The notes beneath the pieces are model-generated. The model searched no databases. It was not told the DNA's origin and saw only the letters and a list, made by a program, of their open reading frames with translations. Position numbers and translations under genes: made by a program. A DNA stretch of 64,000 nt from Flavobacterium tiangeerense. GTDB lineage: Bacteria > Bacteroidota > Bacteroidia > Flavobacteriales > Flavobacteriaceae. Location of the stretch: the NCBI RefSeq assembly GCF_007830355.1, contig NZ_VLKO01000003.1:62231-126230 (forward strand). The letters are read 5' to 3'. This document shows, piece after piece, positions 1 to 64,000 of this stretch (position 1 is the first letter of the stretch; each line of letters starts with the position of its first letter).

Positions 1-1485
1 GTAAAGGGCTTTATTGTAATATTTTAAATCAGTAGTGCTATTAACATCATCAGGTGTGTAGTACCATGGTTTTCCACTCGAGTCCAGTGGCATTGCAAAT
101 CTTGAATTTCCTTGCGCTGAAGGACCTGCTAACCAATTTGGATTTGTTGGATTACTATTAGTACCTGTTACATTCCAAGCAGCCCACATTCGATCAATAT
201 TGGCATGATGTAAAAAGAAAATAGGGTCTAAACCTGCTAATCCTGGGTCAGCCATTAAGCCTTCATATTCCTCACTTGGAGTGCTAGTAAGACTAATTGT
301 AACAGCACCGGTATTATCTGTTAAACCTGCACCGTATGCACCCGTTAAATCGTCATTTATGCAGACTTCTAATAAACCACTACTTCCATTTGGTACAATA
401 GCCCCATCTCCTATAAAAAAAGGAGTTCCGCCATTTACTCTCCCAACTAGAGCTCCCATAGCTACATCAACCATTGGATAAAGCGGTTGATTAACTGGAA
501 CAACAATGTGTGGAGAACCTTTAGCATCATATTGTTTACCGCCATTATCATGTGGATCAGCGGTCCAAGTCCCTTTTAAATAGGATACTGCAACTGTGGA
601 ACTTCCTTCAATAATATTTATTCCTGTACATTGCCAAGGTTTGTTGGCATGTACCGTAAACTTAGTACCAGAAAAAGACCAAAATTCTGAATTTAATCCT
701 CCTACCATACCGTGCGTAAAATTATGAGGATTCATTTCTAAATCTCCAAAACCACCATTGCTGTGACTAAAACCTGTTTGTGCACCACCATAATGATCAC
801 CAAAAATAGTTATACCTTTTTCGTCAGGATGTCTTTTCGGATCATTCTGTGGATCAGCACCGCTACTGTATAAAGTATCCCATTGACATTCATCATTAAT
901 TGAACTAGTCAAACCCTTTCCCACTATTAAAAATATACCATTAGTAGGGTTACCCGTAACTCCATATCGTTCTGGAACATACAAAGGATTTGCAGTACCA
1001 TCTGGCAACTCAGCCTCAGTAAATGCTGGAGGAATATAGTTTTCTTCAAAGGTTGGGGATTGATTCAAATAATTCCAATACGGCAAGGCCCAGTCGCTTG
1101 GTCCTCCTAACTGAACAATTGTATCTCTAAGAATATTTTCAAGAGCTACTAAATACCCTCTATGCCAAGGAGGAAAAAACCAAGTACCGTGCTGACATTG
1201 ATTCCAAAACAAACTAATAAAATTTTGATCTGGCAATGTACCAAGTTTTGCTGATTCTGGTATTGAATTGATTTTAGTCCAATTAGGATAACCAGATGGT
1301 GCTGTATCTGTACCAAAATCACTCGTTAGATATTCTCCATGAATAGCGGCGTAGAACCACCAACTTGTGGGATTACTAATTGGTTTCAATTTCATTGCCC
1401 ATACTGCTTTTGCATACCACAAAAGATCTAAATTCTCAAAGGTACCTCCGTTGTTCCATGCATTCGCTCTTGTAAATGTTGTCAT
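1..1485 (-). CDS. Tyrosinase family copper oxidase with inserted LecA/PA-IL-like domain (3' end cut by window)
   Basis: The first 495 residues are visible from an ATG at 1485; the 3' end lies beyond position 1. Tyrosinases bind two coppers through six histidines and oxidise phenols to quinones. CuA ligands are His49 (AIHGEY), His99 and His108 (in HGTWFFPPWHRGY). CuB ligands are His254 and His258 (NPHNFTHG) and His426 or His427 (LDPIFFLHHANIDRMW). In ordinary tyrosinases the HNxxH and DPIFFLHH motifs are a few tens of residues apart. Here they are separated by about 160 residues, and residues ~273-400 resemble the Pseudomonas PA-IL/LecA lectin fold: a GALVGRV strand, then LLEVCINDD and a DNTGAV calcium-loop-like end. 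LecA sugar-binding His50/Gln53 are not evident. No signal peptide is seen at the N-terminus. The tyrosinase call is firm. The lectin-like insert is recognised by eye. Confidence 0.93.
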   Translation of the reverse strand, partial: MTTFTRANAWNNGGTFENLDLLWYAKAVWAMKLKPISNPTSWWFYAAIHGEYLTSDFGTDTAPSGYPNWTKINSIPESAKLGTLPDQNFISLFWNQCQHGTWFFPPWHRGYLVALENILRDTIVQLGGPSDWALPYWNYLNQSPTFEENYIPPAFTEAELPDGTANPLYVPERYGVTGNPTNGIFLIVGKGLTSSINDECQWDTLYSSGADPQNDPKRHPDEKGITIFGDHYGGAQTGFSHSNGGFGDLEMNPHNFTHGMVGGLNSEFWSFSGTKFTVHANKPWQCTGINIIEGSSTVAVSYLKGTWTADPHDNGGKQYDAKGSPHIVVPVNQPLYPMVDVAMGALVGRVNGGTPFFIGDGAIVPNGSSGLLEVCINDDLTGAYGAGLTDNTGAVTISLTSTPSEEYEGLMADPGLAGLDPIFFLHHANIDRMWAAWNVTGTNSNPTNPNWLAGPSAQGNSRFAMPLDSSGKPWYYTPDDVNSTTDLKYYNKALY

Positions 1486-2039
1486 AGTTATTTTTAGTTT
1501 GATTGATAGTTTTTATTAAGGTTTTTAACCCAAACTGGCGAATGGGTTAGCAAATCATAATGCCTTCTGTTGACTGCTAGATGGCCACTATTTACTTAAT
1601 CGTTCCTAATTTCAGTGTAATGTAGGAACCTCTTTCGCCTAATTTAAGAACACACCCAAAATTTAATTTGGTTTATGAGCACTCAAAACTAAAACAATTA
1701 TCACAACGGTAACCGCGTATTTTTACGTGTTTTATGATACTAAATAATGATTAGGTGTTTTATAAAAAAGATTTATCTTGTTAAATACACCCTCTTGCAA
1801 AAGTCAATTCAGAGCGTTCAAAATTATATTTTTGGGGATTTTTTTGGGAAGCAATTCCAGCTATACGTTACAATCTTATACGCCGAAACCCGGCGCATAA
1901 GGATATTCACTACTATCTGGGCTATGTTTTTGTTAACAAAAAGCGCATTACTTGCTTTAGGCTCCTTATAAACGTACTTTGTAAAGATATTAATTCAGAA
2001 TCAAAGGGGCTTAAAACTATTCCTTTACATCAAAAAACC
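1486..2039. other. Intergenic region between tyrosinase and helicase genes
   Basis: About 550 bp without a convincing gene. A short plus-strand reading frame at 1747-1971 has no family resemblance and no ribosome-binding or promoter context, so I do not call it. A small inverted repeat (AACCCA/TGGGTT, 1529-1550) lies just upstream of the tyrosinase. The leader of the tyrosinase gene is presumably here, but I see no well-spaced promoter. Confidence 0.5.
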
Positions 2040-4307
2040 TTAATTCAAACTCGCTTTAAACATGCGCGCTTCATCCCAGGAAAATTTGGTGCCGTGTTGC
2101 TCCATCAATGCATTAAGTGATTCTTCTTTATACCCTGCAAAAGCAATAGCTAATTCCTGAAGTTTATCTTCGGGTAGTACCTCATTTATAGCAACAGCTT
2201 TGGTTTGTATCAGTTTTACAAAATGTCCGTAAATGGTTTGCTTGGTCAAAACACGAATAGCAGCAATATCTTCAATCGACTTTTTCTCTACCCACAACTC
2301 GTAGGTTTCTTGTACGGTTGTTTTCTTAGGAACATTCGTTTTACCCTTTTTGGATGTGTAACGTTCCAAATCTTTTTCGTCTTCTATGAGCGTAACATTC
2401 AATTCTTTAAACTGCTTTTGGATTGCTTCGGTTTTTCGAATGATATATGTTTTGATTTCCGAAGAAGTTAGTTTTTCTTTCGAGATGGTTTCACCAGAAA
2501 CCACGGTTTCAATCAACAGTTTGGCTTTCATCAAACGCAATACCGTTTTGGTTTGCATTTCCTCCAATATGCTTAATTCATCAAAAAAAGTTTTGGCTTT
2601 CTTACTGCGCTTTACTTCTTCAATTTTCCATAAAATCTCAAAAACAAGATCATCCAAAGATTTGAAAAAATAAGCATATGCAGCTTGAACGCGACCCGCA
2701 ATGTGATTTAAATCAGCAGTTTCTTGACTAAAAAGCAGGTGTAATTGTTTAATAAATTTTTGCGAAGGCTCTAGCAATTCATCCATGGCATTAGCTTGGT
2801 TTTTCGCCCAAACCGCATGTTTTGATTTCTCAGAATTTTGAGCATCCTCGTTGTAGCTAAAACGGTGATTGCGCCATTCTTGAGCCACATCATTCCAATC
2901 AAAAGATTGAACCAAATATTGATGAATAAAATTTTTAGTTTCAAAATGCAGTGCATTAGCCAAAAAATCCTCGCTTGCCTTGTTGTTGGCATAATCCATC
3001 ACGTCTTGATCATTCGAAATGCCATTCATTCGCAACGCAGAAAGCAAAACAAGGCCATTTAACGAACGTAAACGCGATAATGCTACGTATGCTTGTCCAG
3101 GCAGAAAAACTTGCGATACATCAAGCGCTGCTTTGTCAAAAGTTAAACCTTGACTTTTATGCACCGTAATAGCCCACGCTAATTTGATAGGATAATGTAC
3201 AAAAGTCCCTAAAACTTCCTCTTCAATCTCTTTAGTAGCGGGATCTACTCTATACCTGATGTTTTGCCATTCGTATTTTTCCACTTCAATCGTTTTATTT
3301 TCTTCAGGAAAGTGAACCAAAATTTCTTGACTTGCTAGTGATTTTATCACACCCATCTTCCCGTTGAAATAATGTTTATCAAACGACAAATCATTTTTAA
3401 CAAACATAATCTGGGCACCCGCTTTTAATTTTAAATCATGTTCCACGGGGAAAATTTTATCCGGAAAGTCACCAGTAATCTCGGGCTTATAGGTTATCAA
3501 CTCTCCTTTCAAATCAGTAAGCGCTTGCGCATTCATAGCGTCTGCTTTATGATTGTGAGTGGTCAAGGTAATGTAGCCTTTATTGGCTTTTAAATCAAAA
3601 TCAGGTTTTACGTATTGATTTAATGTTTGTAAATCCTGTTGCGTAATTTGATTGTTACGCAAATTATTAAGTACTGAAATAAAGGCATCATCCGTTTGAC
3701 GGAAAATTTTGGATAGTTCAATGTACAAAGGCGGATGTTGCTGAATGACATGCGAATGAAAGAAAAACTTACCGCGGTAATAATTTTTTAAAGTACTCCA
3801 CTCCTCATCTCGAATCACCGGTGGCAATTGCAGTAAATCACCAATATACAATACTTGTACTCCACCAAAAGGAAGATTTTTCTTTCTAACGGTTTGCATC
3901 ATAAAATCCATGGCGTCCAGTAAATCAGCACGTAACATACTTACTTCATCAATAATCAAAAGCTCCATGTTTCGAATCACAGATTTTTTTAATCCGCTCA
4001 TTTTAAAATGCCTACGCAAAGTCGCTTTGGTTTCAAACTTGGTACTAGCAGAAAATTGTGGCGCCGAATTATCTGGAATAAAACCTCCAAAAGGCAATTG
4101 AAACATGGAATGAATGGTAACCCCTCCAGCATTTAAGGCCGCAATCCCTGTAGGGGCAACCACTACTGTATTTTTATGCGTGGTAGCAATGATTTCTTTA
4201 AGTAAAGTGGTTTTTCCCGTGCCCGCTTTTCCTGTTAGAAAAATAGAACGGTGCGTTTGATTGATAAAACGAAGGGTGTAAGCTGCTGCTTCAGAGATGG
4301 TTTGCAT
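2040..4307 (-). CDS. PIF1/RecD-like superfamily 1 helicase with C-terminal helix-turn-helix
   Basis: 755 residues. The N-terminus has a Walker A (GKAGTGKT, 26-33) and Walker B (LLIIDEVSML, 116-125). Further helicase motifs follow, including AWAITVHKSQG and the YVALSRLRS stretch, which are typical of PIF1/RecD-type 5'-3' DNA helicases that use ATP to unwind DNA, forks or G-quadruplexes. The C-terminal third is charged and helical. It ends in a helix-turn-helix segment (about 663-705, ETYELWVEKKSIEDIAAIR...) like the HTH_40 domain found on Bacteroidota helicases of this class. It is a single gene with its own promoter box just upstream (4327-4334, minus). The family is certain; the substrate is not. 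Confidence 0.93.
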   Translation of the reverse strand: MQTISEAAAYTLRFINQTHRSIFLTGKAGTGKTTLLKEIIATTHKNTVVVAPTGIAALNAGGVTIHSMFQLPFGGFIPDNSAPQFSASTKFETKATLRRHFKMSGLKKSVIRNMELLIIDEVSMLRADLLDAMDFMMQTVRKKNLPFGGVQVLYIGDLLQLPPVIRDEEWSTLKNYYRGKFFFHSHVIQQHPPLYIELSKIFRQTDDAFISVLNNLRNNQITQQDLQTLNQYVKPDFDLKANKGYITLTTHNHKADAMNAQALTDLKGELITYKPEITGDFPDKIFPVEHDLKLKAGAQIMFVKNDLSFDKHYFNGKMGVIKSLASQEILVHFPEENKTIEVEKYEWQNIRYRVDPATKEIEEEVLGTFVHYPIKLAWAITVHKSQGLTFDKAALDVSQVFLPGQAYVALSRLRSLNGLVLLSALRMNGISNDQDVMDYANNKASEDFLANALHFETKNFIHQYLVQSFDWNDVAQEWRNHRFSYNEDAQNSEKSKHAVWAKNQANAMDELLEPSQKFIKQLHLLFSQETADLNHIAGRVQAAYAYFFKSLDDLVFEILWKIEEVKRSKKAKTFFDELSILEEMQTKTVLRLMKAKLLIETVVSGETISKEKLTSSEIKTYIIRKTEAIQKQFKELNVTLIEDEKDLERYTSKKGKTNVPKKTTVQETYELWVEKKSIEDIAAIRVLTKQTIYGHFVKLIQTKAVAINEVLPEDKLQELAIAFAGYKEESLNALMEQHGTKFSWDEARMFKASLN

Positions 4308-4326
4308 TAGGCGTGTAAATAAAAAG

Positions 4327-4334
4327 CAAATATA
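4327..4334 (-). promoter_or_regulatory. Bacteroidota -7 box upstream of the helicase gene
   Basis: The minus strand reads TATATTTG, a perfect match to TAnnTTTG, about 20 bp before the helicase ATG at 4307. No well-spaced TTG -33 element is seen. Confidence 0.55.
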
Positions 4335-4609
4335 GTAAACGAAAATTCAATTAAAAATAGGCCGAGAATTCTAAATGCGTATTTGAAGCAAATTATTGAG
4401 TTTAATAAATGTACTATTAGGCCGATAAATAGCATTCATAAATAAACTAATAGAATTATGTGGAATGAATGATTTCTTTAGATAATTAAGTCCACAAAAT
4501 TTATTAGGTTGCATGTTAAAACTAAAGAACTACAAGGCTTAGGGTTTAGATTACAAAAAATACATTTTTTTCCGAAATAAAAAAACGATGAATACCTAAA
4601 AAAAATAAG

Positions 4610-4645
4610 CAAAAAAAAGCCTTCAATCTAATAATAGATGAAGGC
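4610..4645 (-). terminator. Intrinsic terminator of the OmpH-like gene
   Basis: On the minus strand a GC-containing stem (GCCTTCATCTA pairing with TAGATTGAAGGC, one bulge, loop TTAT) is followed at once by a run of eight T. It sits 24 bp past the stop of the gene at 4669. Confidence 0.85.
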
Positions 4646-4668
4646 AGTATTTTGAATTTAGATACTAA

Positions 4669-5238
4669 TTATTTTTTAGGATCTACTTTTTCTTCCGTTT
4701 TGGCAGAAGCTTTGTATTTGTCGTTCAATGCTTTAATGATATCTTTTGTAATATCAAATTTATCTTCGGCATATAAGATAGAGGCAGCATCACCTGTTCC
4801 ATATATGTAAGCGTAGCCTTTTTCTTTACCGTAAGCTTTTATATATTTCTTTACACCGCTTATCAGAGAATCCATTTCTTTACCACTTTCTGCTTGTAAT
4901 TCTTGTGCTAAAGCTTGTTGCGCATAACCTAATTGCTGTTCTCTTTTTTGCAATTCAGCACCTTTTTTCTGAGCCCATTCTTGTCCGTTGGCTTGAGCTT
5001 GTGACTGAAAACCTGCTGCTTCTTGTTTAAATCTATTGATTTCGGCTTCTAATTGTCTTCCCTTTTCCTCTGCTTTAGATTTGTATTTGGCTTCAAGATC
5101 TTTAGCTTCGGTATATTGTTTCATTAATTCAGACGTATCTACATAAGCAGTTTTTACTTCCTTAGTCGCTTCTGCTGGTTTGTTACAGGATACAAGTGCA
5201 ATTGTTAAAGCAACAAGTATTAATGCTTTTTTATTCAT
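4669..5238 (-). CDS. OmpH/Skp-family lipoprotein
   Basis: 189 residues. A short hydrophobic leader ends in the lipobox LVSC (Cys18), so the mature protein should be lipidated. The body is a long, Gln/Glu/Ala/Lys-rich coiled coil (about 45-125) followed by the compact end typical of OmpH/Skp, including a KGYAYIYG...ILYAE segment close to the family motif. Skp proteins are trimeric periplasmic chaperones for outer-membrane proteins; most are soluble, so a lipidated form is a Bacteroidota variant. It is monocistronic, with a promoter at 5315-5346 and a terminator directly downstream. Chaperone function is inferred from the family. Confidence 0.88.
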   Translation of the reverse strand: MNKKALILVALTIALVSCNKPAEATKEVKTAYVDTSELMKQYTEAKDLEAKYKSKAEEKGRQLEAEINRFKQEAAGFQSQAQANGQEWAQKKGAELQKREQQLGYAQQALAQELQAESGKEMDSLISGVKKYIKAYGKEKGYAYIYGTGDAASILYAEDKFDITKDIIKALNDKYKASAKTEEKVDPKK

Positions 5239-5314
5239 AGTAAATTTATTTATTATTTGAAATTGGTAATTATTAATTTTCGTTGTTATTAATTTAGGTT
5301 TTTAGTATCTGTGA

Positions 5315-5346
5315 CAAAAATATAAAAAAATAGATAGGATTGACAA
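5315..5346 (-). promoter_or_regulatory. Promoter of the OmpH-like gene
   Basis: The minus strand carries TTG (5344-5346), then 21 bp, then TATTTTTG (5315-5322). This fits the Bacteroidota TTG-N17-23-TAnnTTTG pattern and predicts a leader of roughly 70 nt. Confidence 0.7.
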
Positions 5347-5514
5347 AAACTTAAAAATTTAGTGGTTTTAATACCTATAGTATTTACTTATCATTCTTAT
5401 TGAAAAAATAATTTTGAGCTATTAAAAACGACGTTCTCAGTTGATTTTAAAATAAAGATCTTAAAAATGCTATATGCTGAGGTATTTATACTCAAAATAA
5501 CGCCTTAAAAGCGC

Positions 5515-6375
5515 TTAAATTGATTTTTGATCGTTTTTAAGCACATAAATGTGCGATGAGTACTCTAAATTTTTCTTTCCGTACCAATTTGATTTGAGTC
5601 CAACATAAATTGCCGAAAAATAATTCATTTTTCCTGTTTTGTATTTTTCTGAAAGCAAGCTAACATAAAAGGCATCGAATTTCATTGGAAGTACTTTTAC
5701 TAATTTCATGCTTTCCTTTTCGAAAAGCATTTTTATAGCTGTTTTCGAAAAATGCCAAAAATGAATAGGCACATCATAAGCTGCCCAAAAAGTTCCGTAC
5801 TGTTTTGCATCGAAAGATTTAAAATTAGGAACGGCTACAATTAAAGTTCCATTTGGCTTAAGCAATCGTTTCAGTTCTAAAATTTGCTCCTCTAAATTAG
5901 GAACATGTTCTAGCACATGCCACATGGTAATTACATCAAAAGAATGATTTTCTAATACTGCTGTTTTTTCAACAAAAGAAACACCTTTATTTTTTGCAAT
6001 GGTTTTAGCTTTTTCACTTGGCTCTACTCCTATGGTTTGCCAACCGTTTTGTTTTGCCACAGATAAAAAATCTCCTGTTCCTGCTCCAATATCCAAAATA
6101 CTTCCTTTATTTGGTTGAAAGGAATTAATCAAATCTAACTTATTTTTTAATGCAATGTTTTTTACAAAGTGATATGCTTTTTCAAACAATGAACGCTTAC
6201 TATCAGTATGTGAAATATAATCTACGCTTTCGTAATACTTTCCTAAATTTTCTAAACTTGGTTGTGGAGACGTAATCAACATATCCAAATCTTCGTCATG
6301 ATACAACTCAAAAGTTTCTTTTGAAACGGAATAATCTTTAACGGTTAAAAAATGCTTTTTGTTTGAAATGTCCAT
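5515..6375 (-). CDS. Class I SAM-dependent methyltransferase
   Basis: 286 residues. The SAM-binding motif I is GSILDIGAGTGDFL (91-104). It is followed by an acidic motif II (GVEPSEKA) and a motif IV-like stretch VITMWHVLEHVPNLEE. The N-terminal segment (LITSPQPSLENLGKYYES) precedes the methyltransferase core in many Bacteroidota members of the methyltransferase-11/12 group. The acceptor cannot be read from sequence; members of this group act on small molecules, lipids or glycans. It lies downstream of mnmG on the same strand, but a strong hairpin (6411-6444) lies between them, so it is probably transcribed separately. Confidence 0.88.
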   Translation of the reverse strand: MDISNKKHFLTVKDYSVSKETFELYHDEDLDMLITSPQPSLENLGKYYESVDYISHTDSKRSLFEKAYHFVKNIALKNKLDLINSFQPNKGSILDIGAGTGDFLSVAKQNGWQTIGVEPSEKAKTIAKNKGVSFVEKTAVLENHSFDVITMWHVLEHVPNLEEQILELKRLLKPNGTLIVAVPNFKSFDAKQYGTFWAAYDVPIHFWHFSKTAIKMLFEKESMKLVKVLPMKFDAFYVSLLSEKYKTGKMNYFSAIYVGLKSNWYGKKNLEYSSHIYVLKNDQKSI

Positions 6376-6410
6376 TAATTAAATCTTCTTTATGTTTTGT
6401 TTTTATACTA

Positions 6411-6444
6411 AACCCTGAAAGCGTTTATGAAAGCTTTCAGGGTT
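6411..6444 (-). terminator. Hairpin downstream of mnmG, probable terminator
   Basis: A perfect 12-bp inverted repeat (AACCCTGAAAGC and GCTTTCAGGGTT) with a 10-nt loop lies between mnmG and the methyltransferase gene. The T-run after the stem on the minus strand is short, so termination efficiency is uncertain. Confidence 0.6.
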
Positions 6445-6494
6445 AAAATTATATATTATTCTAAATTTTCAATTACAGCACGACTTCAAGCCGT

Positions 6495-6510
6495 GGTTTC
6501 ACGTGGAACA
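6495..6510. promoter_or_regulatory. parS-like site downstream of mnmG
   Basis: GGTTTCACGTGGAACA, which matches the widespread parS consensus TGTTTCACGTGAAACA at 14 of 16 positions. It is about 76 bp beyond the mnmG stop. It belongs with the four sites on the other side of mnmG. Confidence 0.6.
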
Positions 6511-6585
6511 ATTTTGTACTCAGTATTCAATAACAGTATAATTGATAATCGAAGATCAACCAAATACTTTATACTGAAGACTTAC

Positions 6586-8457
6586 TTAACGACCCATGTA
6601 AATCAACAATACAGAAATATCACTTGGAGAAACACCACTTATTCTAGACGCTTGTGAAATAGTAACCGGTCTGATTTTGGATAATTTCTGTTTAGCTTCA
6701 ATAGACATAGACTTGATTTTTTCATAATCAAAATTCTCTGGAATCTTAACATCTTCGAGTCTCAACAACTTATCAGCATTATTTCGTTCCTTTTCAATAT
6801 AACCAGAATACTTTACTTGAATTTCTGCTTGTTCCAAAATTTCTTGATCTAAATCGTGCTCATCAATATAAGCAGTAACTTTTTCGAATTTTAAGATATC
6901 TTCTAAATCAATTTGTGGTCTAGAGAAAATTTTGAACATTTTATCTCCTTGCGTAATTAATGCAGTATTTTTAGCTTCCAAAATAGGATTGGCTTCAGCA
7001 ACAGAAATACTAGTCTCTTTAAAAAAGGCAACCATCTTTTCAGACTCTTTTAATTTATGTTCCATTCTGCGCAAACGAGCTTCAGAAGCAAGACCAATTT
7101 CAAATGACATTGGAGTTAATCTAAAATCTGCATTATCCTGACGCAATAAAGTTCTGTACTCTGCACGAGAGGTAAACATTCTGTATGGTTCCTCAGTTCC
7201 TTTAGTAATTAAGTCATCTATTAAAACCCCAATATAAGCTTCATCTCTTTTTAAAATCAAAGGCGCTTTTTCGTTGATCTTTAAATGCGCATTTATTCCA
7301 GCCATCAATCCTTGAGCAGCTGCTTCTTCATATCCAGTAGTTCCGTTTATTTGACCAGCAAAAAACAAACCTGATACCAATTTCGTTTCAAGAGTATGCT
7401 TTAATTGTGTTGGCGGAAAATAATCATACTCTATAGCATAACCCGGTCTAAAAAACTTTACGTTTTCAAAACCTACAACAGAACGCAAAGCTTTAAATTG
7501 AATATCCTCGGGTAAAGAAGTAGAAAAACCATTCACATACACCTCACAGGTATTCCAACCTTCAGGCTCCACAAAAAGCTGGTGTCTTTCTTTATCAGCA
7601 AAACGATTAATTTTATCTTCAATAGACGGACAATACCTCGGACCTAAACTTTTAATACGACCGTTGAACATTGGAGAACGATCAAATCCTTCTCTAAGAA
7701 TGTCATGAACATCCAGAGAAGTATACGTCATGTGACATGATTTTTGGAAAGCCAAAGGTTTTGTGAAATCAGAATAAGAAAACTTATCCGGCTTTGCATC
7801 ACCTTTCTCTTCATTCATTTTTGAATAATCAAGCGAGCGACCATCTACACGAGGAGGCGTACCTGTTTTCATTCGGCCAGATTCAAAACCAACAGAAACG
7901 AGATCTTCAGTAATTCCATAAGAAGCACTCTCCCCTGCACGACCTCCACCAAATTGCTTATCACCAATATGAATCAATCCATTCAAAAAAGTACCATTTG
8001 TAAGCACCACAGATTTTGAACGAATCTCCAAGCCTAATGAAGTTTTGATCCCTTTTACAACTCCGTTCTCGATAATCAACCCACTAACCATTTCTTGGTA
8101 AAAATCAAGATTAGGTGTTCCTTCAAGCATCAATCTCCATTCCTCAGCAAAACGCATACGGTCACTTTGAACTCTTGGAGACCACATAGCAGGTCCTTTT
8201 GATTTATTGAGCATCTTGAACTGAATTGCAGTCTTGTCTGAAACAATTCCCGAATACCCACCTAGCGCATCAATCTCTCGAACAATTTGTCCTTTAGCTA
8301 TACCCCCCATTGCAGGATTGCACGACATTTGCGCAATGTTTTGCAAGCTCATGGTAACCAAAAGCGTCTTCGATCCCAAATTAGCAGCGGCAGCGGCAGC
8401 CTCAGAACCAGCATGACCAGCCCCAACTACAATAACATCATATTCTTGATAAAACAT
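6586..8457 (-). CDS. mnmG: tRNA uridine-5-carboxymethylaminomethyl(34) synthesis enzyme MnmG (GidA)
   Basis: 623 residues, the usual length. With MnmE it installs the cmnm5 group on the wobble uridine of several tRNAs, using FAD, NADH and methylene-tetrahydrofolate. Visible landmarks are the N-terminal FAD-binding motif (DVIVVGAGHAGSEAA), the CNPAMGGIAKGQIVREIDALGG signature, the GGRAGESASYG loop, MKTGTPPRV, and the second flavin motif GLFFAGQINGTTGYEEAAAQG. The C-terminal helical domain that contacts MnmE and tRNA is complete. In many bacteria mnmG sits beside the origin and the parAB/parS region. Here it is flanked on both sides by parS-like palindromes, although parA and parB are not in this window. 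Confidence 0.98.
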   Translation of the reverse strand: MFYQEYDVIVVGAGHAGSEAAAAAANLGSKTLLVTMSLQNIAQMSCNPAMGGIAKGQIVREIDALGGYSGIVSDKTAIQFKMLNKSKGPAMWSPRVQSDRMRFAEEWRLMLEGTPNLDFYQEMVSGLIIENGVVKGIKTSLGLEIRSKSVVLTNGTFLNGLIHIGDKQFGGGRAGESASYGITEDLVSVGFESGRMKTGTPPRVDGRSLDYSKMNEEKGDAKPDKFSYSDFTKPLAFQKSCHMTYTSLDVHDILREGFDRSPMFNGRIKSLGPRYCPSIEDKINRFADKERHQLFVEPEGWNTCEVYVNGFSTSLPEDIQFKALRSVVGFENVKFFRPGYAIEYDYFPPTQLKHTLETKLVSGLFFAGQINGTTGYEEAAAQGLMAGINAHLKINEKAPLILKRDEAYIGVLIDDLITKGTEEPYRMFTSRAEYRTLLRQDNADFRLTPMSFEIGLASEARLRRMEHKLKESEKMVAFFKETSISVAEANPILEAKNTALITQGDKMFKIFSRPQIDLEDILKFEKVTAYIDEHDLDQEILEQAEIQVKYSGYIEKERNNADKLLRLEDVKIPENFDYEKIKSMSIEAKQKLSKIRPVTISQASRISGVSPSDISVLLIYMGR

Positions 8458-8505
8458 TTTTATAAAAGTTTAATCCTTACGGATTGAATTTAAAAATTCA
8501 GTGTG

Positions 8506-8521
8506 TGTTCCACGTGGAACT
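8506..8521. promoter_or_regulatory. parS-like site 1 of the mnmG-ybeY cluster
   Basis: TGTTCCACGTGGAACT, a near-perfect palindrome around CACGTG, 48 bp upstream of the mnmG start. It resembles the ParB-binding parS consensus with C/G in place of T/A at two symmetric positions. Confidence 0.7.
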
Positions 8522-8544
8522 AAATGAGCCCTTCTTTAAATTTG

Positions 8545-8560
8545 TGTTCCACGTGGAACT
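8545..8560. promoter_or_regulatory. parS-like site 2 of the mnmG-ybeY cluster
   Basis: An identical 16-mer to site 1 (TGTTCCACGTGGAACT), offset by 39 bp. Confidence 0.7.
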
Positions 8561-8576
8561 AATTTAAAACTTCAAT

Positions 8577-8604
8577 TTTTTCGGTTCAACAAAGAACCGA
8601 AAAA
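8577..8604. terminator. Hairpin between ybeY and mnmG
   Basis: A perfect 11-bp inverted repeat (TTTTTCGGTTC and GAACCGAAAAA) with the six-base loop AACAAA. It lies downstream of ybeY and upstream of mnmG, between parS-like sites 2 and 3. It can act as a terminator for the DUF4175-ybeY unit. The poly-U tract is part of the stem. Confidence 0.65.
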
Positions 8605-8613
8605 GAAGAGTTG

Positions 8614-8629
8614 TGTTCCACGTGGAAAG
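8614..8629. promoter_or_regulatory. parS-like site 3 of the mnmG-ybeY cluster
   Basis: TGTTCCACGTGGAAAG: the left arm and core are intact and the last two bases of the right arm differ. Confidence 0.6.
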
Positions 8630-8648
8630 ATATGGTATTAATAAAAGA

Positions 8649-9068
8649 TTAGTGTTCCACGTGAAACATAAGTATCTTTTCGTCTTCTTTCTTTCTCATT
8701 AATAAAGATTCAGAATCGCTCTTGTCTTTATAACCACAATAATGAAGTATACCATGAGCTAAGACTCTTTTTAATTCTTGCTCAAAAGTTACCTCAAAAT
8801 CGTTAGCGTTATCTTGAACGCGTTCAATGGAAATAAAAATATCTCCATTCAATTCGTTGCCTACAGAATAATCAAAACTGATGATATCTGTAAGTGTATC
8901 GTGATTAAGGTACTCAAGATTAATTTTGTGAAGGTATTCATCATCACAAAAAATATAATTTATCTCTCCTTCTTTTTTATTTTCAGAAACTATCACAGCG
9001 GAAAGCCAAGTAGCGTAACTATCTTCGTTGTCTAATGTGAACGTGGATTCGTAATTAAAATTGATCAT
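8649..9068 (-). CDS. ybeY: Endoribonuclease YbeY (16S rRNA maturation)
   Basis: 139 residues, short but normal for Bacteroidota. YbeY is a metal-dependent RNase involved in 16S rRNA 3' processing and ribosome quality control. The catalytic region reads AHGILHYCGYKDKSD. The first two histidines of the usual HGxLHLxGYDH motif are present, while the third metal ligand is replaced by a KD/KS context, as I recall in other flavobacterial YbeY proteins. The ATG at 9068 overlaps the stop of the upstream DUF4175 gene (ATGA), so the two are translationally coupled. The last six codons (MFHVEH) and the stop coincide with a parS-like palindrome. Confidence 0.95.
   Translation of the reverse strand: MINFNYESTFTLDNEDSYATWLSAVIVSENKKEGEINYIFCDDEYLHKINLEYLNHDTLTDIISFDYSVGNELNGDIFISIERVQDNANDFEVTFEQELKRVLAHGILHYCGYKDKSDSESLLMRKKEDEKILMFHVEH
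8653..8668. promoter_or_regulatory. parS-like site 4, inside the 3' end of ybeY
   Basis: TGTTCCACGTGAAACA differs from the canonical parS TGTTTCACGTGAAACA at one position. Read on the minus strand it encodes the C-terminal FHVEH of YbeY and abuts its stop codon. Confidence 0.75.
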
Positions 9069-12000
9069 TTGTTGTTAAAATAAACTTGAACTTTAGTGTT
9101 GAAATTTGAGCGCAAAGGTAAGGATTGTCTATTTAAAATCTCTTTACTATTTAAATAATCTAGTAACGCAGCTGGAATCCTATTTGAACTACCGTTAAAA
9201 TCTTTTTGATTGGTCTCTGATTGTCTTTTAGTATCTTCTCCTTGTTCTTGAATAGCTGAATTTAGTTTAAGTAATTCTTGTTTAATATTCAGAATACGTT
9301 GCATATTTTCATTATTAAAACCCTTATTAAGCAACTGCTTTTCTAAAGCTTTCATTTGCTCTAAGACATTCTGACCTATAGCTCCAATGCCTTTATTGTT
9401 AAGTTCATTTTGAAGAGACTCTCTCAACTGGCGTTGTTCTTTATAAATATCCATTATGTCTTGAGCTTCTCCCTCACCCGATTCACCTTTTGACCCCGAT
9501 TGAGATGGCTTTCCACTACTACCTGGTTTAGGGGTATTGCCACTCTTTTGGCCTTCTTTCATTTTATCGGCTAAGCCATCCATCTTTTTAATAATATCTG
9601 GAAGTTGCATTCCATCATTACTTCCGGGTTTAGGCTTACCTTGACCCATACCCGACATCTGTGATTGCATACTGCTTAAAATAGAACTTAAAAAATCAGC
9701 TAGTTTATTAGCACTCGATACCGTGTATTGCTGATGAGAGAGTCCTTTTGCAATTTGAGCATCGGTAAAAGTGCTAAGTGACTTATCTAAATTATAAGAA
9801 ACATTTCCAATTTCCTTAGTAATGTCATCAGTGAATTTTGGGTTTCTAAGTGACATAGAAAACAAACTATCATCGGCATGTTTAAACTGTTGTCTTAAAT
9901 CTTGTTGGATTTTAATATTTTTATTAAACGCAGGGGAACCCGGTTTGAACTTTTTAAACTGATACATCAAGTCTTCTTGAGTCAATGAAAAAGCTAACAG
10001 ATTATCTAAAATTTGTCTCAACATGGCAACATCCTCCTCCATTTGTTCTTGTTCAGCAGACTCCATTTCTTGAGCCATTTCTTGAGCCATTTGCTTCATC
10101 TTTTTGGATGCGTTCTTTTGATTGGATTTAGCTTTTTCTTTGTTATTTTTTGATAATTCAGAAATAGCTTTATTCAATTCCTCATCAACATCTTTCTTTT
10201 TAGAATCAGAATTTGGTAAAGATAAAGGTGCTTTTAATTCTTTATTCTCTTTAGACAATGCATCCAGTTCTTTCTTTAAAGAATTAAATTCTTCATTAAT
10301 CTCCTTTTGATTATCCGTTTTATTGAGTTTATCATCATTAGATAAATTCTCTTGCTTGTTAGCTAATTTTGAAAGTTGTTCTTGTAATTGTTCCGCTTTC
10401 TTTTCTACGTAATATTTTTTAGTAAGCTCAACTAATTGTTCCAAACTCTTAACTTGATTCTTACTGTTTTGTTTGAATTTTTCCAATTTAGAAAACAATT
10501 GATCGTTCTGAATTTTTTCAGTTAAGGATTTTAATTCGTCTAATAACTTATCATTTTTATCTAAATCTTTCTCCGCTTTCTCTAAACGTTTTTGAAGTTC
10601 TTCTTTAAAAGCATCTTTCTTTTCCGTTTTAAATTGAGAAAGGTTTTCACTCATTTTTCTTGTGAAATCTTTCATGACAGCATCTTGCTTCATTTGACGT
10701 TGCATAAAATCATCCAATTTTTGTTGGTCTTTAAAATCAAGAATATCCTTTTCTTTGCCTAGTTGTTGCAATTTATCTAAAGACGAAAATTGCTTATCTT
10801 GTTGCTTTAAAGATTTAGAAAGTCCAGAAACATTACGGGACTGCGACTCTAAAACTTCAGCTACTTTTTCCTCTTCGCTTACTACCCTATTTGAGAAAAT
10901 AGAAGACTTTGAACTTTTGAAATTATGCAAAGCATCGGTATCAAATACTTCAAAATAATACTCATAATCTACGCCTTCACGAACAGGTAGATTGCTTGGA
11001 AAAGAAAAAACAAACTGATCAAAAGAGGCTTTCTTGACAGCAATAGTTCCACGTTTAACCTGAGAAGGATTCTTACGATCATAATAAACAATTTGTAGTT
11101 TCGAAAGTCCATAATCATCAGATACCTGACCAATAACAAAATTCTTACTTACATTGAGACTATCTGGAGCTTTAGATACCATGATAGAAGGAAACTGATC
11201 TACTATTGTATTAATCTCATAATTCAGTTTCTCAAAATTAGCAACAGCATTATTGGAAGAAGTAATTTGATAATCCAGATTTCTAGAAATTCGCTTAGAC
11301 AATTGGAAAGTATTATTCGATTTAACGAAAAAAGTTTTTTGAGTATCTTCAATAAACGAAACAGATTGTGTTTTAGACGTGTTCAACTTCCATGTAACAA
11401 CTGTGCCTTCAGGAACCATAGCATTACCTGTTCCTTTAATAATTTCAGACTTTTTATTTAGGTAACCCGGAAATTGTAAATACATTTCAAAGTCGGCAAT
11501 AGAAGGAACTTCAATTACATTCAATTCATAATCTGGGGATAAAACTCCGTTGGCCTCCACGTGAAACAATAAGGACTGAATAGGTTTAGTAATTTTAAAT
11601 GAAAACTCTCCTTGGGCATCCTGTTCCATAAAATAAGTTTCATCATTTAAGAAAACGACTATGTTTTCGGGCATTATTTTACCTACTGTTTTCATGCGTA
11701 AAGTAAAATCAGAACCTTGCTCTACTTGTAAATTTTTGTTGAGAATAATAAATTTAAATGGCGCTGGTGGCTGAAAAGGCGAACTAAAGTTAACAACACG
11801 ATTTAAACTTTGAGAAATTACAGCACTGTTTCCCGTGAAATAAATAAGAAAGACCAAAATTATGGGTGCTAAAGCTAAAGGATAATACTTAGAATTTGCT
11901 TTAAAATTAATAGCATTCCCAAAAGGAATTGGAGAAAGTGTATTGGATTTTTGCTGAATAGAAGCTAAAACTAATTCCGAAGATACTGAAGATTGATCTT

Positions 12001-12349
12001 GAGATAGCTGTAAAAAATTGATCAATTTGTCTTGAACTTCAGAAAAATGTGTTCCAATTATAGCTGAAGCTGCTTTATAATCTATACCCGACTTTAATTT
12101 AAAAAGCTTAAAAATGGGAATCAAAATAAAACGAAAAAACAAATAAGCTTCTACAATGATAAATAGAACAAATAAAAAAGTTCTATAGCTAGGTTTAAGC
12201 CATAAAAAATATTCAATAAAAAGAGTAAGTAAAAAATAAATTAAACCTAAACCGATAAAGAAAAGCGATCCTTTAATGAGTTCATTGGTGTAATACTTTT
12301 TAATAAAAGCTTCTAGTTTATGGTAAATAACATGCTGACTTTTAAGCAT
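9065..12349 (-). CDS. DUF4175-family large membrane protein
   Basis: 1094 residues, typical of the Bacteroidota DUF4175 family, which has no established function. The N-terminus has two membrane segments (about 24-46 and 58-78) and a third near 157-175. An extracytoplasmic-looking beta-rich region follows (about 190-480). The C-terminal half is dominated by long Lys/Glu/Gln coiled coils (about 500-800), and a Gly/Ser/Pro-rich linker is visible near 930-980 (GKPKPGSNDG, GSSGKPSQSGSKG). The gene is followed by ybeY with a 4-bp overlap. A degenerate parS-like sequence lies inside it at 11553-11568. The family assignment is from memory of the sequence pattern. Confidence 0.85.
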   Translation of the reverse strand: MLKSQHVIYHKLEAFIKKYYTNELIKGSLFFIGLGLIYFLLTLFIEYFLWLKPSYRTFLFVLFIIVEAYLFFRFILIPIFKLFKLKSGIDYKAASAIIGTHFSEVQDKLINFLQLSQDQSSVSSELVLASIQQKSNTLSPIPFGNAINFKANSKYYPLALAPIILVFLIYFTGNSAVISQSLNRVVNFSSPFQPPAPFKFIILNKNLQVEQGSDFTLRMKTVGKIMPENIVVFLNDETYFMEQDAQGEFSFKITKPIQSLLFHVEANGVLSPDYELNVIEVPSIADFEMYLQFPGYLNKKSEIIKGTGNAMVPEGTVVTWKLNTSKTQSVSFIEDTQKTFFVKSNNTFQLSKRISRNLDYQITSSNNAVANFEKLNYEINTIVDQFPSIMVSKAPDSLNVSKNFVIGQVSDDYGLSKLQIVYYDRKNPSQVKRGTIAVKKASFDQFVFSFPSNLPVREGVDYEYYFEVFDTDALHNFKSSKSSIFSNRVVSEEEKVAEVLESQSRNVSGLSKSLKQQDKQFSSLDKLQQLGKEKDILDFKDQQKLDDFMQRQMKQDAVMKDFTRKMSENLSQFKTEKKDAFKEELQKRLEKAEKDLDKNDKLLDELKSLTEKIQNDQLFSKLEKFKQNSKNQVKSLEQLVELTKKYYVEKKAEQLQEQLSKLANKQENLSNDDKLNKTDNQKEINEEFNSLKKELDALSKENKELKAPLSLPNSDSKKKDVDEELNKAISELSKNNKEKAKSNQKNASKKMKQMAQEMAQEMESAEQEQMEEDVAMLRQILDNLLAFSLTQEDLMYQFKKFKPGSPAFNKNIKIQQDLRQQFKHADDSLFSMSLRNPKFTDDITKEIGNVSYNLDKSLSTFTDAQIAKGLSHQQYTVSSANKLADFLSSILSSMQSQMSGMGQGKPKPGSNDGMQLPDIIKKMDGLADKMKEGQKSGNTPKPGSSGKPSQSGSKGESGEGEAQDIMDIYKEQRQLRESLQNELNNKGIGAIGQNVLEQMKALEKQLLNKGFNNENMQRILNIKQELLKLNSAIQEQGEDTKRQSETNQKDFNGSSNRIPAALLDYLNSKEILNRQSLPLRSNFNTKVQVYFNNK
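11553..11568. promoter_or_regulatory. Degenerate parS-like sequence inside the DUF4175 gene
   Basis: GCCTCCACGTGAAACA matches TGTTCCACGTGAAACA at 13 of 16 positions, with the right half-site intact. It may be a weak ParB site or chance. Confidence 0.3.
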
Positions 12350-12462
12350 AAAATTGGTATTTATTTAACCTATAAAACTAATAATTTTAATTGATGCAGA
12401 ATATCAATTTAAGTTAAATAAATATACCAAAATAAGAAAAGCGTAATAAATGTATAGAATTG

Positions 12463-12470
12463 TATCTTTG
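12463..12470 (+). promoter_or_regulatory. -7 box of gltX
   Basis: TATCTTTG, a perfect TAnnTTTG match 16 bp before the gltX ATG, implying a very short leader. Confidence 0.6.
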
Positions 12471-12485
12471 CAATAAAAAAAATCA

Positions 12486-13991
12486 ATGTCTAAACAAGTT
12501 CGTGTGCGTTTTGCACCAAGTCCAACTGGACCTTTACATATTGGCGGAGTTCGTACCGCATTATTCAATTATTTGTTTGCCAAGAAAAACAATGGTGTTT
12601 TTTTTATACGAATTGAAGATACAGACCAAAACCGATTTGTTACTGGTGCCGAAGAATATATCATGGAAGCATTAGAATGGCTAGGAATTGCTCCTGATGA
12701 AACCATTGGTAAAAACGAAAAATTTGGACCTTACCGTCAAAGCGAAAGAAAGAATCTATACCAAAAATATGCAGCAGATTTGATCAATTCAGGCAATGCA
12801 TATTATGCATTTGATACGTCAGAAGCTTTAGATGCGGCTAGAAAATTAGAAGAAGAACAAGGAAAAACGTTTATATACAACCATACTAACAGAGAAAAAT
12901 TAGATACATCACTAGTAATTTCTAGAGAAGAAGCTGCAAAAAGAATTGCTGCTGGAGAACATTATGTAATACGTTTTAAAACCCCAGTGAATGAAACTTT
13001 GCATTTACATGATATTATTCGTGGTGATGTAAAATTTGAAACGAATCTTTTAGATGATAAAGTATTGTTTAAAAGTGACGGCATGCCAACGTATCATTTG
13101 GCTAATATAGTAGATGATCATTTAATGGAAACTTCGCATGTTATACGTGGTGAAGAATGGTTGCCTTCAATGCCTTTACACGTTTTATTGTACAGAGAAT
13201 TTGGTTGGGAAGCACCACAATTTGCACATTTACCGCTAATCATGAAACCTATTGGTAACGGAAAATTATCAAAACGTGATGGAGATAAAATGGGTTTTCC
13301 TGTATTTCCATTAGATTGGAAAACAGAAGAAGGGGTTTCATCAGGATACAGAGAAAAAGGATTTTTCCCTGAAGCAGTCCTAAACTTTTTAGCATTACTA
13401 GGTTGGAACGACGGAACCGATAAAGAATTATTCTCATTAGAGGAACTAGTCTCCTCATTTGACTTAAATAGAGTTCACAAATCAGGAGCAAAATTTGATC
13501 CTGAAAAAAATAAATGGTTCAATCACCAGTATTTAATTAAACAAGAGGATGCAACTTTAGCAGAAGCCTTCTCCCCTATTTTAATAGAAAAAGGTTTTAA
13601 TGTTGAAGAAACAAAACTTACTAAAATAGTTTCCTTGATTAAAGAACGTGCCCATTTTGTATCAGAATTTTGGGAAATGAGTGATTTCTTTTTTGTAGCT
13701 CCAACCAGTTATGATGAAAAAGCAAGCAAAAACTGGAAAGCTGAAACTCCTGCTTTAATGCAAGAATTAATATCTGTAGTGGAAGAAATTAACGATTTCA
13801 CATCTGCAAATATCGAAACAATTGTCAAAGACTGGATGACGAAAAACGAAATTGGGATGGGAAAAATTATGCAACCATTTCGTTTGAGTTTAGTTGGAGC
13901 CTTAAAAGGCCCTCACCTATTTGATATTGTTGAACTAATTGGAAAAGAAGAAACTATTTCAAGAATTCAGAAAGCAATCGAAAGCTTATAA
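12486..13991 (+). CDS. gltX: Glutamate--tRNA ligase
   Basis: 501 residues. It charges tRNA-Glu with glutamate using ATP. The class I signature is visible as FAPSPTGPLHIGG near residues 9-21, and the KMSKS equivalent is KLSKR in GNGKLSKRDGDKMG. The C-terminal alpha-helical anticodon-binding domain is complete. The ATG at 12486 is preferred because the protein begins directly with the Rossmann strand VRVRFAPSPTG and because the promoter box is immediately upstream. A separate GlnRS gene (glnS) lies nearby, so this enzyme is expected to be discriminating. It is monocistronic with a strong terminator. Confidence 0.98.
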   Translation: MSKQVRVRFAPSPTGPLHIGGVRTALFNYLFAKKNNGVFFIRIEDTDQNRFVTGAEEYIMEALEWLGIAPDETIGKNEKFGPYRQSERKNLYQKYAADLINSGNAYYAFDTSEALDAARKLEEEQGKTFIYNHTNREKLDTSLVISREEAAKRIAAGEHYVIRFKTPVNETLHLHDIIRGDVKFETNLLDDKVLFKSDGMPTYHLANIVDDHLMETSHVIRGEEWLPSMPLHVLLYREFGWEAPQFAHLPLIMKPIGNGKLSKRDGDKMGFPVFPLDWKTEEGVSSGYREKGFFPEAVLNFLALLGWNDGTDKELFSLEELVSSFDLNRVHKSGAKFDPEKNKWFNHQYLIKQEDATLAEAFSPILIEKGFNVEETKLTKIVSLIKERAHFVSEFWEMSDFFFVAPTSYDEKASKNWKAETPALMQELISVVEEINDFTSANIETIVKDWMTKNEIGMGKIMQPFRLSLVGALKGPHLFDIVELIGKEETISRIQKAIESL

Positions 13992-13998
13992 AAAGATA

Positions 13999-14030
13999 TA
14001 AACGCCTTAGAATTTTAAGGCGTTTTTTTA
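13999..14030 (+). terminator. Intrinsic terminator of gltX
   Basis: AACGCCTTA, the loop GAATTT, then TAAGGCGTT followed by a T-run. It begins 8 bp past the gltX stop. Confidence 0.92.
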
Positions 14031-14107
14031 TACTAAATAAAGAAAGATAAATACGATAAATTGTAAAGTTTAATTTGTAAATTTATAGATAACTAAATCA
14101 CATTATT

Positions 14108-15097
14108 ATGTACATTGCATTAATTGTATTTCTAGTCTTTGGACTATTTATTTTACTATCCTCATTCTTTACCGTAAAACAACAGACAGCAGTTGTAATT
14201 GAACGCTTTGGAAAATTCTTAAGCATTAGACAATCTGGATTACAACTCAAAATTCCTATCATTGATAGGATTGCTGGAAGAGTAAATTTAAAAATCCAAC
14301 AATTAGATGTTATCATTGAAACTAAAACTAAAGATAACGTATTTGTAAAACTAAAAGTTTCGGTTCAATTTATGGTTGTAAAAGAAACGGTTTATGATGC
14401 CTTTTACAAATTGGAATATCCACACGATCAAATTACTTCTTATGTATTTGATGTAGTTCGTGCCGAAGTACCAAAATTAAAACTAGACGATGTTTTTGAA
14501 AGAAAAGATGATATTGCAATTGCCGTAAAAAGAGAATTAAATGAGGCCATGACCACTTATGGTTACACAATAATCAACACTTTAGTCACTGATATTGATC
14601 CAGATATACAAGTAAAAAATGCCATGAACCGCATTAATGCTGCCGATCGAGAAAAAACAGTTGCAGAATTTGAAGCAGAAGCATCACGTATTAGAATCGT
14701 TGCAAAAGCAGAAGCAGAAGCAGAAAGCAAGCGATTACAAGGACAAGGTATTGCAAACCAACGAAGAGAAATTGCAAAAGGTCTAGTAGAAAGTGTGGAT
14801 GTACTGAATAGAGTTGGTATCAATTCTCAAGAAGCATCAGCGCTTATTGTAGTAACCCAACATTATGATACATTGCAAGCCATAGGTGCCGATACTAATT
14901 CGAATTTGATATTGTTGCCAAATTCACCACAAGCAGGAAGCGATATGTTGAATAATATGATTGCATCATTTTCAGCTTCTAACCAAGTTGGTGAACTAAT
15001 GAAAAAAAGAAATGAAAAAGATCACAGATCGAAAGATCATAAAATAGAAAATCACAGTTCAACTGATCATTCCGAAATTCAGGATAAAGAAGAATAA
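14108..15097 (+). CDS. SPFH/Band 7 (stomatin-like) membrane protein
   Basis: 329 residues. One N-terminal membrane segment (about 2-22) is followed by an SPFH/prohibitin domain (QTAVVIERFGKFLSIRQSGLQLKIPIIDRIAGRVNLKIQQLD..., cut here for length) and a helical Ala/Glu-rich region (AEFEAEASRIRIVAKAEAEAE) typical of stomatin/flotillin scaffolds, which form membrane rings and partner with proteases. The last ~30 residues are a low-complexity His/Asp/Lys/Ser tail with repeated DH pairs (KDHRSKDHKIENHSSTDH). I see no NfeD partner next door. It is a single gene with its own terminator. Confidence 0.92.
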   Translation: MYIALIVFLVFGLFILLSSFFTVKQQTAVVIERFGKFLSIRQSGLQLKIPIIDRIAGRVNLKIQQLDVIIETKTKDNVFVKLKVSVQFMVVKETVYDAFYKLEYPHDQITSYVFDVVRAEVPKLKLDDVFERKDDIAIAVKRELNEAMTTYGYTIINTLVTDIDPDIQVKNAMNRINAADREKTVAEFEAEASRIRIVAKAEAEAESKRLQGQGIANQRREIAKGLVESVDVLNRVGINSQEASALIVVTQHYDTLQAIGADTNSNLILLPNSPQAGSDMLNNMIASFSASNQVGELMKKRNEKDHRSKDHKIENHSSTDHSEIQDKEE

Positions 15098-15103
15098 AAA
15101 ATT

Positions 15104-15129
15104 AAAGAGGCCAAGTGCCTCTTTTTTTG
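15104..15129 (+). terminator. Intrinsic terminator of the SPFH gene
   Basis: AAAGAGGC, the loop CAAGT, then GCCTCTTT running into a T-tract, directly after the stop. Confidence 0.9.
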
Positions 15130-15480
15130 TGCCATCATTTTTTTTGAAACTAAAATAAAAAATGAACTCCTCACCTACTCTTTCATTTTTTTAATAAAAT
15201 GGTAACCAAAATTTTTTAGCTTTTTAAAAAAATAATTTTCACGTGGAAAAACAGAAAAAAGTGCATTTTCTAAATTTCAACAGTCTATTGGAACAAATAG
15301 GTACAAAAAGTAACTGTTTTTACGTCAAAAACTAATTACAACCTCTTGATTGAACGAAATTTTTAAAAACATACAGATTGATAACTAAATAAAATTAATC
15401 GCTTAAAATTAAAATATAAGCGTTAATTTTAATAACTAAAAATAATAAAAATTTAAATTAGAATAGAAATTAATAATAAT
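15130..15480. other. AT-rich gene-free region between SPFH and glnS
   Basis: About 350 bp of very AT-rich sequence between convergent genes, with no reading frame of note. It contains one degenerate parS-like core (15235-15250). No RNA gene is recognisable. Confidence 0.45.
15235..15250. promoter_or_regulatory. Degenerate parS-like sequence
   Basis: ATTTTCACGTGGAAAA keeps the CACGTG core with partial arms, 13 of 16 relative to the mixed consensus TGTTTCACGTGGAACA. It is intergenic, about 6.6 kb from the main cluster. Confidence 0.35.
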
Positions 15481-15483
15481 AAG

Positions 15484-15510
15484 AAAACTCCCGATGAAAG
15501 GAGTTTTAGT
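15484..15510 (-). terminator. Intrinsic terminator of glnS
   Basis: AAAACTCC and GGAGTTTT pair across an 8-nt loop. On the minus strand the stem ends in TTTT and is followed by CTTATT. It lies 36 bp past the glnS stop. Confidence 0.8.
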
Positions 15511-15543
15511 ATTGATAATATCTATAATTAAAAAAGTGATTTT

Positions 15544-17634
15544 CTAATTTAATAAAGCAAGTACTTTTTCGTTTTTTTCTACATTTTTTAATTCTGCTAA
15601 AAAAGCTTCAAATAATACTAGATTTTGAGAATCATTTTTCAAATTCAAAATTGCAGCCATTCGAACGGAAGCTAATTGACTTTTTAATGACATCGTATAA
15701 AATTTTTGAACCATATCTGCATCAAACGAATTAATTTCAACTTTATCAGAATATTGAACAATCAAATTAGCAAACAACAAAGCATTGTTATCATTCTTGA
15801 TATTTTTGGTAACCGTTTGAACTAACAAACTATAGTTATCAACACTCTTAATGTTTTCAATAATAGGAATTAAAAGAGCGGCTGCGGCAGTTTCATCGTT
15901 TTCCTTAACGTACTTATTCAGATCTTTTTGAGTGTTCATCAAAAGATTTTCTTCTTTTTTTCCCTTTTCTTCCCAAGCATCTTTTAATCCAACAGTTTTG
16001 TTGAAAATAATAGTCTCAGCCGTACTGTCTTTATCAACATTAAAATATCCTAAACGCTGAAATTGAAACTTATCACCCGATTTTACAGTAGCTAAACTAG
16101 GCTCTACATATCCTTTTACAACTTGAAGTGAATTCGGATTCATGAAGTCCAAGAAGTTTTTATCTTTATGACTGTCAGGTGCTTGGTCTAAAAACAATCT
16201 GTCATACAAACGAACTTCCGTTTCCAAAGCATGAGCAACTGACACCCAATGCAAGGTACCCGCAACTTTACGTTGGCTAGCTTCACTTCCACTTCCACTC
16301 TTGCTATCTGCATCATAAGTAGCGTGAATTTCAAGAATTTCTCCTGAATCATCTTTTATAACAGATTCACCTTTAATGATATAAGCGTTTTTTAAACGTA
16401 CTTCACGACCGATACTTAATCTAAAAAATTTAGCAGGAGCATCTTCTAAAAAGTCTTCTCTTTCAATAAACAATGTCTTTGCAAAAGGTACTTTTCTGAA
16501 ACCAGCACTTTCATCTTCTTGATTATTCTCAGCATCCAACCACTCTTCTTGACCTTCAGGATAATTGGTAATAACCAACTTTATTGGGTCTAAAACAGCC
16601 ATTACACGTGGTGCAGTTTTGTTTAAATCTTCGCGCAAACAAAATTCTAATAACGAATAATCGATGATATTTTCACGCTTTGCAACTCCGATAATTTCGC
16701 AAAATTTACGAATAGAATTAGCTGTATACCCTCTTCTTCTAAGACCAGAAATAGTTGGCATTCTAGGATCATCCCAACCGTTTACAATGTTTTCTTGAAC
16801 CAATTGAAGTAACTTACGCTTACTCATTACGGTATAATTCAGGTTCAAACGAGCAAATTCGTATTGATTTGGGCGCACTTTAGTGTCGTCATAAATTTGA
16901 TCCAAAAACCAATTGTACAACTCACGGTGCATTACAAATTCTAGAGTACAAATCGAATGTGAAATTTGTTCTATAAAATCACTTTCTCCATGAGCATAAT
17001 CATACATTGGATAGATTTTCCAATCATTACCTGTTCTATGATGATGACGATGTAACACTCTATACATCAAAGGATCACGCATCAACATATTAGTAGAAGC
17101 CATATCAATTTTGGCACGTAAAACATGACTTCCTTCCGGATAATCACCATTTTTCATACCTTCAAATAAAGTCAAATTCTCTTCAACTGAACGATTTCTA
17201 TAAGGTCCATCAACACCTGGTTGCGTAGGTGTTCCTTTTTGTGCAGCCATTTCTTCAGAAGATTGACTATCTACATAAGCCTTTCCATTTTTAATCATCA
17301 TTACAGCCCAATCATACAATTGCTGAAAGTAATCAGATGCGTAACGTTCTTCAGCCCAGTTAAAGCCCAACCATTCCAGGTCTTCTTTGATAGCATCAAC
17401 ATACTCCTGCTCTTCTTTGGCAGGATTGGTATCATCAAAACGAAGATTAACTGGCGCATTGTACTTTAGACCTAATCCAAAATTTAAACATATAGATTTG
17501 GCATGGCCAATGTGCAAATAACCATTAGGTTCAGGTGGAAAACGGAAACGTAATTTATCTTGAGGAAAACCGTTCGTTAAACTGTCTTCAATGATTTGTT
17601 CTATAAAATGGAGTGATTTTTCTTCAGTTGACAT
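15544..17634 (-). CDS. glnS: Glutamine--tRNA ligase with C-terminal extension
   Basis: 696 residues, longer than E. coli GlnRS (about 554). It charges tRNA-Gln directly. The HIGH motif is PNGYLHIGH (36-44) and the KMSKS equivalent is VMSKRK (269-274). The two anticodon-binding beta-barrels extend to roughly residue 560. The remaining ~130 residues (from about 565) are helical and Leu/Asn/Lys-rich. I could not match them convincingly to the YqeY domain fused to some GlnRS proteins, although that is the usual Bacteroidota/Deinococcus fusion. A promoter box is at 17653-17660 and a terminator follows. The aminoacylation role is firm; the tail's role is unknown. Confidence 0.96.
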   Translation of the reverse strand: MSTEEKSLHFIEQIIEDSLTNGFPQDKLRFRFPPEPNGYLHIGHAKSICLNFGLGLKYNAPVNLRFDDTNPAKEEQEYVDAIKEDLEWLGFNWAEERYASDYFQQLYDWAVMMIKNGKAYVDSQSSEEMAAQKGTPTQPGVDGPYRNRSVEENLTLFEGMKNGDYPEGSHVLRAKIDMASTNMLMRDPLMYRVLHRHHHRTGNDWKIYPMYDYAHGESDFIEQISHSICTLEFVMHRELYNWFLDQIYDDTKVRPNQYEFARLNLNYTVMSKRKLLQLVQENIVNGWDDPRMPTISGLRRRGYTANSIRKFCEIIGVAKRENIIDYSLLEFCLREDLNKTAPRVMAVLDPIKLVITNYPEGQEEWLDAENNQEDESAGFRKVPFAKTLFIEREDFLEDAPAKFFRLSIGREVRLKNAYIIKGESVIKDDSGEILEIHATYDADSKSGSGSEASQRKVAGTLHWVSVAHALETEVRLYDRLFLDQAPDSHKDKNFLDFMNPNSLQVVKGYVEPSLATVKSGDKFQFQRLGYFNVDKDSTAETIIFNKTVGLKDAWEEKGKKEENLLMNTQKDLNKYVKENDETAAAALLIPIIENIKSVDNYSLLVQTVTKNIKNDNNALLFANLIVQYSDKVEINSFDADMVQKFYTMSLKSQLASVRMAAILNLKNDSQNLVLFEAFLAELKNVEKNEKVLALLN

Positions 17635-17652
17635 CTTTTTGTTTTATTTTAG

Positions 17653-17660
17653 CAAAGATA
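17653..17660 (-). promoter_or_regulatory. -7 box of glnS
   Basis: The minus strand reads TATCTTTG, a perfect TAnnTTTG match 18 bp before the glnS ATG. Confidence 0.6.
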
Positions 17661-17756
17661 AAAAAAACTTTAAGGTTTGAGTTTAATGTTTACATCGAAA
17701 CCAATTAAAAGCTGGGATTTCAGCAGTATCTTTATACATAAAACTAACAATCAAAA

Positions 17757-18116
17757 ATGGGAATAATAAAACTTAAAAATATCAGAACGTTCTCTTATCA
17801 CGGTTGCTTGATCGAGGAGGGAAAAATAGGATCAGACTATCTCGTTAATCTTGAAGTAAAAACAGATTTACGTAAATCAAGTATATCTGACGATTTAAAA
17901 GATACAGTAGATTATGTGCTGTTAAACCGCATTGTAGTGGAAGAAATGGATATACGATCAGATTTATTAGAGCATGTAGCGCATAGAATTGTAAATCGTA
18001 TTTTCAATGAAATTGCGGCTATATCAAGAATTGTAGTTCAGGTTTCGAAACTAAATCCTCCTATTGGTGGTGACGTTGAAGCAGTTACTATTGAAATGGA
18101 AGAGTATAGAAATTAA
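17757..18116 (+). CDS. folB: Dihydroneopterin aldolase
   Basis: 119 residues, the normal size. FolB converts 7,8-dihydroneopterin to 6-hydroxymethyl-dihydropterin in folate synthesis and forms octamers of T-fold subunits. The family pattern is clear: IKLKNIRTFSYHGCLIEE at the N-terminus (with the conserved YHG), a DTVDYVLL segment, LLEHVAHRI with the active-site Glu region, and a C-terminal KLNPPIGGDVEAVTIEM. It is divergent from glnS; no other folate genes are adjacent. Confidence 0.96.
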   Translation: MGIIKLKNIRTFSYHGCLIEEGKIGSDYLVNLEVKTDLRKSSISDDLKDTVDYVLLNRIVVEEMDIRSDLLEHVAHRIVNRIFNEIAAISRIVVQVSKLNPPIGGDVEAVTIEMEEYRN

Positions 18117-18184
18117 TTTCAGTTATTCTAAACAAAGAAAATTACTTTGTAATAGAATTATATGCTTTATTTAGAAATTGAAAC

Positions 18185-18214
18185 TTGTATTTAAGAAATT
18201 TTATAGTACATTTG
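18185..18214 (+). promoter_or_regulatory. Promoter of tRNA-Cys
   Basis: TTG (18185-18187), 19 bp, then TACATTTG (18207-18214). This is a textbook Bacteroidota promoter, with the tRNA starting 18 nt later. Confidence 0.8.
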
Positions 18215-18231
18215 CAAACCAATTAAATATT

Positions 18232-18302
18232 GGCGTCGTGGCCGAGCGGCTAGGCTGGGCTCTGCAAAAGCTCCTACTCCGGTTCGAATCCGGACGATGC
18301 CT
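18232..18302 (+). tRNA. tRNA-Cys (anticodon GCA)
   Basis: A 71-nt cloverleaf. The acceptor stem GGCGTCG pairs with CGATGCC (one G-U). The D-arm region is GGCCGAGCGGCTAGGC. The anticodon loop CTGCAAA has GCA at 18264-18266, and the T-arm is CCGGTTCGAATCCGG. The discriminator base is U. The 3' CCA is not encoded and must be added enzymatically. A Bacteroidota promoter precedes it and a strong terminator follows 3 nt later, so it is a stand-alone gene. Confidence 0.96.
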
Positions 18303-18304
18303 CT

Positions 18305-18336
18305 AAAAGAGATACAGCAATGTATCTCTTTTTTTT
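18305..18336 (+). terminator. Intrinsic terminator of tRNA-Cys
   Basis: AAAAGAGATACA, the loop GCAA, then TGTATCTCTTTT running into a T-tract: a perfect 12-bp stem. Confidence 0.92.
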
Positions 18337-18558
18337 ATGTCAAATTTTTGGAGAATTAGGTAAAGTTTTGGTACGAAACCGCCCCGAAGTTTCTAGAGAT
18401 AAACCACTTACCTTCAATAAAACTAGACTTTTTTTTTGGTTCATAGTCAAAAAAATATTTTTTTAAACCATTAAATAATTAAGAAAATTAAGAGTAAAAA
18501 AAGAATAATAAATAACTTAATGGTATGAGACTTAAATGACTTCAATGTTTAAATAAAA

Positions 18559-18580
18559 AAGCCGCTATTTTAAGCGGCTT
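18559..18580 (-). terminator. Intrinsic terminator of the LysE-like gene
   Basis: AAGCCGCT and AGCGGCTT with a 6-nt loop. On the minus strand it is followed by TTTTATTT, 12 bp past the stop at 18592. Confidence 0.88.
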
Positions 18581-18591
18581 ACATATCTATT

Positions 18592-19275
18592 TTATTCTTG
18601 TTTTTCTATTTTTTCAAATGCTTTTTTAACCAATTCTTTTTCTTCAGGAAACCAACCTTGAGTGATTAGTACTATCCCAAAAACCATCATCACTACACTT
18701 ATTCCTTTTTTAATTTTAAGAATATTTACAGGTGTAAGTTTAGTTTTTAATTGTTTGGCTAACAATATTTTAAAACAATCAATAATTAAATAACTCAAAA
18801 TTACAGATATAAAAAAAGTTATCATTCTAGACGTTTGCATCTCCAGTTTTGGTCCCACAGATATAATAATGGCAACCCAAAAACCTAGAACACCTATGTT
18901 AATAAAGTTGAGCAAAAATCCTTTTACAAAAAGACTTATGTAATTTTTTTTGACAATTTCTTTGTCAATAAGATCGGTATTTATTTTTTGTTCTTTTTTT
19001 AATTGAACAAAAGAAATAATGCCGTAAGCTAACATAATAACACCACCAAAAATGAATAATGCTGGTTGATCTTTGATACTTTGTATTAATCTATAACTTC
19101 CTAAATACGCAATAGCAATAAAAAAAATATCTCCTAAAACAACACCTAAATCAAAAACCAAAGCGGCTCTGAATCCTTTTATAATACTGGTTTCAAGTAG
19201 TATAAAAAAAACAGGACCTATCATAAAACTAAGAAATATTCCCCAAGGAATACCAGCTAAAATATCGTTTACCAT
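18592..19275 (-). CDS. LysE-family amino-acid/threonine exporter
   Basis: 227 residues with about six hydrophobic segments. The N-terminus (GIPWGIFLSFMIGPVFFILLETSIIKGFRAALVFDLGVVLGD, part of a longer match) has the GP..F and G...D patterns of LysE/RhtB exporters, which excrete amino acids or metabolites using the proton gradient. The substrate cannot be told. It follows the GIN-domain gene at a 42-bp distance on the same strand and may be the last gene of an rnr-GIN-lysE unit, with a terminator behind it. Confidence 0.88.
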   Translation of the reverse strand: MVNDILAGIPWGIFLSFMIGPVFFILLETSIIKGFRAALVFDLGVVLGDIFFIAIAYLGSYRLIQSIKDQPALFIFGGVIMLAYGIISFVQLKKEQKINTDLIDKEIVKKNYISLFVKGFLLNFINIGVLGFWVAIIISVGPKLEMQTSRMITFFISVILSYLIIDCFKILLAKQLKTKLTPVNILKIKKGISVVMMVFGIVLITQGWFPEEKELVKKAFEKIEKQE

Positions 19276-19317
19276 TCAAAATTAAAATTTGTTGCCTGTA
19301 AATATACCAAGGATTAT

Positions 19318-20031
19318 CTATTTTTCTTGAATTTTACCACCTATGAAAACTTCTTTATTAATTTGTTTGGGTTTACCATAAATGAAAATAGAACCTCCAG
19401 CACGAACTTTTGCATCTACGAGCGTAGTAGCATAAACATCTGCTTCACCACCTGCAGAGACACTTATGGCGGTTTGTGTGGTAATTAAATCTTTGGAACT
19501 TAAAATACCTCCAGATGTAATTACAACGTCTTGATTTGTTGCTTTTCCAGTTAAGGTAACAATTCCACCAGCATTGACTTTTACGTTTACTTTTTCTACG
19601 TTTAAATCTAAAATAACTTCGCCACCAGATGTTGCATTTACTGCTAAGCTAGTTTGTTTAAAATCATATTCACTAGAAACATAAGCACCTTCACTAACTG
19701 AAATTTCTTCAATTTTATTATAATATAATTTTACAGTGATGTCATTACCTGAAAGTAATTTTGGGAACGGCATTCTTATTTTTAAAATTCCGTTTTTATT
19801 TACCGTCTCTAATTCTTCAGATCGATCACCTGTAATAACAATCTTGTTTTCCGAAGCTGGAATTAATAACACTTTAATATTATCAAAAACTTTAACTTCA
19901 TCAAAATCACCTAGATTTCTAGATACTTGCGCATTCGTAATTTGACTTAAAATTACAAATGCAAGTAGTACTATTTTTTTACTCCAATTTCTAAAATTAC
20001 TTTTTTGATATTCCTGAATCTTTGATTTCAT
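19318..20031 (-). CDS. GIN-domain (DUF2807) secreted protein
   Basis: 237 residues. After a basic start, a hydrophobic stretch (IVLLAFVILSQITNA) ends in a likely signal-peptidase site (NAQ). The mature part is a beta-solenoid-like repeat of short strands with many Gly-Gly turns (SEGAYVSS, SGGEVIL, AGGIVTL, AGGEADV, AGGSIFI). This is the hallmark of the putative auto-transporter/adhesin 'head GIN' domain common in Bacteroidota. The function is unknown; a surface or periplasmic location is expected. Only 5 bp separate it from rnr upstream, so it is probably co-transcribed. Confidence 0.88.
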   Translation of the reverse strand: MKSKIQEYQKSNFRNWSKKIVLLAFVILSQITNAQVSRNLGDFDEVKVFDNIKVLLIPASENKIVITGDRSEELETVNKNGILKIRMPFPKLLSGNDITVKLYYNKIEEISVSEGAYVSSEYDFKQTSLAVNATSGGEVILDLNVEKVNVKVNAGGIVTLTGKATNQDVVITSGGILSSKDLITTQTAISVSAGGEADVYATTLVDAKVRAGGSIFIYGKPKQINKEVFIGGKIQEK

Positions 20032-20036
20032 TTTTT

Positions 20037-22229
20037 TTACTTTATAGGTTCACTAACTCTTCTTAAAAAATTAAAATCCAACTGTTTTTTAACTAAATCG
20101 GCATTTTTAACTTTAACGAAAATTTCATCTCCTAATTGCAATAACTTACCAGAAGTTGCTCCTGTTAATGCATATTGTTTTTCATCGAAAGTGTAATAAT
20201 CATCGCGTATGTCTCGAATACGAACCATTCCTTCGCACTTATTTTCGATAATTTCAACATAAATTCCCCATTCTGTCACACCCGAAATTACACCCAAAAA
20301 TTCTTGATCCTGATGATCTTGCATGTATTTTACTTGCATGTACTTAATAGAATCACGTTCCGCATTGGTTGCCAAACCTTCCATAGTTGAAGAATGTAAA
20401 CATTTGGTTTCATACGTTTCTTCATCTACTGATTTTCCTCCATCAAGATAAAACTGTAACAAACGGTGCACCATAACATCTGGATAACGACGTATTGGTG
20501 AAGTAAAATGCGAATAATAATCAAAAGCAAGTCCGTAATGACCAATATTATCTGTCGAATATTTGGCTTTACTCATACTTCTAATAGCCAGTGTATCAAT
20601 TAAATTTTGCTCTTTTTTACCATTAACATCAGCCATTAATTGATTCAAAGATTTAGAAATATCACCTTTATTTCTAAAATCAATTTTGTAACCAAACTTA
20701 GCAATTACGGTTTGCATGGCTATTAATTTGTCTTCATTAGGCTCATCATGGATTCTATAAATAAAGGTTTTCTTTTGTTTACCAATGTATTCGGCCACTT
20801 TTTTATTTGCCAAAAGCATGAACTCTTCAATCAAATGATTGGCATCTCTGGACACTTTAAAGTAAACACCTTGTGGTTCACCCGCATCGTCTAAGTTGAA
20901 TTTTACTTCGACTTTATCAAAAGAGATAGCACCATCAGCCATTCTCTTTTTTCTAAAAATCTTAGCTATTTCATCCATTTTAAGCGTTGCTGCGACAATT
21001 TCTGCAGGAACTTGATATGATACTCCAGTGATCGAAATTTCTACAGGAATAACATCTTGTTTGGTTTCTATGATGTGTTGCGCTTCTTCATAAGCAAAAC
21101 GTTGATCAGAATAAATAACTGTTCTACCAAACCACTGGTTTACCACTTGTGCTTTATCAGTAATTTCAAATATGGCCGAAAAGGTATATTTCTCTTCTTG
21201 CGGACGTAATGAACATGCAAAGTTTGATAAAACCTCAGGCAACATAGGTACTACTCTATCCACTAAATATACCGATGTGGCTCTTTGATAAGCTTCATCA
21301 TCAAGGATGGTTCCTTCTTCTAAATAATACGAAACATCAGCAATGTGAATTCCAATTTCATAATTACCATTTTCTAATTCTTTGAAAGACAAAGCATCAT
21401 CAAAATCTTTAGCATCTTTTGGATCAATGGTAAAGGTTAATGTATCACGCATATCACGACGATTGGCAATTTCTTCTGCAGTAATCGAAGTATCTATTTT
21501 TTGCGCATAGGTTTCAACTTCAATAGGAAACTCTGATGGCAAACCGTATTCAGCCAAAATAGCATGAATCTCCGTATCATGTTCACCTGGTTTACCTAAA
21601 ACTTTCACAACGGTGCCAAAAGGACTATCAGCACGTTTTGGCCAATCTTCAATATGTACCAAAACTACATCACCTTGCTCCGCCTCGCCTATTTTATCCT
21701 TTGGAATAAAAATATCAGTATACATTTTTGGATTGGCAGTAGAGACAAAAGCAAAATTAGCTTGGATATCAATTACGCCCACAAAATCTGTTTTGTGTCG
21801 TTCTATGACCTCAATAACTTCACCTTCAGGACGTTTTCCTTTTCTGCGGTTATACACATATACTTTTACGATATCTTTATCTAAAGCATGATTCAAGTTT
21901 GCGGTAGGAATAAAAACATCATCCTCAAGATCTGGACAAACAAAAAAGGCTGTTTTACGACCCGTCATATCAATTTTACCTTCGTAATAATCTTGACTAG
22001 CAGCTTTTACCAAAAATTTACCTGGTTCCGACTCAATAATCTTGTTTTGCGAGGCTAAAATTTTTAAATCTTTTATAATTTGATTTCTACTCTCCGTATC
22101 ATCAAGTTCTAGCTTTGCTCCTATTTGTTTATAATTGAATGCTTTATTAGCACTTTGCGATAGTATTTTTAATATTTTATCTGTGAAATCTTTCCCTTTC
22201 TTTATCGGCTTTCTTAATCTTTTACTCAT
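20037..22229 (-). CDS. rnr: Ribonuclease R
   Basis: 730 residues. It is a 3'-5' exoribonuclease able to degrade structured RNA, active in rRNA/mRNA quality control. Domains in order: N-terminal basic region with winged helix (about 10-70), cold-shock-like OB folds (about 75-225), the RNB catalytic domain with the acidic cluster DPKDAKDFDDAL near 268, and a C-terminal S1 domain (GVISGVTEWGIYVEIIENKCEGMVRI, partial). The N-terminal start is supported by the RNase R family pattern. It heads a likely transcription unit with the GIN-domain gene. It is the last minus-strand gene before the orientation switch near the candidate origin. Confidence 0.97.
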   Translation of the reverse strand: MSKRLRKPIKKGKDFTDKILKILSQSANKAFNYKQIGAKLELDDTESRNQIIKDLKILASQNKIIESEPGKFLVKAASQDYYEGKIDMTGRKTAFFVCPDLEDDVFIPTANLNHALDKDIVKVYVYNRRKGKRPEGEVIEVIERHKTDFVGVIDIQANFAFVSTANPKMYTDIFIPKDKIGEAEQGDVVLVHIEDWPKRADSPFGTVVKVLGKPGEHDTEIHAILAEYGLPSEFPIEVETYAQKIDTSITAEEIANRRDMRDTLTFTIDPKDAKDFDDALSFKELENGNYEIGIHIADVSYYLEEGTILDDEAYQRATSVYLVDRVVPMLPEVLSNFACSLRPQEEKYTFSAIFEITDKAQVVNQWFGRTVIYSDQRFAYEEAQHIIETKQDVIPVEISITGVSYQVPAEIVAATLKMDEIAKIFRKKRMADGAISFDKVEVKFNLDDAGEPQGVYFKVSRDANHLIEEFMLLANKKVAEYIGKQKKTFIYRIHDEPNEDKLIAMQTVIAKFGYKIDFRNKGDISKSLNQLMADVNGKKEQNLIDTLAIRSMSKAKYSTDNIGHYGLAFDYYSHFTSPIRRYPDVMVHRLLQFYLDGGKSVDEETYETKCLHSSTMEGLATNAERDSIKYMQVKYMQDHQDQEFLGVISGVTEWGIYVEIIENKCEGMVRIRDIRDDYYTFDEKQYALTGATSGKLLQLGDEIFVKVKNADLVKKQLDFNFLRRVSEPIK

Positions 22230-22348
22230 AAATCTTGTTCTTAAAAGTCTAAAATTACGAAATACTACATTGTTATCACTAAAATAGCGCTAGTTTTAAA
22301 TAAAATATAACTTTACGTAATAGTTGTATCTTTATAAAAACTATACCA

Positions 22349-22582
22349 ATGGAAGCATTTAAAACGATTGCTATATTCAATTACGCACACGAAATTGTGG
22401 TCATCAAACATTTATTAGAGCAAGAATCGATTGCTCATTTGTTCGAAAACGAAAATCTTGTATCAGTTGATCCGTTTGGCAGTTTTGCCTACGGCGGAAT
22501 CAAACTCAAAATTCATCAAAACGATTTTGAAAAAGTGCAAGCTATTTTGGATCACTTGAACAACAATTTGAAAATCGTTTGA
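22349..22582 (+). CDS. DUF2007-type small protein (putative signal-transducing protein)
   Basis: 77 residues. The pattern FKTIAIFNYAHEIVVIKHLLEQESIAHLFENENLVSVDPF matches the DUF2007 domain, a small ferredoxin-like alpha-beta fold found singly or attached to other proteins. Its biochemical role is unknown. A near-match promoter box TATCTTTA (22327-22334) is 15 bp upstream. It is the last gene before a long gene-free AT-rich stretch. Confidence 0.85.
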   Translation: MEAFKTIAIFNYAHEIVVIKHLLEQESIAHLFENENLVSVDPFGSFAYGGIKLKIHQNDFEKVQAILDHLNNNLKIV

Positions 22583-23281
22583 GATCAATTTTAAAAATTT
22601 TTGAATTTTCTTTTTTCAAAGTTGTGAACATATATTTAAATAAACAAAAAGAAAAATTAAATTTTAAATCCTTCTTGGTTGTTATTATAGTGTGTTAATA
22701 ATGGCAATAAATTTTTTAAAAATGATATTGAAAATCAGTTTTAAGATGTTATTTAGACTTATCAACATACTTATATTATATTAATCTATTGATTTTAAAA
22801 TAGTTTCTATTTTTAATTAACAACGGTTGATAATTACAAATAAAATGAATTTGTAAATAAGTAATTTTTTAAAATTAGTTAATAAAGTACTTTTGAGTAT
22901 TGATAACTTTTCTAAAAATTCATCAAACTAAATTAGGAATTAATAAGTCAGTTTTTGATTAGTTATTTTTTTCATTTAACCAAAAAATAGTTCTTATTTT
23001 CTATCTCAAGTTATGAACATTTTATGTTAACTTAAAGTTATCTGAATATCAAGCATTTGCATTTTGGTATTAACAATGTAAAATTTTAACATTTTAATGT
23101 TACTCTTTACACTGATTTACAAGTATTTATGCACTTATTAAAATTGTTAATAACTGCTAAATATTTCATTACTAAGTCTTTAAATAATATTATAAAAATG
23201 GCCTGAAAATAGTGTTTATAACAATCAATTTTCCTCAATAAACTTAGATGTATTTCCTCTTCAATAGTAGAATAGTTTCTC
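22583..23281. other. Candidate replication origin (oriC): AT-rich region with DnaA-box-like 9-mers
   Basis: The longest gene-free stretch in the window, strongly AT-rich. It contains TTATCAACA (22759-22767, 8 of 9 to TTATCCACA) and several 7-of-9 matches: TGTTAATAA (22693 and 23145), GGTTGATAA (22825), TATTGATAA (22898), TTATGAACA (23011) and TTATGCACT (23127). Genes to the left run mainly minus and genes to the right mainly plus, as expected around an origin, and the parS cluster is 14 kb away. In such AT-rich DNA, 7-of-9 boxes occur by chance, so this is a hypothesis. Confidence 0.45.
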
Positions 23282-23289
23282 TAAATTTG
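23282..23289 (+). promoter_or_regulatory. -7 box of rpiB
   Basis: TAAATTTG, a perfect TAnnTTTG match 26 bp before the rpiB ATG. Confidence 0.6.
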
Positions 23290-23314
23290 CAACACACAAC
23301 TTAAAACATACAAA

Positions 23315-23746
23315 ATGAAAATTTCAATAGGAAACGATCACGCCGGACCAGATTACAAAAAGGCAATTGTTGAAATGCTTATCGCAAAAGGACATCAAAT
23401 AACCAATTATGGAACTGATTCAGTTGATAGTGTTGATTATCCTGATTTTGGGCATCCAGTAGCTACTGATGTAACAGAAGGTAAAGCTGATTTAGGAATT
23501 GTAATTTGCGGAAGCGGAAACGGAATTGCTATGACTGTTAATAAACATGCTCAAGTTCGTGCAGCTTTGTGTTGGACTAAGGAAATTGCAGTTTTAGCAC
23601 GTCAACATAATGACGCTAATATTATAAGTATCCCTGCTCGTTTTACTTCAATTCCACAAGTATTAGAAATGGTTGAAGCTTTTATTACTACTGATTTTGA
23701 AGGGGGCAGACACCAAAATCGTGTCAATAAAATAGCCTGTCAATAA
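23315..23746 (+). CDS. rpiB: Ribose-5-phosphate isomerase B
   Basis: 143 residues, normal for RpiB. It interconverts ribose-5-phosphate and ribulose-5-phosphate. Landmarks: the N-terminal IGNDHAGPDYKKAI with the phosphate-binding His, the DYPDFGHPVA segment, the active-site Cys in VICGSGNGIAMTVNK, and RAALC plus the RHQNRV end. It is a single gene with a promoter box and a terminator. Confidence 0.97.
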   Translation: MKISIGNDHAGPDYKKAIVEMLIAKGHQITNYGTDSVDSVDYPDFGHPVATDVTEGKADLGIVICGSGNGIAMTVNKHAQVRAALCWTKEIAVLARQHNDANIISIPARFTSIPQVLEMVEAFITTDFEGGRHQNRVNKIACQ

Positions 23747-23781
23747 AATTTTGACTGCTTCGCAGCTCTAAAATTACATCG

Positions 23782-23809
23782 AGCTCGGTTTTTGTACCGG
23801 GCTTTTTTT
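23782..23809 (+). terminator. Intrinsic terminator of rpiB
   Basis: AGCTCGGT and ACCGGGCT (8 bp, one G-U) followed by a T-run. Confidence 0.88.
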
Positions 23810-23816
23810 ATTTTCT

Positions 23817-23896
23817 ATTGACTAAATTAATGTAAATTCAGTCAACATACTGACTGAATTAATGTTAATTCAGTCAACGTACTGACTGAATTAACG
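23817..23896. repeat. 2.5 tandem copies of a 32-bp palindromic unit
   Basis: Units at 23817-23848, 23849-23880 and a half unit at 23881-23896. Units 1 and 2 differ at about four positions. Each junction forms an inverted repeat with an 8-nt spacer: AATTCAGTC/GACTGAATT (23835-23860) and GTTAATTCAGTC/GACTGAATTAAC (23864-23895). The repeats run up to the region where the -33 element of the following AAA ATPase promoter should lie, so they look like an operator array or a set of RNA hairpins. Confidence 0.8.
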
Positions 23897-23905
23897 TTTT
23901 TTAAG

Positions 23906-23913
23906 TATATTTG
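23906..23913 (+). promoter_or_regulatory. -7 box of the AAA/DUF4143 ATPase gene
   Basis: TATATTTG, a perfect TAnnTTTG match 26 bp before the ATG and 9 bp after the tandem palindromes. Confidence 0.6.
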
Positions 23914-23939
23914 TATCTAAATAATTAAAATTCAAGCTT

Positions 23940-25121
23940 ATGAATTTTTTAGAAAGAGGAATAGATACATTATTTTCTAAAAGAGTTTTACCTAATAAAG
24001 TATTGATTTTATTAGGTGCAAGGCGTGTGGGTAAAACAGCTTATATCAAAAATTATCTTGCTACCATTCCAAAAGACGATTATTTACATTTGAATGGCGA
24101 AGATATTCAAGATGCTGATTTACTCAAAGAAAGGTCAGTTGCTAATTATAAACGTCTTTTAAATAAAGTAAAATTATTAGTGATTGATGAGGCTCAAAAT
24201 ATTCCTGATATCGGACTCATTTTAAAATTAATAGTTGATTCTATTGATGATATAAAAGTAATTGCTACAGGATCTTCGGTTTTTGACTTATCTAATAAGT
24301 TGGGAGAGCCATTAGTAGGCAGAAAAAATACTATTTACTTATTTCCTTTGGCACAAATAGAATTTGCTAAATATGAAAACTTTAAAGAAACCACTCAAAA
24401 ATTAGAAGAACGATTGCTTTTTGGGTCATATCCAGAATTAGAGCAATATCCAGAATGGGAGGAAAAGATTAACTACCTGAAAGAAATCGTGAATTCGTAT
24501 TTATTAAAAGATATTCTAGTTTACGAAGGAATTAAACAATCCAATAAAATACTGGATTTATTAAAGTTAATTGCTTTTCAAATAGGGCAGGAGGTATCCT
24601 TGCAAGAATTAGCAAGGCAATTGGGTATTTCTAAAAATACAGTTGAAAGTTATTTAGACTTACTTTCGAAAGTGTTTGTGATTTACAAAGTACCTGGTTT
24701 TAGTAAAAATTTACGCAAAGAAATAACCAAATCAAACAGATGGTATTTCTATGACAACGGCATTCGGAATGCAATTATAGCTAATTTTAGTCGGTTAGAT
24801 TCCAGAACAGATGTAGGCGCCTTATGGGAAAATTATTTGGCTTCGGAACGTATAAAAAATCAAAATTACACACAGAAAACGGTTTCTAATTACTTCTGGA
24901 GAACTTATGACCAACAAGAATTAGATTGGCTTGAAGAAGAAAACGGTATTTTAAGAGGGTACGAATTCAAATGGAACGAAAACAGAAAAGCAAAAATTCC
25001 TACGGCTTTCGCCAAAGGGTATCCAGAAGCTAGTTTTGAAGTGATTAACAAACAGAATTATTTAGATTTTATTAGCTATGAGTCCGAAATAATAGACCAG
25101 AAAGATCAGTCCGATTTGTAA
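23940..25121 (+). CDS. AAA ATPase with DUF4143 domain
   Basis: 393 residues. Walker A is GARRVGKT (26-33) and Walker B is LLVIDEAQNI (79-88). A central winged-helix segment follows (ELARQLGISKNTVESYLDLL). The C-terminal DUF4143 domain has a restriction-endonuclease-like D...ExK pattern (LDWLEEENGILRGYEFKW). This class of P-loop ATPases is common in Bacteroidota and archaea, often in variable copy number. Its function is not established; a nucleic-acid role is suspected. Tandem palindromes precede the promoter. Its last 60 bp overlap the convergent DUF1294 gene. Confidence 0.92.
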   Translation: MNFLERGIDTLFSKRVLPNKVLILLGARRVGKTAYIKNYLATIPKDDYLHLNGEDIQDADLLKERSVANYKRLLNKVKLLVIDEAQNIPDIGLILKLIVDSIDDIKVIATGSSVFDLSNKLGEPLVGRKNTIYLFPLAQIEFAKYENFKETTQKLEERLLFGSYPELEQYPEWEEKINYLKEIVNSYLLKDILVYEGIKQSNKILDLLKLIAFQIGQEVSLQELARQLGISKNTVESYLDLLSKVFVIYKVPGFSKNLRKEITKSNRWYFYDNGIRNAIIANFSRLDSRTDVGALWENYLASERIKNQNYTQKTVSNYFWRTYDQQELDWLEEENGILRGYEFKWNENRKAKIPTAFAKGYPEASFEVINKQNYLDFISYESEIIDQKDQSDL

Positions 25122-25346
25122 AGTAGCAAGTAACCAAAACTTCCATAAATAGCTTTTTTTTGCTGTTTTATGTCTAAAAAGTAACATTGCAATTCCTGAA
25201 CCAATTGTGCCGACTAGAAATACAAAACTTAAAAGAGTTCGTTCAGGTATTCGTCTTTTTTGATTTTTAGCTAAAAATTTATCATAACCTATACTCACAA
25301 AAGCGATTAGGTTAATCACAAAAAAGAAATAGAATAAAACAGTCAT
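25062..25346 (-). CDS. DUF1294 small membrane protein
   Basis: 94 residues with three hydrophobic segments (about 2-20, 38-57 and 70-90). The loop YDKFLAKNQKRRIPERTLL is the DUF1294 signature (YDK.xA followed by basic RIPE). The function is unknown. A promoter box (25364-25371, minus) lies 18 bp upstream. The 3' end overlaps the end of the AAA ATPase gene by 60 bp tail-to-tail. Both frames look genuine. Confidence 0.88.
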   Translation of the reverse strand: MTVLFYFFFVINLIAFVSIGYDKFLAKNQKRRIPERTLLSFVFLVGTIGSGIAMLLFRHKTAKKSYLWKFWLLATLQIGLIFLVYYFGLIANKI

Positions 25347-25363
25347 TTGATTTAAATTAAAGT

Positions 25364-25371
25364 CAAAGATA
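25364..25371 (-). promoter_or_regulatory. -7 box of the DUF1294 gene
   Basis: The minus strand reads TATCTTTG, a perfect TAnnTTTG match, 18 bp before the ATG. Confidence 0.55.
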
Positions 25372-25399
25372 TTATTTTAGCCTTTAGAAAATAAAGACA

Positions 25400-27523
25400 A
25401 TGACAAATATAGATTTCATTAAAAAACAGGTTGCTACAGCAGCTATAAACATTCAAAAAACAGTTCAACTTTTACAAGAAGATTGCACGATTCCATTCAT
25501 TTCCCGTTATCGAAAAGATACCACTGGAAATCTAGATGAAGTACAAATTGAACAAATTGCCAAACTTCAAAAAGAATACGAAGCAATTGCAAAACGCAAA
25601 GAAGCAATCTTAAAATCAATTGAAGAGCAAAACGGATTAACACCTGAATTAGACAAAAAAATACAACAAAGTTTTGATTTACAGGAATTAGAAGATTTGT
25701 ATTTGCCATTTAAAAAGAAGAAAAAAACCAAAGCTGATGTGGCTCGCGAAAATGGTTTAGAACCATTAGCAAAGATCATCATGACTCAAAACAAAGAGGA
25801 TATTAATTTCCTTTCAACGAAATATTTGAACGATAATGTGACGAATGAAGATGCCGCTTTGCAAGGCGCACGAGACATCATTGCCGAATGGATCAACGAA
25901 AATATTTTTGTTCGTAAACAATTGCGTCGCCTTTACGAGCGCAAAGCAACCATTACAACCAAAGTAGTAAAAACCAAAAAAGACGAAGAAGGCGCTCAAA
26001 AATTCAACCAATATTTTGATTGGTCAGAACCGTTGACAAAAGCACCTTCGCATAGATTATTAGCAATGCTTCGTGCCGAAAATGAGGGTTTTATAAAGTT
26101 TAAAGTCGAAGTAGATCTTGATGAAGCCTATGATATTATTGACGAATTGGTTTTAAAAGGAGACAGTCCAGCCACGCCACACGTACAATTAGCCATTGAA
26201 GACAGCTACAAGCGATTGCTAAATCCTGCTATTTCAAACGAAGCTTTACAGGAAGCAAAAGCCAAGGCTGATGCCAATTCGATTCAAGTTTTTGCTACTA
26301 ATTTAGGACAGTTATTGCTTGCACCACCGTTGGGTGAAAAAAGAATTTTAGCCATCGACCCAGGATTTCGTTCAGGTTGTAAAGTAGTATGCTTAGATGA
26401 AAAAGGCGATTTAATTTACAATGAAACCATTTATCCGCATGCGCCACAAAACGAAACCGCGATGGCCATGAAAAAAATAAAATCAATGGTAAACGCGTAT
26501 AATATCGACGCAATTTCCATTGGAAACGGAACGGCATCTCGAGAAACCGAATTTTTTATCAAGAAAATTGCTTTTGATAGAGCGGTTCAGGTTTTCATTG
26601 TTTCAGAGGCGGGTGCTTCGGTATATTCGGCATCAAAAATTGCTCGTGAAGAATTCCCTAATTATGATGTTACGGTTCGCGGATCGGTTTCTATCGGTCG
26701 CCGATTGAGTGATCCTTTAGCGGAGTTGGTAAAAATTGATCCAAAAGCCATTGGCGTAGGCCAATATCAGCACGATGTGGATCAAAGTAAATTGAAAGAG
26801 GAACTGGATACTACTGTGGTGCGTTGCGTGAATTCAGTGGGAGTAAACATCAATACGGCGAGTAAACATTTGTTGAGTTATGTGAGTGGAATAGGAGAGA
26901 AGCTAGCCGAAAATATTGTGAATTACCGTTCAGAAAATGGTCCTTTTGAGGATCGAAAACAACTTAAAAAAGTACCTCGTTTGGGCGAAAAAGCTTTTCA
27001 GCAAGGAGCAGCTTTTATTCGAATTAAAGACGGAAAAAACCCATTGGATAACTCAGCCGTTCACCCCGAAGCCTATTCAATTGTGGAAAAAATGGCCAAA
27101 GATTTAAAGCTGAAAGTCACTGATTTGATTGCCAACAAGGAGAAAACAGCCTTAATTAAACCAGAAAATTACGTTACGGCTGAGATAGGTTTATTGACTT
27201 TAAAAGATATTATTAAGGAATTAGAAAAACCCGGTTTAGACCCTAGAAAGGCTGCAAAAGTTTTCGAATTTGATCCGAATGTAAAAACCATTAAAGATGT
27301 TAGGACTGGAATGATTCTGAACGGAATTGTCAATAACATTACCAATTTTGGTTGTTTTGTAGACTTGGGTATTAAAGAAAGTGGTTTGGTACACATTTCT
27401 CAACTTAAAGCAGGCTTTGTAAGCGACGTAAACGAAGCGGTGAAGTTACACCAGCACGTTACCGTAAAAGTTACGGAAGTAGATGAGGATAGAAAGCGAA
27501 TTCAGTTGACGATGGTTTTGTAA
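25400..27523 (+). CDS. tex: Tex-family RNA-binding transcriptional accessory protein
   Basis: 707 residues. Domains in order: N-terminal helical Tex region (with FISRYRKDTTGNLDE), a YqgF/RuvX-like RNase H fold (LAIDPGFRSGCKVVCLD near 316-332), tandem helix-hairpin-helix (VNINTASKHLLSYVSGIGEKLAENIV), and a C-terminal S1 domain (GMILNGIVNNITNFGCFVDLG). Tex is the bacterial relative of eukaryotic Spt6 and binds nucleic acid during transcription. The gene stands alone with a strong bidirectional terminator shared with tatA. Confidence 0.96.
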   Translation: MTNIDFIKKQVATAAINIQKTVQLLQEDCTIPFISRYRKDTTGNLDEVQIEQIAKLQKEYEAIAKRKEAILKSIEEQNGLTPELDKKIQQSFDLQELEDLYLPFKKKKKTKADVARENGLEPLAKIIMTQNKEDINFLSTKYLNDNVTNEDAALQGARDIIAEWINENIFVRKQLRRLYERKATITTKVVKTKKDEEGAQKFNQYFDWSEPLTKAPSHRLLAMLRAENEGFIKFKVEVDLDEAYDIIDELVLKGDSPATPHVQLAIEDSYKRLLNPAISNEALQEAKAKADANSIQVFATNLGQLLLAPPLGEKRILAIDPGFRSGCKVVCLDEKGDLIYNETIYPHAPQNETAMAMKKIKSMVNAYNIDAISIGNGTASRETEFFIKKIAFDRAVQVFIVSEAGASVYSASKIAREEFPNYDVTVRGSVSIGRRLSDPLAELVKIDPKAIGVGQYQHDVDQSKLKEELDTTVVRCVNSVGVNINTASKHLLSYVSGIGEKLAENIVNYRSENGPFEDRKQLKKVPRLGEKAFQQGAAFIRIKDGKNPLDNSAVHPEAYSIVEKMAKDLKLKVTDLIANKEKTALIKPENYVTAEIGLLTLKDIIKELEKPGLDPRKAAKVFEFDPNVKTIKDVRTGMILNGIVNNITNFGCFVDLGIKESGLVHISQLKAGFVSDVNEAVKLHQHVTVKVTEVDEDRKRIQLTMVL

Positions 27524-27527
27524 AATA

Positions 27528-27571
27528 AAAAAGTCCTAGTTCTTAAAATGAATTAAGAACTAGGACTTTTT
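27528..27571. terminator. Bidirectional terminator between tex and tatA
   Basis: A perfect 19-bp inverted repeat with a 6-nt loop, A-rich on one flank and T-rich on the other, between two convergent genes. Confidence 0.93.
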
Positions 27572-27595
27572 AAAATATTGTTTTTTAAAAAAAGA

Positions 27596-27796
27596 TTACT
27601 CTTTTGTTTCTTCTTTTTTACTTAAAGGCTGGCTGTCTTCTTTTGCAGCATTCTTAAATTCCTTGATCCCACCACCAAGACCTTTCATTAATTCCGGTAT
27701 CTTTTTACCACCAAAAAGGAGTAAAACAACAGCAATGATTAAAATCCATTCTGAACCACCCGGCATGAAACCTAAAGTTATGTTTAAAAAGTTCAT
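27596..27796 (-). CDS. tatA: Twin-arginine translocase subunit TatA/TatE
   Basis: 66 residues from the ATG at 27796. One membrane segment ([25 protein letters not shown], shown in part of the family pattern) is followed by the amphipathic helix and a charged tail, as in TatA/TatE pore subunits that export folded proteins. The frame is open up to an earlier ATG at 27844. However, a perfect promoter box (27822-27829, minus) lies inside that extra stretch, so the transcript probably starts after it, and the shorter form has the normal N-terminus. tatC is not in the window. Confidence 0.93.
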
Positions 27797-27821
27797 ATCT
27801 CTAATATTTAAATATAAGTTA

Positions 27822-27829
27822 CAAAGGTA
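27822..27829 (-). promoter_or_regulatory. -7 box of tatA, deciding its start
   Basis: The minus strand reads TACCTTTG. The upstream ATG at 27844 precedes this box, so translation should begin at 27796. Confidence 0.65.
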
Positions 27830-27962
27830 AATAGAAATATGCATCCTAAATTTTTTTTAGTGTTTTTTTTTAATGCAAGCACCGTTAAAAATTTACTAAA
27901 AAAGAGATTTCTATTTTAACAGCTTGTAAAAACTAGTAAATACAAGCAATAACAATTATTGT

Positions 27963-27970
27963 TATATTTG
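27963..27970 (+). promoter_or_regulatory. -7 box upstream of the M23-like stub gene
   Basis: TATATTTG, a perfect TAnnTTTG match 17 bp before the ATG at 27988. Confidence 0.6.
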
Positions 27971-27987
27971 TTTGATAAACAAATTCT

Positions 27988-28494
27988 ATGTCCAAGAAAA
28001 GACTAAAACGTAAATTAATAAGGGAAAATTTATTCAATAAGAGGCGTTTAATTATCTTAAACGAGGATACTTTTGAAGAAACTTTTTCCTTGAAACTTAC
28101 TTTAATGAATGTATTTGTAGTAGCAAGCGTTGGGGCAATACTTATTATAATTGTTACTACTTTTATAATTGCATTTACGCCCTTGAGAGAGTTTATACCA
28201 GGCTATTCATCCTCAAAATTAAAAAGAGAAGCCATAGAACTTGCTTTAAAATCAGATTCTTTGTCTAAGGCTATTAAACAAAATGAGGATTATTTGAAAG
28301 GAATAAAAAAGGTATTGACCGGAAAATTAGAATACGCAAAATTCAACAAGGATTCCATTTTAGAATCGGCAACTACTTCAGATAAAGAAATAGACTTGTC
28401 CCCTACTGATGCGGAGTTGGAGTTACGAGAACAAGTTGCACTTGAGGACCAAAAAGCAAAATCATCTGGTTCTAAAACTAAAAAGTCAAACTAA
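27988..28494 (+). CDS. Membrane protein resembling the N-terminal part of Bacteroidota M23 peptidases, without the peptidase domain
   Basis: 168 residues: a basic N-terminus, the segment RLIILNEDTFEETFSLKLTLMNVFV, one membrane helix (about 43-65), then TPLREFIPGYSSSKLKREAIELALKSDSL and a charged low-complexity tail (SSGSKTKKSN). From memory, the conserved block around the membrane helix matches the start of flavobacterial murein DD-endopeptidase-like M23 proteins. The LytM/M23 catalytic domain (HxxxD...HxH) is absent. It could be an accessory factor or a natural truncation. It probably forms a unit with the GH3-family gene 27 bp downstream. Confidence 0.8.
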   Translation: MSKKRLKRKLIRENLFNKRRLIILNEDTFEETFSLKLTLMNVFVVASVGAILIIIVTTFIIAFTPLREFIPGYSSSKLKREAIELALKSDSLSKAIKQNEDYLKGIKKVLTGKLEYAKFNKDSILESATTSDKEIDLSPTDAELELREQVALEDQKAKSSGSKTKKSN

Positions 28495-28521
28495 AAATCT
28501 TTAAAAAGAAGCACCTACATA

Positions 28522-30033
28522 ATGTCAATAAAATCATTTGCTGCAAAATTATTTGCACATAAAATATACCAGAAAACGCAAAAATGGGCAGCAGAACCAG
28601 TTGCTACACAGCAAAAAGTATTGCAACAATTAATTTCTCAAGCAAGCACTACTCAGTTTGGAAAAGACCATCATTTTGAAAGTATAAAAACCGAAAAAGA
28701 CTTTGCAAAGCAGGTTCCTATTCGAGATTATGAGGCGTTAAAACCTTATGTTGACCGAGTGGTGCAAGGCGAAGCAGATATTCTATGGAAAGGGAAACCT
28801 TTGTATTTTGCTAAGACATCCGGAACTACATCAGGAGCAAAGTACATTCCGTTGACTAAGGAATCAATGCCGTATCATATTGAGGCTGCTCGCAACGCGA
28901 TCTTGCATTACATTCATGAAACCAGAAATGCAGATTTTGTAGATGGTAAAATGATTTTCTTGCAAGGAAGCCCGATCTTAGAAGAAAAAAACGGAATAAA
29001 ACTAGGAAGGTTATCCGGAATTGTAGCACATTTTGTTCCAAAATACCTTCAAAAAAACAGAATGCCATCTTGGGACACCAATTGTATTGAAGATTGGGAA
29101 ACCAAAGTAAATGCAATTGTAGAGGAAACGTTTCACGAGAATATGGCTGTGATTTCAGGTATACCTTCTTGGGTGCAAATGTATTTTGAGAAGTTGCATC
29201 AAAAAGGAGGGAAGCCTGTGGGCGAAATTTTCAAAAACTTTAATTTGTTCATTTACGGCGGTGTGAATTACGAACCGTATCGGGCGAAGTTCGAGAATTT
29301 AATAGGTCGAAAAGTAGACAGCATTGAATTATTTCCAGCTTCGGAAGGATTTTTTGCGTATCAAGATTCTCAAAAGGAAAAAGGAATGTTACTACTGCTG
29401 AACTCCGGAATTTTTTATGAGTTTATCAAAAGTGACGAATTTTATACCGATCCCGATGGTTCGGGACCAAGACGCTATACCATTGGCGAAGTTGAATTGA
29501 ATGTCAATTATGTTTTAATTATTTCTACCAATGCTGGACTTTGGGGGTATAATATTGGTGATACAGTTCAGTTTACGAGTTTAAAACCGTATCGAGTCAT
29601 TGTATCTGGCAGAATCAAACATTACATATCGGCTTTTGGAGAACATGTTATTGGTAAGGAAGTAGAAAGTGCGTTGCAAGAAGCTATTATTGGAACATCA
29701 ATCAGAATTAATGAATTTACAGTAGCCCCACAAATCACGCCAGTCGATGGATTACCGTATCACGAATGGTTTATAGAATTTGATCCCGAAGGATCGGGAG
29801 AACCAGAAAATTTAGAGAATTTTGCGGAAGCGCTAGACAATGCCATGCGCAAACAAAACATGTATTATGATGATTTGATTGTGGGCAAGGTGTTGCAAAA
29901 AGTTGTGGTTACCAAAGTAGTTAAAAACGGTTTTCAAGAATACATGAAATCGATTGGTAAATTAGGGGGGCAAAACAAAATTCCAAGACTTTCGAATGAC
30001 AGAAAGATAGTGGATTTGTTAAAAAGAGAATAA
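28522..30033 (+). CDS. GH3-family (auxin-responsive GH3-like) acyl-adenylase
   Basis: 503 residues. The N-terminal ATP-binding signature FAKTSGTTSGAKYIPLTKE and the later segments LFIYGGVNYEPYRA, LFPASEGFFAYQ and YNIGDTVQFTSLKPYRVIVSGRIKHYISAFGEHVIG are those of the GH3 family, firefly-luciferase-fold enzymes that adenylate carboxylic acids and transfer them to amino acids. Plant members conjugate hormones; the bacterial substrate is unknown. It follows the small membrane protein by 27 bp and precedes the DUF6909-like gene, which has its own promoter. Confidence 0.93.
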   Translation: MSIKSFAAKLFAHKIYQKTQKWAAEPVATQQKVLQQLISQASTTQFGKDHHFESIKTEKDFAKQVPIRDYEALKPYVDRVVQGEADILWKGKPLYFAKTSGTTSGAKYIPLTKESMPYHIEAARNAILHYIHETRNADFVDGKMIFLQGSPILEEKNGIKLGRLSGIVAHFVPKYLQKNRMPSWDTNCIEDWETKVNAIVEETFHENMAVISGIPSWVQMYFEKLHQKGGKPVGEIFKNFNLFIYGGVNYEPYRAKFENLIGRKVDSIELFPASEGFFAYQDSQKEKGMLLLLNSGIFYEFIKSDEFYTDPDGSGPRRYTIGEVELNVNYVLIISTNAGLWGYNIGDTVQFTSLKPYRVIVSGRIKHYISAFGEHVIGKEVESALQEAIIGTSIRINEFTVAPQITPVDGLPYHEWFIEFDPEGSGEPENLENFAEALDNAMRKQNMYYDDLIVGKVLQKVVVTKVVKNGFQEYMKSIGKLGGQNKIPRLSNDRKIVDLLKRE

Positions 30034-30047
30034 ATGTCATACCTTTG
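30016..30047 (+). promoter_or_regulatory. Promoter of the DUF6909-like gene
   Basis: TTG (30016-30018), 21 bp, then TACCTTTG (30040-30047), 22 bp before the ATG. The -33 element lies inside the end of the GH3 gene. Confidence 0.7.
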
Positions 30048-30069
30048 CAGGTTAGAAAATAAGTAGAAA

Positions 30070-31749
30070 ATGAAAGAAACAAAAAATATATCGCGCTCAA
30101 GAGCACAAGAATCATCGGCAGCCATTGAAAAAATGTACATTACCATGCGCCACCTTTTTAATAGAGGATTTTACAAGCCAATGGGAGTGTCAGGGGATAC
30201 GCTTCGCGAGGCGTTGCTTGCGTTACGACCAGAGATTTACGGGAATATTGCCGAAGAGAAAGTAGAATTGAACGGACTTTTATACGTAATTGAACGACTT
30301 CCGGTAGGAATTGAAGAATGCCGTTTTATCAATCTTACTTCAGACGAAGGTTACTCTAAATCGCATTTTCAAGCTATAGTACCTCCAAAAAGACGTCGTA
30401 ATTGCTACCGAATTGATGAGGAGCAAATGAATGTTGAAATTACAAGAGGGCGATCAGATATTTACGATATTTTAACGCACTTGACCTTCATATTTATTGA
30501 ATCGCACAAAATCAGAAACCGTGTTTTATTGGATGATGCTGGTGAGGTTTCTCGTGATTGGTACAAATTAGAGCAGGCAGTTTCTCAAAAGAAAAAGCTT
30601 ACGCAAGTAGAGAAAGAAAAAGCCATTTCGCATGCAGCTAACATATTAGGTAGAACTTTTGCTGAGGTTTTGGATATTTATGATGCCTTTGGTTCAGCAG
30701 CAGCACCAGACCGTTTTTTACACGTGATTTATTGGTTAGGAAAATTAGCTATTGAAGAAATAGTTGATGACAACAAGAGAACCATCACTTTTAGTCCTAT
30801 TTTAAGAGAACGTTTGGGACACCACATTCATGGCGAAGTTTGGGCTACCAATATTAAAGAGGTTTTAAAAGAAAATCAACTCTTAGACAGACCAATTCAC
30901 GTAATCAGTGCCAACATGCACAGTGTGATGAATTCGATTTTTGCAACTGAAGTGTTGAAAACGAAGTTCAAAGACAAATCGGATTTCTTTATTTATGAAG
31001 AGCTAAGTAGATCCGGAGCTGATGAGGTACGCAATCAAGTTACTGCGGTTGCATTGAAACAAGGAATGATTTCTTTGCCAGATACCTCAGGAACTAATAT
31101 TGATGTACAAATTTTTGATACCGCTAAAATCAATTGGGCTAAAACCTCATTTCCTAGTGCCAAGACTGATGATAAAAAACCAGTTTTAATAGTGATGGAT
31201 TATGCTTTTGGGGAACAAGCCTATGAGACAATTGACGAGTTGTTGAAACCTTTTAAGAAAGACACTTTATTAAACGTAGAATCGGTTTCTATCATGGGTA
31301 AAGCAGGAATTTTAGAGGGAGGAAAAGGAGATATCATGATTCCTAATGCGCATATAAATGAAGGAACTGCAGACAATTATTTCTTTGAAAACGAACTAAC
31401 TGCCGAAATGTTTGAAGGTAATGACATTGCCGTTTTTGCAGGTCCAATGGTTACTGTACTGGGAACTTCATTACAGAACAGAGATTTATTAAAGTTTTTC
31501 CACGATTCTACTTGGGGAATTATTGGTCTTGAAATGGAAGGTTCTTATTATCAAAAAGCCATTCAATCGGCCTCAAAAATTAGAAGAAGTGTTCCTCATG
31601 ACATCAAAGTACGTTATGCCTATTACGCCTCAGATAATCCGCTAGAAACAGGAAGTACTCTTGCCTCTGGAGGATTAGGAACAACAGGTGTAAAACCTAC
31701 TTACTTGATCACAATTAAAATATTGGAACAAATTTTCAACGTAAAATAA
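30070..31749 (+). CDS. DUF6909-like protein, C-terminus reminiscent of nucleoside phosphorylases
   Basis: 559 residues, cytosolic by composition, no signal peptide. I associate it with the DUF6909 family of Bacteroidota, which has no assigned function. The N-terminal half is helical and includes RSRAQESSAAIEKMYITMRHLF. The C-terminal half has alternating strands and helices: VLIVMDYAFGEQAYE, SIMGKAGILEGGKGDIMIPNAH, VFAGPMVTVLGTSLQNRD and GIIGLEMEGSYYQKAI. The last recalls the MEG(A) segment of purine nucleoside phosphorylase, MTA and AMP nucleosidase folds. A nucleoside-phosphorylase-type role is inference only. It has a good promoter of its own and is followed by the polysaccharide locus 9 bp later, so read-through is possible. 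Confidence 0.75.
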   Translation: MKETKNISRSRAQESSAAIEKMYITMRHLFNRGFYKPMGVSGDTLREALLALRPEIYGNIAEEKVELNGLLYVIERLPVGIEECRFINLTSDEGYSKSHFQAIVPPKRRRNCYRIDEEQMNVEITRGRSDIYDILTHLTFIFIESHKIRNRVLLDDAGEVSRDWYKLEQAVSQKKKLTQVEKEKAISHAANILGRTFAEVLDIYDAFGSAAAPDRFLHVIYWLGKLAIEEIVDDNKRTITFSPILRERLGHHIHGEVWATNIKEVLKENQLLDRPIHVISANMHSVMNSIFATEVLKTKFKDKSDFFIYEELSRSGADEVRNQVTAVALKQGMISLPDTSGTNIDVQIFDTAKINWAKTSFPSAKTDDKKPVLIVMDYAFGEQAYETIDELLKPFKKDTLLNVESVSIMGKAGILEGGKGDIMIPNAHINEGTADNYFFENELTAEMFEGNDIAVFAGPMVTVLGTSLQNRDLLKFFHDSTWGIIGLEMEGSYYQKAIQSASKIRRSVPHDIKVRYAYYASDNPLETGSTLASGGLGTTGVKPTYLITIKILEQIFNVK

Positions 31750-31758
31750 TAACAATAA

Positions 31759-32742
31759 ATGAGTATAAACTCGCATAGCGATTCAGAAATTGACGTATTT
31801 CAAATTACCAGCAAAGTAAAAAAAGGTTTTGAACGCTTGAACACCTTGTTGTTCCATTGTATTCATTTTTTTGTAAAGCAATGGAAGATTGTCTTAGCAT
31901 TATTAATCATTGGTTTTGGTTTGGGATTGTTTTTGGATAAGAATAATAAATTGTATACTCATGAAATCACTATAATTCCCAACTTTGGTAGTGTGGATTA
32001 TTTGTATTCTAAAATCAATTTGATTCAATCTAAAATTAATGCTGGCGACATCGTTTTTTTACAAAATGAAATAGGATTATCCCAATCTAAAGATTTAAGA
32101 AAAATTGAAATCAAACCCATTGCTGATGTTTATAAATTTATTGAAGATAAAGAGCAAAACTTTGAGTTGATTAAGTTAATGGCAGAAGTTGGAGAGGTAA
32201 AAAAAGTGCTTGAAGACAATATTACAAGTAAAAATTATACGTACCATACGATTGCGGTTGTTACCAATGGTACTACAAGTGAGAAAGAATTGATTACACC
32301 ATTATTGAATTATCTCAATCAATCTGAATATTTTAGTGCCATGCAAAAGGTAGGATTGGCAAATTTAAAACAGGATATTGCTCAAAATGATACGATTATT
32401 CAACAAATAAATGGAGTTCTTAATGGGTTTTCAGCTAATGTAAAAAGCGCATTAAAAAATGATAAGCTCATGTATTATAATGAAAATACACAACTGAATG
32501 ATGTTATCAAAACCAAACAAGACTTGTTGTATATTCAAGGGTTAAACCGATTAAAATTAATCAATTTTCAAAATACAATTAAAGAGGTAACATTCACATT
32601 GAATAGTGATACTTCAAAAGCAGTAAATGGCATTATGAAGTTTGTATTGCCAGTAGCATTGGTATTATTATTTGTTTTTATTCATTTGTTCATTCGATTT
32701 TATCAAAAGCAACTAGCAAAATCAAAAGCAAATGCTTCTTAA
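31759..32742 (+). CDS. Wzz-like chain-length determinant protein
   Basis: 327 residues. Two membrane segments flank a large helical extracytoplasmic region: one near 43-63 (WKIVLALLIIGFGLGLFL) and one near 293-312 (FVLPVALVLLFVFIHLFI). This is the topology of Wzz/polysaccharide co-polymerases that set O-antigen or capsule chain length. No C-terminal kinase domain is present. Sequence similarity to classical Wzz is low, so the call rests on topology and on its place just before a flippase gene (15-bp gap) in a polysaccharide locus. Confidence 0.75.
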   Translation: MSINSHSDSEIDVFQITSKVKKGFERLNTLLFHCIHFFVKQWKIVLALLIIGFGLGLFLDKNNKLYTHEITIIPNFGSVDYLYSKINLIQSKINAGDIVFLQNEIGLSQSKDLRKIEIKPIADVYKFIEDKEQNFELIKLMAEVGEVKKVLEDNITSKNYTYHTIAVVTNGTTSEKELITPLLNYLNQSEYFSAMQKVGLANLKQDIAQNDTIIQQINGVLNGFSANVKSALKNDKLMYYNENTQLNDVIKTKQDLLYIQGLNRLKLINFQNTIKEVTFTLNSDTSKAVNGIMKFVLPVALVLLFVFIHLFIRFYQKQLAKSKANAS

Positions 32743-32757
32743 AAAAATATTTTTCTT

Positions 32758-34086
32758 TTGCTAAACAGAGCTCATGTGTTAAAAACAATTCGATATCATT
32801 TAATAACAACATTCCAAAATCCTGTAGTTCGGCAAAGCTTACTAACCTTATTGATTCGGGTTTTTGGCGTGGTTCTTTTATTTGGTTTTACTTTGTTTTT
32901 AACTCAAAAATATGATCCTAAACAAGTTGGGCAATATGATTTTGTTCGTACGTTTCTTTTCGCAATTGGTAGTATTTGTTTGCTAGGATTTGATCAATCC
33001 ATATTGTATTTCAAAGGACGTTTGTATCCTAATTATTCTTTGGGTCATTTGAAAAAAGTATATCTAAAAATGGTATTGATGCTGTTTTTAGCATCCTTGC
33101 TTTTGTTTCTTTTTATTGAACTATTGGATGCTTCTGTTACAACATTATTTTTTGCGGATAATGCAACTTATTTTCTTCTATTAAAAGCCTCCGCAGTTAT
33201 GTTCTTTTATGGACTTTCTATTCTAAACGTTGAGGTTTTTAGAGCTTTAGAGAAAATAGTAGTAGCCGAATTATTTCGAAATATTTTTAAATACTTGCCT
33301 ATTATTGTCCTAGCTGTTTTGTTAGTTCAATGGCAATTAGAATTGTATTTGGTGGATGCTTTCTTGTTGAGTTTTGTTTTTTTGGGAGTTGTTACTACAC
33401 TACTAACTTTTTATTTTCTTACTAAAAAAACGGCTACTTGCACTACGGATTGCTTTTCGTCTCGTGAGATTATCACTCAATCTTTTCCCATAGCCGTAAG
33501 CGGAACGGCTATTTTTTTGATGATGAGTTTTGACATCTTGTTTTTAAAAAAATACCAAGGTGACGCAGCAGTTGCTTTTTATTCGGTGGCGGTCAAGTTA
33601 ATGACTTTGTTGTCAGTTATTATTTTGACAGTAAACATTACCGTTTCGGCATCTATTGCAGCAAGTTTTTCGAATAAAGAAATTGATAAACTACAGCAAA
33701 TTGTTCAAAATAGTTCCCGATTAATTGTAGTGATTACGCTGCCAGCGGTTATTGGATTGTTTATTTTTCCGGAGTTTGTTTTGCATTTTTTTGGCCCCAA
33801 TTATTTAGCGGCGAAAGAGGCATTATTAGTATTGGTTTTGGGACAAGGTTTTTGTGCTTTTTTTGGGTCGGCTCCTGTTTATTTAAACATGACTGGGCGA
33901 CAACGAATTTTTCAACGTATTGTTTTGGCTGCTCTTGGCCTTAATTTTATTCTCAATTATTGGTTAATTCCTTCCTATGGAATGGTAGGTGGGGCGATCG
34001 CTTTTTCGGCAAGTGCATTTTTTTGGAATTTTGGAACAGCTATTTTTGTGTATTACAAAGACGGGATTAAGTTGTTTTTGAGTTAA
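32758..34086 (+). CDS. Polysaccharide flippase (Wzx-like, MATE/MVF superfamily)
   Basis: 442 residues with about 12-14 hydrophobic segments. The N-terminal LIRVFGVVLLFGFTLFLTQKYDPKQVGQYDFVRT is the usual beginning of oligosaccharide flippases, which move undecaprenyl-linked repeat units across the inner membrane. The start is probably TTG at 32758: no ATG is in frame nearby, though GTG at 32776 is possible. It is co-directional with the Wzz-like gene (15-bp gap). Confidence 0.87.
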   Translation: MLNRAHVLKTIRYHLITTFQNPVVRQSLLTLLIRVFGVVLLFGFTLFLTQKYDPKQVGQYDFVRTFLFAIGSICLLGFDQSILYFKGRLYPNYSLGHLKKVYLKMVLMLFLASLLLFLFIELLDASVTTLFFADNATYFLLLKASAVMFFYGLSILNVEVFRALEKIVVAELFRNIFKYLPIIVLAVLLVQWQLELYLVDAFLLSFVFLGVVTTLLTFYFLTKKTATCTTDCFSSREIITQSFPIAVSGTAIFLMMSFDILFLKKYQGDAAVAFYSVAVKLMTLLSVIILTVNITVSASIAASFSNKEIDKLQQIVQNSSRLIVVITLPAVIGLFIFPEFVLHFFGPNYLAAKEALLVLVLGQGFCAFFGSAPVYLNMTGRQRIFQRIVLAALGLNFILNYWLIPSYGMVGGAIAFSASAFFWNFGTAIFVYYKDGIKLFLS

Positions 34087-34117
34087 GTTTGTCTCTTCTA
34101 TTTTCAATCATATCTAA

Positions 34118-35182
34118 ATGTCGTTACTCATAAAAAAAAATAAAGTAGCTTTTTTACTTCTTGTGGGACTCAATCTATTTGTGGCCTTTGCTGCGAGTTT
34201 TATTTTGCCGAAACGTTTTTTTTATGATGCTGCTATTATTGCTTATGATAAAGGCAATGAAATAGGTTATTTTGGAAGTTACCCATTGACTATTTTGTTT
34301 TATAAAATTACAGGTTTGCGCTATTTGCCTTTTTCGGTAATTGCATTGATTCAGTTTCCTATTTTAATGGGTATTTTGTATAAAATAGGAATTCCAGTTA
34401 CTTTTGAGAAAGTTACAATTAAGAATCTTTTGGTGTATTTGACTTTCACTATTATTGCGATTTTTATGGCAATGCCTTCCAAGGAGTTTATTACTTTTTT
34501 GTACCTCTCCGTAATCGTTTTTTTATTTCAAAATAAGCATTTTTCTTTTCAGAATACCTTATTTATAGCCATGTCTCTTTTTGTGTTTTTTGGAGTTGTA
34601 TATAGGCCTTATTTTGCATTACTGCCTATCGTAGCCATGGGAATGTATTGGGTCACTTGTGTCAAAATTTCGAATCGTACTTTTGCAACTCTTTTTTACG
34701 GAATTGTAGTTGTAATTTTCTTGTCATTGAGTTATGGCTTTATACAAGGAGAATTTTTTTCAGAGCAAAGTAGAGAGCTTATAAATAGTGCCCGATTAGG
34801 ATCTGTTGATGCCAATTCGAGTATTGTTTCTCCTGTAAAAACAGATACTTGGTATGGTGAAATCATAGGGATTTTGTATGGTTTTTTTACTGTAAATGTG
34901 CCGCTTAACGGTTTGAAGCATATTTTTTCTCCACAAATTTTGTTATTCGTAATTTGGCAATTATTTCTGTTTTATATTCTATTGGTTCGATTGGCACGTT
35001 GTATAAAAGACAAAAAAGAATATGTTTACGAGTTATGGATGCTTCTATTTGTATTCTCTTTTTTTATCCTTCAAGGGGTTTTTGAACCTGATTTAGGATC
35101 GGCGATCCGACACAAAATGGGTGTTTTCCCACTAATTTATTATGCTCTTTACTATGACCATTTCCGAAAAGCACTTCAATAA
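34118..35182 (+). CDS. Polytopic membrane protein, possible polysaccharide polymerase
   Basis: 354 residues with roughly nine to ten membrane segments. There is a large loop around 215-255 (EQSRELINSARLGSVDANSS), a usual feature of Wzy-type polymerases. I recognise no diagnostic motif. Position between a flippase and an O-antigen-ligase-like gene, with a 41-bp overlap into the latter, suggests a role in polymerising or transferring the same glycan. EpsG-type polymerase is an alternative. Confidence 0.65.
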   Translation: MSLLIKKNKVAFLLLVGLNLFVAFAASFILPKRFFYDAAIIAYDKGNEIGYFGSYPLTILFYKITGLRYLPFSVIALIQFPILMGILYKIGIPVTFEKVTIKNLLVYLTFTIIAIFMAMPSKEFITFLYLSVIVFLFQNKHFSFQNTLFIAMSLFVFFGVVYRPYFALLPIVAMGMYWVTCVKISNRTFATLFYGIVVVIFLSLSYGFIQGEFFSEQSRELINSARLGSVDANSSIVSPVKTDTWYGEIIGILYGFFTVNVPLNGLKHIFSPQILLFVIWQLFLFYILLVRLARCIKDKKEYVYELWMLLFVFSFFILQGVFEPDLGSAIRHKMGVFPLIYYALYYDHFRKALQ

Positions 35183-36458
35183 AATTTTTTCTTTTTTTTT
35201 GTTGGCGATAGCTTGTACCTTAATTTTTAGGAAGCCTTGTACTTGGTTAATTTTTGCTTTCGCAATTTTTAATATGCTTTATTTCAAAAAAATAAAGTTA
35301 TCTAGAAAGGCTTTGATTTTAGCCAGTATAATTGCGTCGCCTTTTTTACTAGAATTATTGCTGTTTTGGAACAATGATTCTTTTGCTCAAGGTGTTAAAT
35401 CTATAGAAAAGACAGTTGCTTTAGTCTTGTTTCCAATAATTATTTTGGGAAATTACAAACGTATTTCATTTCAAAAATTGCTACAATTTTATGTAAATAG
35501 TACCACGTTGCTAATGATTGTTTTTGCGGTGCGTTTTATATTTGTTTTTCCTGAGCATATCACTAAGTATTGGCATGGAATTCACCTTTGGGAAATGGGT
35601 TATGTTTTTGCAAATTCTATCGGAATTCATGCTCCAGCGCTCAATATGCACTTGGCTTTTGTGAGTATTTCAGCCTTGTACTTGTTATTGCAAAAGTGGC
35701 AAATGAAAAAGAATATTGGATTTGTGTTTTTATCTTTTTTGATATTTGTATTCTCCTTTTTCTTTGTGCTTTTAGTCAATACTCGAATGGCTTTATTAAA
35801 TGTTTTAGTTGGGTATTTATTGGTAGTATTTTCGTTTTTTACAGTACGCTTTGACCTAAAAAAAATAGTGCTTTATACTGTGGTTATTGGTGGTGTGGTG
35901 TGTGGTGTTTTCTTTCTCTTTATTCAAAAAAATCCTTACATGAAAGAAAAATATAGCTCCGTAACTTTTGCATACATGGACAAAGTGGGGAAGCTTGACG
36001 AAATTGATCATCCTGAAATAAAGGTTTTTAATTCTCTCGTAACCAGAGTTTCTATTTGGAAATCGGCTTGGGAATTATCGTTGCAACATTTGCCTTTTGG
36101 CGTTGGAGCTGCGGATGGAAAACCAGAATTAGTAAATTATTATAAACAAACGCATCAGTATTTTTTGGCCAAATATGCTTTTCCTACACACAATCAATTT
36201 TTAGACTCTTTATTGAAGTTTGGTGTTCTAGGACCGTTAGTGGTTTTGCTTTTTATTGGAGCTATTGGCTATTTGGGAATCGATTTAAAAAATGCATTGG
36301 TTTTTTCCTTCTTTTTTCTTTTTTTTACTTCGAATTTGACTGATGATTTTTTATTGCGTTTCGACGGAATTACGTTTAGTGGCTTTTGGTTTTCGATTTT
36401 TGGAAGTCTTTGGCTGCAGCAAAAAAGTAACGTTCATACAACTCCTGAAGTGCTGTAA
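35154..36458 (+). CDS. O-antigen ligase/polymerase family protein (Wzy_C)
   Basis: About 434 residues from the ATG at 35154 (MTISEKHFN); an in-frame ATG at 35142 would add four residues. It has about ten to twelve membrane segments. The large periplasmic loop includes SLVTRVSIWKSAWELSLQHLPFGVGAAD, and the family motif PTHNQFLDSLLKFGVLG contains the conserved His near the ligase active site. WaaL/Wzy proteins join or polymerise undecaprenyl-linked glycans. It overlaps the preceding gene by about 29-41 bp, and its last 83 bp overlap the convergent glycosyltransferase gene. Confidence 0.85.
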   Translation: MTISEKHFNKIFSFFLLAIACTLIFRKPCTWLIFAFAIFNMLYFKKIKLSRKALILASIIASPFLLELLLFWNNDSFAQGVKSIEKTVALVLFPIIILGNYKRISFQKLLQFYVNSTTLLMIVFAVRFIFVFPEHITKYWHGIHLWEMGYVFANSIGIHAPALNMHLAFVSISALYLLLQKWQMKKNIGFVFLSFLIFVFSFFFVLLVNTRMALLNVLVGYLLVVFSFFTVRFDLKKIVLYTVVIGGVVCGVFFLFIQKNPYMKEKYSSVTFAYMDKVGKLDEIDHPEIKVFNSLVTRVSIWKSAWELSLQHLPFGVGAADGKPELVNYYKQTHQYFLAKYAFPTHNQFLDSLLKFGVLGPLVVLLFIGAIGYLGIDLKNALVFSFFFLFFTSNLTDDFLLRFDGITFSGFWFSIFGSLWLQQKSNVHTTPEVL

Positions 36459-37617
36459 AATTCTTCGCTTTATCAAATAAATCTTTACATCTTGTTTTAG
36501 CGTTGTTACCCAATTGAGCTCTGATTTTTGAATCTTCTAGAATTTTGAAGTAGGATGATAATTCTGATATTTCTTGGTATAAAAAGCCAGTCTCTTTTTG
36601 GACAACGGTATCTTTATTGCCATTTATTTTAGTCGCAATTACTGGTTTTTGTAATACCATAGCCTCAAGAACCGCGATAGGTAACCCTTCCCAAAGTGAG
36701 GTTTGAAGATAGATATCTAAAGCATTTATTTGCTCGTACACCTGTTTTTTTTCTAAAAACCAACCTGTGATTTTGATATTTGGTGCTGTAATTTGATTGC
36801 GTTCTTCTCCATCGCCAATCCATAGAAATTGATACTCTGGAAATTCCAAAGCAATGGCATTGAATTGTCTTGGATTCCTAGCTGCAGTAATCCTACCAGC
36901 AATTCCTATAGTTAGTTTTGGATTATTAACGGCTTGTGAATATTTTTCGATAGCAGAAATATCTATTCCATTTCTAATCATTGTGGCTTTTCCTAGTTGT
37001 TTTGCCAATTCAAACTCGGAGTCACCACAAGCGATGGTGATTCCTCCGAAAAATTTTTGAAAGAATTTCTCGATGTACCAATATCCTTTTTTGGCAATTG
37101 GTGCTATATCGGTTCGTAAAAAAGCATAGCCGTGCGGCGTGTAGAAGACAATTGGTTTTGGGTTTAAAAAACTACAAGCAATTCTCCCTAAAACACCTGC
37201 TTTAGAGGAATGTAAATGCACCACATCAGGTTTGATTTTTTGTAGTTCACGTACTAATTTGTGTATAGCACTAAAATCCGAAATGAAGTTTATTTGTCGC
37301 TTCATCTCAATTTTTACAGTTGGAATAGTAGAAAATAATTGGCTTACTTTTTCTGGATCAATTTCTTTGCGATTATCACTGTATAGAATGAAAGTTTGTA
37401 CTTTTTGAAGAATGGTATCGTTTTCAAAATGATGTGTTAGATCTTCAAAATAGGTATAAATGCCTCCACCTAACGCTTCGATAATATGTACAACTTTCAA
37501 ATTTTTATTTTTTGCTTGGGAAACAAAAATAAAGTATTCTTTCACACTTTTACAAAAAACAGCGATACAATTGATGTAAAAATAAATCCAAAAAAGCAAT
37601 TTGTTGTTCCTTAGCAC
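36376..37617 (-). CDS. GT4-family glycosyltransferase
   Basis: 413 residues from a GTG at 37617. The GT-B features are VVHIIEALGGGIYTYF (donor/acceptor loop), VHLHSSKAGVLGR, the central linker TIGIAGRITAARNPRQF, and the nucleotide-sugar motif YLQTSLWEGLPIAVLEAM with E-x7-E. The homologous fold starts at residue 41 (KVVHII), so a TTG at 37500 is a credible alternative start that would remove a hydrophobic 39-residue leader. It runs against its neighbours. Its 3' end overlaps the O-antigen-ligase-like gene by 83 bp, and an interspersed hairpin repeat lies directly upstream. Confidence 0.88.
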   Translation of the reverse strand: MLRNNKLLFWIYFYINCIAVFCKSVKEYFIFVSQAKNKNLKVVHIIEALGGGIYTYFEDLTHHFENDTILQKVQTFILYSDNRKEIDPEKVSQLFSTIPTVKIEMKRQINFISDFSAIHKLVRELQKIKPDVVHLHSSKAGVLGRIACSFLNPKPIVFYTPHGYAFLRTDIAPIAKKGYWYIEKFFQKFFGGITIACGDSEFELAKQLGKATMIRNGIDISAIEKYSQAVNNPKLTIGIAGRITAARNPRQFNAIALEFPEYQFLWIGDGEERNQITAPNIKITGWFLEKKQVYEQINALDIYLQTSLWEGLPIAVLEAMVLQKPVIATKINGNKDTVVQKETGFLYQEISELSSYFKILEDSKIRAQLGNNAKTRCKDLFDKAKNFTALQELYERYFFAAAKDFQKSKTKSH

Positions 37618-37618
37618 C

Positions 37619-37680
37619 GGGAGCAGCGGTATCCTTTGCTTTTTCGTTTAAAAAGCAAAGATATAGCGAATCACGGGACG
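37619..37680. repeat. Interspersed hairpin repeat, copy A
   Basis: GCAGCGGTATCCTTTGC, then a stem (TTTGCTTTTT/AAAAAGCAAA), then GATATAGCGAA and CGGGAC. The same order of conserved blocks occurs in copy B (59931-59998) in the opposite orientation. Copy A lies at the start of the GT4 gene. Confidence 0.7.
37656..37663 (-). promoter_or_regulatory. Possible -7 box of the GT4 gene within repeat copy A
   Basis: The minus strand reads TATCTTTG, formed by the right arm of the repeat hairpin. It may be a promoter or just part of the repeat. Confidence 0.35.
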
Positions 37681-37763
37681 ATATGTCCTAGAAAGCCTTT
37701 TACTTCCTGCTTCAAATTTAAAAAGAAAGAAGGGGTTTGTGAGTGAGTTTTCTTCAAATCAAT

Positions 37764-37771
37764 TACATTTG
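37764..37771 (+). promoter_or_regulatory. -7 box of the UDP-glucuronate decarboxylase gene
   Basis: TACATTTG, a perfect TAnnTTTG match 19 bp before the ATG at 37791. Confidence 0.6.
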
Positions 37772-37790
37772 TTACGTTTAAATAATTACT

Positions 37791-38774
37791 ATGAAAAGAA
37801 TACTTATCACCGGAGCCGCAGGATTTTTAGGATCACATCTTTGTGACCGTTTCATAAAAGAAGGCTACCATGTTATTGGGATGGATAATCTCATTACGGG
37901 AGATTTAAAAAATATTGAGCATCTTTTCAAATTGGAGCAGTTTGAATTTTACCATCATGACATCACCAAGTTTGTTCATGTCCCTGGAAATTTAGACTAT
38001 ATTTTACACTTTGCATCGCCTGCAAGTCCTATTGATTATTTAAAAATCCCTATACAAACCTTGAAAGTAGGTTCCCTTGGTACTCATAATTTATTGGGTT
38101 TAGCCAGAGTAAAAAAAGCTAGAATCCTTATTGCATCTACTTCTGAAGTGTATGGAGATCCATTGGTACACCCACAAACAGAAGAATATTATGGAAACGT
38201 AAATACCATTGGCCCTCGCGGCGTGTATGACGAAGCCAAACGTTTTCAAGAATCAATCACGATGGCGTATCACACTTTTCATGGTGTAGAAACCCGCATT
38301 GTTCGAATTTTCAATACATACGGACCAAGAATGCGCCTCAATGACGGACGTGTTATTCCAGCTTTTATTGGTCAAGCTATTCGTGGCGAGGATTTAACCA
38401 TTTTTGGAGATGGTATGCAAACCCGTTCTTTTTGTTATGTGGATGATCAGGTTGAAGGTATTTTTAGGTTATTACATTCTGATTATGTTTTGCCTGTAAA
38501 TATTGGAAATCCAGACGAAATTACTATTAAAGATTTTGCCGAAGAAATCATAAAGCTTACCGGTACCAGTCAAAAAGTGGTCTATCACCCTTTACCAATA
38601 AATGACCCGTTGCAGCGCCAACCAGATACAACTAAAGCCAAAGAATTGCTTGGTTGGGAAGCTAAAGTAGGCCGTGCCGAAGGTATGAAAATTACTTATG
38701 AGTATTTTAAATCTTTATCTAAGGAAGAACTATCCAAAGAGGAGCACAAGGATTTTTCTAAGTATATTTTCTAA
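37791..38774 (+). CDS. UDP-glucuronic acid decarboxylase (UDP-xylose synthase)
   Basis: 327 residues. It is an extended short-chain dehydrogenase with the NAD-binding motif GAAGFLGSH (8-16), the catalytic [10 protein letters not shown] (115-124) and Y146-x3-K150 (YDEAK). [10 protein letters not shown] and the late segment [10 protein letters not shown] are diagnostic of UXS enzymes, which oxidise and decarboxylate UDP-GlcA to UDP-xylose. UDP-glucose dehydrogenase is not in the window. It implies xylose or a derivative in the surface glycan. It opens the second part of the polysaccharide locus. Confidence 0.94.
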
Positions 38775-38887
38775 AAATTTGTTTTCCTTTCATTCTATAC
38801 TCAAATCGAATGGCTGCAAGAACATTTCATATTTTTAAAATAGTACCAAAGCAAGTATGATTACATGCCATTTTAATTTGTAATACA

Positions 38888-40240
38888 TTGAAAACCAAAA
38901 CAGGAAGATATTCGGGCTACATTCGTCCCTTTTCATTTGCCATTGATTTATTGATAATCAATGTCTTGCTATGGTATATGACTGATTTTCCTGTAAAGAC
39001 ACCTTTTTATCCTGTATTAATAAGTTTAAGCTGGTTTATCATTGCTGCCAGTTTGGGTTTTTATGAAGTTTACAGGTATACCAAAGTTATTTCGATACTA
39101 AATTGTGCCTTAAAACAAGGGATATTATTTACTCTTTTTTGTCTTGCCTTAGCTTTTTACAAATCAGATAATTCAAGTTTTCAAAGTATTGGTTTTTATA
39201 CATCTGTATCACTATTCTTAATTTTAATCGTTAAGCTTTCTATTTATTATTTTTTAAGAAAATACAGATTATTATATGGTGGAAACTTTAGAAAAGTAAT
39301 TTTGATGGGTAATGCAAAAAGTACTGAGCCTTTACAACATTTTTTTACAGAGAACCCAGATTATGGATACAAACTTGAGCGTATTTTTGAGCTAGAAAAA
39401 AATAAATCTAAAACCCTCAAGGAAAGCTTTGAGTATGTACTAGAGCATCAAATTGATGAATTGTATTGTTCTATGAGTGATTTAAACCAAAATCAAATCA
39501 ATGAAATTGTTTTTTTTGCCGATAATAATTTGAAGACCTTAAAGTTTATTCCCAGCGAAAAACAAATTCTTTCCCGGAATTTCACCTTTGAATATTACAA
39601 TTATATTCCTGTAATATCACTGCGTAACATTCTACTTGATGATACCTTAAACAAGGTCATTAAGCGTGTTTTTGATATTGTTTTTTCATTGATCATAATT
39701 GCAGGAGTGCTCTCGTGGTTGACACCTATAATGGCTTTATTTATCAAATTGGAGTCAAAAGGGCCTTTGTTTTTTATCCAAAAAAGAAATGGATTGAATT
39801 ACAAAGAATTCTTTTGTTATAAGTTTAGATCTATGGAGCTTAATGAGGAAGCCCACTTGAATCAAGTATCAAAAAATGATATTAGAGTTACTAGGGTAGG
39901 TCGTTTTATAAGAAAGACTAGTATTGATGAATTGCCACAATTTTTTAATGTTTTACTCGGCGAAATGTCAGTAGTAGGCCCTAGACCACACATGGTGAGT
40001 CACACCCAGATGTATGCGCTTACTGTGGATAAATTTATGGTACGTCATTTTATAAAACCAGGTATCACTGGACTCGCTCAAACAAAAGGTTTTAGAGGAG
40101 AAGTGGAGACCGATAAGGACATTATCAATAGAGTAAAATATGATATTTTTTACATGGAAAATTGGTCTATTTTATTAGATATTAAAATCATTTTTTTGAC
40201 AATTTACAATACGATTCGGGGCGATAAAAAAGCATATTGA
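38888..40240 (+). CDS. Initiating undecaprenyl-phosphate sugar phosphotransferase (WcaJ/WbaP type)
   Basis: 450 residues with a TTG start at 38888. Four to five N-terminal membrane segments (about 12-130) are followed by a CoA-binding-like domain and, from about 255, the catalytic bacterial sugar transferase domain: the re-entrant helix KRVFDIVFSLIIIAGVLSW, FIQKRNGLNYKEFFCYKFRSM, RKTSIDELPQFFNVLLGEMSVVGPRPH, and the ITGLAQTKGFRGE region. This enzyme transfers a hexose-1-phosphate from a nucleotide sugar to undecaprenyl phosphate and begins repeat-unit synthesis. GT2 follows after 1 bp. Confidence 0.93.
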   Translation: MKTKTGRYSGYIRPFSFAIDLLIINVLLWYMTDFPVKTPFYPVLISLSWFIIAASLGFYEVYRYTKVISILNCALKQGILFTLFCLALAFYKSDNSSFQSIGFYTSVSLFLILIVKLSIYYFLRKYRLLYGGNFRKVILMGNAKSTEPLQHFFTENPDYGYKLERIFELEKNKSKTLKESFEYVLEHQIDELYCSMSDLNQNQINEIVFFADNNLKTLKFIPSEKQILSRNFTFEYYNYIPVISLRNILLDDTLNKVIKRVFDIVFSLIIIAGVLSWLTPIMALFIKLESKGPLFFIQKRNGLNYKEFFCYKFRSMELNEEAHLNQVSKNDIRVTRVGRFIRKTSIDELPQFFNVLLGEMSVVGPRPHMVSHTQMYALTVDKFMVRHFIKPGITGLAQTKGFRGEVETDKDIINRVKYDIFYMENWSILLDIKIIFLTIYNTIRGDKKAY

Positions 40241-40241
40241 T

Positions 40242-41012
40242 ATGAAAAACAATTTAGTATCTATCCTAATGCCCTGCTACAATTCAGAGAAGTACATTCT
40301 TGAATCTATTCTTTCAGTACAGCAACAAACTCACACAAATTGGGAATTGATTCTAGTTGATGATTTTTCAAGTGATAGCACTGTATCTATTGCTACAGCA
40401 ATTGCTAATCAAGACAACCGAATACGTATTTTTAAACTCCCTACAAACTCAGGAACAGGTATTGCTAGAAATACAGCTTTATCAAAAGCCACTGGAGATT
40501 ACATTGCTTTCTTGGATGCTGATGATAAATGGAAACCCAATAAGCTAGAACTACAATTGCAATTCATGCAGCAGCATAAATTACCATTTACTTTTTCTTT
40601 TTACGAATGTATTAATGAAGCAGGAACATTGTTAGATAAACGCGTAGAGGCACCAAAAAAACTTACGTATAGGCAACTTTTTTTTTGTAACTACATAGGC
40701 AATCTCACTGGGATTTATGATGTTTCTTTCTACGGAAAAATCCCTATTGCTCAATCTAGAAAAAGACAAGACTGGATGATGTGGCTTACCATCCTAAAAC
40801 CTATAAAAAAAGTGCAGCCCGTACCCGAAAGTTTAGCGTTTTATAGAGTAAGGGACAACTCTATTTCGGCTGGTAAAATGGCTTTACTCAAACATAATTT
40901 TGCAGTATATCGTTCTTTTCATGGATACAACATAATACTGGCATTATTGTGTATGTTAGGTTTCCTGTTTACGCAACTTTTAGTCAAGCCGCTCTACACA
41001 AAAAACTTATAG
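40242..41012 (+). CDS. GT2-family glycosyltransferase
   Basis: 256 residues. It is a GT-A fold enzyme: VSILMPCYNSEKYILESILSVQQQT at the N-terminus, the VDDFSSDSTV segment, and the metal-binding DADDKW near residue 92. A hydrophobic stretch at the C-terminus (NIILALLCMLGFLFTQLLV) may anchor it. It starts 1 bp after the initiating transferase gene, so it is probably translated from the same mRNA and adds a sugar to the growing repeat unit. Its stop overlaps the convergent CapK-like gene by 6 bp. Confidence 0.92.
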   Translation: MKNNLVSILMPCYNSEKYILESILSVQQQTHTNWELILVDDFSSDSTVSIATAIANQDNRIRIFKLPTNSGTGIARNTALSKATGDYIAFLDADDKWKPNKLELQLQFMQQHKLPFTFSFYECINEAGTLLDKRVEAPKKLTYRQLFFCNYIGNLTGIYDVSFYGKIPIAQSRKRQDWMMWLTILKPIKKVQPVPESLAFYRVRDNSISAGKMALLKHNFAVYRSFHGYNIILALLCMLGFLFTQLLVKPLYTKNL

Positions 41013-42317
41013 CATAGAGATAAACTGTTTTAGTTTACCTCTATTGGCTCTATCTAAAATATTTTTTCGGATAAATGTAATGCTCAAATTAGGCTCTAGA
41101 TATAAAGAAATTGCAGCTTCAATTTTTTTAATTTGATTGGAAACGAGTTCTTTTTCACTTACATAATCAATTTCAAAACAATCTAATTTAGTTTGTTTGA
41201 TGGTAAATTCTTTTACATTTCCATCATCTTCAATGATACTTTTAGTCACGTAATAAAAAGTTAGTCCTGCTGATTTTTTTCCGCTAGGCAAAACAACCAC
41301 ATCATTGGAGCGCCCAATTAATTGTTGTAAAATGGGCTTTTGTAAGGTGCTTTTTTTATCCAAAATGCCAATATCACCAATATCATACCTTATAAACGGA
41401 TGCGCTTTATTGTACAAAGAGGTAATGACAACACGGCCAGCTTGACCATGAGGAACTGCTTTATTATTTTGGTCTAAAATTTCAACAAATAAGGTTTCAG
41501 AGTTTACCTGCCACAATCCTTCAGGATTTTGAAACGCAATCAAATCCAGCTCAGAAGCACCGTATTCATTAACAATAGGAACTCCAAGTTGTTTTTCTAA
41601 TAAAATTTTATCGTCATCAAAAAGCATTTCAGAGGTAACCATACATACCTTCAAACTAGGACAAACACTGGTTAGTACAATATTTTTTTGCTGTAAAAAT
41701 TTAGCAAACAAAACAATAGCGCTGGTATATCCATTGATGTAATCAAATTTTTTTTGGCTAAAGTTTTTCAAAATCGATTCTAATACAACATCTGACAAAT
41801 CAAATACAGAAAACCGATACCGATGACTCAAGAAATCTTTGAACCGTTCTTTTTTATTTCCAATAAAATCCATCGGGATGCCATAAAACCGGGCTTGGTA
41901 AGAGGTATTAAAATCAATGCCGTACCAACCAAAACGGTACATGTTTGAAGCCCAAGTTAAAGCATGAGAATAATTATCTTTTGCAAATATAAATGGAGTA
42001 CCGCTTGAGCCAGACGTTTTGTTTGTATAGCAGTTTTTTAAAGTATATCCACTAGAAAGTCTTTCTTGAAGAGGTTTTTGTAAATTTTGTTTGGTCAAAA
42101 TGGGTAAATCATCCCAATTTTTATAATTTTTTGTACCTACAAGTTCATTGTAAAACGTATTGTTTTCTAAATGATACTGAACAATTTCTCGTTTCTTTCT
42201 CTCAATAAATTGCTCATGTTCTTGCGGTGTTTGTGCAATTATTTTTAGTAATTCCTGCCGTGCTTTACGAATGGGAAACCCGTTCCATTGCAGTGCTATA
42301 TCAAATAATCGAAACAT
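41007..42317 (-). CDS. Phenylacetate-CoA ligase-like adenylate-forming protein (CapK family)
   Basis: 436 residues. The adenylation signature TNKTSGSSGTPF (P-loop-like, near residue 100), the VNEYGASELDLIAFQ block, HPFIRYDIGDIG and the C-terminal NRGKLKQF lysine region mark the PaaK/CapK family. Members beside capsule loci are annotated CapK, whose exact reaction is unknown; they may activate an acyl group for glycan decoration. It runs opposite to the neighbouring polysaccharide genes. Confidence 0.9.
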   Translation of the reverse strand: MFRLFDIALQWNGFPIRKARQELLKIIAQTPQEHEQFIERKKREIVQYHLENNTFYNELVGTKNYKNWDDLPILTKQNLQKPLQERLSSGYTLKNCYTNKTSGSSGTPFIFAKDNYSHALTWASNMYRFGWYGIDFNTSYQARFYGIPMDFIGNKKERFKDFLSHRYRFSVFDLSDVVLESILKNFSQKKFDYINGYTSAIVLFAKFLQQKNIVLTSVCPSLKVCMVTSEMLFDDDKILLEKQLGVPIVNEYGASELDLIAFQNPEGLWQVNSETLFVEILDQNNKAVPHGQAGRVVITSLYNKAHPFIRYDIGDIGILDKKSTLQKPILQQLIGRSNDVVVLPSGKKSAGLTFYYVTKSIIEDDGNVKEFTIKQTKLDCFEIDYVSEKELVSNQIKKIEAAISLYLEPNLSITFIRKNILDRANRGKLKQFISML

Positions 42318-42396
42318 TTTTAGGGAGTATTATGTAATCAAAAATAGTATTTATGTATCACTTATTAGTTGCTTTGGGGAAGTTTTTACTATTTAA

Positions 42397-42428
42397 TTGT
42401 TTTTTGAGTTCAAAACCAATTATTTTTG
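42397..42428 (+). promoter_or_regulatory. Promoter of purD, deciding its start
   Basis: TTG (42397-42399), 21 bp, TATTTTTG (42421-42428). It lies after the first in-frame ATG (42353) and 23 bp before the ATG at 42452, which supports the latter as the true start. Confidence 0.75.
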
Positions 42429-42451
42429 CAAGACAACTAAAAACAACACAC

Positions 42452-43726
42452 ATGACAATTTTACTACTCGGTTCTGGCGGAAGAGAGCACGCATTTGCTT
42501 GGAAAATGGTTCAAAGCCCATTATGCGAAAAACTTTTTGTAGCTCCTGGAAATGCAGGAACTGCTGCCATTGCAACCAATCTTGCTATGAGTCCAACCGA
42601 TTTTGAAGCCATAAAAGCATTTGCCATTCAAGAGAATGTAGGCATGGTGGTTGTAGGTCCCGAGGATCCATTGGTAAAAGGGATTTATGATTTCTTTTTA
42701 AATGATCCAGCTTTACATCATATTCCTGTTATTGGTCCTTCAAAAATAGGCGCTCAGCTAGAAGGGAGTAAGGAATTTGCAAAGGAATTTTTAATCAAAC
42801 ACAACATCCCAACAGCTGCTTATGATAGTTTTACAGCCGAAACCGTAGAACAAGGATGTGAATTCTTAGAAACATTACAACCTCCGTATGTGTTAAAAGC
42901 AGATGGTTTGGCTGCTGGTAAAGGCGTTTTAATCATTCAGGATTTGGCTGAAGCCAAAGAAGAATTAAGAAACATGCTCGTACATCAAAAATTTGGTGTA
43001 GCCAGTTCGAAAGTAGTTATCGAAGAATTTCTGGACGGAATAGAATTGAGCTGTTTTGTACTCACAGACGGAAAAAGTTATAAAATCTTGCCAACTGCTA
43101 AGGATTACAAGCGCATTGGCGAAGGCGATACAGGACTTAATACAGGCGGTATGGGAGCTGTTTCTCCAGTTCCTTATGTAGATGCCGTTTTAATGGAAAA
43201 AATAGAAACACGCATTGTAAAACCTACAATTGATGGTTTTCAAAAAGATGGAATAGCCTACAAAGGTTTTGTTTTCATAGGGTTGATCAATGTTAATAAT
43301 GAACCTATTGTTATTGAATACAATGTAAGAATGGGAGATCCAGAGACTGAAGTAGTAATCCCAAGATTAAAAACTGATTTGGTTGAATTATTTTTGGCTG
43401 TAGCCAATGAAAAACTGGACGAAATCAACTTAGAAATTGATCCAAGAAGTGCCACTACGGTGATGCTGGTATCTGGAGGTTATCCAGAAGATTTTGAAAA
43501 AGGAAAAGTAATTACGGGACTAGAAAACGTTCAAGATTCAATTGTATTTCATGCTGGAACTAAGCTAGACCAAGGAGCTGTTGTTTCAAATGGGGGTAGA
43601 GTGCTAGCCATTACATCGTACGGGAATGATTTTCAAGAGGCCATAAAAAAATCTTACCAAAACATAGACAAGCTACATTTTGATAAGATGTTTTTTAGAA
43701 AAGACATTGGAAATGATCTTAAATAA
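42452..43726 (+). CDS. purD: Phosphoribosylamine--glycine ligase
   Basis: 424 residues from the ATG at 42452. The reading frame is open further upstream, but a good promoter lies inside that extension, and PurD proteins start with MxILLLGSGGREHAFAWK. PurD is the second enzyme of de novo purine synthesis, joining glycine to phosphoribosylamine with ATP. The ATP-grasp fold is visible through PYVLKADGLAAGKGV, the VVIEEFLDGIELS segment, GDTGLNTGGMGAVSP and VEYNVRMGDPE-like VIEYNVRMGDPETE. A terminator follows. Confidence 0.97.
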   Translation: MTILLLGSGGREHAFAWKMVQSPLCEKLFVAPGNAGTAAIATNLAMSPTDFEAIKAFAIQENVGMVVVGPEDPLVKGIYDFFLNDPALHHIPVIGPSKIGAQLEGSKEFAKEFLIKHNIPTAAYDSFTAETVEQGCEFLETLQPPYVLKADGLAAGKGVLIIQDLAEAKEELRNMLVHQKFGVASSKVVIEEFLDGIELSCFVLTDGKSYKILPTAKDYKRIGEGDTGLNTGGMGAVSPVPYVDAVLMEKIETRIVKPTIDGFQKDGIAYKGFVFIGLINVNNEPIVIEYNVRMGDPETEVVIPRLKTDLVELFLAVANEKLDEINLEIDPRSATTVMLVSGGYPEDFEKGKVITGLENVQDSIVFHAGTKLDQGAVVSNGGRVLAITSYGNDFQEAIKKSYQNIDKLHFDKMFFRKDIGNDLK

Positions 43727-43730
43727 CAAA

Positions 43731-43770
43731 AAGAGCTCTCAATCCCACTAGGGGTTGAGGGTTCTTATTT
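43731..43770. terminator. Bidirectional terminator between purD and the DUF6341-like gene
   Basis: A 16-bp stem with three G-U pairs and the loop ACTA (43731-43766), T-rich on the right and A-rich on the left, between convergent genes. Confidence 0.85.
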
Positions 43771-43995
43771 TAAAAAAGAGTGAGCCGTAGTATCTTGATT
43801 TTCTGTTCCTGCATCATTAAAGATTTGCAATTGTTTGATCCAATATACCATTGCAGATGCACAAATAATCATGAAAATCCAGTTGATAGTGTTAGCAACA
43901 AACCATGAGCTAAGCTCTAAAGAACGTAAAAAATCTAGAGGAGCAAATAAAATGTCTACAAATAAGTATTGTATTCCTTCGAAAAATGCTTTCAT
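43765..43995 (-). CDS. Small membrane protein (DUF6341-like)
   Basis: 76 residues: MKAFFEGIQYLFVDILFAPLDFLRSLELSSWFVANTINW... with one to two hydrophobic stretches, the clearest near 37-55 (NTINWIFMIICASAMVYWI). From memory it matches a small flavobacterial family (DUF6341) usually found near purD and upp, as here. The function is unknown. Confidence 0.75.
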   Translation of the reverse strand: MKAFFEGIQYLFVDILFAPLDFLRSLELSSWFVANTINWIFMIICASAMVYWIKQLQIFNDAGTENQDTTAHSFLK

Positions 43996-44138
43996 AATAT
44001 ATAAATTGATTTAAGTAATTGTTTTGTAAACACGATACTAACGAATGTTTTTTAAAATAAAATAATCTTTATTAACAAGCAGGGTTTACTTTTTAAACAA
44101 GTATTATATTTACAAACACAAAAGTATAAAATATCCTT

Positions 44139-45068
44139 ATGATAACAAGTGTTTTTAGAAAATCTACACCATTAAATTTTTCATTGGTTGTAATTTTTAT
44201 GCTGGTTTTCTTTTTAGTAGTACAATTCCAAGAAACTTCCTGGATGACATCTTATTTTTTAATGTTTAAAAAAGGGGTATCTTTTTGTTTTATAGTTGCT
44301 TCGGTGTTTTTAACTGATTTTATTGCCAAAAGAAATGGCTTGAGTAAAGACAGCACTTTCACTACATTTTTCTTTTTGTTGTTCTTGTTATTTTTCCCAA
44401 GTATTTTTGACAATATTAATCTCATTATTGCAAATTTTTTTCTGCTTTTAGCCCTTAGGAGATTAATTTCATTGCATTCTTTAAAAGCATCCAAGGAGAA
44501 AATATTTGATGCTTCGTTGTGGATTTTCCTTGCTACTTTATTTCATTTTTGGAGTATCCTTTTTATAGTATTGGTTTTTATTTCTATCATTTTTCACGTA
44601 GCCAGAGACTATAGAAACTGGATTTTACCTTTTATTGCTTTTTTTGTTACCGGAATCATTTTCTTGTTGTTTACAACGGTGTTCCAAATTGATAGTTTGG
44701 CTTACATTAAAAACAGTATCAGTGTAAATTTTGCATTAGATTATTTCACAAACAATTATCAAAACGGGGCAATGTCTATTTATGCAACTATTGCTTTGTT
44801 TTTTATAATCTCTATGTTTGCTAGTTTGTCCAGTAGACCTCAAATACTTCATACTTCTTATAAAAAAGTAGTAGCTTCTTTCTTTTTAGGCGTTGTTATT
44901 TATGTAATTTCAGATCATAAAAGTAATGATTTACTCCTTTTTACTTTTGCACCCTTAGCCATTATGGCAACCAGTCATATTGAGATACCACAAGAAAAAT
45001 TAAAACAAGAAATTGTAGTTTATGTGATGATTGCCTGCAGTATGTTTGCTTTTTTTACACAATTATAA
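44139..45068 (+). CDS. Polytopic membrane protein (DUF6427-like)
   Basis: 309 residues with about eight to nine membrane segments and almost no soluble part; the N-terminus is MITSVFRKSTPLNFSLVV. I associate it with the flavobacterial DUF6427 family, usually next to upp and DUF6341-like genes, which are its neighbours here. The function is unknown; a role in membrane transport is only a guess. It overlaps the convergent upp by 6 bp. Confidence 0.75.
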   Translation: MITSVFRKSTPLNFSLVVIFMLVFFLVVQFQETSWMTSYFLMFKKGVSFCFIVASVFLTDFIAKRNGLSKDSTFTTFFFLLFLLFFPSIFDNINLIIANFFLLLALRRLISLHSLKASKEKIFDASLWIFLATLFHFWSILFIVLVFISIIFHVARDYRNWILPFIAFFVTGIIFLLFTTVFQIDSLAYIKNSISVNFALDYFTNNYQNGAMSIYATIALFFIISMFASLSSRPQILHTSYKKVVASFFLGVVIYVISDHKSNDLLLFTFAPLAIMATSHIEIPQEKLKQEIVVYVMIACSMFAFFTQL

Positions 45069-45716
45069 TTTAACCCCATAGGCTAAATCACCTGCATCTC
45101 CTAGTCCAGGAACGATATAGCTCTTTTCATTGAGTTTTTCATCGAGTGAGGCAACCCATAAGTGGCAAGTATCAGGCAATTGTTCTTGCAGGTTAGCAAT
45201 CCCCTCTGGCGCTGCAATAACCACAGCAATATGAATTTCTTTTGGTGTACTATTTTCCATTAATTTATTGAAAACAGCTACTAGCGATTGTCCAGTAGCA
45301 AGCATAGGATCTACTAGAATTAGATTTTTTCCGTTGAGGTCAGTAATGGCTTGGTATTGAACCAAAATATCAAATGCTTCATCATTGTTTGGGTGGTGCC
45401 GGTAAGCTGATACAAAACCGTTTTCGGCTTGATCAAAGTAATTTAAAAAACCTAAATGCAAAGGCAAACCCGCCCTAAGTACTGAACATAATACGAGTTG
45501 ATCTGCTATTTCAGTAGTTTTTTTTATTCCTAGAGGTGTTTGGATTTCAATATTAGTATACTCTAAATTTTTACTTAATTCGTATGCCATTATTTCACCA
45601 ATACGTTCAATATTTCTTCGGAAACGCATGCTGTCGTTATGTACAGTAACATTTCGTATTTGCCCTAAAAAGTGATTAAGGACACTGTTTTCCTCTGATA
45701 AATAATGAATTTGCAT
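45063..45716 (-). CDS. upp: Uracil phosphoribosyltransferase
   Basis: 217 residues. It salvages uracil to UMP using PRPP. The PRPP-binding motif is LILVDPMLATGQSLV. CSVLRAGLPLHLGFLNYF is the dimer/uracil region, and the C-terminal YIVPGLGDAGDLAYG is the diagnostic uracil-binding loop. It is a single gene, divergent from the DUF4254 gene. Confidence 0.97.
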   Translation of the reverse strand: MQIHYLSEENSVLNHFLGQIRNVTVHNDSMRFRRNIERIGEIMAYELSKNLEYTNIEIQTPLGIKKTTEIADQLVLCSVLRAGLPLHLGFLNYFDQAENGFVSAYRHHPNNDEAFDILVQYQAITDLNGKNLILVDPMLATGQSLVAVFNKLMENSTPKEIHIAVVIAAPEGIANLQEQLPDTCHLWVASLDEKLNEKSYIVPGLGDAGDLAYGVKL

Positions 45717-45775
45717 GGTTGTTTTTTTCGAATTAAACTTAGTACTTATTTTTTATGGTATAAAAGTATAAAAAG

Positions 45776-45783
45776 TATCTTTG
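45776..45783 (+). promoter_or_regulatory. -7 box of the DUF4254 gene
   Basis: TATCTTTG, a perfect TAnnTTTG match, 19 bp before the ATG at 45803. Confidence 0.6.
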
Positions 45784-45802
45784 TGTTTTAATATATAAAG
45801 AT

Positions 45803-46408
45803 ATGTTTTCAAAATTAGCCTACTCCGTATTCGAGCAAAGCATCAAGGATTATCACCAGTTTGATAATGTTGATCAACCTATAAACAATCCTTTCCCAAA
45901 GGATAAATTTGAACATTTATTGTATCACAAAAACTGGATTGACACCGTTCAATGGCATTTTGAGGATATTATTCGTGATCCAAATATTGATCCAGTTGCT
46001 GCCTTAACATTGAAAAGAAGAATTGATGCTTCTAATCAAGAGCGTACGGATATGGTGGAATATATTGACAGTTATTTTCTTCAAAAATACAGTCATGTGG
46101 TTGTTAAAGATCATGCAAAAATCAATTCAGAAAGTCCTGCTTGGGCGTTTGACCGTTTGTCTATCTTAGCTTTAAAAATTTACCACATGCAAGAAGAAGC
46201 TACTCGTGACGAGGCTTCACAAGATCACAGAGATAAATGTCAGGTTAAGTTAAATGTGTTATTAGAGCAAAGAACAGATTTGTCAACTGCAATTGATGAT
46301 TTACTTACTGATATTGAAAATGGAGATAAATTCATGAAAGTGTACAAACAAATGAAGATGTACAATGATGATGAATTGAATCCTGTTTTGTACCAAAACA
46401 AGAAGTAA
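45803..46408 (+). CDS. DUF4254 domain protein
   Basis: 201 residues, helical and cytosolic by composition. The segments LLYHKNWIDTVQWHFEDIIRDPNI, DPVAALTLKRRIDASNQERTDMVE and SPAWAFDRLSILALKIYHM (each part of a longer match) are those of the Bacteroidota DUF4254 family, whose function is unknown. The gene commonly precedes a heptosyltransferase-like GT9 gene, as it does here with a 23-bp gap, so a shared role in envelope glycan synthesis is plausible. Confidence 0.87.
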   Translation: MFSKLAYSVFEQSIKDYHQFDNVDQPINNPFPKDKFEHLLYHKNWIDTVQWHFEDIIRDPNIDPVAALTLKRRIDASNQERTDMVEYIDSYFLQKYSHVVVKDHAKINSESPAWAFDRLSILALKIYHMQEEATRDEASQDHRDKCQVKLNVLLEQRTDLSTAIDDLLTDIENGDKFMKVYKQMKMYNDDELNPVLYQNKK

Positions 46409-46431
46409 AAGATATTTTGAACTTTAATTAA

Positions 46432-47487
46432 TTGTCAAAAAAAATCCAAAATATAACCGTCATGAGACTCTCTGCAATGGGAGATGTCGCCATGACGGTT
46501 CCTGTTTTACGAGCTTTCGTAAAGCATTATCCACAAATTAAAATCACGGTTATTTCCAGACCTTTTTTCAAACCTTTTTTTGAAGGAATTCCTAATCTTT
46601 CTTTTCTTGCTTTTGATGAAAAAGAACGGCATAAAGGATTTCTTGGTTTGTTGCGTTTGTTCCAAGATTTGAAAGCTTTAGAAATTGATGCTTTTGCCGA
46701 CTTGCACAATGTTTTGCGTTCTAAAATTATCCGAAATCTTTTTGCACTAAGTGGAAAAAAAACAGCTTCGGTGAATAAAGGAAGAGCAGCAAAAAAAGCA
46801 TTGACCCAACCCGAAAATAAAGTATTCCAGCAACTGCCTACGATGTTTGAAAGACACGTAAAAGTTTTTGAAAAACTTGGTTTTACCGTTGATCTTTCCC
46901 AACCTGAGTTTCCTGAAAAAGCAGTTTTGAGTCCAGATATTTTAACGATAATTGGACAAAAAAATCACAAACTGATTGGAATAGCGCCTTTTGCACAGTA
47001 CGATTCTAAAGTATATCCGTTGGATTTAATGCAAGTTGTAATTGATCAATTAGCATTGGTTACAACCCAAACCATTTTACTTTTTGGCGGAGGAAAAATC
47101 GAAATAGAACTCTTAAATTCAATAGCTACTAACAAAGAAAATGTGATTGTAGTTGCTGGAAAAATTAAGTTTCAGGAGGAATTACAACTCATCAGTAATC
47201 TGGATGTCATGCTTTCTATGGATTCCGGCAATGCACATATTGCTGCTATGCTGGGCGTAAAAGTCATTACACTTTGGGGCGCCACACATCCTTATGCGGG
47301 ATTCTCACCGTTTAACCAACCTTCAGAAAATGCTTTGGTCTCTGACAGAAATTTGTTTCCTAAATTACCAACTTCGGTTTATGGAAACAAAAAAGTATTG
47401 GGTTATGAAAATGCCATGCGTACCATTTCCCCAGAAACTATTGTTTTAAAAATTAATGGTATTTTGTATAACCATTTAGAATTTTAA
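46432..47487 (+). CDS. GT9-family glycosyltransferase (heptosyltransferase-like)
   Basis: 351 residues from a TTG at 46432. The next in-frame ATG (46462) would cut the first beta-strand of the Rossmann fold (IQNITVMRLSAMGDVAMTVPVL), so TTG is preferred. The family features are the RLSAMGD loop, IGIAPFAQYDSKVYP, and the donor-binding region MLSMDSGNAHIAAMLGVKVITLWGATHP. GT9 enzymes add heptose or related sugars to lipopolysaccharide cores. It follows DUF4254, probably in one transcript. Confidence 0.9.
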   Translation: MSKKIQNITVMRLSAMGDVAMTVPVLRAFVKHYPQIKITVISRPFFKPFFEGIPNLSFLAFDEKERHKGFLGLLRLFQDLKALEIDAFADLHNVLRSKIIRNLFALSGKKTASVNKGRAAKKALTQPENKVFQQLPTMFERHVKVFEKLGFTVDLSQPEFPEKAVLSPDILTIIGQKNHKLIGIAPFAQYDSKVYPLDLMQVVIDQLALVTTQTILLFGGGKIEIELLNSIATNKENVIVVAGKIKFQEELQLISNLDVMLSMDSGNAHIAAMLGVKVITLWGATHPYAGFSPFNQPSENALVSDRNLFPKLPTSVYGNKKVLGYENAMRTISPETIVLKINGILYNHLEF

Positions 47488-47808
47488 AGCAAAACACCCA
47501 TCATAAATTACTCTTTTCAGATCAGTTTTCGTTTTTAACAAGACCGTTTCCTAAACATGATTACAATCTTTAGAATTGCTTTCTAAATTACAATTGTAGT
47601 TTTTAAACGCATGGACTTCTTATGTAAGAATAAATTTAACATTAAAATAACAAAAACACATTATTTTTGCAGTAAGAATAATACTATTTTTGATTTTGAA
47701 AAATTCAGTTTGTTTCAATCTGTTTTGGTTAGAAAAAAATATTCATTTGATAATCAAACTTTTTAGAAGAATTTTGAATCGTTCCATTCACAAAATCAGA
47801 TACTCTTT
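47488..47808. other. Intergenic region with long leader of the outer-membrane barrel gene
   Basis: About 320 bp without a gene. A perfect -7 box, TATTTTTG, at 47662-47669 would give a leader of about 130-140 nt before the ATG at 47809. No riboswitch or RNA fold is recognisable. Confidence 0.5.
47662..47669 (+). promoter_or_regulatory. Possible -7 box of the outer-membrane barrel gene
   Basis: TATTTTTG matches TAnnTTTG. The distance of about 140 bp to the ATG is unusually long for this genome. Confidence 0.4.
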
Positions 47809-50592
47809 ATGCCAAAAATTATTGTAACCCTTGTAATTTTCTTTTATTTCTGCTTTTCAGCATTTTCTCAAAAAACCAAACTTTCTGGAGTGATAATGGA
47901 TGGTAATGAAAAAACTCCAATTCACAATTCAGTTGTGGCTTTATTAACTCCGGTAGACTCTGTCCTATTTCAATTTACACGATCCAACAAAGACGGTAAG
48001 TTCTTACTACAAAATATAAAGCCAGGAAAGTACATACTGATGACTGCTCACAATCAATATGCGGATTATTTAGAGGATATTACCATTACTGATAAAGACA
48101 TGGACATGGGTAACATCAACTTAATGAGTAAAATGGAGTTGCTCCGTGAAGTAGTCATTAAAACGGGTTCTATCAAGATTAAAGGAGATACTACTAGTTA
48201 TAGAGCTAGTGATTTTAAAGTGGATGCCAACGCAAATGTAGAGGAATTACTAAAAAAATTACCAGGAATACAAGTTGATAAAAACGGTACCATCAAAGCC
48301 ATGGGAGAAACCGTTGAAAAAGTATTGGTAGATGGCGAGGAATTTTTTGGAGATGATCCAGGAATGGCTGTTAAAAATTTACGTGCCGATGCGATCAAAG
48401 AGGTGCAAGTTTTTAATAAAAAAAGCGATCAAGCTGAGTTCACAGGAATAGACGATGGTGACACTAAAAAAACAATCAACCTGCGATTGAAAGAGGACAA
48501 GAAGAAAGGATATTTTGGTAAAATAGATGGTTCGAACCAACCCTTTACCGATGCAGATTCCAGATACAATAGTAATGTTATGGTGAGTAGTTTCAAAGGA
48601 AAAAGGAAGCTCTCTGCGTTTTTATTAAATGGAAATACGGGTCAAGATGGATTGGACTGGCAGGATAGTGACAAATTTGGAGGTGGATCAGGAAATGTAA
48701 GCATGAGTATGGATGATGATGGAAACGTAAACTATGAATGGACTGGTGGCGATACAGATCAAGAACCGTATGTAGATACTCAAAATGGATTTATAAAGAA
48801 TACCAATGCAGGTGTACAATACAGCAACAAATGGGGTGAAAAACACAGTTTGAATTTATCACCAAAATACAACAGACAAAGCTACCAAAACAATAATTCT
48901 AGAAGTACACAGACTCAGGTAGGCGACACACAATTGAACGAGAATAGGTCAACGGTAAGCCATGTTAATAGAGATAACTTTAAATTAAACGCGGTTTATG
49001 ATGTAAAAATTGACTCCGTAAATACCTTAAAAATTACTGCAAAAACTAATTTTTATAATACAGAAAGTGATGAGTTTACAACTGGTAATACAACCGGTAG
49101 CGATGGTTTGATACGAAACAATCAAGAGCGTTTGTTTACTACTAAATCTGAGAAAGTAGCGCTTTCAGCTGGCGCTTTATTCAAGCATAAATTTGCTAAA
49201 GCCCGCAGAACATTGTCTATAAATACCAATTGGAATACTCTTAATACCAATGCCAATAATTTTTTGAAATCAGCGAATGAAAGTTATGAAGGTGGTGTTT
49301 TTGCTTTTAGTAATGAAGTGGACCAAAACAAAATAGGTGAAAAAAACACGCAGAATCTTGCAGTAAACACTACGTATACAGAACCTTTTGGGAAAAAATT
49401 CGCATTGCAATTATCTTATCAAATTGCAAATAACAGCGGCGATAGCAATTTTATTACCTACGACTTCTCTGATATTACAGGCAAATATGATGTAGTAGTA
49501 GAGTCACTTTCGAATCAGTTTGAACAAAATATTACAACCCATAAACCGGTTATAAAATTAAATTACAATGCCAAAAAAATCAATTACAGTTTTGGTAGTG
49601 GTTTTGGCTTTACTTCTTTTAATTTACAAGATTTAACTTTGAATAAAGAATACAAACGCAGTTTTACTAATTTTTTCCCATCGGCTAATTTTTCGTATAA
49701 ATACAAAAGCAACAGCAATTTGCGTGTGACGTATCAAGGAGCTACTAGACAGCCTACAATTGATCAATTACAACCATTGCGTAACAATCAGGATTTCTTT
49801 AACCAAATAGTAGGAAATCCAGATTTGAAACAATCGTTTACAAATAGCATAAATGTGTCTAATAATAGTTATGATATTTTGACCGAAACGAATTGGTTTC
49901 AAAGTATTTCTTTTAGAACAACTTCAAATTTGATTTCTTTCAATAGAGATATTGATCCTGAAAGTGCAAAGACCATCACCACACCAATCAACACAAACGG
50001 AAATTTTTCAGGAAATTTCTATATGGGATATGGATTTAAGATCAAAAAAATCGATTTGAGTGTCAATCTAAGTCCATCTGCTAATTTCAATAGATCTGTA
50101 AATAGTATCAATAACAAAATCAATAATTCGAATACTTTGAATTCGTCATTCTCTATCTATTTGAATAAATCTAAAGAGAAAAAATATGATATTTCTTTGA
50201 ACAATAGTTTTTCAAATAGTCGAAATGCTACCTCTCAAAACAATGATGTGAAATCTTTTAACACCAATAATTTAGGATTAGATGTTGCGGTTTACTTTAG
50301 AGAAAAATGGAAAATATCAACCGATTACAATTTATATTCTCGTCAAAAAACAGTAGATTTTCAAACCAATCTTACCAACCAATTGTGGAATGCTAGGTTG
50401 CAAAGAACATTCAAAAATGATGAATTTACCGCTTATGTGATGGTACGAGATATTTTGAATCAAAACATAGGCATTAATAGATTTGTCTATGAAAATACAA
50501 TAGGTGAGGAGCGTAATCATAGACTTCGCCGTTATGCTATGATTGGTTTTACATGGAATTTTAAAAACAAAAATGGCCTAGAAAAAAAATAG
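47809..50592 (+). CDS. TonB-dependent-receptor-like outer membrane beta-barrel protein
   Basis: 927 residues. Signal peptide (about 1-20, IIVTLVIFFYFCFSAFSQ), a carboxypeptidase-regulatory-like beta-sandwich (about 22-100, LSGVIMDGNEKTPIHNSVVALL), a plug-like domain (about 125-205, DANANVEELLKKLPGIQVDKNG and VLVDGEEFFGDDPGMA), then a long beta-barrel rich in Asn/Ser/Thr. This is the layout of Bacteroidota outer-membrane barrel-family proteins without a clear TonB box. The ligand is unknown. The GLPGLI-family gene follows by 61 bp, a common pairing in Flavobacteria. Confidence 0.9.
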   Translation: MPKIIVTLVIFFYFCFSAFSQKTKLSGVIMDGNEKTPIHNSVVALLTPVDSVLFQFTRSNKDGKFLLQNIKPGKYILMTAHNQYADYLEDITITDKDMDMGNINLMSKMELLREVVIKTGSIKIKGDTTSYRASDFKVDANANVEELLKKLPGIQVDKNGTIKAMGETVEKVLVDGEEFFGDDPGMAVKNLRADAIKEVQVFNKKSDQAEFTGIDDGDTKKTINLRLKEDKKKGYFGKIDGSNQPFTDADSRYNSNVMVSSFKGKRKLSAFLLNGNTGQDGLDWQDSDKFGGGSGNVSMSMDDDGNVNYEWTGGDTDQEPYVDTQNGFIKNTNAGVQYSNKWGEKHSLNLSPKYNRQSYQNNNSRSTQTQVGDTQLNENRSTVSHVNRDNFKLNAVYDVKIDSVNTLKITAKTNFYNTESDEFTTGNTTGSDGLIRNNQERLFTTKSEKVALSAGALFKHKFAKARRTLSINTNWNTLNTNANNFLKSANESYEGGVFAFSNEVDQNKIGEKNTQNLAVNTTYTEPFGKKFALQLSYQIANNSGDSNFITYDFSDITGKYDVVVESLSNQFEQNITTHKPVIKLNYNAKKINYSFGSGFGFTSFNLQDLTLNKEYKRSFTNFFPSANFSYKYKSNSNLRVTYQGATRQPTIDQLQPLRNNQDFFNQIVGNPDLKQSFTNSINVSNNSYDILTETNWFQSISFRTTSNLISFNRDIDPESAKTITTPINTNGNFSGNFYMGYGFKIKKIDLSVNLSPSANFNRSVNSINNKINNSNTLNSSFSIYLNKSKEKKYDISLNNSFSNSRNATSQNNDVKSFNTNNLGLDVAVYFREKWKISTDYNLYSRQKTVDFQTNLTNQLWNARLQRTFKNDEFTAYVMVRDILNQNIGINRFVYENTIGEERNHRLRRYAMIGFTWNFKNKNGLEKK

Positions 50593-50653
50593 ACAAATCC
50601 GTTTGTTAAGTAGAATCATGCGTTGAATAACGTTTTTAAGCATTATAACTAAA

Positions 50654-51448
50654 ATGAAAACATCAAAAAGTATAAAATCCAATCCTATGAAATCAATCCT
50701 ATTTTATCTCGTAGCTTTTGTTTGCACTACAGGATTATTTGCTCAGCAATTTGTAGATAAGGCTGTAGTTGAATATGAAGTAAGCACCAATCTTAAAAAA
50801 ACAATGAGTAATGACAGTTGGGATGAGCAAATGAAAGAAAACATGTCTGATTTAAAAATATCCTATTTCACCTATACTTTTGAGGACAATAAAAGTATTT
50901 TTAAATTCGACCGTTGGAGTCCCAAAACTAGAATCCCGAAACACGAAAAAGACGCAGACGAAGAGAACAGTTGGTTTTTTGATTTTACAGCTCGAAAAAT
51001 GAACATGCAAAAACAAATTGTAGGAACCAATTTTGTAGTTGTAGATAGTATTCCTAACATTCAGTGGAAGATTACTAATGAACACAGAGAAATTGCTGGC
51101 TATAATTGTAGAAAAGCAGTTGGTAAAATAATGGATGATGTATATGTTTTTGCATTTTATACAAATGATATCACCATTTCTGGAGGTCCATGTTCTATAA
51201 ACGGATTGCCAGGACTTATTTTAGGTCTATCAATTCCTAGATTATACACCTCTTACATTGCAACTAAGGTAGATTTAAAAAGCAATGATAGCGCCGCGAT
51301 CAAGTCCATTACAGCTAAAAAAACCTACGATTTAATAGGATTAAAAACCTTGATCGAAGAAAAAACAAAAGATTGGTATACGTATGGGGAAGATAAGGAA
51401 GAAAATAAGCGTCAAAAAAACCTGTTTTTGTGGAATGCTTTCTTGTAA
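50654..51448 (+). CDS. GLPGLI-family secreted protein
   Basis: 264 residues; an internal ATG at 50687 (MKSILFYLVAFVCTTGLFAQQ) would give a more usual signal peptide and may be the real start. The mature protein contains the family's namesake motif (INGLPGLILGLSI) and the preceding conserved YNCRKAVGKIMDD and FYTNDITISGGPCS. These proteins are periplasmic or outer-membrane and often accompany TonB-dependent-like barrels, as here. The function is unknown; some homologues have been linked to metal or peptide handling, which I cannot confirm from sequence. Confidence 0.93.
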   Translation: MKTSKSIKSNPMKSILFYLVAFVCTTGLFAQQFVDKAVVEYEVSTNLKKTMSNDSWDEQMKENMSDLKISYFTYTFEDNKSIFKFDRWSPKTRIPKHEKDADEENSWFFDFTARKMNMQKQIVGTNFVVVDSIPNIQWKITNEHREIAGYNCRKAVGKIMDDVYVFAFYTNDITISGGPCSINGLPGLILGLSIPRLYTSYIATKVDLKSNDSAAIKSITAKKTYDLIGLKTLIEEKTKDWYTYGEDKEENKRQKNLFLWNAFL

Positions 51449-51853
51449 TGTTTTGACTGTAGATTAAATATTGGATTTTATAATATTGAATTTTAGAACA
51501 AGATTAACTCTAAAATCATTTTTTTATCTTGACAATACTTTAAAATTTACTGTTCTATGGTATTTGAAATAAAAAAGTATCAAGTTAAGATTAGATTTTA
51601 GGAACTATTTCAAAGTGATTAATAGTGTTAACAATTGATAATGTTCAGTTAAACCACTAAGAAAATTAAGGTTTTGTTCAGTAGTTATCAATAACTAAGC
51701 TGAATAATTTCAACAGTTCGTTTATTTTTTCAATTTTGTAACAACTTATGAAAAGGATATATTAAATTCTATCGATCATTTGATTTTATAAAATAAAACA
51801 ACTTAAAATTATAGTACTCAAATCTAATTAGGTAAAACTTTCGGTGAGATTTA
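51449..51853. other. AT-rich intergenic region between convergent genes
   Basis: About 400 bp between the GLPGLI and GNAT genes with no reading frame. A short palindrome GTTATCAATAAC-like stretch is present near 51685. No clear terminator or RNA gene is seen. Confidence 0.45.
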
Positions 51854-52399
51854 TTAGCTTGTTTTTTTATAATTTTTGTTGATTAGATTCCAATAAATCA
51901 TCTCATTTTCAACACGTATCTTGGTGAAATTAAATTTATGTAGAAGATTTATTGAACTAATATTTTCTGTTAAACAATTTGCTGTAATTTCTTTTATTTT
52001 TTCGTTGGAGAAAGCCCATTTTATTAGCTCTCTTACGGCTTCTTCTGCAAAACCTTTTCGTCTTTCTTCCTTGATTATGCCATATCCAATATCAATATTT
52101 TCTTTTTTATTGTTAAATCCTTTAAATCCTAAATCTCCAATTATTTCCTTTGTGTCTTTCTTGATTATCATCCAAGATTCAAAACCTGTTGGATAGCCTA
52201 CTTTGTTTAAATTATTAATAATTCTAGGCAAAGTATCTAAAACATCCATGTCTGGCCAACTTTTTCCTTTTTGATAGTTCCATTTTTCTAAATCACTAAA
52301 ATCATTATTTAAAATATTTTGGCAAAATGGAATTGTAAATGGTTTAAGTATTAAATTTTTAGTTGTCAGTGGTTCAATTTCAATTTTTTTAATTTTCAT
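51854..52399 (-). CDS. GNAT-family N-acetyltransferase
   Basis: 181 residues. It has the RimJ/RimL-like pattern: EPLTTKNLILKPF at the N-terminus, EIIGDLGFKG, IDIGYGIIKEERRKGFAEEAVRELIKWAF (acetyl-CoA pyrophosphate loop, RRKGFA) and ITANCLTENISSINLLHKFNF. These transfer acetyl groups to protein N-termini or small molecules; the substrate is unknown. It is a single gene between two gene-poor regions, and its Lys/Asn/Ile-rich composition is more AT-rich than many neighbours. Confidence 0.92.
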   Translation of the reverse strand: MKIKKIEIEPLTTKNLILKPFTIPFCQNILNNDFSDLEKWNYQKGKSWPDMDVLDTLPRIINNLNKVGYPTGFESWMIIKKDTKEIIGDLGFKGFNNKKENIDIGYGIIKEERRKGFAEEAVRELIKWAFSNEKIKEITANCLTENISSINLLHKFNFTKIRVENEMIYWNLINKNYKKTS

Positions 52400-52521
52400 G
52401 ATTTAATGCAAGATGATAAGGTAAATAAATATACTGTCTTACCTTATAGGATTTAAAGAAGAATTGCTTGTAATAGACTATTAAGTCTACTAATATACTA
52501 AAAATCTCAACTCCCTAAAAC

Positions 52522-52548
52522 AAAAAAACTTCCCTTTTCAGAGAAGTT
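52522..52548 (-). terminator. Intrinsic terminator of the ferredoxin-reductase-like gene
   Basis: On the minus strand AACTTC and GAAGTT pair across a 10-nt loop and are followed by a T-run, 23 bp past the stop. Confidence 0.75.
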
Positions 52549-52570
52549 CTTGTTATCGTATAGCCTGTTT

Positions 52571-53623
52571 TTAAACATCATCATAATCTACATAAAGAGT
52601 TTCAGAGGTAGGATGCGCTTGACAGGTAAGTATCAAACCATCGGCAATTTCTTTATCAGTAAGAATAGAATTCTTCGACATTTCGGCAGTTCCAGAGGTA
52701 ACACGAGCCAGACAGCTGCTACAAATTCCGCCTTGGCAAGAGTATGGAGCATCAATTCCTTGTTTTAAAGCGGCATCCAGAACGGTTTGTTTTTGCGACA
52801 TTTCAAAGGTCGTTTCCTCATCATCTACCAAAACGGTAATTTTTGAATGACCTCCTAATGATTTTTCTATTTTATTTTCTTTGGTTGAAGAAGCAAATAA
52901 TTCAAATTTAATATTTGATTCCTTTACGTTGTGCTCTTTTAAAACTCCAGAAACGGTATTGATCATTTCTTCAGGACCACACAAATAAAATTTATCAAAA
53001 TCAAGTTCTTTGTGTTTTGTGTTTAAAACAAAATTCACTGTTGATTTGTCAATTCGGCCAAATAAAGAAGGCTCTACCTGAACTTGACTGTACACATAAT
53101 GTACAAACAAACGACCTACATATTGCAATTGCAAATCGTGTAACTCTTGATGAAAAATAGTGTCTTCAGGTGATTTGTTGCCATAAACCAAAACAAAAGT
53201 GCTGTTTGGCTCGTTGTGTAAAACCGATTTTAAGATCGACATTACAGGAGTAATTCCACTTCCTGCCGCAAAAGCAGCGTAGTTGCGTTGGCGATCAGCC
53301 TGAGGTTCAAATGTAAATTTTCCTTCCGGAGTACCTACTTCGAGAACGTCACCCGCTTGGAGCTTGTTGTTGGCAAATTGCGAGAAAATACCGTTTGAGA
53401 CTGCTTTTACAGCAATGCGCAATTCGCCGCTATCCGGTGCACTACAAATAGAGTAGGCACGGCGAATTTCTTGACCGTCAAGGGTTAATTTTAAATTTAA
53501 ATATTGTCCAGCAACAAAGGCATAGTTTGCTTTTAGTTCTTCTGGTACATTAAAAAGTATAGAAACCGCATCTTGAGTTTCGCGTTTAACTTCTTTTATG
53601 ATAAGTTTTAAAAAGGATGACAT
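52571..53623 (-). CDS. PaaE-like ferredoxin reductase (FAD, NAD(P)H and 2Fe-2S domains)
   Basis: 350 residues. The FAD-binding RRAYSICSAP, the nucleotide-binding GSGITPVMSILKSVL and LCGPEEMI, and a C-terminal plant-type 2Fe-2S domain are in order. The cluster ligands fit C296-x4-C301-x2-C304-x29-C334 (SCQGGICSSC ... LTCQAHP). This is the layout of the PaaE reductase of the phenylacetyl-CoA epoxidase and of related oxygenase reductases. No paaABCD genes are present, so it likely serves another oxygenase or desaturase elsewhere. A promoter box is at 53639-53646. Confidence 0.95.
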   Translation of the reverse strand: MSSFLKLIIKEVKRETQDAVSILFNVPEELKANYAFVAGQYLNLKLTLDGQEIRRAYSICSAPDSGELRIAVKAVSNGIFSQFANNKLQAGDVLEVGTPEGKFTFEPQADRQRNYAAFAAGSGITPVMSILKSVLHNEPNSTFVLVYGNKSPEDTIFHQELHDLQLQYVGRLFVHYVYSQVQVEPSLFGRIDKSTVNFVLNTKHKELDFDKFYLCGPEEMINTVSGVLKEHNVKESNIKFELFASSTKENKIEKSLGGHSKITVLVDDEETTFEMSQKQTVLDAALKQGIDAPYSCQGGICSSCLARVTSGTAEMSKNSILTDKEIADGLILTCQAHPTSETLYVDYDDV

Positions 53624-53638
53624 CTGTTTATTTTTTTA

Positions 53639-53646
53639 CAAAGATA
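53639..53646 (-). promoter_or_regulatory. -7 box of the ferredoxin-reductase-like gene
   Basis: The minus strand reads TATCTTTG, 15 bp before the ATG at 53623. Confidence 0.55.
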
Positions 53647-53691
53647 CTAAAGTCAATAGGTTTCTTAAATTAAAGCCTTTGAAAAATTTAC

Positions 53692-53728
53692 ATACATAGA
53701 ATTGTTATGTATAAGAATCCTATGTATA
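53692..53728. promoter_or_regulatory. Candidate PadR operator overlapping the PadR promoter
   Basis: The inverted repeat ATACATA-N7-TATGTAT (53692-53712) resembles the ATGT/ACAT-type sites bound by PadR regulators. A third half-site, TATGTATA, is at 53721-53728. The repeat covers the -33 TTG (53702-53704) and the third half-site runs into the -7 box, so binding should block the promoter: autoregulation. Confidence 0.55.
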
Positions 53729-53732
53729 TTTG
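53702..53732 (+). promoter_or_regulatory. Promoter of the PadR/five-paralogue unit
   Basis: TTG (53702-53704), 20 bp, TATATTTG (53725-53732). The first ATG downstream is at 53748. Confidence 0.75.
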
Positions 53733-53747
53733 TTTTTCCAAAAGAAA

Positions 53748-54095
53748 ATGAAAATGAAAAACTCACAATTGTACAAAGGAAGTCTGAATACGATTATCAT
53801 GAAATTGCTGGAAGAAAATGGCAAGATGTACGGCTATGAAATCACTCAGAAAGTAAAAGCTATTACTGCGGGTGAACTCAATATTACCGAAGGCGCTTTG
53901 TATCCTGCCTTGCACAAACTTGAGGCCGAAGGAATTTTGGATGTTGAAATTGAAAAAGTAGACAACCGCATGCGCAAGTATTATAAACTAACCGAAGCAG
54001 GCGAGAAGGAAACCGTAAACCGACTCTCAGAACTCGAAGATTTCATCAGAAACATGCAGAGTCTAGTGAGCCCTAAGCCTAGTTTAGAATTTTAA
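53748..54095 (+). CDS. PadR-family transcriptional regulator
   Basis: 115 residues from the ATG at 53748 (MKMKNSQLYKG); an ATG at 53754 is also possible. The frame is open to a TTG at 53730, but that lies inside the -7 box. The winged-helix DNA-binding domain shows the PadR pattern: LNTIIMKLLEENGKMYGYEITQKV, LNITEGALYPALHKLEAEGIL and RMRKYYKLTEAGEKE. PadR proteins repress neighbouring genes and often work with membrane proteins encoded next to them. It is 10 bp upstream of five related membrane-protein genes and has a candidate operator in its own promoter. Confidence 0.95.
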   Translation: MKMKNSQLYKGSLNTIIMKLLEENGKMYGYEITQKVKAITAGELNITEGALYPALHKLEAEGILDVEIEKVDNRMRKYYKLTEAGEKETVNRLSELEDFIRNMQSLVSPKPSLEF

Positions 54096-54105
54096 TTTTT
54101 TCAAG

Positions 54106-54786
54106 ATGAAACTAACCACCGAACAAATAGCCCAAATAGAAGAAACTTTAGTTTTAAACGGTCTTGTTTATCAAGATGTGAAGCTAGAAATAATTGACCA
54201 CATAGCATCAGAAATCGAAGAAAGAATGAGTCAGGAAGAAATTTCATTTGACATTGTCTTTAAATCAGTTTTTGAGAAATGGAAAAGTGCACTAGTAATT
54301 TCTTCAAGTTATGCTTGGTTAGGAGCTTTCTTTAAAGCACCTCGATTTGTAGTAGACAAATTAGTCGCTTATTCTAAAAGAGAGGCTTTAAATATATTTT
54401 TTTTAGTTCTTGTTTTCGGGTCTATACTAGCTTTTATAGTTTCAAATACATTTGAAAAAGAAACCTTTAAAGCTATTAGTTTAGCTTTACAAGTAACTTA
54501 CACCATATTGATAGTATGTACCAGTATAAGTATGTTCTTGATTTGGAGATCTACAATTAAAACTATGTACGGAAGATTGTTTCTTTTCAGAGGTTGGGTT
54601 GTTTTTTTATTTTGCTTACAGTTTAACATCTATAGAGATCCATTGAAGCATTTTGATGCTACTAATTCTTTTTTGCAAAATTTAGTAGGTTGTATATTAT
54701 TATGTAGTCCATTTGTATACTCTTTCTTTCAATTAATGTTGGCTAGTGAACATTTTAAAATCGTTAAAAAATTGAAATTAGTTTAA
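54106..54786 (+). CDS. PadR-linked membrane protein, paralogue 1 of 5
   Basis: 226 residues. The N-terminal ~60 residues are cytosolic and helical (MKLTTEQIAQIEETL, YQDVKLEIIDHIASEIEERM, FDIVFKSVFEKW). A linker (AWLGAFFKAPRFVVDKL) leads to about four membrane segments. The DH motif at about 31-32 is shared by all five paralogues. The helix pattern recalls HAAS domains, which accompany PadR regulators in Firmicutes; this is inference. It starts 10 bp after padR. No known family name comes to mind. Confidence 0.85.
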   Translation: MKLTTEQIAQIEETLVLNGLVYQDVKLEIIDHIASEIEERMSQEEISFDIVFKSVFEKWKSALVISSSYAWLGAFFKAPRFVVDKLVAYSKREALNIFFLVLVFGSILAFIVSNTFEKETFKAISLALQVTYTILIVCTSISMFLIWRSTIKTMYGRLFLFRGWVVFLFCLQFNIYRDPLKHFDATNSFLQNLVGCILLCSPFVYSFFQLMLASEHFKIVKKLKLV

Positions 54787-54796
54787 TCTTTATTTT

Positions 54797-55477
54797 ATGA
54801 AACTAACCACCGAACAAATAGCCCAAATAGAAGAAACCTTAATTTTAAATGGCGTTGTTTATGACGATATTAAAATAGAATTGATTGATCATATCGCTTC
54901 AGAAATTGAGACCGAAACCATTAATGACTCGAAACCTTTTGAGACTATTTTAAAAGAAGTATTTCAAAAATGGAAGTTACAATTAAGGCCAGCTTCTCAT
55001 AATTTATGGCTTGGTAACGGGTTTTCGGCTCCAAAGATTATTGTAGATAAATTAGCTAATGATAAGAAAAGAGAACTTTTTGCTGGAGCAATTATTGTCA
55101 GTTTAGTTACTGTTGCAATTTTAGCGATTAATAATAAATTACAGAGTCCAGTGTTATTGTTGGGCGTTGTGTTTTTTATGAAAATTTTATCCTTAGTGGG
55201 AGCATTATTAATGTTAAGCGGGAAATTATTTCTTTTACAATCTAGAATAAAAAGCACCTATTTATACCGTTTTAACAAAAGTTTTTATTTGATACTATTT
55301 TACGGTGTACTTATTGGGATTGGTCTTTTTCCTATTTTACCTTCGAATAAAAATTTAGAAATAAAAGCTATTTCGTTGATTGTAACTTTGATTTATTTAT
55401 TCTTAATTTTTGGAAATTTAAAACTTTTTCACAAACATTTTCGATTAGAAAAAAAACTATCATTTACCAAACCATGA
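54797..55477 (+). CDS. PadR-linked membrane protein, paralogue 2 of 5
   Basis: 226 residues, closest to paralogue 1. The first 41 bases of the two genes are identical and the N-terminal helices match (YDDIKIELIDHIASEIE, FETILKEVFQKW), while the membrane half is much more diverged. The linker is LWLGNGFSAPKIIVDKL. About four membrane segments follow. The stop overlaps the start of paralogue 3 (ATGA), so translation is coupled. Confidence 0.85.
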   Translation: MKLTTEQIAQIEETLILNGVVYDDIKIELIDHIASEIETETINDSKPFETILKEVFQKWKLQLRPASHNLWLGNGFSAPKIIVDKLANDKKRELFAGAIIVSLVTVAILAINNKLQSPVLLLGVVFFMKILSLVGALLMLSGKLFLLQSRIKSTYLYRFNKSFYLILFYGVLIGIGLFPILPSNKNLEIKAISLIVTLIYLFLIFGNLKLFHKHFRLEKKLSFTKP

Positions 55478-56145
55478 AACTAAACACCGAACAAATAGAA
55501 TACGTCTCAAACTACATCAAATCCTTAGATATAAAATGGTATGAATTGCAAGTAGAATTCACAGATCACTTGGTTTCAAGTATGGAGGAGATTTGGGAGA
55601 AGAATCTAGAGTTAACTTTTCTTCAAGTCAAGCAGTGTACTGAAAGTAAGTTTGTAGGGCATTCTAGTTTTAAATCGATTCAAGAGGAAAGAAAACGTAT
55701 TTTGCAAAAAGAGTGCGGGAAAGTGCAATGGAAAATGATAACTGATTACGTGAAGTTCCCTAAAATTTTTGGAAGTATTCTTTTAGTATATCTTGCATAT
55801 ACTTTTTCAGCTTATTTCGTTAGTCCTCAGAAATATTTAGCGGTACTATTTTGTTCTTTATTGATTATTGGTTTGCCATCACTTTACTATTGGTGGAATA
55901 GCAAAGAAATTGATGGTAAAGACTTTTTAACTTTAGAAACCTTAAACCCTCAACTTTTGGTCTTTTCTTTTCCTTCTTTGGGAATAGGAATGAGTAATCA
56001 ACTGAAACAAGAATTACTCCAATACCAATGGTTAGTATTACTCTTTTGTTGTTTTTGGGTATTAGGAATTTTGATTTCAGTTACAGCAATCCACCTGCAA
56101 AAGAAAACAATCGAGAATATCAAAAAACAATACCAGCTGAATTAA
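55474..56145 (+). CDS. PadR-linked membrane protein, paralogue 3 of 5
   Basis: 223 residues. The N-terminus (MKLNTEQIEYVSNYIKSLD, then WYELQVEFTDHLVSSMEEIW and LTFLQVKQCTESKF) keeps the DH motif. It is near-identical in DNA to paralogue 4 over roughly the first 120 bases. A charged helix (FKSIQEERKRILQKE) and VKFPKIFGSILL lead into about four to five membrane segments. It ends in a basic amphipathic tail (KKTIENIKKQYQLN) that is also shared with paralogue 4. Function unknown. Confidence 0.85.
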   Translation: MKLNTEQIEYVSNYIKSLDIKWYELQVEFTDHLVSSMEEIWEKNLELTFLQVKQCTESKFVGHSSFKSIQEERKRILQKECGKVQWKMITDYVKFPKIFGSILLVYLAYTFSAYFVSPQKYLAVLFCSLLIIGLPSLYYWWNSKEIDGKDFLTLETLNPQLLVFSFPSLGIGMSNQLKQELLQYQWLVLLFCCFWVLGILISVTAIHLQKKTIENIKKQYQLN

Positions 56146-56155
56146 TTTTTAGAAG

Positions 56156-56824
56156 ATGAAACTAACCACCGAACAAATAGAATATGTATCCAATTACATC
56201 AAATCTTTAGATATCAAATGGTATGAATTGCAAGTAGAATTCACAGATCACATGGTTACTAGTATGGAGGAGATTTGGAACCAAAATCCTATGTTGACTT
56301 TTGAGCAAGTAAAAGAGAATACGTTTAAAAAATTCACAAATTCAGAATTAAAATCCATAGAAAAGGAGCGTAAACAAATTCTTATTGAACAATTCCATAA
56401 CGAACAACGAAAGAAGATTAGAACATACTTAAATTTCCCTAAAATTATGGGATGTATTTTACTTTTTTTTACAAGTTTTACGTTATCGTTCTTTTTAGAC
56501 AATCCTTTTAATTATGTAGCAGTATTAGTTGGTTCTTTATACATTTTTGCCATTCCAATGCTTTGTTTCTTTTACAAAAACCGTAAGATTCAGGGCAAAC
56601 GTTTTCTGGCTACCGAAACGGTGCATCCTTGGTTAACTTTAATGGGAGTTCCCCAATTATGTGCTTGTCTTGTACCACCATTTAAAGAGGAAATAAATCA
56701 ATACCCAGCAGTAGTTCTGGTTTTTTGTTTGATTTGGACACTCGGGATTTTATTTGTTGCGAGTGCCACTTATCTTCAAAAGCAATCAATCAATACCATC
56801 AAAAATCAATACCAACTGAATTAA
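56156..56824 (+). CDS. PadR-linked membrane protein, paralogue 4 of 5
   Basis: 222 residues and the closest relative of paralogue 3, sharing the N-terminal block (WYELQVEFTDHMVTSMEEIW, LTFEQVKENTFKKF), the linker LNFPKIMGCILLF and the C-terminal NTIKNQYQLN. The central membrane segments are less conserved than the two ends. It lies 10 bp after paralogue 3 and 10 bp before paralogue 5, so it is a recent tandem duplicate. Function unknown. Confidence 0.85.
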   Translation: MKLTTEQIEYVSNYIKSLDIKWYELQVEFTDHMVTSMEEIWNQNPMLTFEQVKENTFKKFTNSELKSIEKERKQILIEQFHNEQRKKIRTYLNFPKIMGCILLFFTSFTLSFFLDNPFNYVAVLVGSLYIFAIPMLCFFYKNRKIQGKRFLATETVHPWLTLMGVPQLCACLVPPFKEEINQYPAVVLVFCLIWTLGILFVASATYLQKQSINTIKNQYQLN

Positions 56825-56834
56825 TCTTTAAAAG

Positions 56835-57542
56835 ATGAAACTAACCAGCGAACAAATAAATCAACTCTATCTTTTCACTCGCCAGCATTATGTGGAATAC
56901 TATGATTTGCAAACAGAATTAGTAGATCATTTGGCAAACGCTATTGAAACTGAATGGCAGCAAAATCCCAAACTGACTTTTGACGAAGTCTTGAACAAAG
57001 AATTCAAAAAATTTGGGGTTTTTGGATTTATGGATGTGGTTGAAAATCGCCAAGCTGCTTTAGGAAAAAAATACAATAGTCTGGTTTGGGAGCACTTCAA
57101 AGAGTATTTTGGTATTCCTAAAATTGTTTTAACACTTGCAATGACTTTTATATTATTTATCATTTTAAAAGCAAGTTCGTATCAAGAGTGGACTATCATT
57201 GGTTTATATCTTTCACTGTTTGGTTTTACGATTTATGAAATGATTAAATCACAGAGGCTAAGAAATAAAAAAAAGAAATCAGAACAAAAAAGATGGTTGT
57301 TTGAAGAAATCATCAATCAATACGGCGCTTTTTCTGGTGCCATACTTTTACCGTTTAATGTATTGTTACAAATATTCAATCATATTGACACTGAAGTAAC
57401 TAATGATTATTTTTTACTAGCAATAAGCTTTGTTTTAGTGTTATTATCTGTTACCCTTTTCATCATTTTTAAAATAATCCCACCCAAAACACAAATCTAT
57501 CTAGAACAAACCTATCCAGAATATAAATACGAAAAATTGTAA
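56835..57542 (+). CDS. PadR-linked membrane protein, paralogue 5 of 5
   Basis: 235 residues. The N-terminus follows the same plan (MKLTSEQINQLYLFTRQHY, YYDLQTELVDHLANAIETEW, LTFDEVLNKEFKKFG) with the DH motif; the linker is FGIPKIVLTLAM. About four membrane segments follow, with a basic loop after the second (SQRLRNKKKKSEQKRW). The C-terminus (QIYLEQTYPEYKYEKL) differs from the others. The gene is 47 bp upstream of a DUF5687 permease gene, probably in the same transcript. Confidence 0.85.
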   Translation: MKLTSEQINQLYLFTRQHYVEYYDLQTELVDHLANAIETEWQQNPKLTFDEVLNKEFKKFGVFGFMDVVENRQAALGKKYNSLVWEHFKEYFGIPKIVLTLAMTFILFIILKASSYQEWTIIGLYLSLFGFTIYEMIKSQRLRNKKKKSEQKRWLFEEIINQYGAFSGAILLPFNVLLQIFNHIDTEVTNDYFLLAISFVLVLLSVTLFIIFKIIPPKTQIYLEQTYPEYKYEKL

Positions 57543-57589
57543 CATTTTTTAATTTCGATCTACTTACTAACAAACCAAAAAACCAAACT

Positions 57590-59059
57590 ATGATTTCAAA
57601 ATTCCTTTTTCTTGAATGGAAGTCCTTTACTCGGTCGGCATCTTTTGCCTCAAATCTTGCACTAAAAATCGTGATCGGATTTTTTGCCGCTTATTTTATT
57701 TTAATTTTCTTGGGAATAGGTGTGGGAGCATTTTATATCCTGAAGAAAATGAAACTAGATCCTGTAGTAGCAGTAAATCAGTTCCTGTTTTACTATGTAA
57801 TCATGGATTTAATTATCCGATTGATGCTTCAAAAAATTCCAGTACTCAACATTCGTCCCTTATTGATTTTTCCCATCAATAAATCAACCATTGTCCATTT
57901 CTCACTAGGAAAAACTATTTTGTCTTTTTTCAACATTATTCATGCCTTCTTTTTAATTCCTTTTAGTATAGTATTGCTTATAGAAGGATATGACCCTGCA
58001 TCAGTTGTTTTTTGGTTCTTGGCCGTTTATTCTTTATTCTATTGTAATAATTTCATCAACATATTGTTGAGCAATAAAGATAATTTATTTGCCATATTTT
58101 TAGGAAGTGCAGCCATTTTAGGAGGCCTGCATTACTATGGTATATTTGATATTACAGCTTATGTAGCTCCGTTTTTTAATGCGCTTTTCAATACCTATTG
58201 GGCGTTCTTAATACCAGTTGTTGCACTAGTTGTTTTGTATTATGTTACTTTTCAATATTTCAAAAAGAACTTGTACCTAGACGCAGGTTTATCTAGCAAA
58301 CACGATGAGGCTAAAACAGAAGAATTAACTTGGCTGAACCAGTTTGGAGCCATCGGAACTTTCTTGAAAAATGATATCAAATTGATTAAAAGAAACAAAC
58401 GTTCTAAAACTACGGTAGGTATGAGTATTATGTTTCTTTTTTACGGTTTACTTTTCTTTACCAATGGAATTCCAATGTACAACAATCCTACGATGCACAT
58501 TTTTGCGGGAATTTTTGTTTCAGGTGGATTCTTAATCACTTTCGGTCAATTTGTGCCGAGTTGGGATAGCTCGTATTACCAGCTCATGATGACACAAAAT
58601 ATTCCGTACAAAGGCTATTTGAGTTCAAAATGGTGGTTGATGGTAATCGCTACCATTGTTACTACAGTAATTGCTTCGTTCTATCTTTATTTTGGTGTAC
58701 AAGTTTACTTAACCATTATTGTGGGTGCCATTTATAACATTGGTGTCAACTCACATCTTGTATTATTAGGAGGAGCGTATACAAAAACTCCTATTGATTT
58801 AAGTTCAGGAAAAGGTGCTTTTGGTGATAAAAAAGCCTTCAATGTAAAAACCATGCTCATCTCCATACCACAATTAGGATTACCTGTATTATTGTATTGG
58901 CTTGGGTCTAAATATGGCAGTCCAACTATAGGTTTAGCGCTAGTAGCAGCCCTAGGTGTAATAGGTTTTGCATTCAAAGAAAAAGCATTTTCATTGATTG
59001 AAAAAACATATAAATCAGAGAAATACGCTACCATAGCGGCCTACAAACAAAAAGGATAA
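57590..59059 (+). CDS. DUF5687 family ABC-type membrane protein
   Basis: 489 residues with about 12 membrane segments. The start ISKFLFLEWKSFTRSASFASNLALKI and the segment LFYYVIMDLIIRLMLQKIPVLNIRPLL match the Bacteroidota DUF5687 family, which I know as partners of ABC ATPases. There is an amphipathic loop in the middle (EELTWLNQFGAIGTFLKNDIKLIKRNKRSK). It is the presumed permease of the ATPase encoded 42 bp downstream. The substrate is unknown; association with the upstream PadR array suggests regulated export or envelope signalling. Confidence 0.87.
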   Translation: MISKFLFLEWKSFTRSASFASNLALKIVIGFFAAYFILIFLGIGVGAFYILKKMKLDPVVAVNQFLFYYVIMDLIIRLMLQKIPVLNIRPLLIFPINKSTIVHFSLGKTILSFFNIIHAFFLIPFSIVLLIEGYDPASVVFWFLAVYSLFYCNNFINILLSNKDNLFAIFLGSAAILGGLHYYGIFDITAYVAPFFNALFNTYWAFLIPVVALVVLYYVTFQYFKKNLYLDAGLSSKHDEAKTEELTWLNQFGAIGTFLKNDIKLIKRNKRSKTTVGMSIMFLFYGLLFFTNGIPMYNNPTMHIFAGIFVSGGFLITFGQFVPSWDSSYYQLMMTQNIPYKGYLSSKWWLMVIATIVTTVIASFYLYFGVQVYLTIIVGAIYNIGVNSHLVLLGGAYTKTPIDLSSGKGAFGDKKAFNVKTMLISIPQLGLPVLLYWLGSKYGSPTIGLALVAALGVIGFAFKEKAFSLIEKTYKSEKYATIAAYKQKG

Positions 59060-59101
59060 CTAACAATCACTTTAACCAATCAACCGATTAAACTTCAAAA
59101 A

Positions 59102-59797
59102 ATGATACAAGTAAACAACCTATCAAAAACATATAACGGAACAACAGTATTAAAAATAGATTCTTTAGAAATAAAAAAAGGCGAAAGCTTTGGCTTAGTA
59201 GGAAACAACGGCGCTGGAAAAACCACCTTTTTCAGTTTGCTTTTAGATTTAATCCAGCCCTCAACAGGAAACATCATCAACCATGGAGTACAAGTAAACA
59301 GCAGCGAAGCTTGGAAACCTTTTACAGCATCGTTCCTAGACGAAAGCTTCTTGATAGGATACTTAACTCCCGAAGAATATTTTTATTTCATTGGCGATTT
59401 ACGAGGTCAAAACAAAGCCGATGTTGATGTTTTACTAGCCAAACACGAAGAATTTTTCAACGGCGAAATCCTTAAAAACAAAAAATATTTACGCGATTTA
59501 TCAAAAGGAAACCAGAAAAAAGTAGGCATCATTGCCACTCTTATTGGCAGTCCCGAAGTAGTGATTCTAGACGAACCGTTTGCGAATTTAGACCCAACAA
59601 CACAATTCCGATTGAAAAAAATCATCAAAGATCTAGCCGATGATCCTAACGTGACCGTGCTTGTTTCAAGCCATGATTTGCAACATACCGTTGAGGTTAG
59701 TGACAGGATTGTAGCCATGCACAAAGGAAACGTGGTCAAAGACATTCAAACATCACCAGAAACTTTACAAGAATTAGAACAGTTTTTTGCCGTATAA
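59102..59797 (+). CDS. ABC transporter ATP-binding protein
   Basis: 231 residues, single nucleotide-binding domain. Walker A is GNNGAGKTT (34-42), the signature is LSKGNQKKVG (LSGGQ variant with K in place of the second G), Walker B is VVILDEPFANLDP, and the switch region is VLVSSHDL. It energises the preceding DUF5687 permease. As the last gene of the PadR-led cluster it precedes a long hairpin at 59829-59886. Confidence 0.96.
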   Translation: MIQVNNLSKTYNGTTVLKIDSLEIKKGESFGLVGNNGAGKTTFFSLLLDLIQPSTGNIINHGVQVNSSEAWKPFTASFLDESFLIGYLTPEEYFYFIGDLRGQNKADVDVLLAKHEEFFNGEILKNKKYLRDLSKGNQKKVGIIATLIGSPEVVILDEPFANLDPTTQFRLKKIIKDLADDPNVTVLVSSHDLQHTVEVSDRIVAMHKGNVVKDIQTSPETLQELEQFFAV

Positions 59798-59828
59798 ATT
59801 CAGCACAACAGTTCAAAATAAAATAGAC

Positions 59829-59886
59829 AACGCTAATTCGATAAATAGATCCTCCCAAGAGTGTATCTACTAAATGAATTAGCGTT
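59829..59886 (+). terminator. Long hairpin after the ABC ATPase gene
   Basis: AACGCTAATTC pairs with GAATTAGCGTT (11 bp). A second inner stem (TAGAT/ATCTA) lies in the apical part, and TCTTTT follows. It is 32 bp after the stop and probably terminates the PadR-ABC unit. Confidence 0.6.
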
Positions 59887-60122
59887 TCTTTTGGGCGTAA
59901 CCCTCAGTCTCGTTCAGTAAAACGAGACCTCGGGTCGGGCTTTTCGCTCTATCTTTATTTTTTTAAAGAAAAAAAATAAAGGATGCCGCTGCAATCCCTT
60001 ACGCACTCGAGTAAAGTTCAAATAAAGCGTCATAATTTTCACGTTATCAAAAAGAAATGTATTTTTACAAGTTCATATACTAAAAGGTGTATTTCATAGT
60101 TAATTGATAAAAACGTTTTCCA
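59887..60122. other. Intergenic region with repeat copy B upstream of sprE
   Basis: About 235 bp. It contains a TCTCGTT/AACGAGA hairpin (around 59909-59927), then repeat copy B, then AT-rich leader sequence to the TTG start of sprE. No separate gene is seen. Confidence 0.5.
59931..59998. repeat. Interspersed hairpin repeat, copy B
   Basis: Read on the minus strand: GCAGCGGCATCCTTT, a 12-bp stem (AT-rich; 59953-59964 with 59970-59981), AAAGATAGAGCGAA, then GCCCGACCCG. The order and spacing of blocks match copy A at 37619-37680 in the opposite orientation. Confidence 0.7.
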
Positions 60123-62747
60123 TTGAAAATCAATATATTTAAAACATTATCTGTCGGGTTACTTCTTACTTTTTTTGTAGCTTGTTCTACAAAAAAAGAC
60201 ACCTTCATTTCTAGAAATTCCCATGCCTTAAGTACAGAATACAACATCCTTTACAACGGACAAATAGCCTTAGACAAGGGCACAAAAACCGTCAACGACA
60301 ACAGTGATGATAATTTTTGGAATATTCTACCCATAGAAAAAATGCAAATTTCAGAGGAGTTTTCAGCGTCAAACAAAGCTAAAAATCCTGATTTTGAATT
60401 GGCCGAAACCAAAGCGACTAAGGCCATTCAAAAACACTCCATGAACATTAATGGCCGAGAAAAAAACATGCAAATAGATGAGGCGTACCTCATGCTAGGA
60501 AAAGCCAGATATTATGATCAAAGGTTTATACCAGCTCTTGATGCATTCAATTACATTCTTTACAAATATCCTAACAGTAGTAAAATTTACGAAGCTAAGA
60601 TTTGGCGTGAAAAAACCAATATGCGTTTGGGCAATGACCCGCTCGTTATCAAGAATATTAGTAAGTTATTAGAAGACCACGAAGTAAAAAAACAAGTTTT
60701 TGCCGATGCAAATGCGCTTTTAGCTTCTTCTTTTTTAAACTTAGAACAAAAAGACAGTGCTGTGGCCAAATTAAAATTAGCCATAGATTTTACAAAAATA
60801 AACCAAGAAAGAGCTAGATACCGTTTTATTTTAGGGCAGTTATATCAAGAGTTAGGACATAAAGATAGTGCCGTAGCAATGTACCAAGGAGTCATTGACA
60901 TGAACAGAAAAGCGGAGCGCAAGTTTGTCATTCAAGCACAAGCAAAAAAAGCATCGCTTTTTGATTATCAAAAAGGAGATGTGGCATTGTTCACTAAAAC
61001 CTTTGACAAATTAATAAATGACCGAGAAAACCGCCCATTTAAAAATTTGATTTTTCATCAAATGGCTTTATTTCATGACAAGCAAAACAACCAAGAACAA
61101 GCAGTTGCGTTGTATAATGAATCCTTAAAATCAAATTCTAAAGATCCTTATCTCGTAGCTTCAAATTATAGAAATCTGGGGAATATGTATTTTAGAAATA
61201 CAAAATATCCTATTGCAGCTAAGTATTATGATAGTACATTGGTAAAACTTAATGATAAGACTAGAGAGTTTGCAAAAATCAAGAAAATTAGAACAGATCT
61301 TGATGAGGTTATTTTATATGAAACCATTGCCAATAGAAATGACAGTATTCTGAGGGTGGTAGCCATGAGTACACCAGATAGAATTGCATATTATGAAAAA
61401 TACATTGCGGTACTCAAAGAAAAAGAAGAACAAAAACGAATACTAGAAGAAAAAAACAAACGCATTGCAGAAAATTTAGCCGCAAATTCATCGATTAATT
61501 CACCAGATCCAGCTACAAATTTAAGCCCGCTACCCCCAGGAGGAAAAAACGCTATGCTTCCGCCATCAGGGAACGCACCTATTTCACAACAAGCACTCAG
61601 CACCTTTTATTTTTACAATCCGACCACAGTAGCTTTTGGAAAAGTAGAATTTAAGAAAAATTGGGGAGATAGAGAAGCAATAGGCAATTGGAGAATGCTA
61701 AAAGCTATATCAAATGCAAGTTCAGCAAACGGTGATACTAATTCTCCACTTACAAGCGCAGAAGGATTATCATCAACAGCTCTTGCAGAGCAATTCACTA
61801 CTGATTTTTACATCAAGAAATTACCTACTGAACAAGCCGACTTGGATAAGTTAAATAAAGACCGAAATGAGGCATACTATCAATTAGGAATAATCTACAA
61901 AGAGAAGTTCAAAGAAAATCAATTGGCAATAGCCAAGTTAGAGCAATTACTTTTAAATAATCCTGAGGAAAAACTAGTGTTACCTACCTTGTATAATTTG
62001 TATAAATTATACCAAATTACCGATGTGAGTAAAGCAACAGCTATAAAACAAAAAATAGAAACTCAATTCCCTAATTCACGCTATACTCAAATTATAAGCA
62101 ATACCAGCTCAAGTTCAGTAGCTGTAGAAGAAACTCCAGAAACAACGTATAACAAATGGTATAGAATTTTCCAAAGTGAAGAGTACGTAACGGTATTAGA
62201 AAACATAGACCTATTAATTACACAATTTTCAGGTGATGCTATAGTGTCAAAATTTGAATTGCTTAAGGCCAATACCATAGGTAAACTAAGAGGAGTAACG
62301 GCTTTTAAAAATGCGCTGCAAGATGTTGCTGATAATTATCCAAATAGCGATGAAGGTAAGAGTGCCGTGCTTACTTTAAAAGAGCAAATTCCATTTTTAG
62401 AAAAAATAGATTTCAAGACAACAGAAAGCGGTAAGTGGAAAGTATTGTACACCGTAGGGAAAAAAGATGCCGAAGCCACTAAACTCTTAACAGATAAATT
62501 AACCAAATTTATAAAAGACAACGATTTAACTGAATTGTCTTTCTCATTTGATGTGTATAATGAAAAAGAAAATTTCATCACAATCCACGGATTTAATTCT
62601 AGTGCATTTGCAACGAACATCACAACAAAAATACTATCATTAAAACCTACTGGGAATGTGCCAAATGCCATTGTGATTAGCAATGATAATTATAAAGTAA
62701 TCCAAATTAAAAAGAATCTTGAGGCTTATCTAGGTCTAAAAAAATAA
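60123..62747 (+). CDS. sprE: SprE/PorW-type tetratricopeptide lipoprotein (type IX secretion, gliding)
   Basis: 874 residues from a TTG start, which is required for the signal peptide (INIFKTLSVGLLLTFFVAC); Cys21 is the lipobox cysteine. The body contains several TPR-like helical repeats (about 110-380, e.g. AYLMLGKARYYDQRFIPALDAFNYI), a Pro/Ser-rich linker near 455-490, and a second repeat region. The pattern matches SprE of Flavobacterium johnsoniae and PorW of Porphyromonas, lipoproteins needed for type IX secretion and gliding. It is followed by a bactofilin gene 3 bp later and then ATP-synthase accessory genes. Confidence 0.87.
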   Translation: MKINIFKTLSVGLLLTFFVACSTKKDTFISRNSHALSTEYNILYNGQIALDKGTKTVNDNSDDNFWNILPIEKMQISEEFSASNKAKNPDFELAETKATKAIQKHSMNINGREKNMQIDEAYLMLGKARYYDQRFIPALDAFNYILYKYPNSSKIYEAKIWREKTNMRLGNDPLVIKNISKLLEDHEVKKQVFADANALLASSFLNLEQKDSAVAKLKLAIDFTKINQERARYRFILGQLYQELGHKDSAVAMYQGVIDMNRKAERKFVIQAQAKKASLFDYQKGDVALFTKTFDKLINDRENRPFKNLIFHQMALFHDKQNNQEQAVALYNESLKSNSKDPYLVASNYRNLGNMYFRNTKYPIAAKYYDSTLVKLNDKTREFAKIKKIRTDLDEVILYETIANRNDSILRVVAMSTPDRIAYYEKYIAVLKEKEEQKRILEEKNKRIAENLAANSSINSPDPATNLSPLPPGGKNAMLPPSGNAPISQQALSTFYFYNPTTVAFGKVEFKKNWGDREAIGNWRMLKAISNASSANGDTNSPLTSAEGLSSTALAEQFTTDFYIKKLPTEQADLDKLNKDRNEAYYQLGIIYKEKFKENQLAIAKLEQLLLNNPEEKLVLPTLYNLYKLYQITDVSKATAIKQKIETQFPNSRYTQIISNTSSSSVAVEETPETTYNKWYRIFQSEEYVTVLENIDLLITQFSGDAIVSKFELLKANTIGKLRGVTAFKNALQDVADNYPNSDEGKSAVLTLKEQIPFLEKIDFKTTESGKWKVLYTVGKKDAEATKLLTDKLTKFIKDNDLTELSFSFDVYNEKENFITIHGFNSSAFATNITTKILSLKPTGNVPNAIVISNDNYKVIQIKKNLEAYLGLKK

Positions 62748-62750
62748 ACT

Positions 62751-63152
62751 ATGTTTGATAAAAAGCAAAAACCATACACTGATCTTTTAGGTAAAACGAA
62801 TAGAATTGTAGAAGCTACAACAATCACTGGAGACATATCCTCTAAGGCTGATTTTAGACTGGATGGAAATTTAATTGGAAATTTTCATTCAGAGGGTAAA
62901 ATTGTTATTGGTCCGTTGGGTAGTGTAAAAGGAGACATAATTTGTAAAAGTGCTGATATAGAGGGGAAATTTGAAGGTAAAATTCAAGTAACCGAACTTT
63001 TAAACATTAAAGCAACCGCACGTATTAATGGTGAAGTACTTGTAGGGAAACTTTCTGTAGAACCAGGAGCTGATTTTACGGCTACTTGTACCATGAAAAT
63101 GATGAATACAAGTCAAACACCAAATGACAGTGAAAAAGGAACCAAAAAATAG
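62751..63152 (+). CDS. Bactofilin (polymer-forming cytoskeletal protein)
   Basis: 133 residues. The central right-handed beta-helix of bactofilins is visible as short Gly/Ile-spaced strands: TITGDISSKADFRLDGNLIG, GKIVIGPLGSVKGDI, SADIEGKFEGKIQV and LLNIKATARINGEVLVGKL. The ends are short and polar, as usual. Bactofilins self-polymerise and scaffold envelope enzymes. It starts 3 bp after sprE and overlaps the next gene by 29 bp, so it is part of the same operon. Confidence 0.94.
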   Translation: MFDKKQKPYTDLLGKTNRIVEATTITGDISSKADFRLDGNLIGNFHSEGKIVIGPLGSVKGDIICKSADIEGKFEGKIQVTELLNIKATARINGEVLVGKLSVEPGADFTATCTMKMMNTSQTPNDSEKGTKK

Positions 63153-63363
63153 TAATGTTAATAAGTGGCTTTTATTTATGGGAATCCCTTTTCAAATGGG
63201 GATTGTCATTTTTTTATTCACTTATTTAGGAATATGGCTGGACGGAAAATATACTCATGGAACAACCCCTTGGTTTACCATTGGGCTATCCTTATTTTCT
63301 GTTTTTGTTGGGCTATATAATGTCATACGTCAGGTGAACAACAGTAATAAAAATAATAAATGA
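63124..63363 (+). CDS. AtpZ/AtpI-family small membrane protein
   Basis: 79 residues with two membrane segments (about 15-37 and 48-68): WLLFMGIPFQMGIVIFLFTYLGIWLDGKY, and TPWFTIGLSLFSVFVGLYNVI (each abridged). The GxWLDxxY pattern is the AtpZ/AtpI signature, proteins that assist assembly of the ATP synthase c-ring or Mg2+ handling. It overlaps the bactofilin by 29 bp and the next gene by 4 bp (ATGA). A shorter start within the overlap is possible. Confidence 0.88.
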   Translation: MTVKKEPKNSNVNKWLLFMGIPFQMGIVIFLFTYLGIWLDGKYTHGTTPWFTIGLSLFSVFVGLYNVIRQVNNSNKNNK

Positions 63364-63743
63364 GCAAATTAATTACGTTTTTAAAATATTGTATACCCTT
63401 TACCTTACTATTGTATTTTGCACAGCAATATGCAACAACGGCTTTAGGATCTCAACACGATTTTTTTTACACAACTTGGAGTATTTATTTATTTCAATTT
63501 ATATCATCATTACTCCTATATATAATACTGCTTTTTGTTCATTCAAAATTACCAGAATATACAGGGTTTGCTTTTATGGGAATTACGTTTTTTAAAATGA
63601 TGGCCTCGGTTGTTTTTTTAATTCCTTTGATACAAGCAAAGGGGAGAGAAACTAATTTAGATATCGCTGCATTCTTTATCCCGTATTTCCTATTTTTGTT
63701 TTTTGAAACTGTATTTTCAATACGATTGATAAATAAAAGATAA
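63360..63743 (+). CDS. ATP-synthase-linked membrane protein, 4 TM
   Basis: 127 residues with four membrane segments (about 8-24, 38-57, 69-90 and 103-122) and few other features. I recognise no named domain. Its position between AtpZ and atpB is where other Bacteroidota carry a small AtpI-like protein, so a role in ATP synthase assembly is likely but inferred. It starts with an ATGA overlap to the previous gene. Confidence 0.75.
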   Translation: MSKLITFLKYCIPFTLLLYFAQQYATTALGSQHDFFYTTWSIYLFQFISSLLLYIILLFVHSKLPEYTGFAFMGITFFKMMASVVFLIPLIQAKGRETNLDIAAFFIPYFLFLFFETVFSIRLINKR

Positions 63744-63825
63744 GTTACTTGAAAATAATGCAATGCGATTGTAAAATTCATTTTTTAAAATCATCATTAT
63801 AATTTTCAATTTTGAATTAAATATG

Positions 63826-63833
63826 TACCTTTG
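63826..63833 (+). promoter_or_regulatory. -7 box of atpB
   Basis: TACCTTTG, a perfect TAnnTTTG match, 41 bp before the atpB ATG. It indicates that the ATP synthase operon has its own promoter despite following sprE. Confidence 0.6.
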
Positions 63834-63874
63834 CAAAAAATTTTAAAAACGTTAAATCAGATACTCAATTAATA

Positions 63875-64000
63875 ATGGTAATTTCAAAAAAATCACTTCA
63901 ATTCCTGTTAGTAACTTTTCTAGCGTGTATGCCATTGGTTACTTTCGCAAATGAAAGCGCGGATAGTCTTCAAAATCACACTGAGAATGCTGCTCCTGCT
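63875..64000 (+). CDS. atpB: ATP synthase F0 subunit a (atpB), 5' end only
   Basis: Only the first 42 codons are in the window. They encode a signal-peptide-like leader (SLQFLLVTFLACMPLVTFA) and the start of a polar stretch (NESADSLQNHTENAAPA), as in the extended N-terminus of subunit a from Flavobacteria. The assignment rests on this leader and on the preceding AtpZ/AtpI genes; the diagnostic membrane helices lie beyond the edge. Confidence 0.75.
   Translation, partial: MVISKKSLQFLLVTFLACMPLVTFANESADSLQNHTENAAPA

Follow-up and report, generated by a model that had tools for sequence, protein, structure and literature searches.

In the tyrosinase HcTyr1 of Hahella sp. CCB MM4 (PDB 8B74), 23 residues lie between His215 and His238, according to the accessible part of the report (PMC11609597); it has no nested domain, whereas 169 residues separate His258 from His427 in the tyrosinase described here. 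The lectins LecA (PA-IL) and PllA resemble the extra segment of this tyrosinase in their fold (predicted here) and in their calcium-ligand positions, but they are free-standing galactose lectins with no enzyme attached, and His50 is not conserved in the insert. In EclA of Enterobacter cloacae, a LecA-type domain is joined to another domain, a fusion that its authors call the first of its kind in the text available; its N-terminal domain (EclA-N) keeps the calcium, its galactose residues are not conserved, and the authors found no ligand (PMC11875179). The insert is similar in being a LecA-type domain joined to another domain, with calcium positions kept and no conserved counterpart of His50, but the EclA domain stands end-to-end with a second sugar-binding domain and does not sit inside an enzyme. 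Agaricus bisporus PPO3, as the accessible source has it, is a tyrosinase that works with a lectin-like, ricin-B-like light subunit; unlike the insert, this subunit is a separate chain of another lectin type and does not lie within the copper loop. Finally, the PpoB1-PpoB2 operon of Marinomonas mediterranea is described in the available text as a tyrosinase gene followed by the copper-transfer gene PpoB2 (PMC2855505), and the present locus is like it in gene order and in the PpoB2 family. Accessible parts of three further papers were also cited in the analysis (PMC11608171, PMC8350385, PMC7287795).

The sequence-only reading that preceded this work knew of no tyrosinase with a LecA insertion, and we likewise found no description of one in the open-licence literature, among the matches listed. 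Nothing was found there on tyrosinase and PA-IL together, no bacterial tyrosinase fused to a carbohydrate-binding module appeared by title among the matches listed, and the literature found on PF07828 (PA-IL) concerns nematode lectins, by title or listing.

The tyrosinase and its copper site

The window (the whole 64,000-nucleotide stretch of Flavobacterium tiangeerense DNA analyzed here) begins inside a tyrosinase frame, which its left edge cuts at residue 495. The full protein of 690 residues is encoded in the same contig (contig 3 of the genome, 61643-63715, minus strand; L003:6644-8716), so that the remaining residues, including the lid (543-687), and the PpoB2 gene lie left of the window. 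Full-length tyrosinase matches PF00264 with 103.7 bits (cut-off 22.6), and Pfam assigns PF25271 (DUF7868) to residues 543-687. Conservation of the copper residues was scored on the 71-row alignment behind the full-length model.

1-1485, minus strand: tyrosinase, first 495 of 690 residues (open frame; PF00264, E 1.7e-29)
1339-1341, minus strand: His49, CuA ligand, identical in 71/71 rows
1189-1191, minus strand: His99, CuA ligand, identical in 71/71 rows
1162-1164, minus strand: His108, CuA ligand, identical in 71/71 rows
712-726, minus strand: HNFTH with CuB ligands His254 and His258, both identical in 71/71 rows
205-210, minus strand: His426 (seventh histidine) and His427 (third CuB ligand), identical in 71/71 rows

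All six copper histidines are present (His49, 99, 108, 254, 258, and 427), and a sequence check showed that His254/258 and His426/427 had been placed correctly from the outset. Cys97, two residues ahead of His99, is also identical in 71/71 rows and is likely its thioether partner. Asn255, which follows HisB1, fits tyrosinases and would not by itself prove phenol or catechol oxidation.

Three Flavo-1 RNA matches exceed the gathering score in the window (1850-1927, minus strand; 37609-37684, plus strand; 59929-60016, minus strand); the first falls in the gap that separates the tyrosinase gene from its next upstream gene, about 365 bases before the tyrosinase start. In five proteins with or without the insert (P0017, P0037, P0045, P0047, and P0062), HNxxH is some 70-150 residues further from the start, which indicates an N-terminal extension.

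An extra stretch between the second and third CuB ligands

CuB spacing, counted between the first residues of HNxxH and DPxFxxH, was compared among 121 sequences (the query and the best 120 of 2392 matches), 113 of which contain both motifs; the HNxxH pattern is missing in the other eight. Spacing is 23-37 residues in 89/113 sequences, which agrees with the few tens of residues previously given as usual. It is 162-172 residues in 20/113, including the window's tyrosinase (166), 291-299 residues in three, and 100 residues in one. The extra segment proposed at 286-669 (residues 273-400) is therefore real.

265-690, minus strand: whole extra stretch, residues ~266-407 (31 aligned sequences, of which 23 carry the insert and 8 lack it)

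Compared to insert-free relatives, the extra stretch (~140 residues) is bounded by HGMVGG on one side and EGLMADP on the other. A search for tyrosinases with the same insertion, as the sequence-only reading had proposed, found the insert at the same place in 23/121 proteins, three of which carry two tandem copies; these head-to-tail copies, which make up the 291-299 group, are each ~60-68% identical to the window's insert. In the 17 rows other than P0002, the insert segment shows 55-71% identity to that of the window. Chance or a frame error was ruled out as the source of the insert by the 690 open codons and by its presence in 22 other listed proteins. In the P0115 tyrosinase, the CuB motifs are 100 residues apart, with an intervening stretch unlike the LecA-type insert, and the CuB loop may have taken other inserts too.

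Predicted fold of the insert

274-669, minus strand: part of the insert whose model aligns with LecA, residues 273-404 (predicted structure)

The predicted structure of the insert has the jelly-roll fold of LecA, with ~19-22% identity to LecA and PllA in structural alignment; the insert is thus predicted to fold like this calcium lectin. The PF07828 profile gave no match to the window's tyrosinase, and Pfam finds nothing between its two CuB motifs. Because the best-scoring insert reaches 16 bits against PF07828, under the curated cut-off of 22.5, we call the domain LecA-like and not a member of that family. The earlier proposal of a PA-IL/LecA-like fold therefore stands as to the model of residues 273-404, but not as to a PF07828 match. 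Across 395 Bacteroidota genomes, PF07828 matched a single genome, which was not that of the window. When PDB sequences were searched with a profile built from 17 of the 26 insert copies, LecA was not among the matches listed, and so the link to LecA was made by structure and through the protein P0185. Foldseek and VIA searches with the full-length model, which may overlook individual domains of long models, gave tyrosinases and hemocyanins and no LecA among the matches listed. The Pfam miss on the window's copy and the PDB profile search would both suit a beta-sandwich of another family that merely resembles LecA, a reading that we consider scarcely credible.

Calcium and sugar-contact positions

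Domain copies, defined as insert profile matches over at least 100 positions in 216 proteins, number 114 (26 in tyrosinases and 88 in other proteins).

352-354, minus strand: Asp378, proposed calcium ligand (LecA Asp100 position; the alternative is its neighbor Asp379), identical in 114/114 copies
313-318, minus strand: Asp390-Asn391, proposed calcium ligands (LecA Asn107-Asn108 position, from the P0185-LecA alignment), identical in 114/114 copies
556-558, minus strand: Asp310, proposed main-chain calcium ligand, identical in 26/26 tyrosinase copies and Asp or Asn in 78/88 others
487-489, minus strand: Gln333, possible counterpart of LecA Gln53, identical in 26/26 tyrosinase copies and in 38/88 others

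We take the calcium-ligand numbers of LecA to be Asp100, Asn107, and Asn108. In the P0185-LecA alignment, Asp390-Asn391 fall on Asn107-Asn108, and Asp378 or Asp379 on Asp100, which upholds the line-up of Asp378, Asp390, and Asn391 with LecA calcium ligands suggested earlier; Asn377 is likewise identical in 114/114 copies. The accessible text on the EclA-N crystal structure describes calcium held by an Asp, an Asp-Asn pair, and two main-chain oxygens (PMC11875179), the same make-up as that of the proposed calcium positions in the insert.

In the earlier reading, the sugar-contacting residues His50 and Gln53 of LecA were not seen. His50 has no conserved histidine counterpart in the domain copies compared, and Gln53 has a candidate counterpart in Gln333, which is invariant in the 26 tyrosinase copies. 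This residue lies 11 positions ahead of the GALV motif; Gln53 sits 10 residues ahead of the same motif in LecA, and Gln333 may be its counterpart. Five residues (Asp313, Ser324, Pro325, Gln333, and Pro337) show no variation among the 26 tyrosinase copies and differ among the other 88, a sign that this loop has a use particular to the group.

These positions bear on the idea that the insert has a role in structure or assembly, serving oligomer formation or stability with no sugar bound in the host. The available sources describe LecA as tetrameric and EclA as dimeric, EclA-N holds calcium with no known sugar in the accessible text (PMC11875179), and tandem doubling would suit a spacer. However, the fixation of all calcium positions and of the group-specific loop in 26/26 tyrosinase copies goes beyond the need of a spacer, and we think this role unlikely.

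Selection was compared in the pair formed by the window's tyrosinase and that of L007 (L007:5212-7284). The dN/dS of the insert is ~0.60 (0.0708/0.1187, with few substitutions), compared to 0.21 in the N core, 0.15 in the C core, and 0.15 in the lid. Together with the rarity of the insert in the phylum, this could indicate that the insert is a tolerated passenger, drifting and with no role of its own. We regard this as very improbable: the ligand positions are invariant in 26/26 copies, the insert is kept in 23 proteins, and the 17 rows retain the identity given above. Between the window's insert and that of P0002, 16/18 differences fall within residues 275-340, and none of the 18 affects a calcium position or Gln333. 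Synonymous divergence between the two genes of the L007 pair (L003:6644-8716 in the window's genome) is 0.25 for the N-terminal part and drops to 0.03 for the lid, which could reflect recombination along the gene.

Origin and distribution of the domain

A quick core tree of 71 proteins with the insert removed (23 with and 48 without it) shows two insert/no-insert changes, and independent captures were therefore considered. They were rejected because all 26 insert copies form one branch (support 94, not starred) in a quick tree of the 114 domain copies. The neighbor of this branch is the C-terminal domain of P0126 (602 residues; support 81). The LecA-like domain was thus probably captured once by tyrosinases. 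In the simplest reading, it was taken up a single time from a module at the end of some other protein and was afterwards lost or spread; the trees would fit losses after one capture as well as a later passage of the insert from one tyrosinase to another. The first copies of the three tandem pairs share a starred branch (97), which suggests one tandem duplication, but the second copies do not form one branch. A look at composition for a foreign-DNA signature gave G+C 0.39-0.41 in windows over the insert, compared to 0.34-0.40 in the rest of the gene.

The insert profile matched six of the 395 Bacteroidota genomes, and a motif search of the loci fetched from them found a tyrosinase frame only in the window's genome (L043 has neither motif). 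A GTDB contig scan returned 32 loci; among the 22 for which the host frame was read (that of L011 was probably wrongly chosen), four hosts are tyrosinases, from Flavobacterium, a Bacteroidetes MAG, and two Hymenobacter. A related domain is C-terminal in the GMC oxidoreductase P0153. It ends ~740-residue GMC-type FAD oxidoreductases in Pseudomonas and relatives (L021, L023, L024, L030, L034, L036, L037, and P0153), with Pfam as the basis for P0153 alone and the frame for the others. THAP4-like heme-binding-like hosts, whose Pfam matches are under cut-off, carry the domain N-terminally (P0147) or C-terminally (L005); the L005 protein (L005:1507-2877, minus strand) is from a same-genus genome, and L013 was grouped with these. 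The domain is also C-terminal in P0122 and P0130, which have no Pfam match and look glycosidase-like in our reading of their sequences.

Gate keeper, lid, and PpoB2

244-246, minus strand: Pro414, gate-keeper position, seven residues past the insert (from the alignment of BmTYR chain position 220 with residue 416)

Tyrosinases have their gate keeper in the loop that joins the second CuB ligand to the third, and we take it to be Val218 in BmTYR; because BmTYR 220 aligns with residue 416, the gate-keeper position here is Pro414. A review, in its accessible part, places the gate keeper of tyrosinases at the active-site entrance, and the topology suggests that the insert domain stands at this entrance. 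The C-terminal lid (PF25271) has a conserved phenylalanine at the plug position, and Phe621 is likely the plug.

The insert could accordingly be a regulator of latency: once a ligand or calcium binds, the gate loop would shift or the lid would open, and the enzyme would be active only in the presence of the ligand. Its end seven residues ahead of the gate-keeper position, the lid with its conserved plug residue, and the rise in HcTyr1 turnover upon lid removal, as given in the accessible text (PMC11609597), are in line with this. However, some of the 89 short-spacing relatives, which lack the insert, have the same lid domain; lid control therefore does not need the insert, and we rate this role as improbable, on a par with that in assembly.

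The PpoB2 gene (PF09948, E 5.8e-27) lies directly downstream of the tyrosinase (L003:5863-6627, after 6644-8716, both on the minus strand), and a PpoB2 gene is also downstream of the tyrosinase in L007-L010 (4/4). In Hymenobacter L009, a phosphatidylserine-decarboxylase-like gene (705-1970; PF02666, E 1.1e-32) is located just upstream of the tyrosinase, and Hymenobacter L010 has a frame of similar appearance (3740-5083) upstream of its tyrosinase.

Proposed function

The best overall explanation, in which we place about even confidence, is that the insert serves as a glycan-binding module, dependent on calcium, next to the active site of the tyrosinase. PpoB2, encoded just downstream, would load copper as in the Marinomonas operon, and the lid, plugged by Phe621, would hold the enzyme in a latent state. 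The lectin-like domain, whose root is seven residues ahead of the gate-keeper position, would dock the enzyme on sugar-bearing phenolic material, and phenols would be oxidized where the sugar is bound; this sugar need not be galactose. Docking on outside glycans is opposed by the N-termini, none of which is signal-peptide-like in the eight proteins scored by simple hydrophobicity. Sugar binding itself is opposed by EclA-N, which keeps calcium with no ligand found, and by the lack of a conserved counterpart of His50. The dN/dS of the insert, higher than in the rest of the protein with few substitutions, also argues against a glycan module. A more doubtful, bolder version of the glycan-module explanation is that of a glycan-addressed copper oxidase, in which the LecA-type calcium site would hold a phenolic glycoside or glycopolymer by its sugar, hand the phenol to the dicopper center, and couple binding to lid release, having been grafted once onto the gate loop and doubled in some descendants. 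Overall, the initial reading of a LecA-like domain nested in a tyrosinase is supported.

Implications

The enzyme kind itself is known; what appears to be new is a LecA-like domain nested in the copper-B loop of a tyrosinase. This complete lectin-like domain persists in 23 proteins and occurs twice in three of them; the copper site can thus accommodate a nested binding domain and probably makes use of it. The LecA family is also widened, with related domains in several protein types, compared to the 2024 EclA paper, which in its accessible text presents a "first" fusion (PMC11875179). If sugar binding is true, these enzymes would provide a testable case of a tyrosinase that chooses its substrates by glycan, as well as a template for aiming phenol oxidases.
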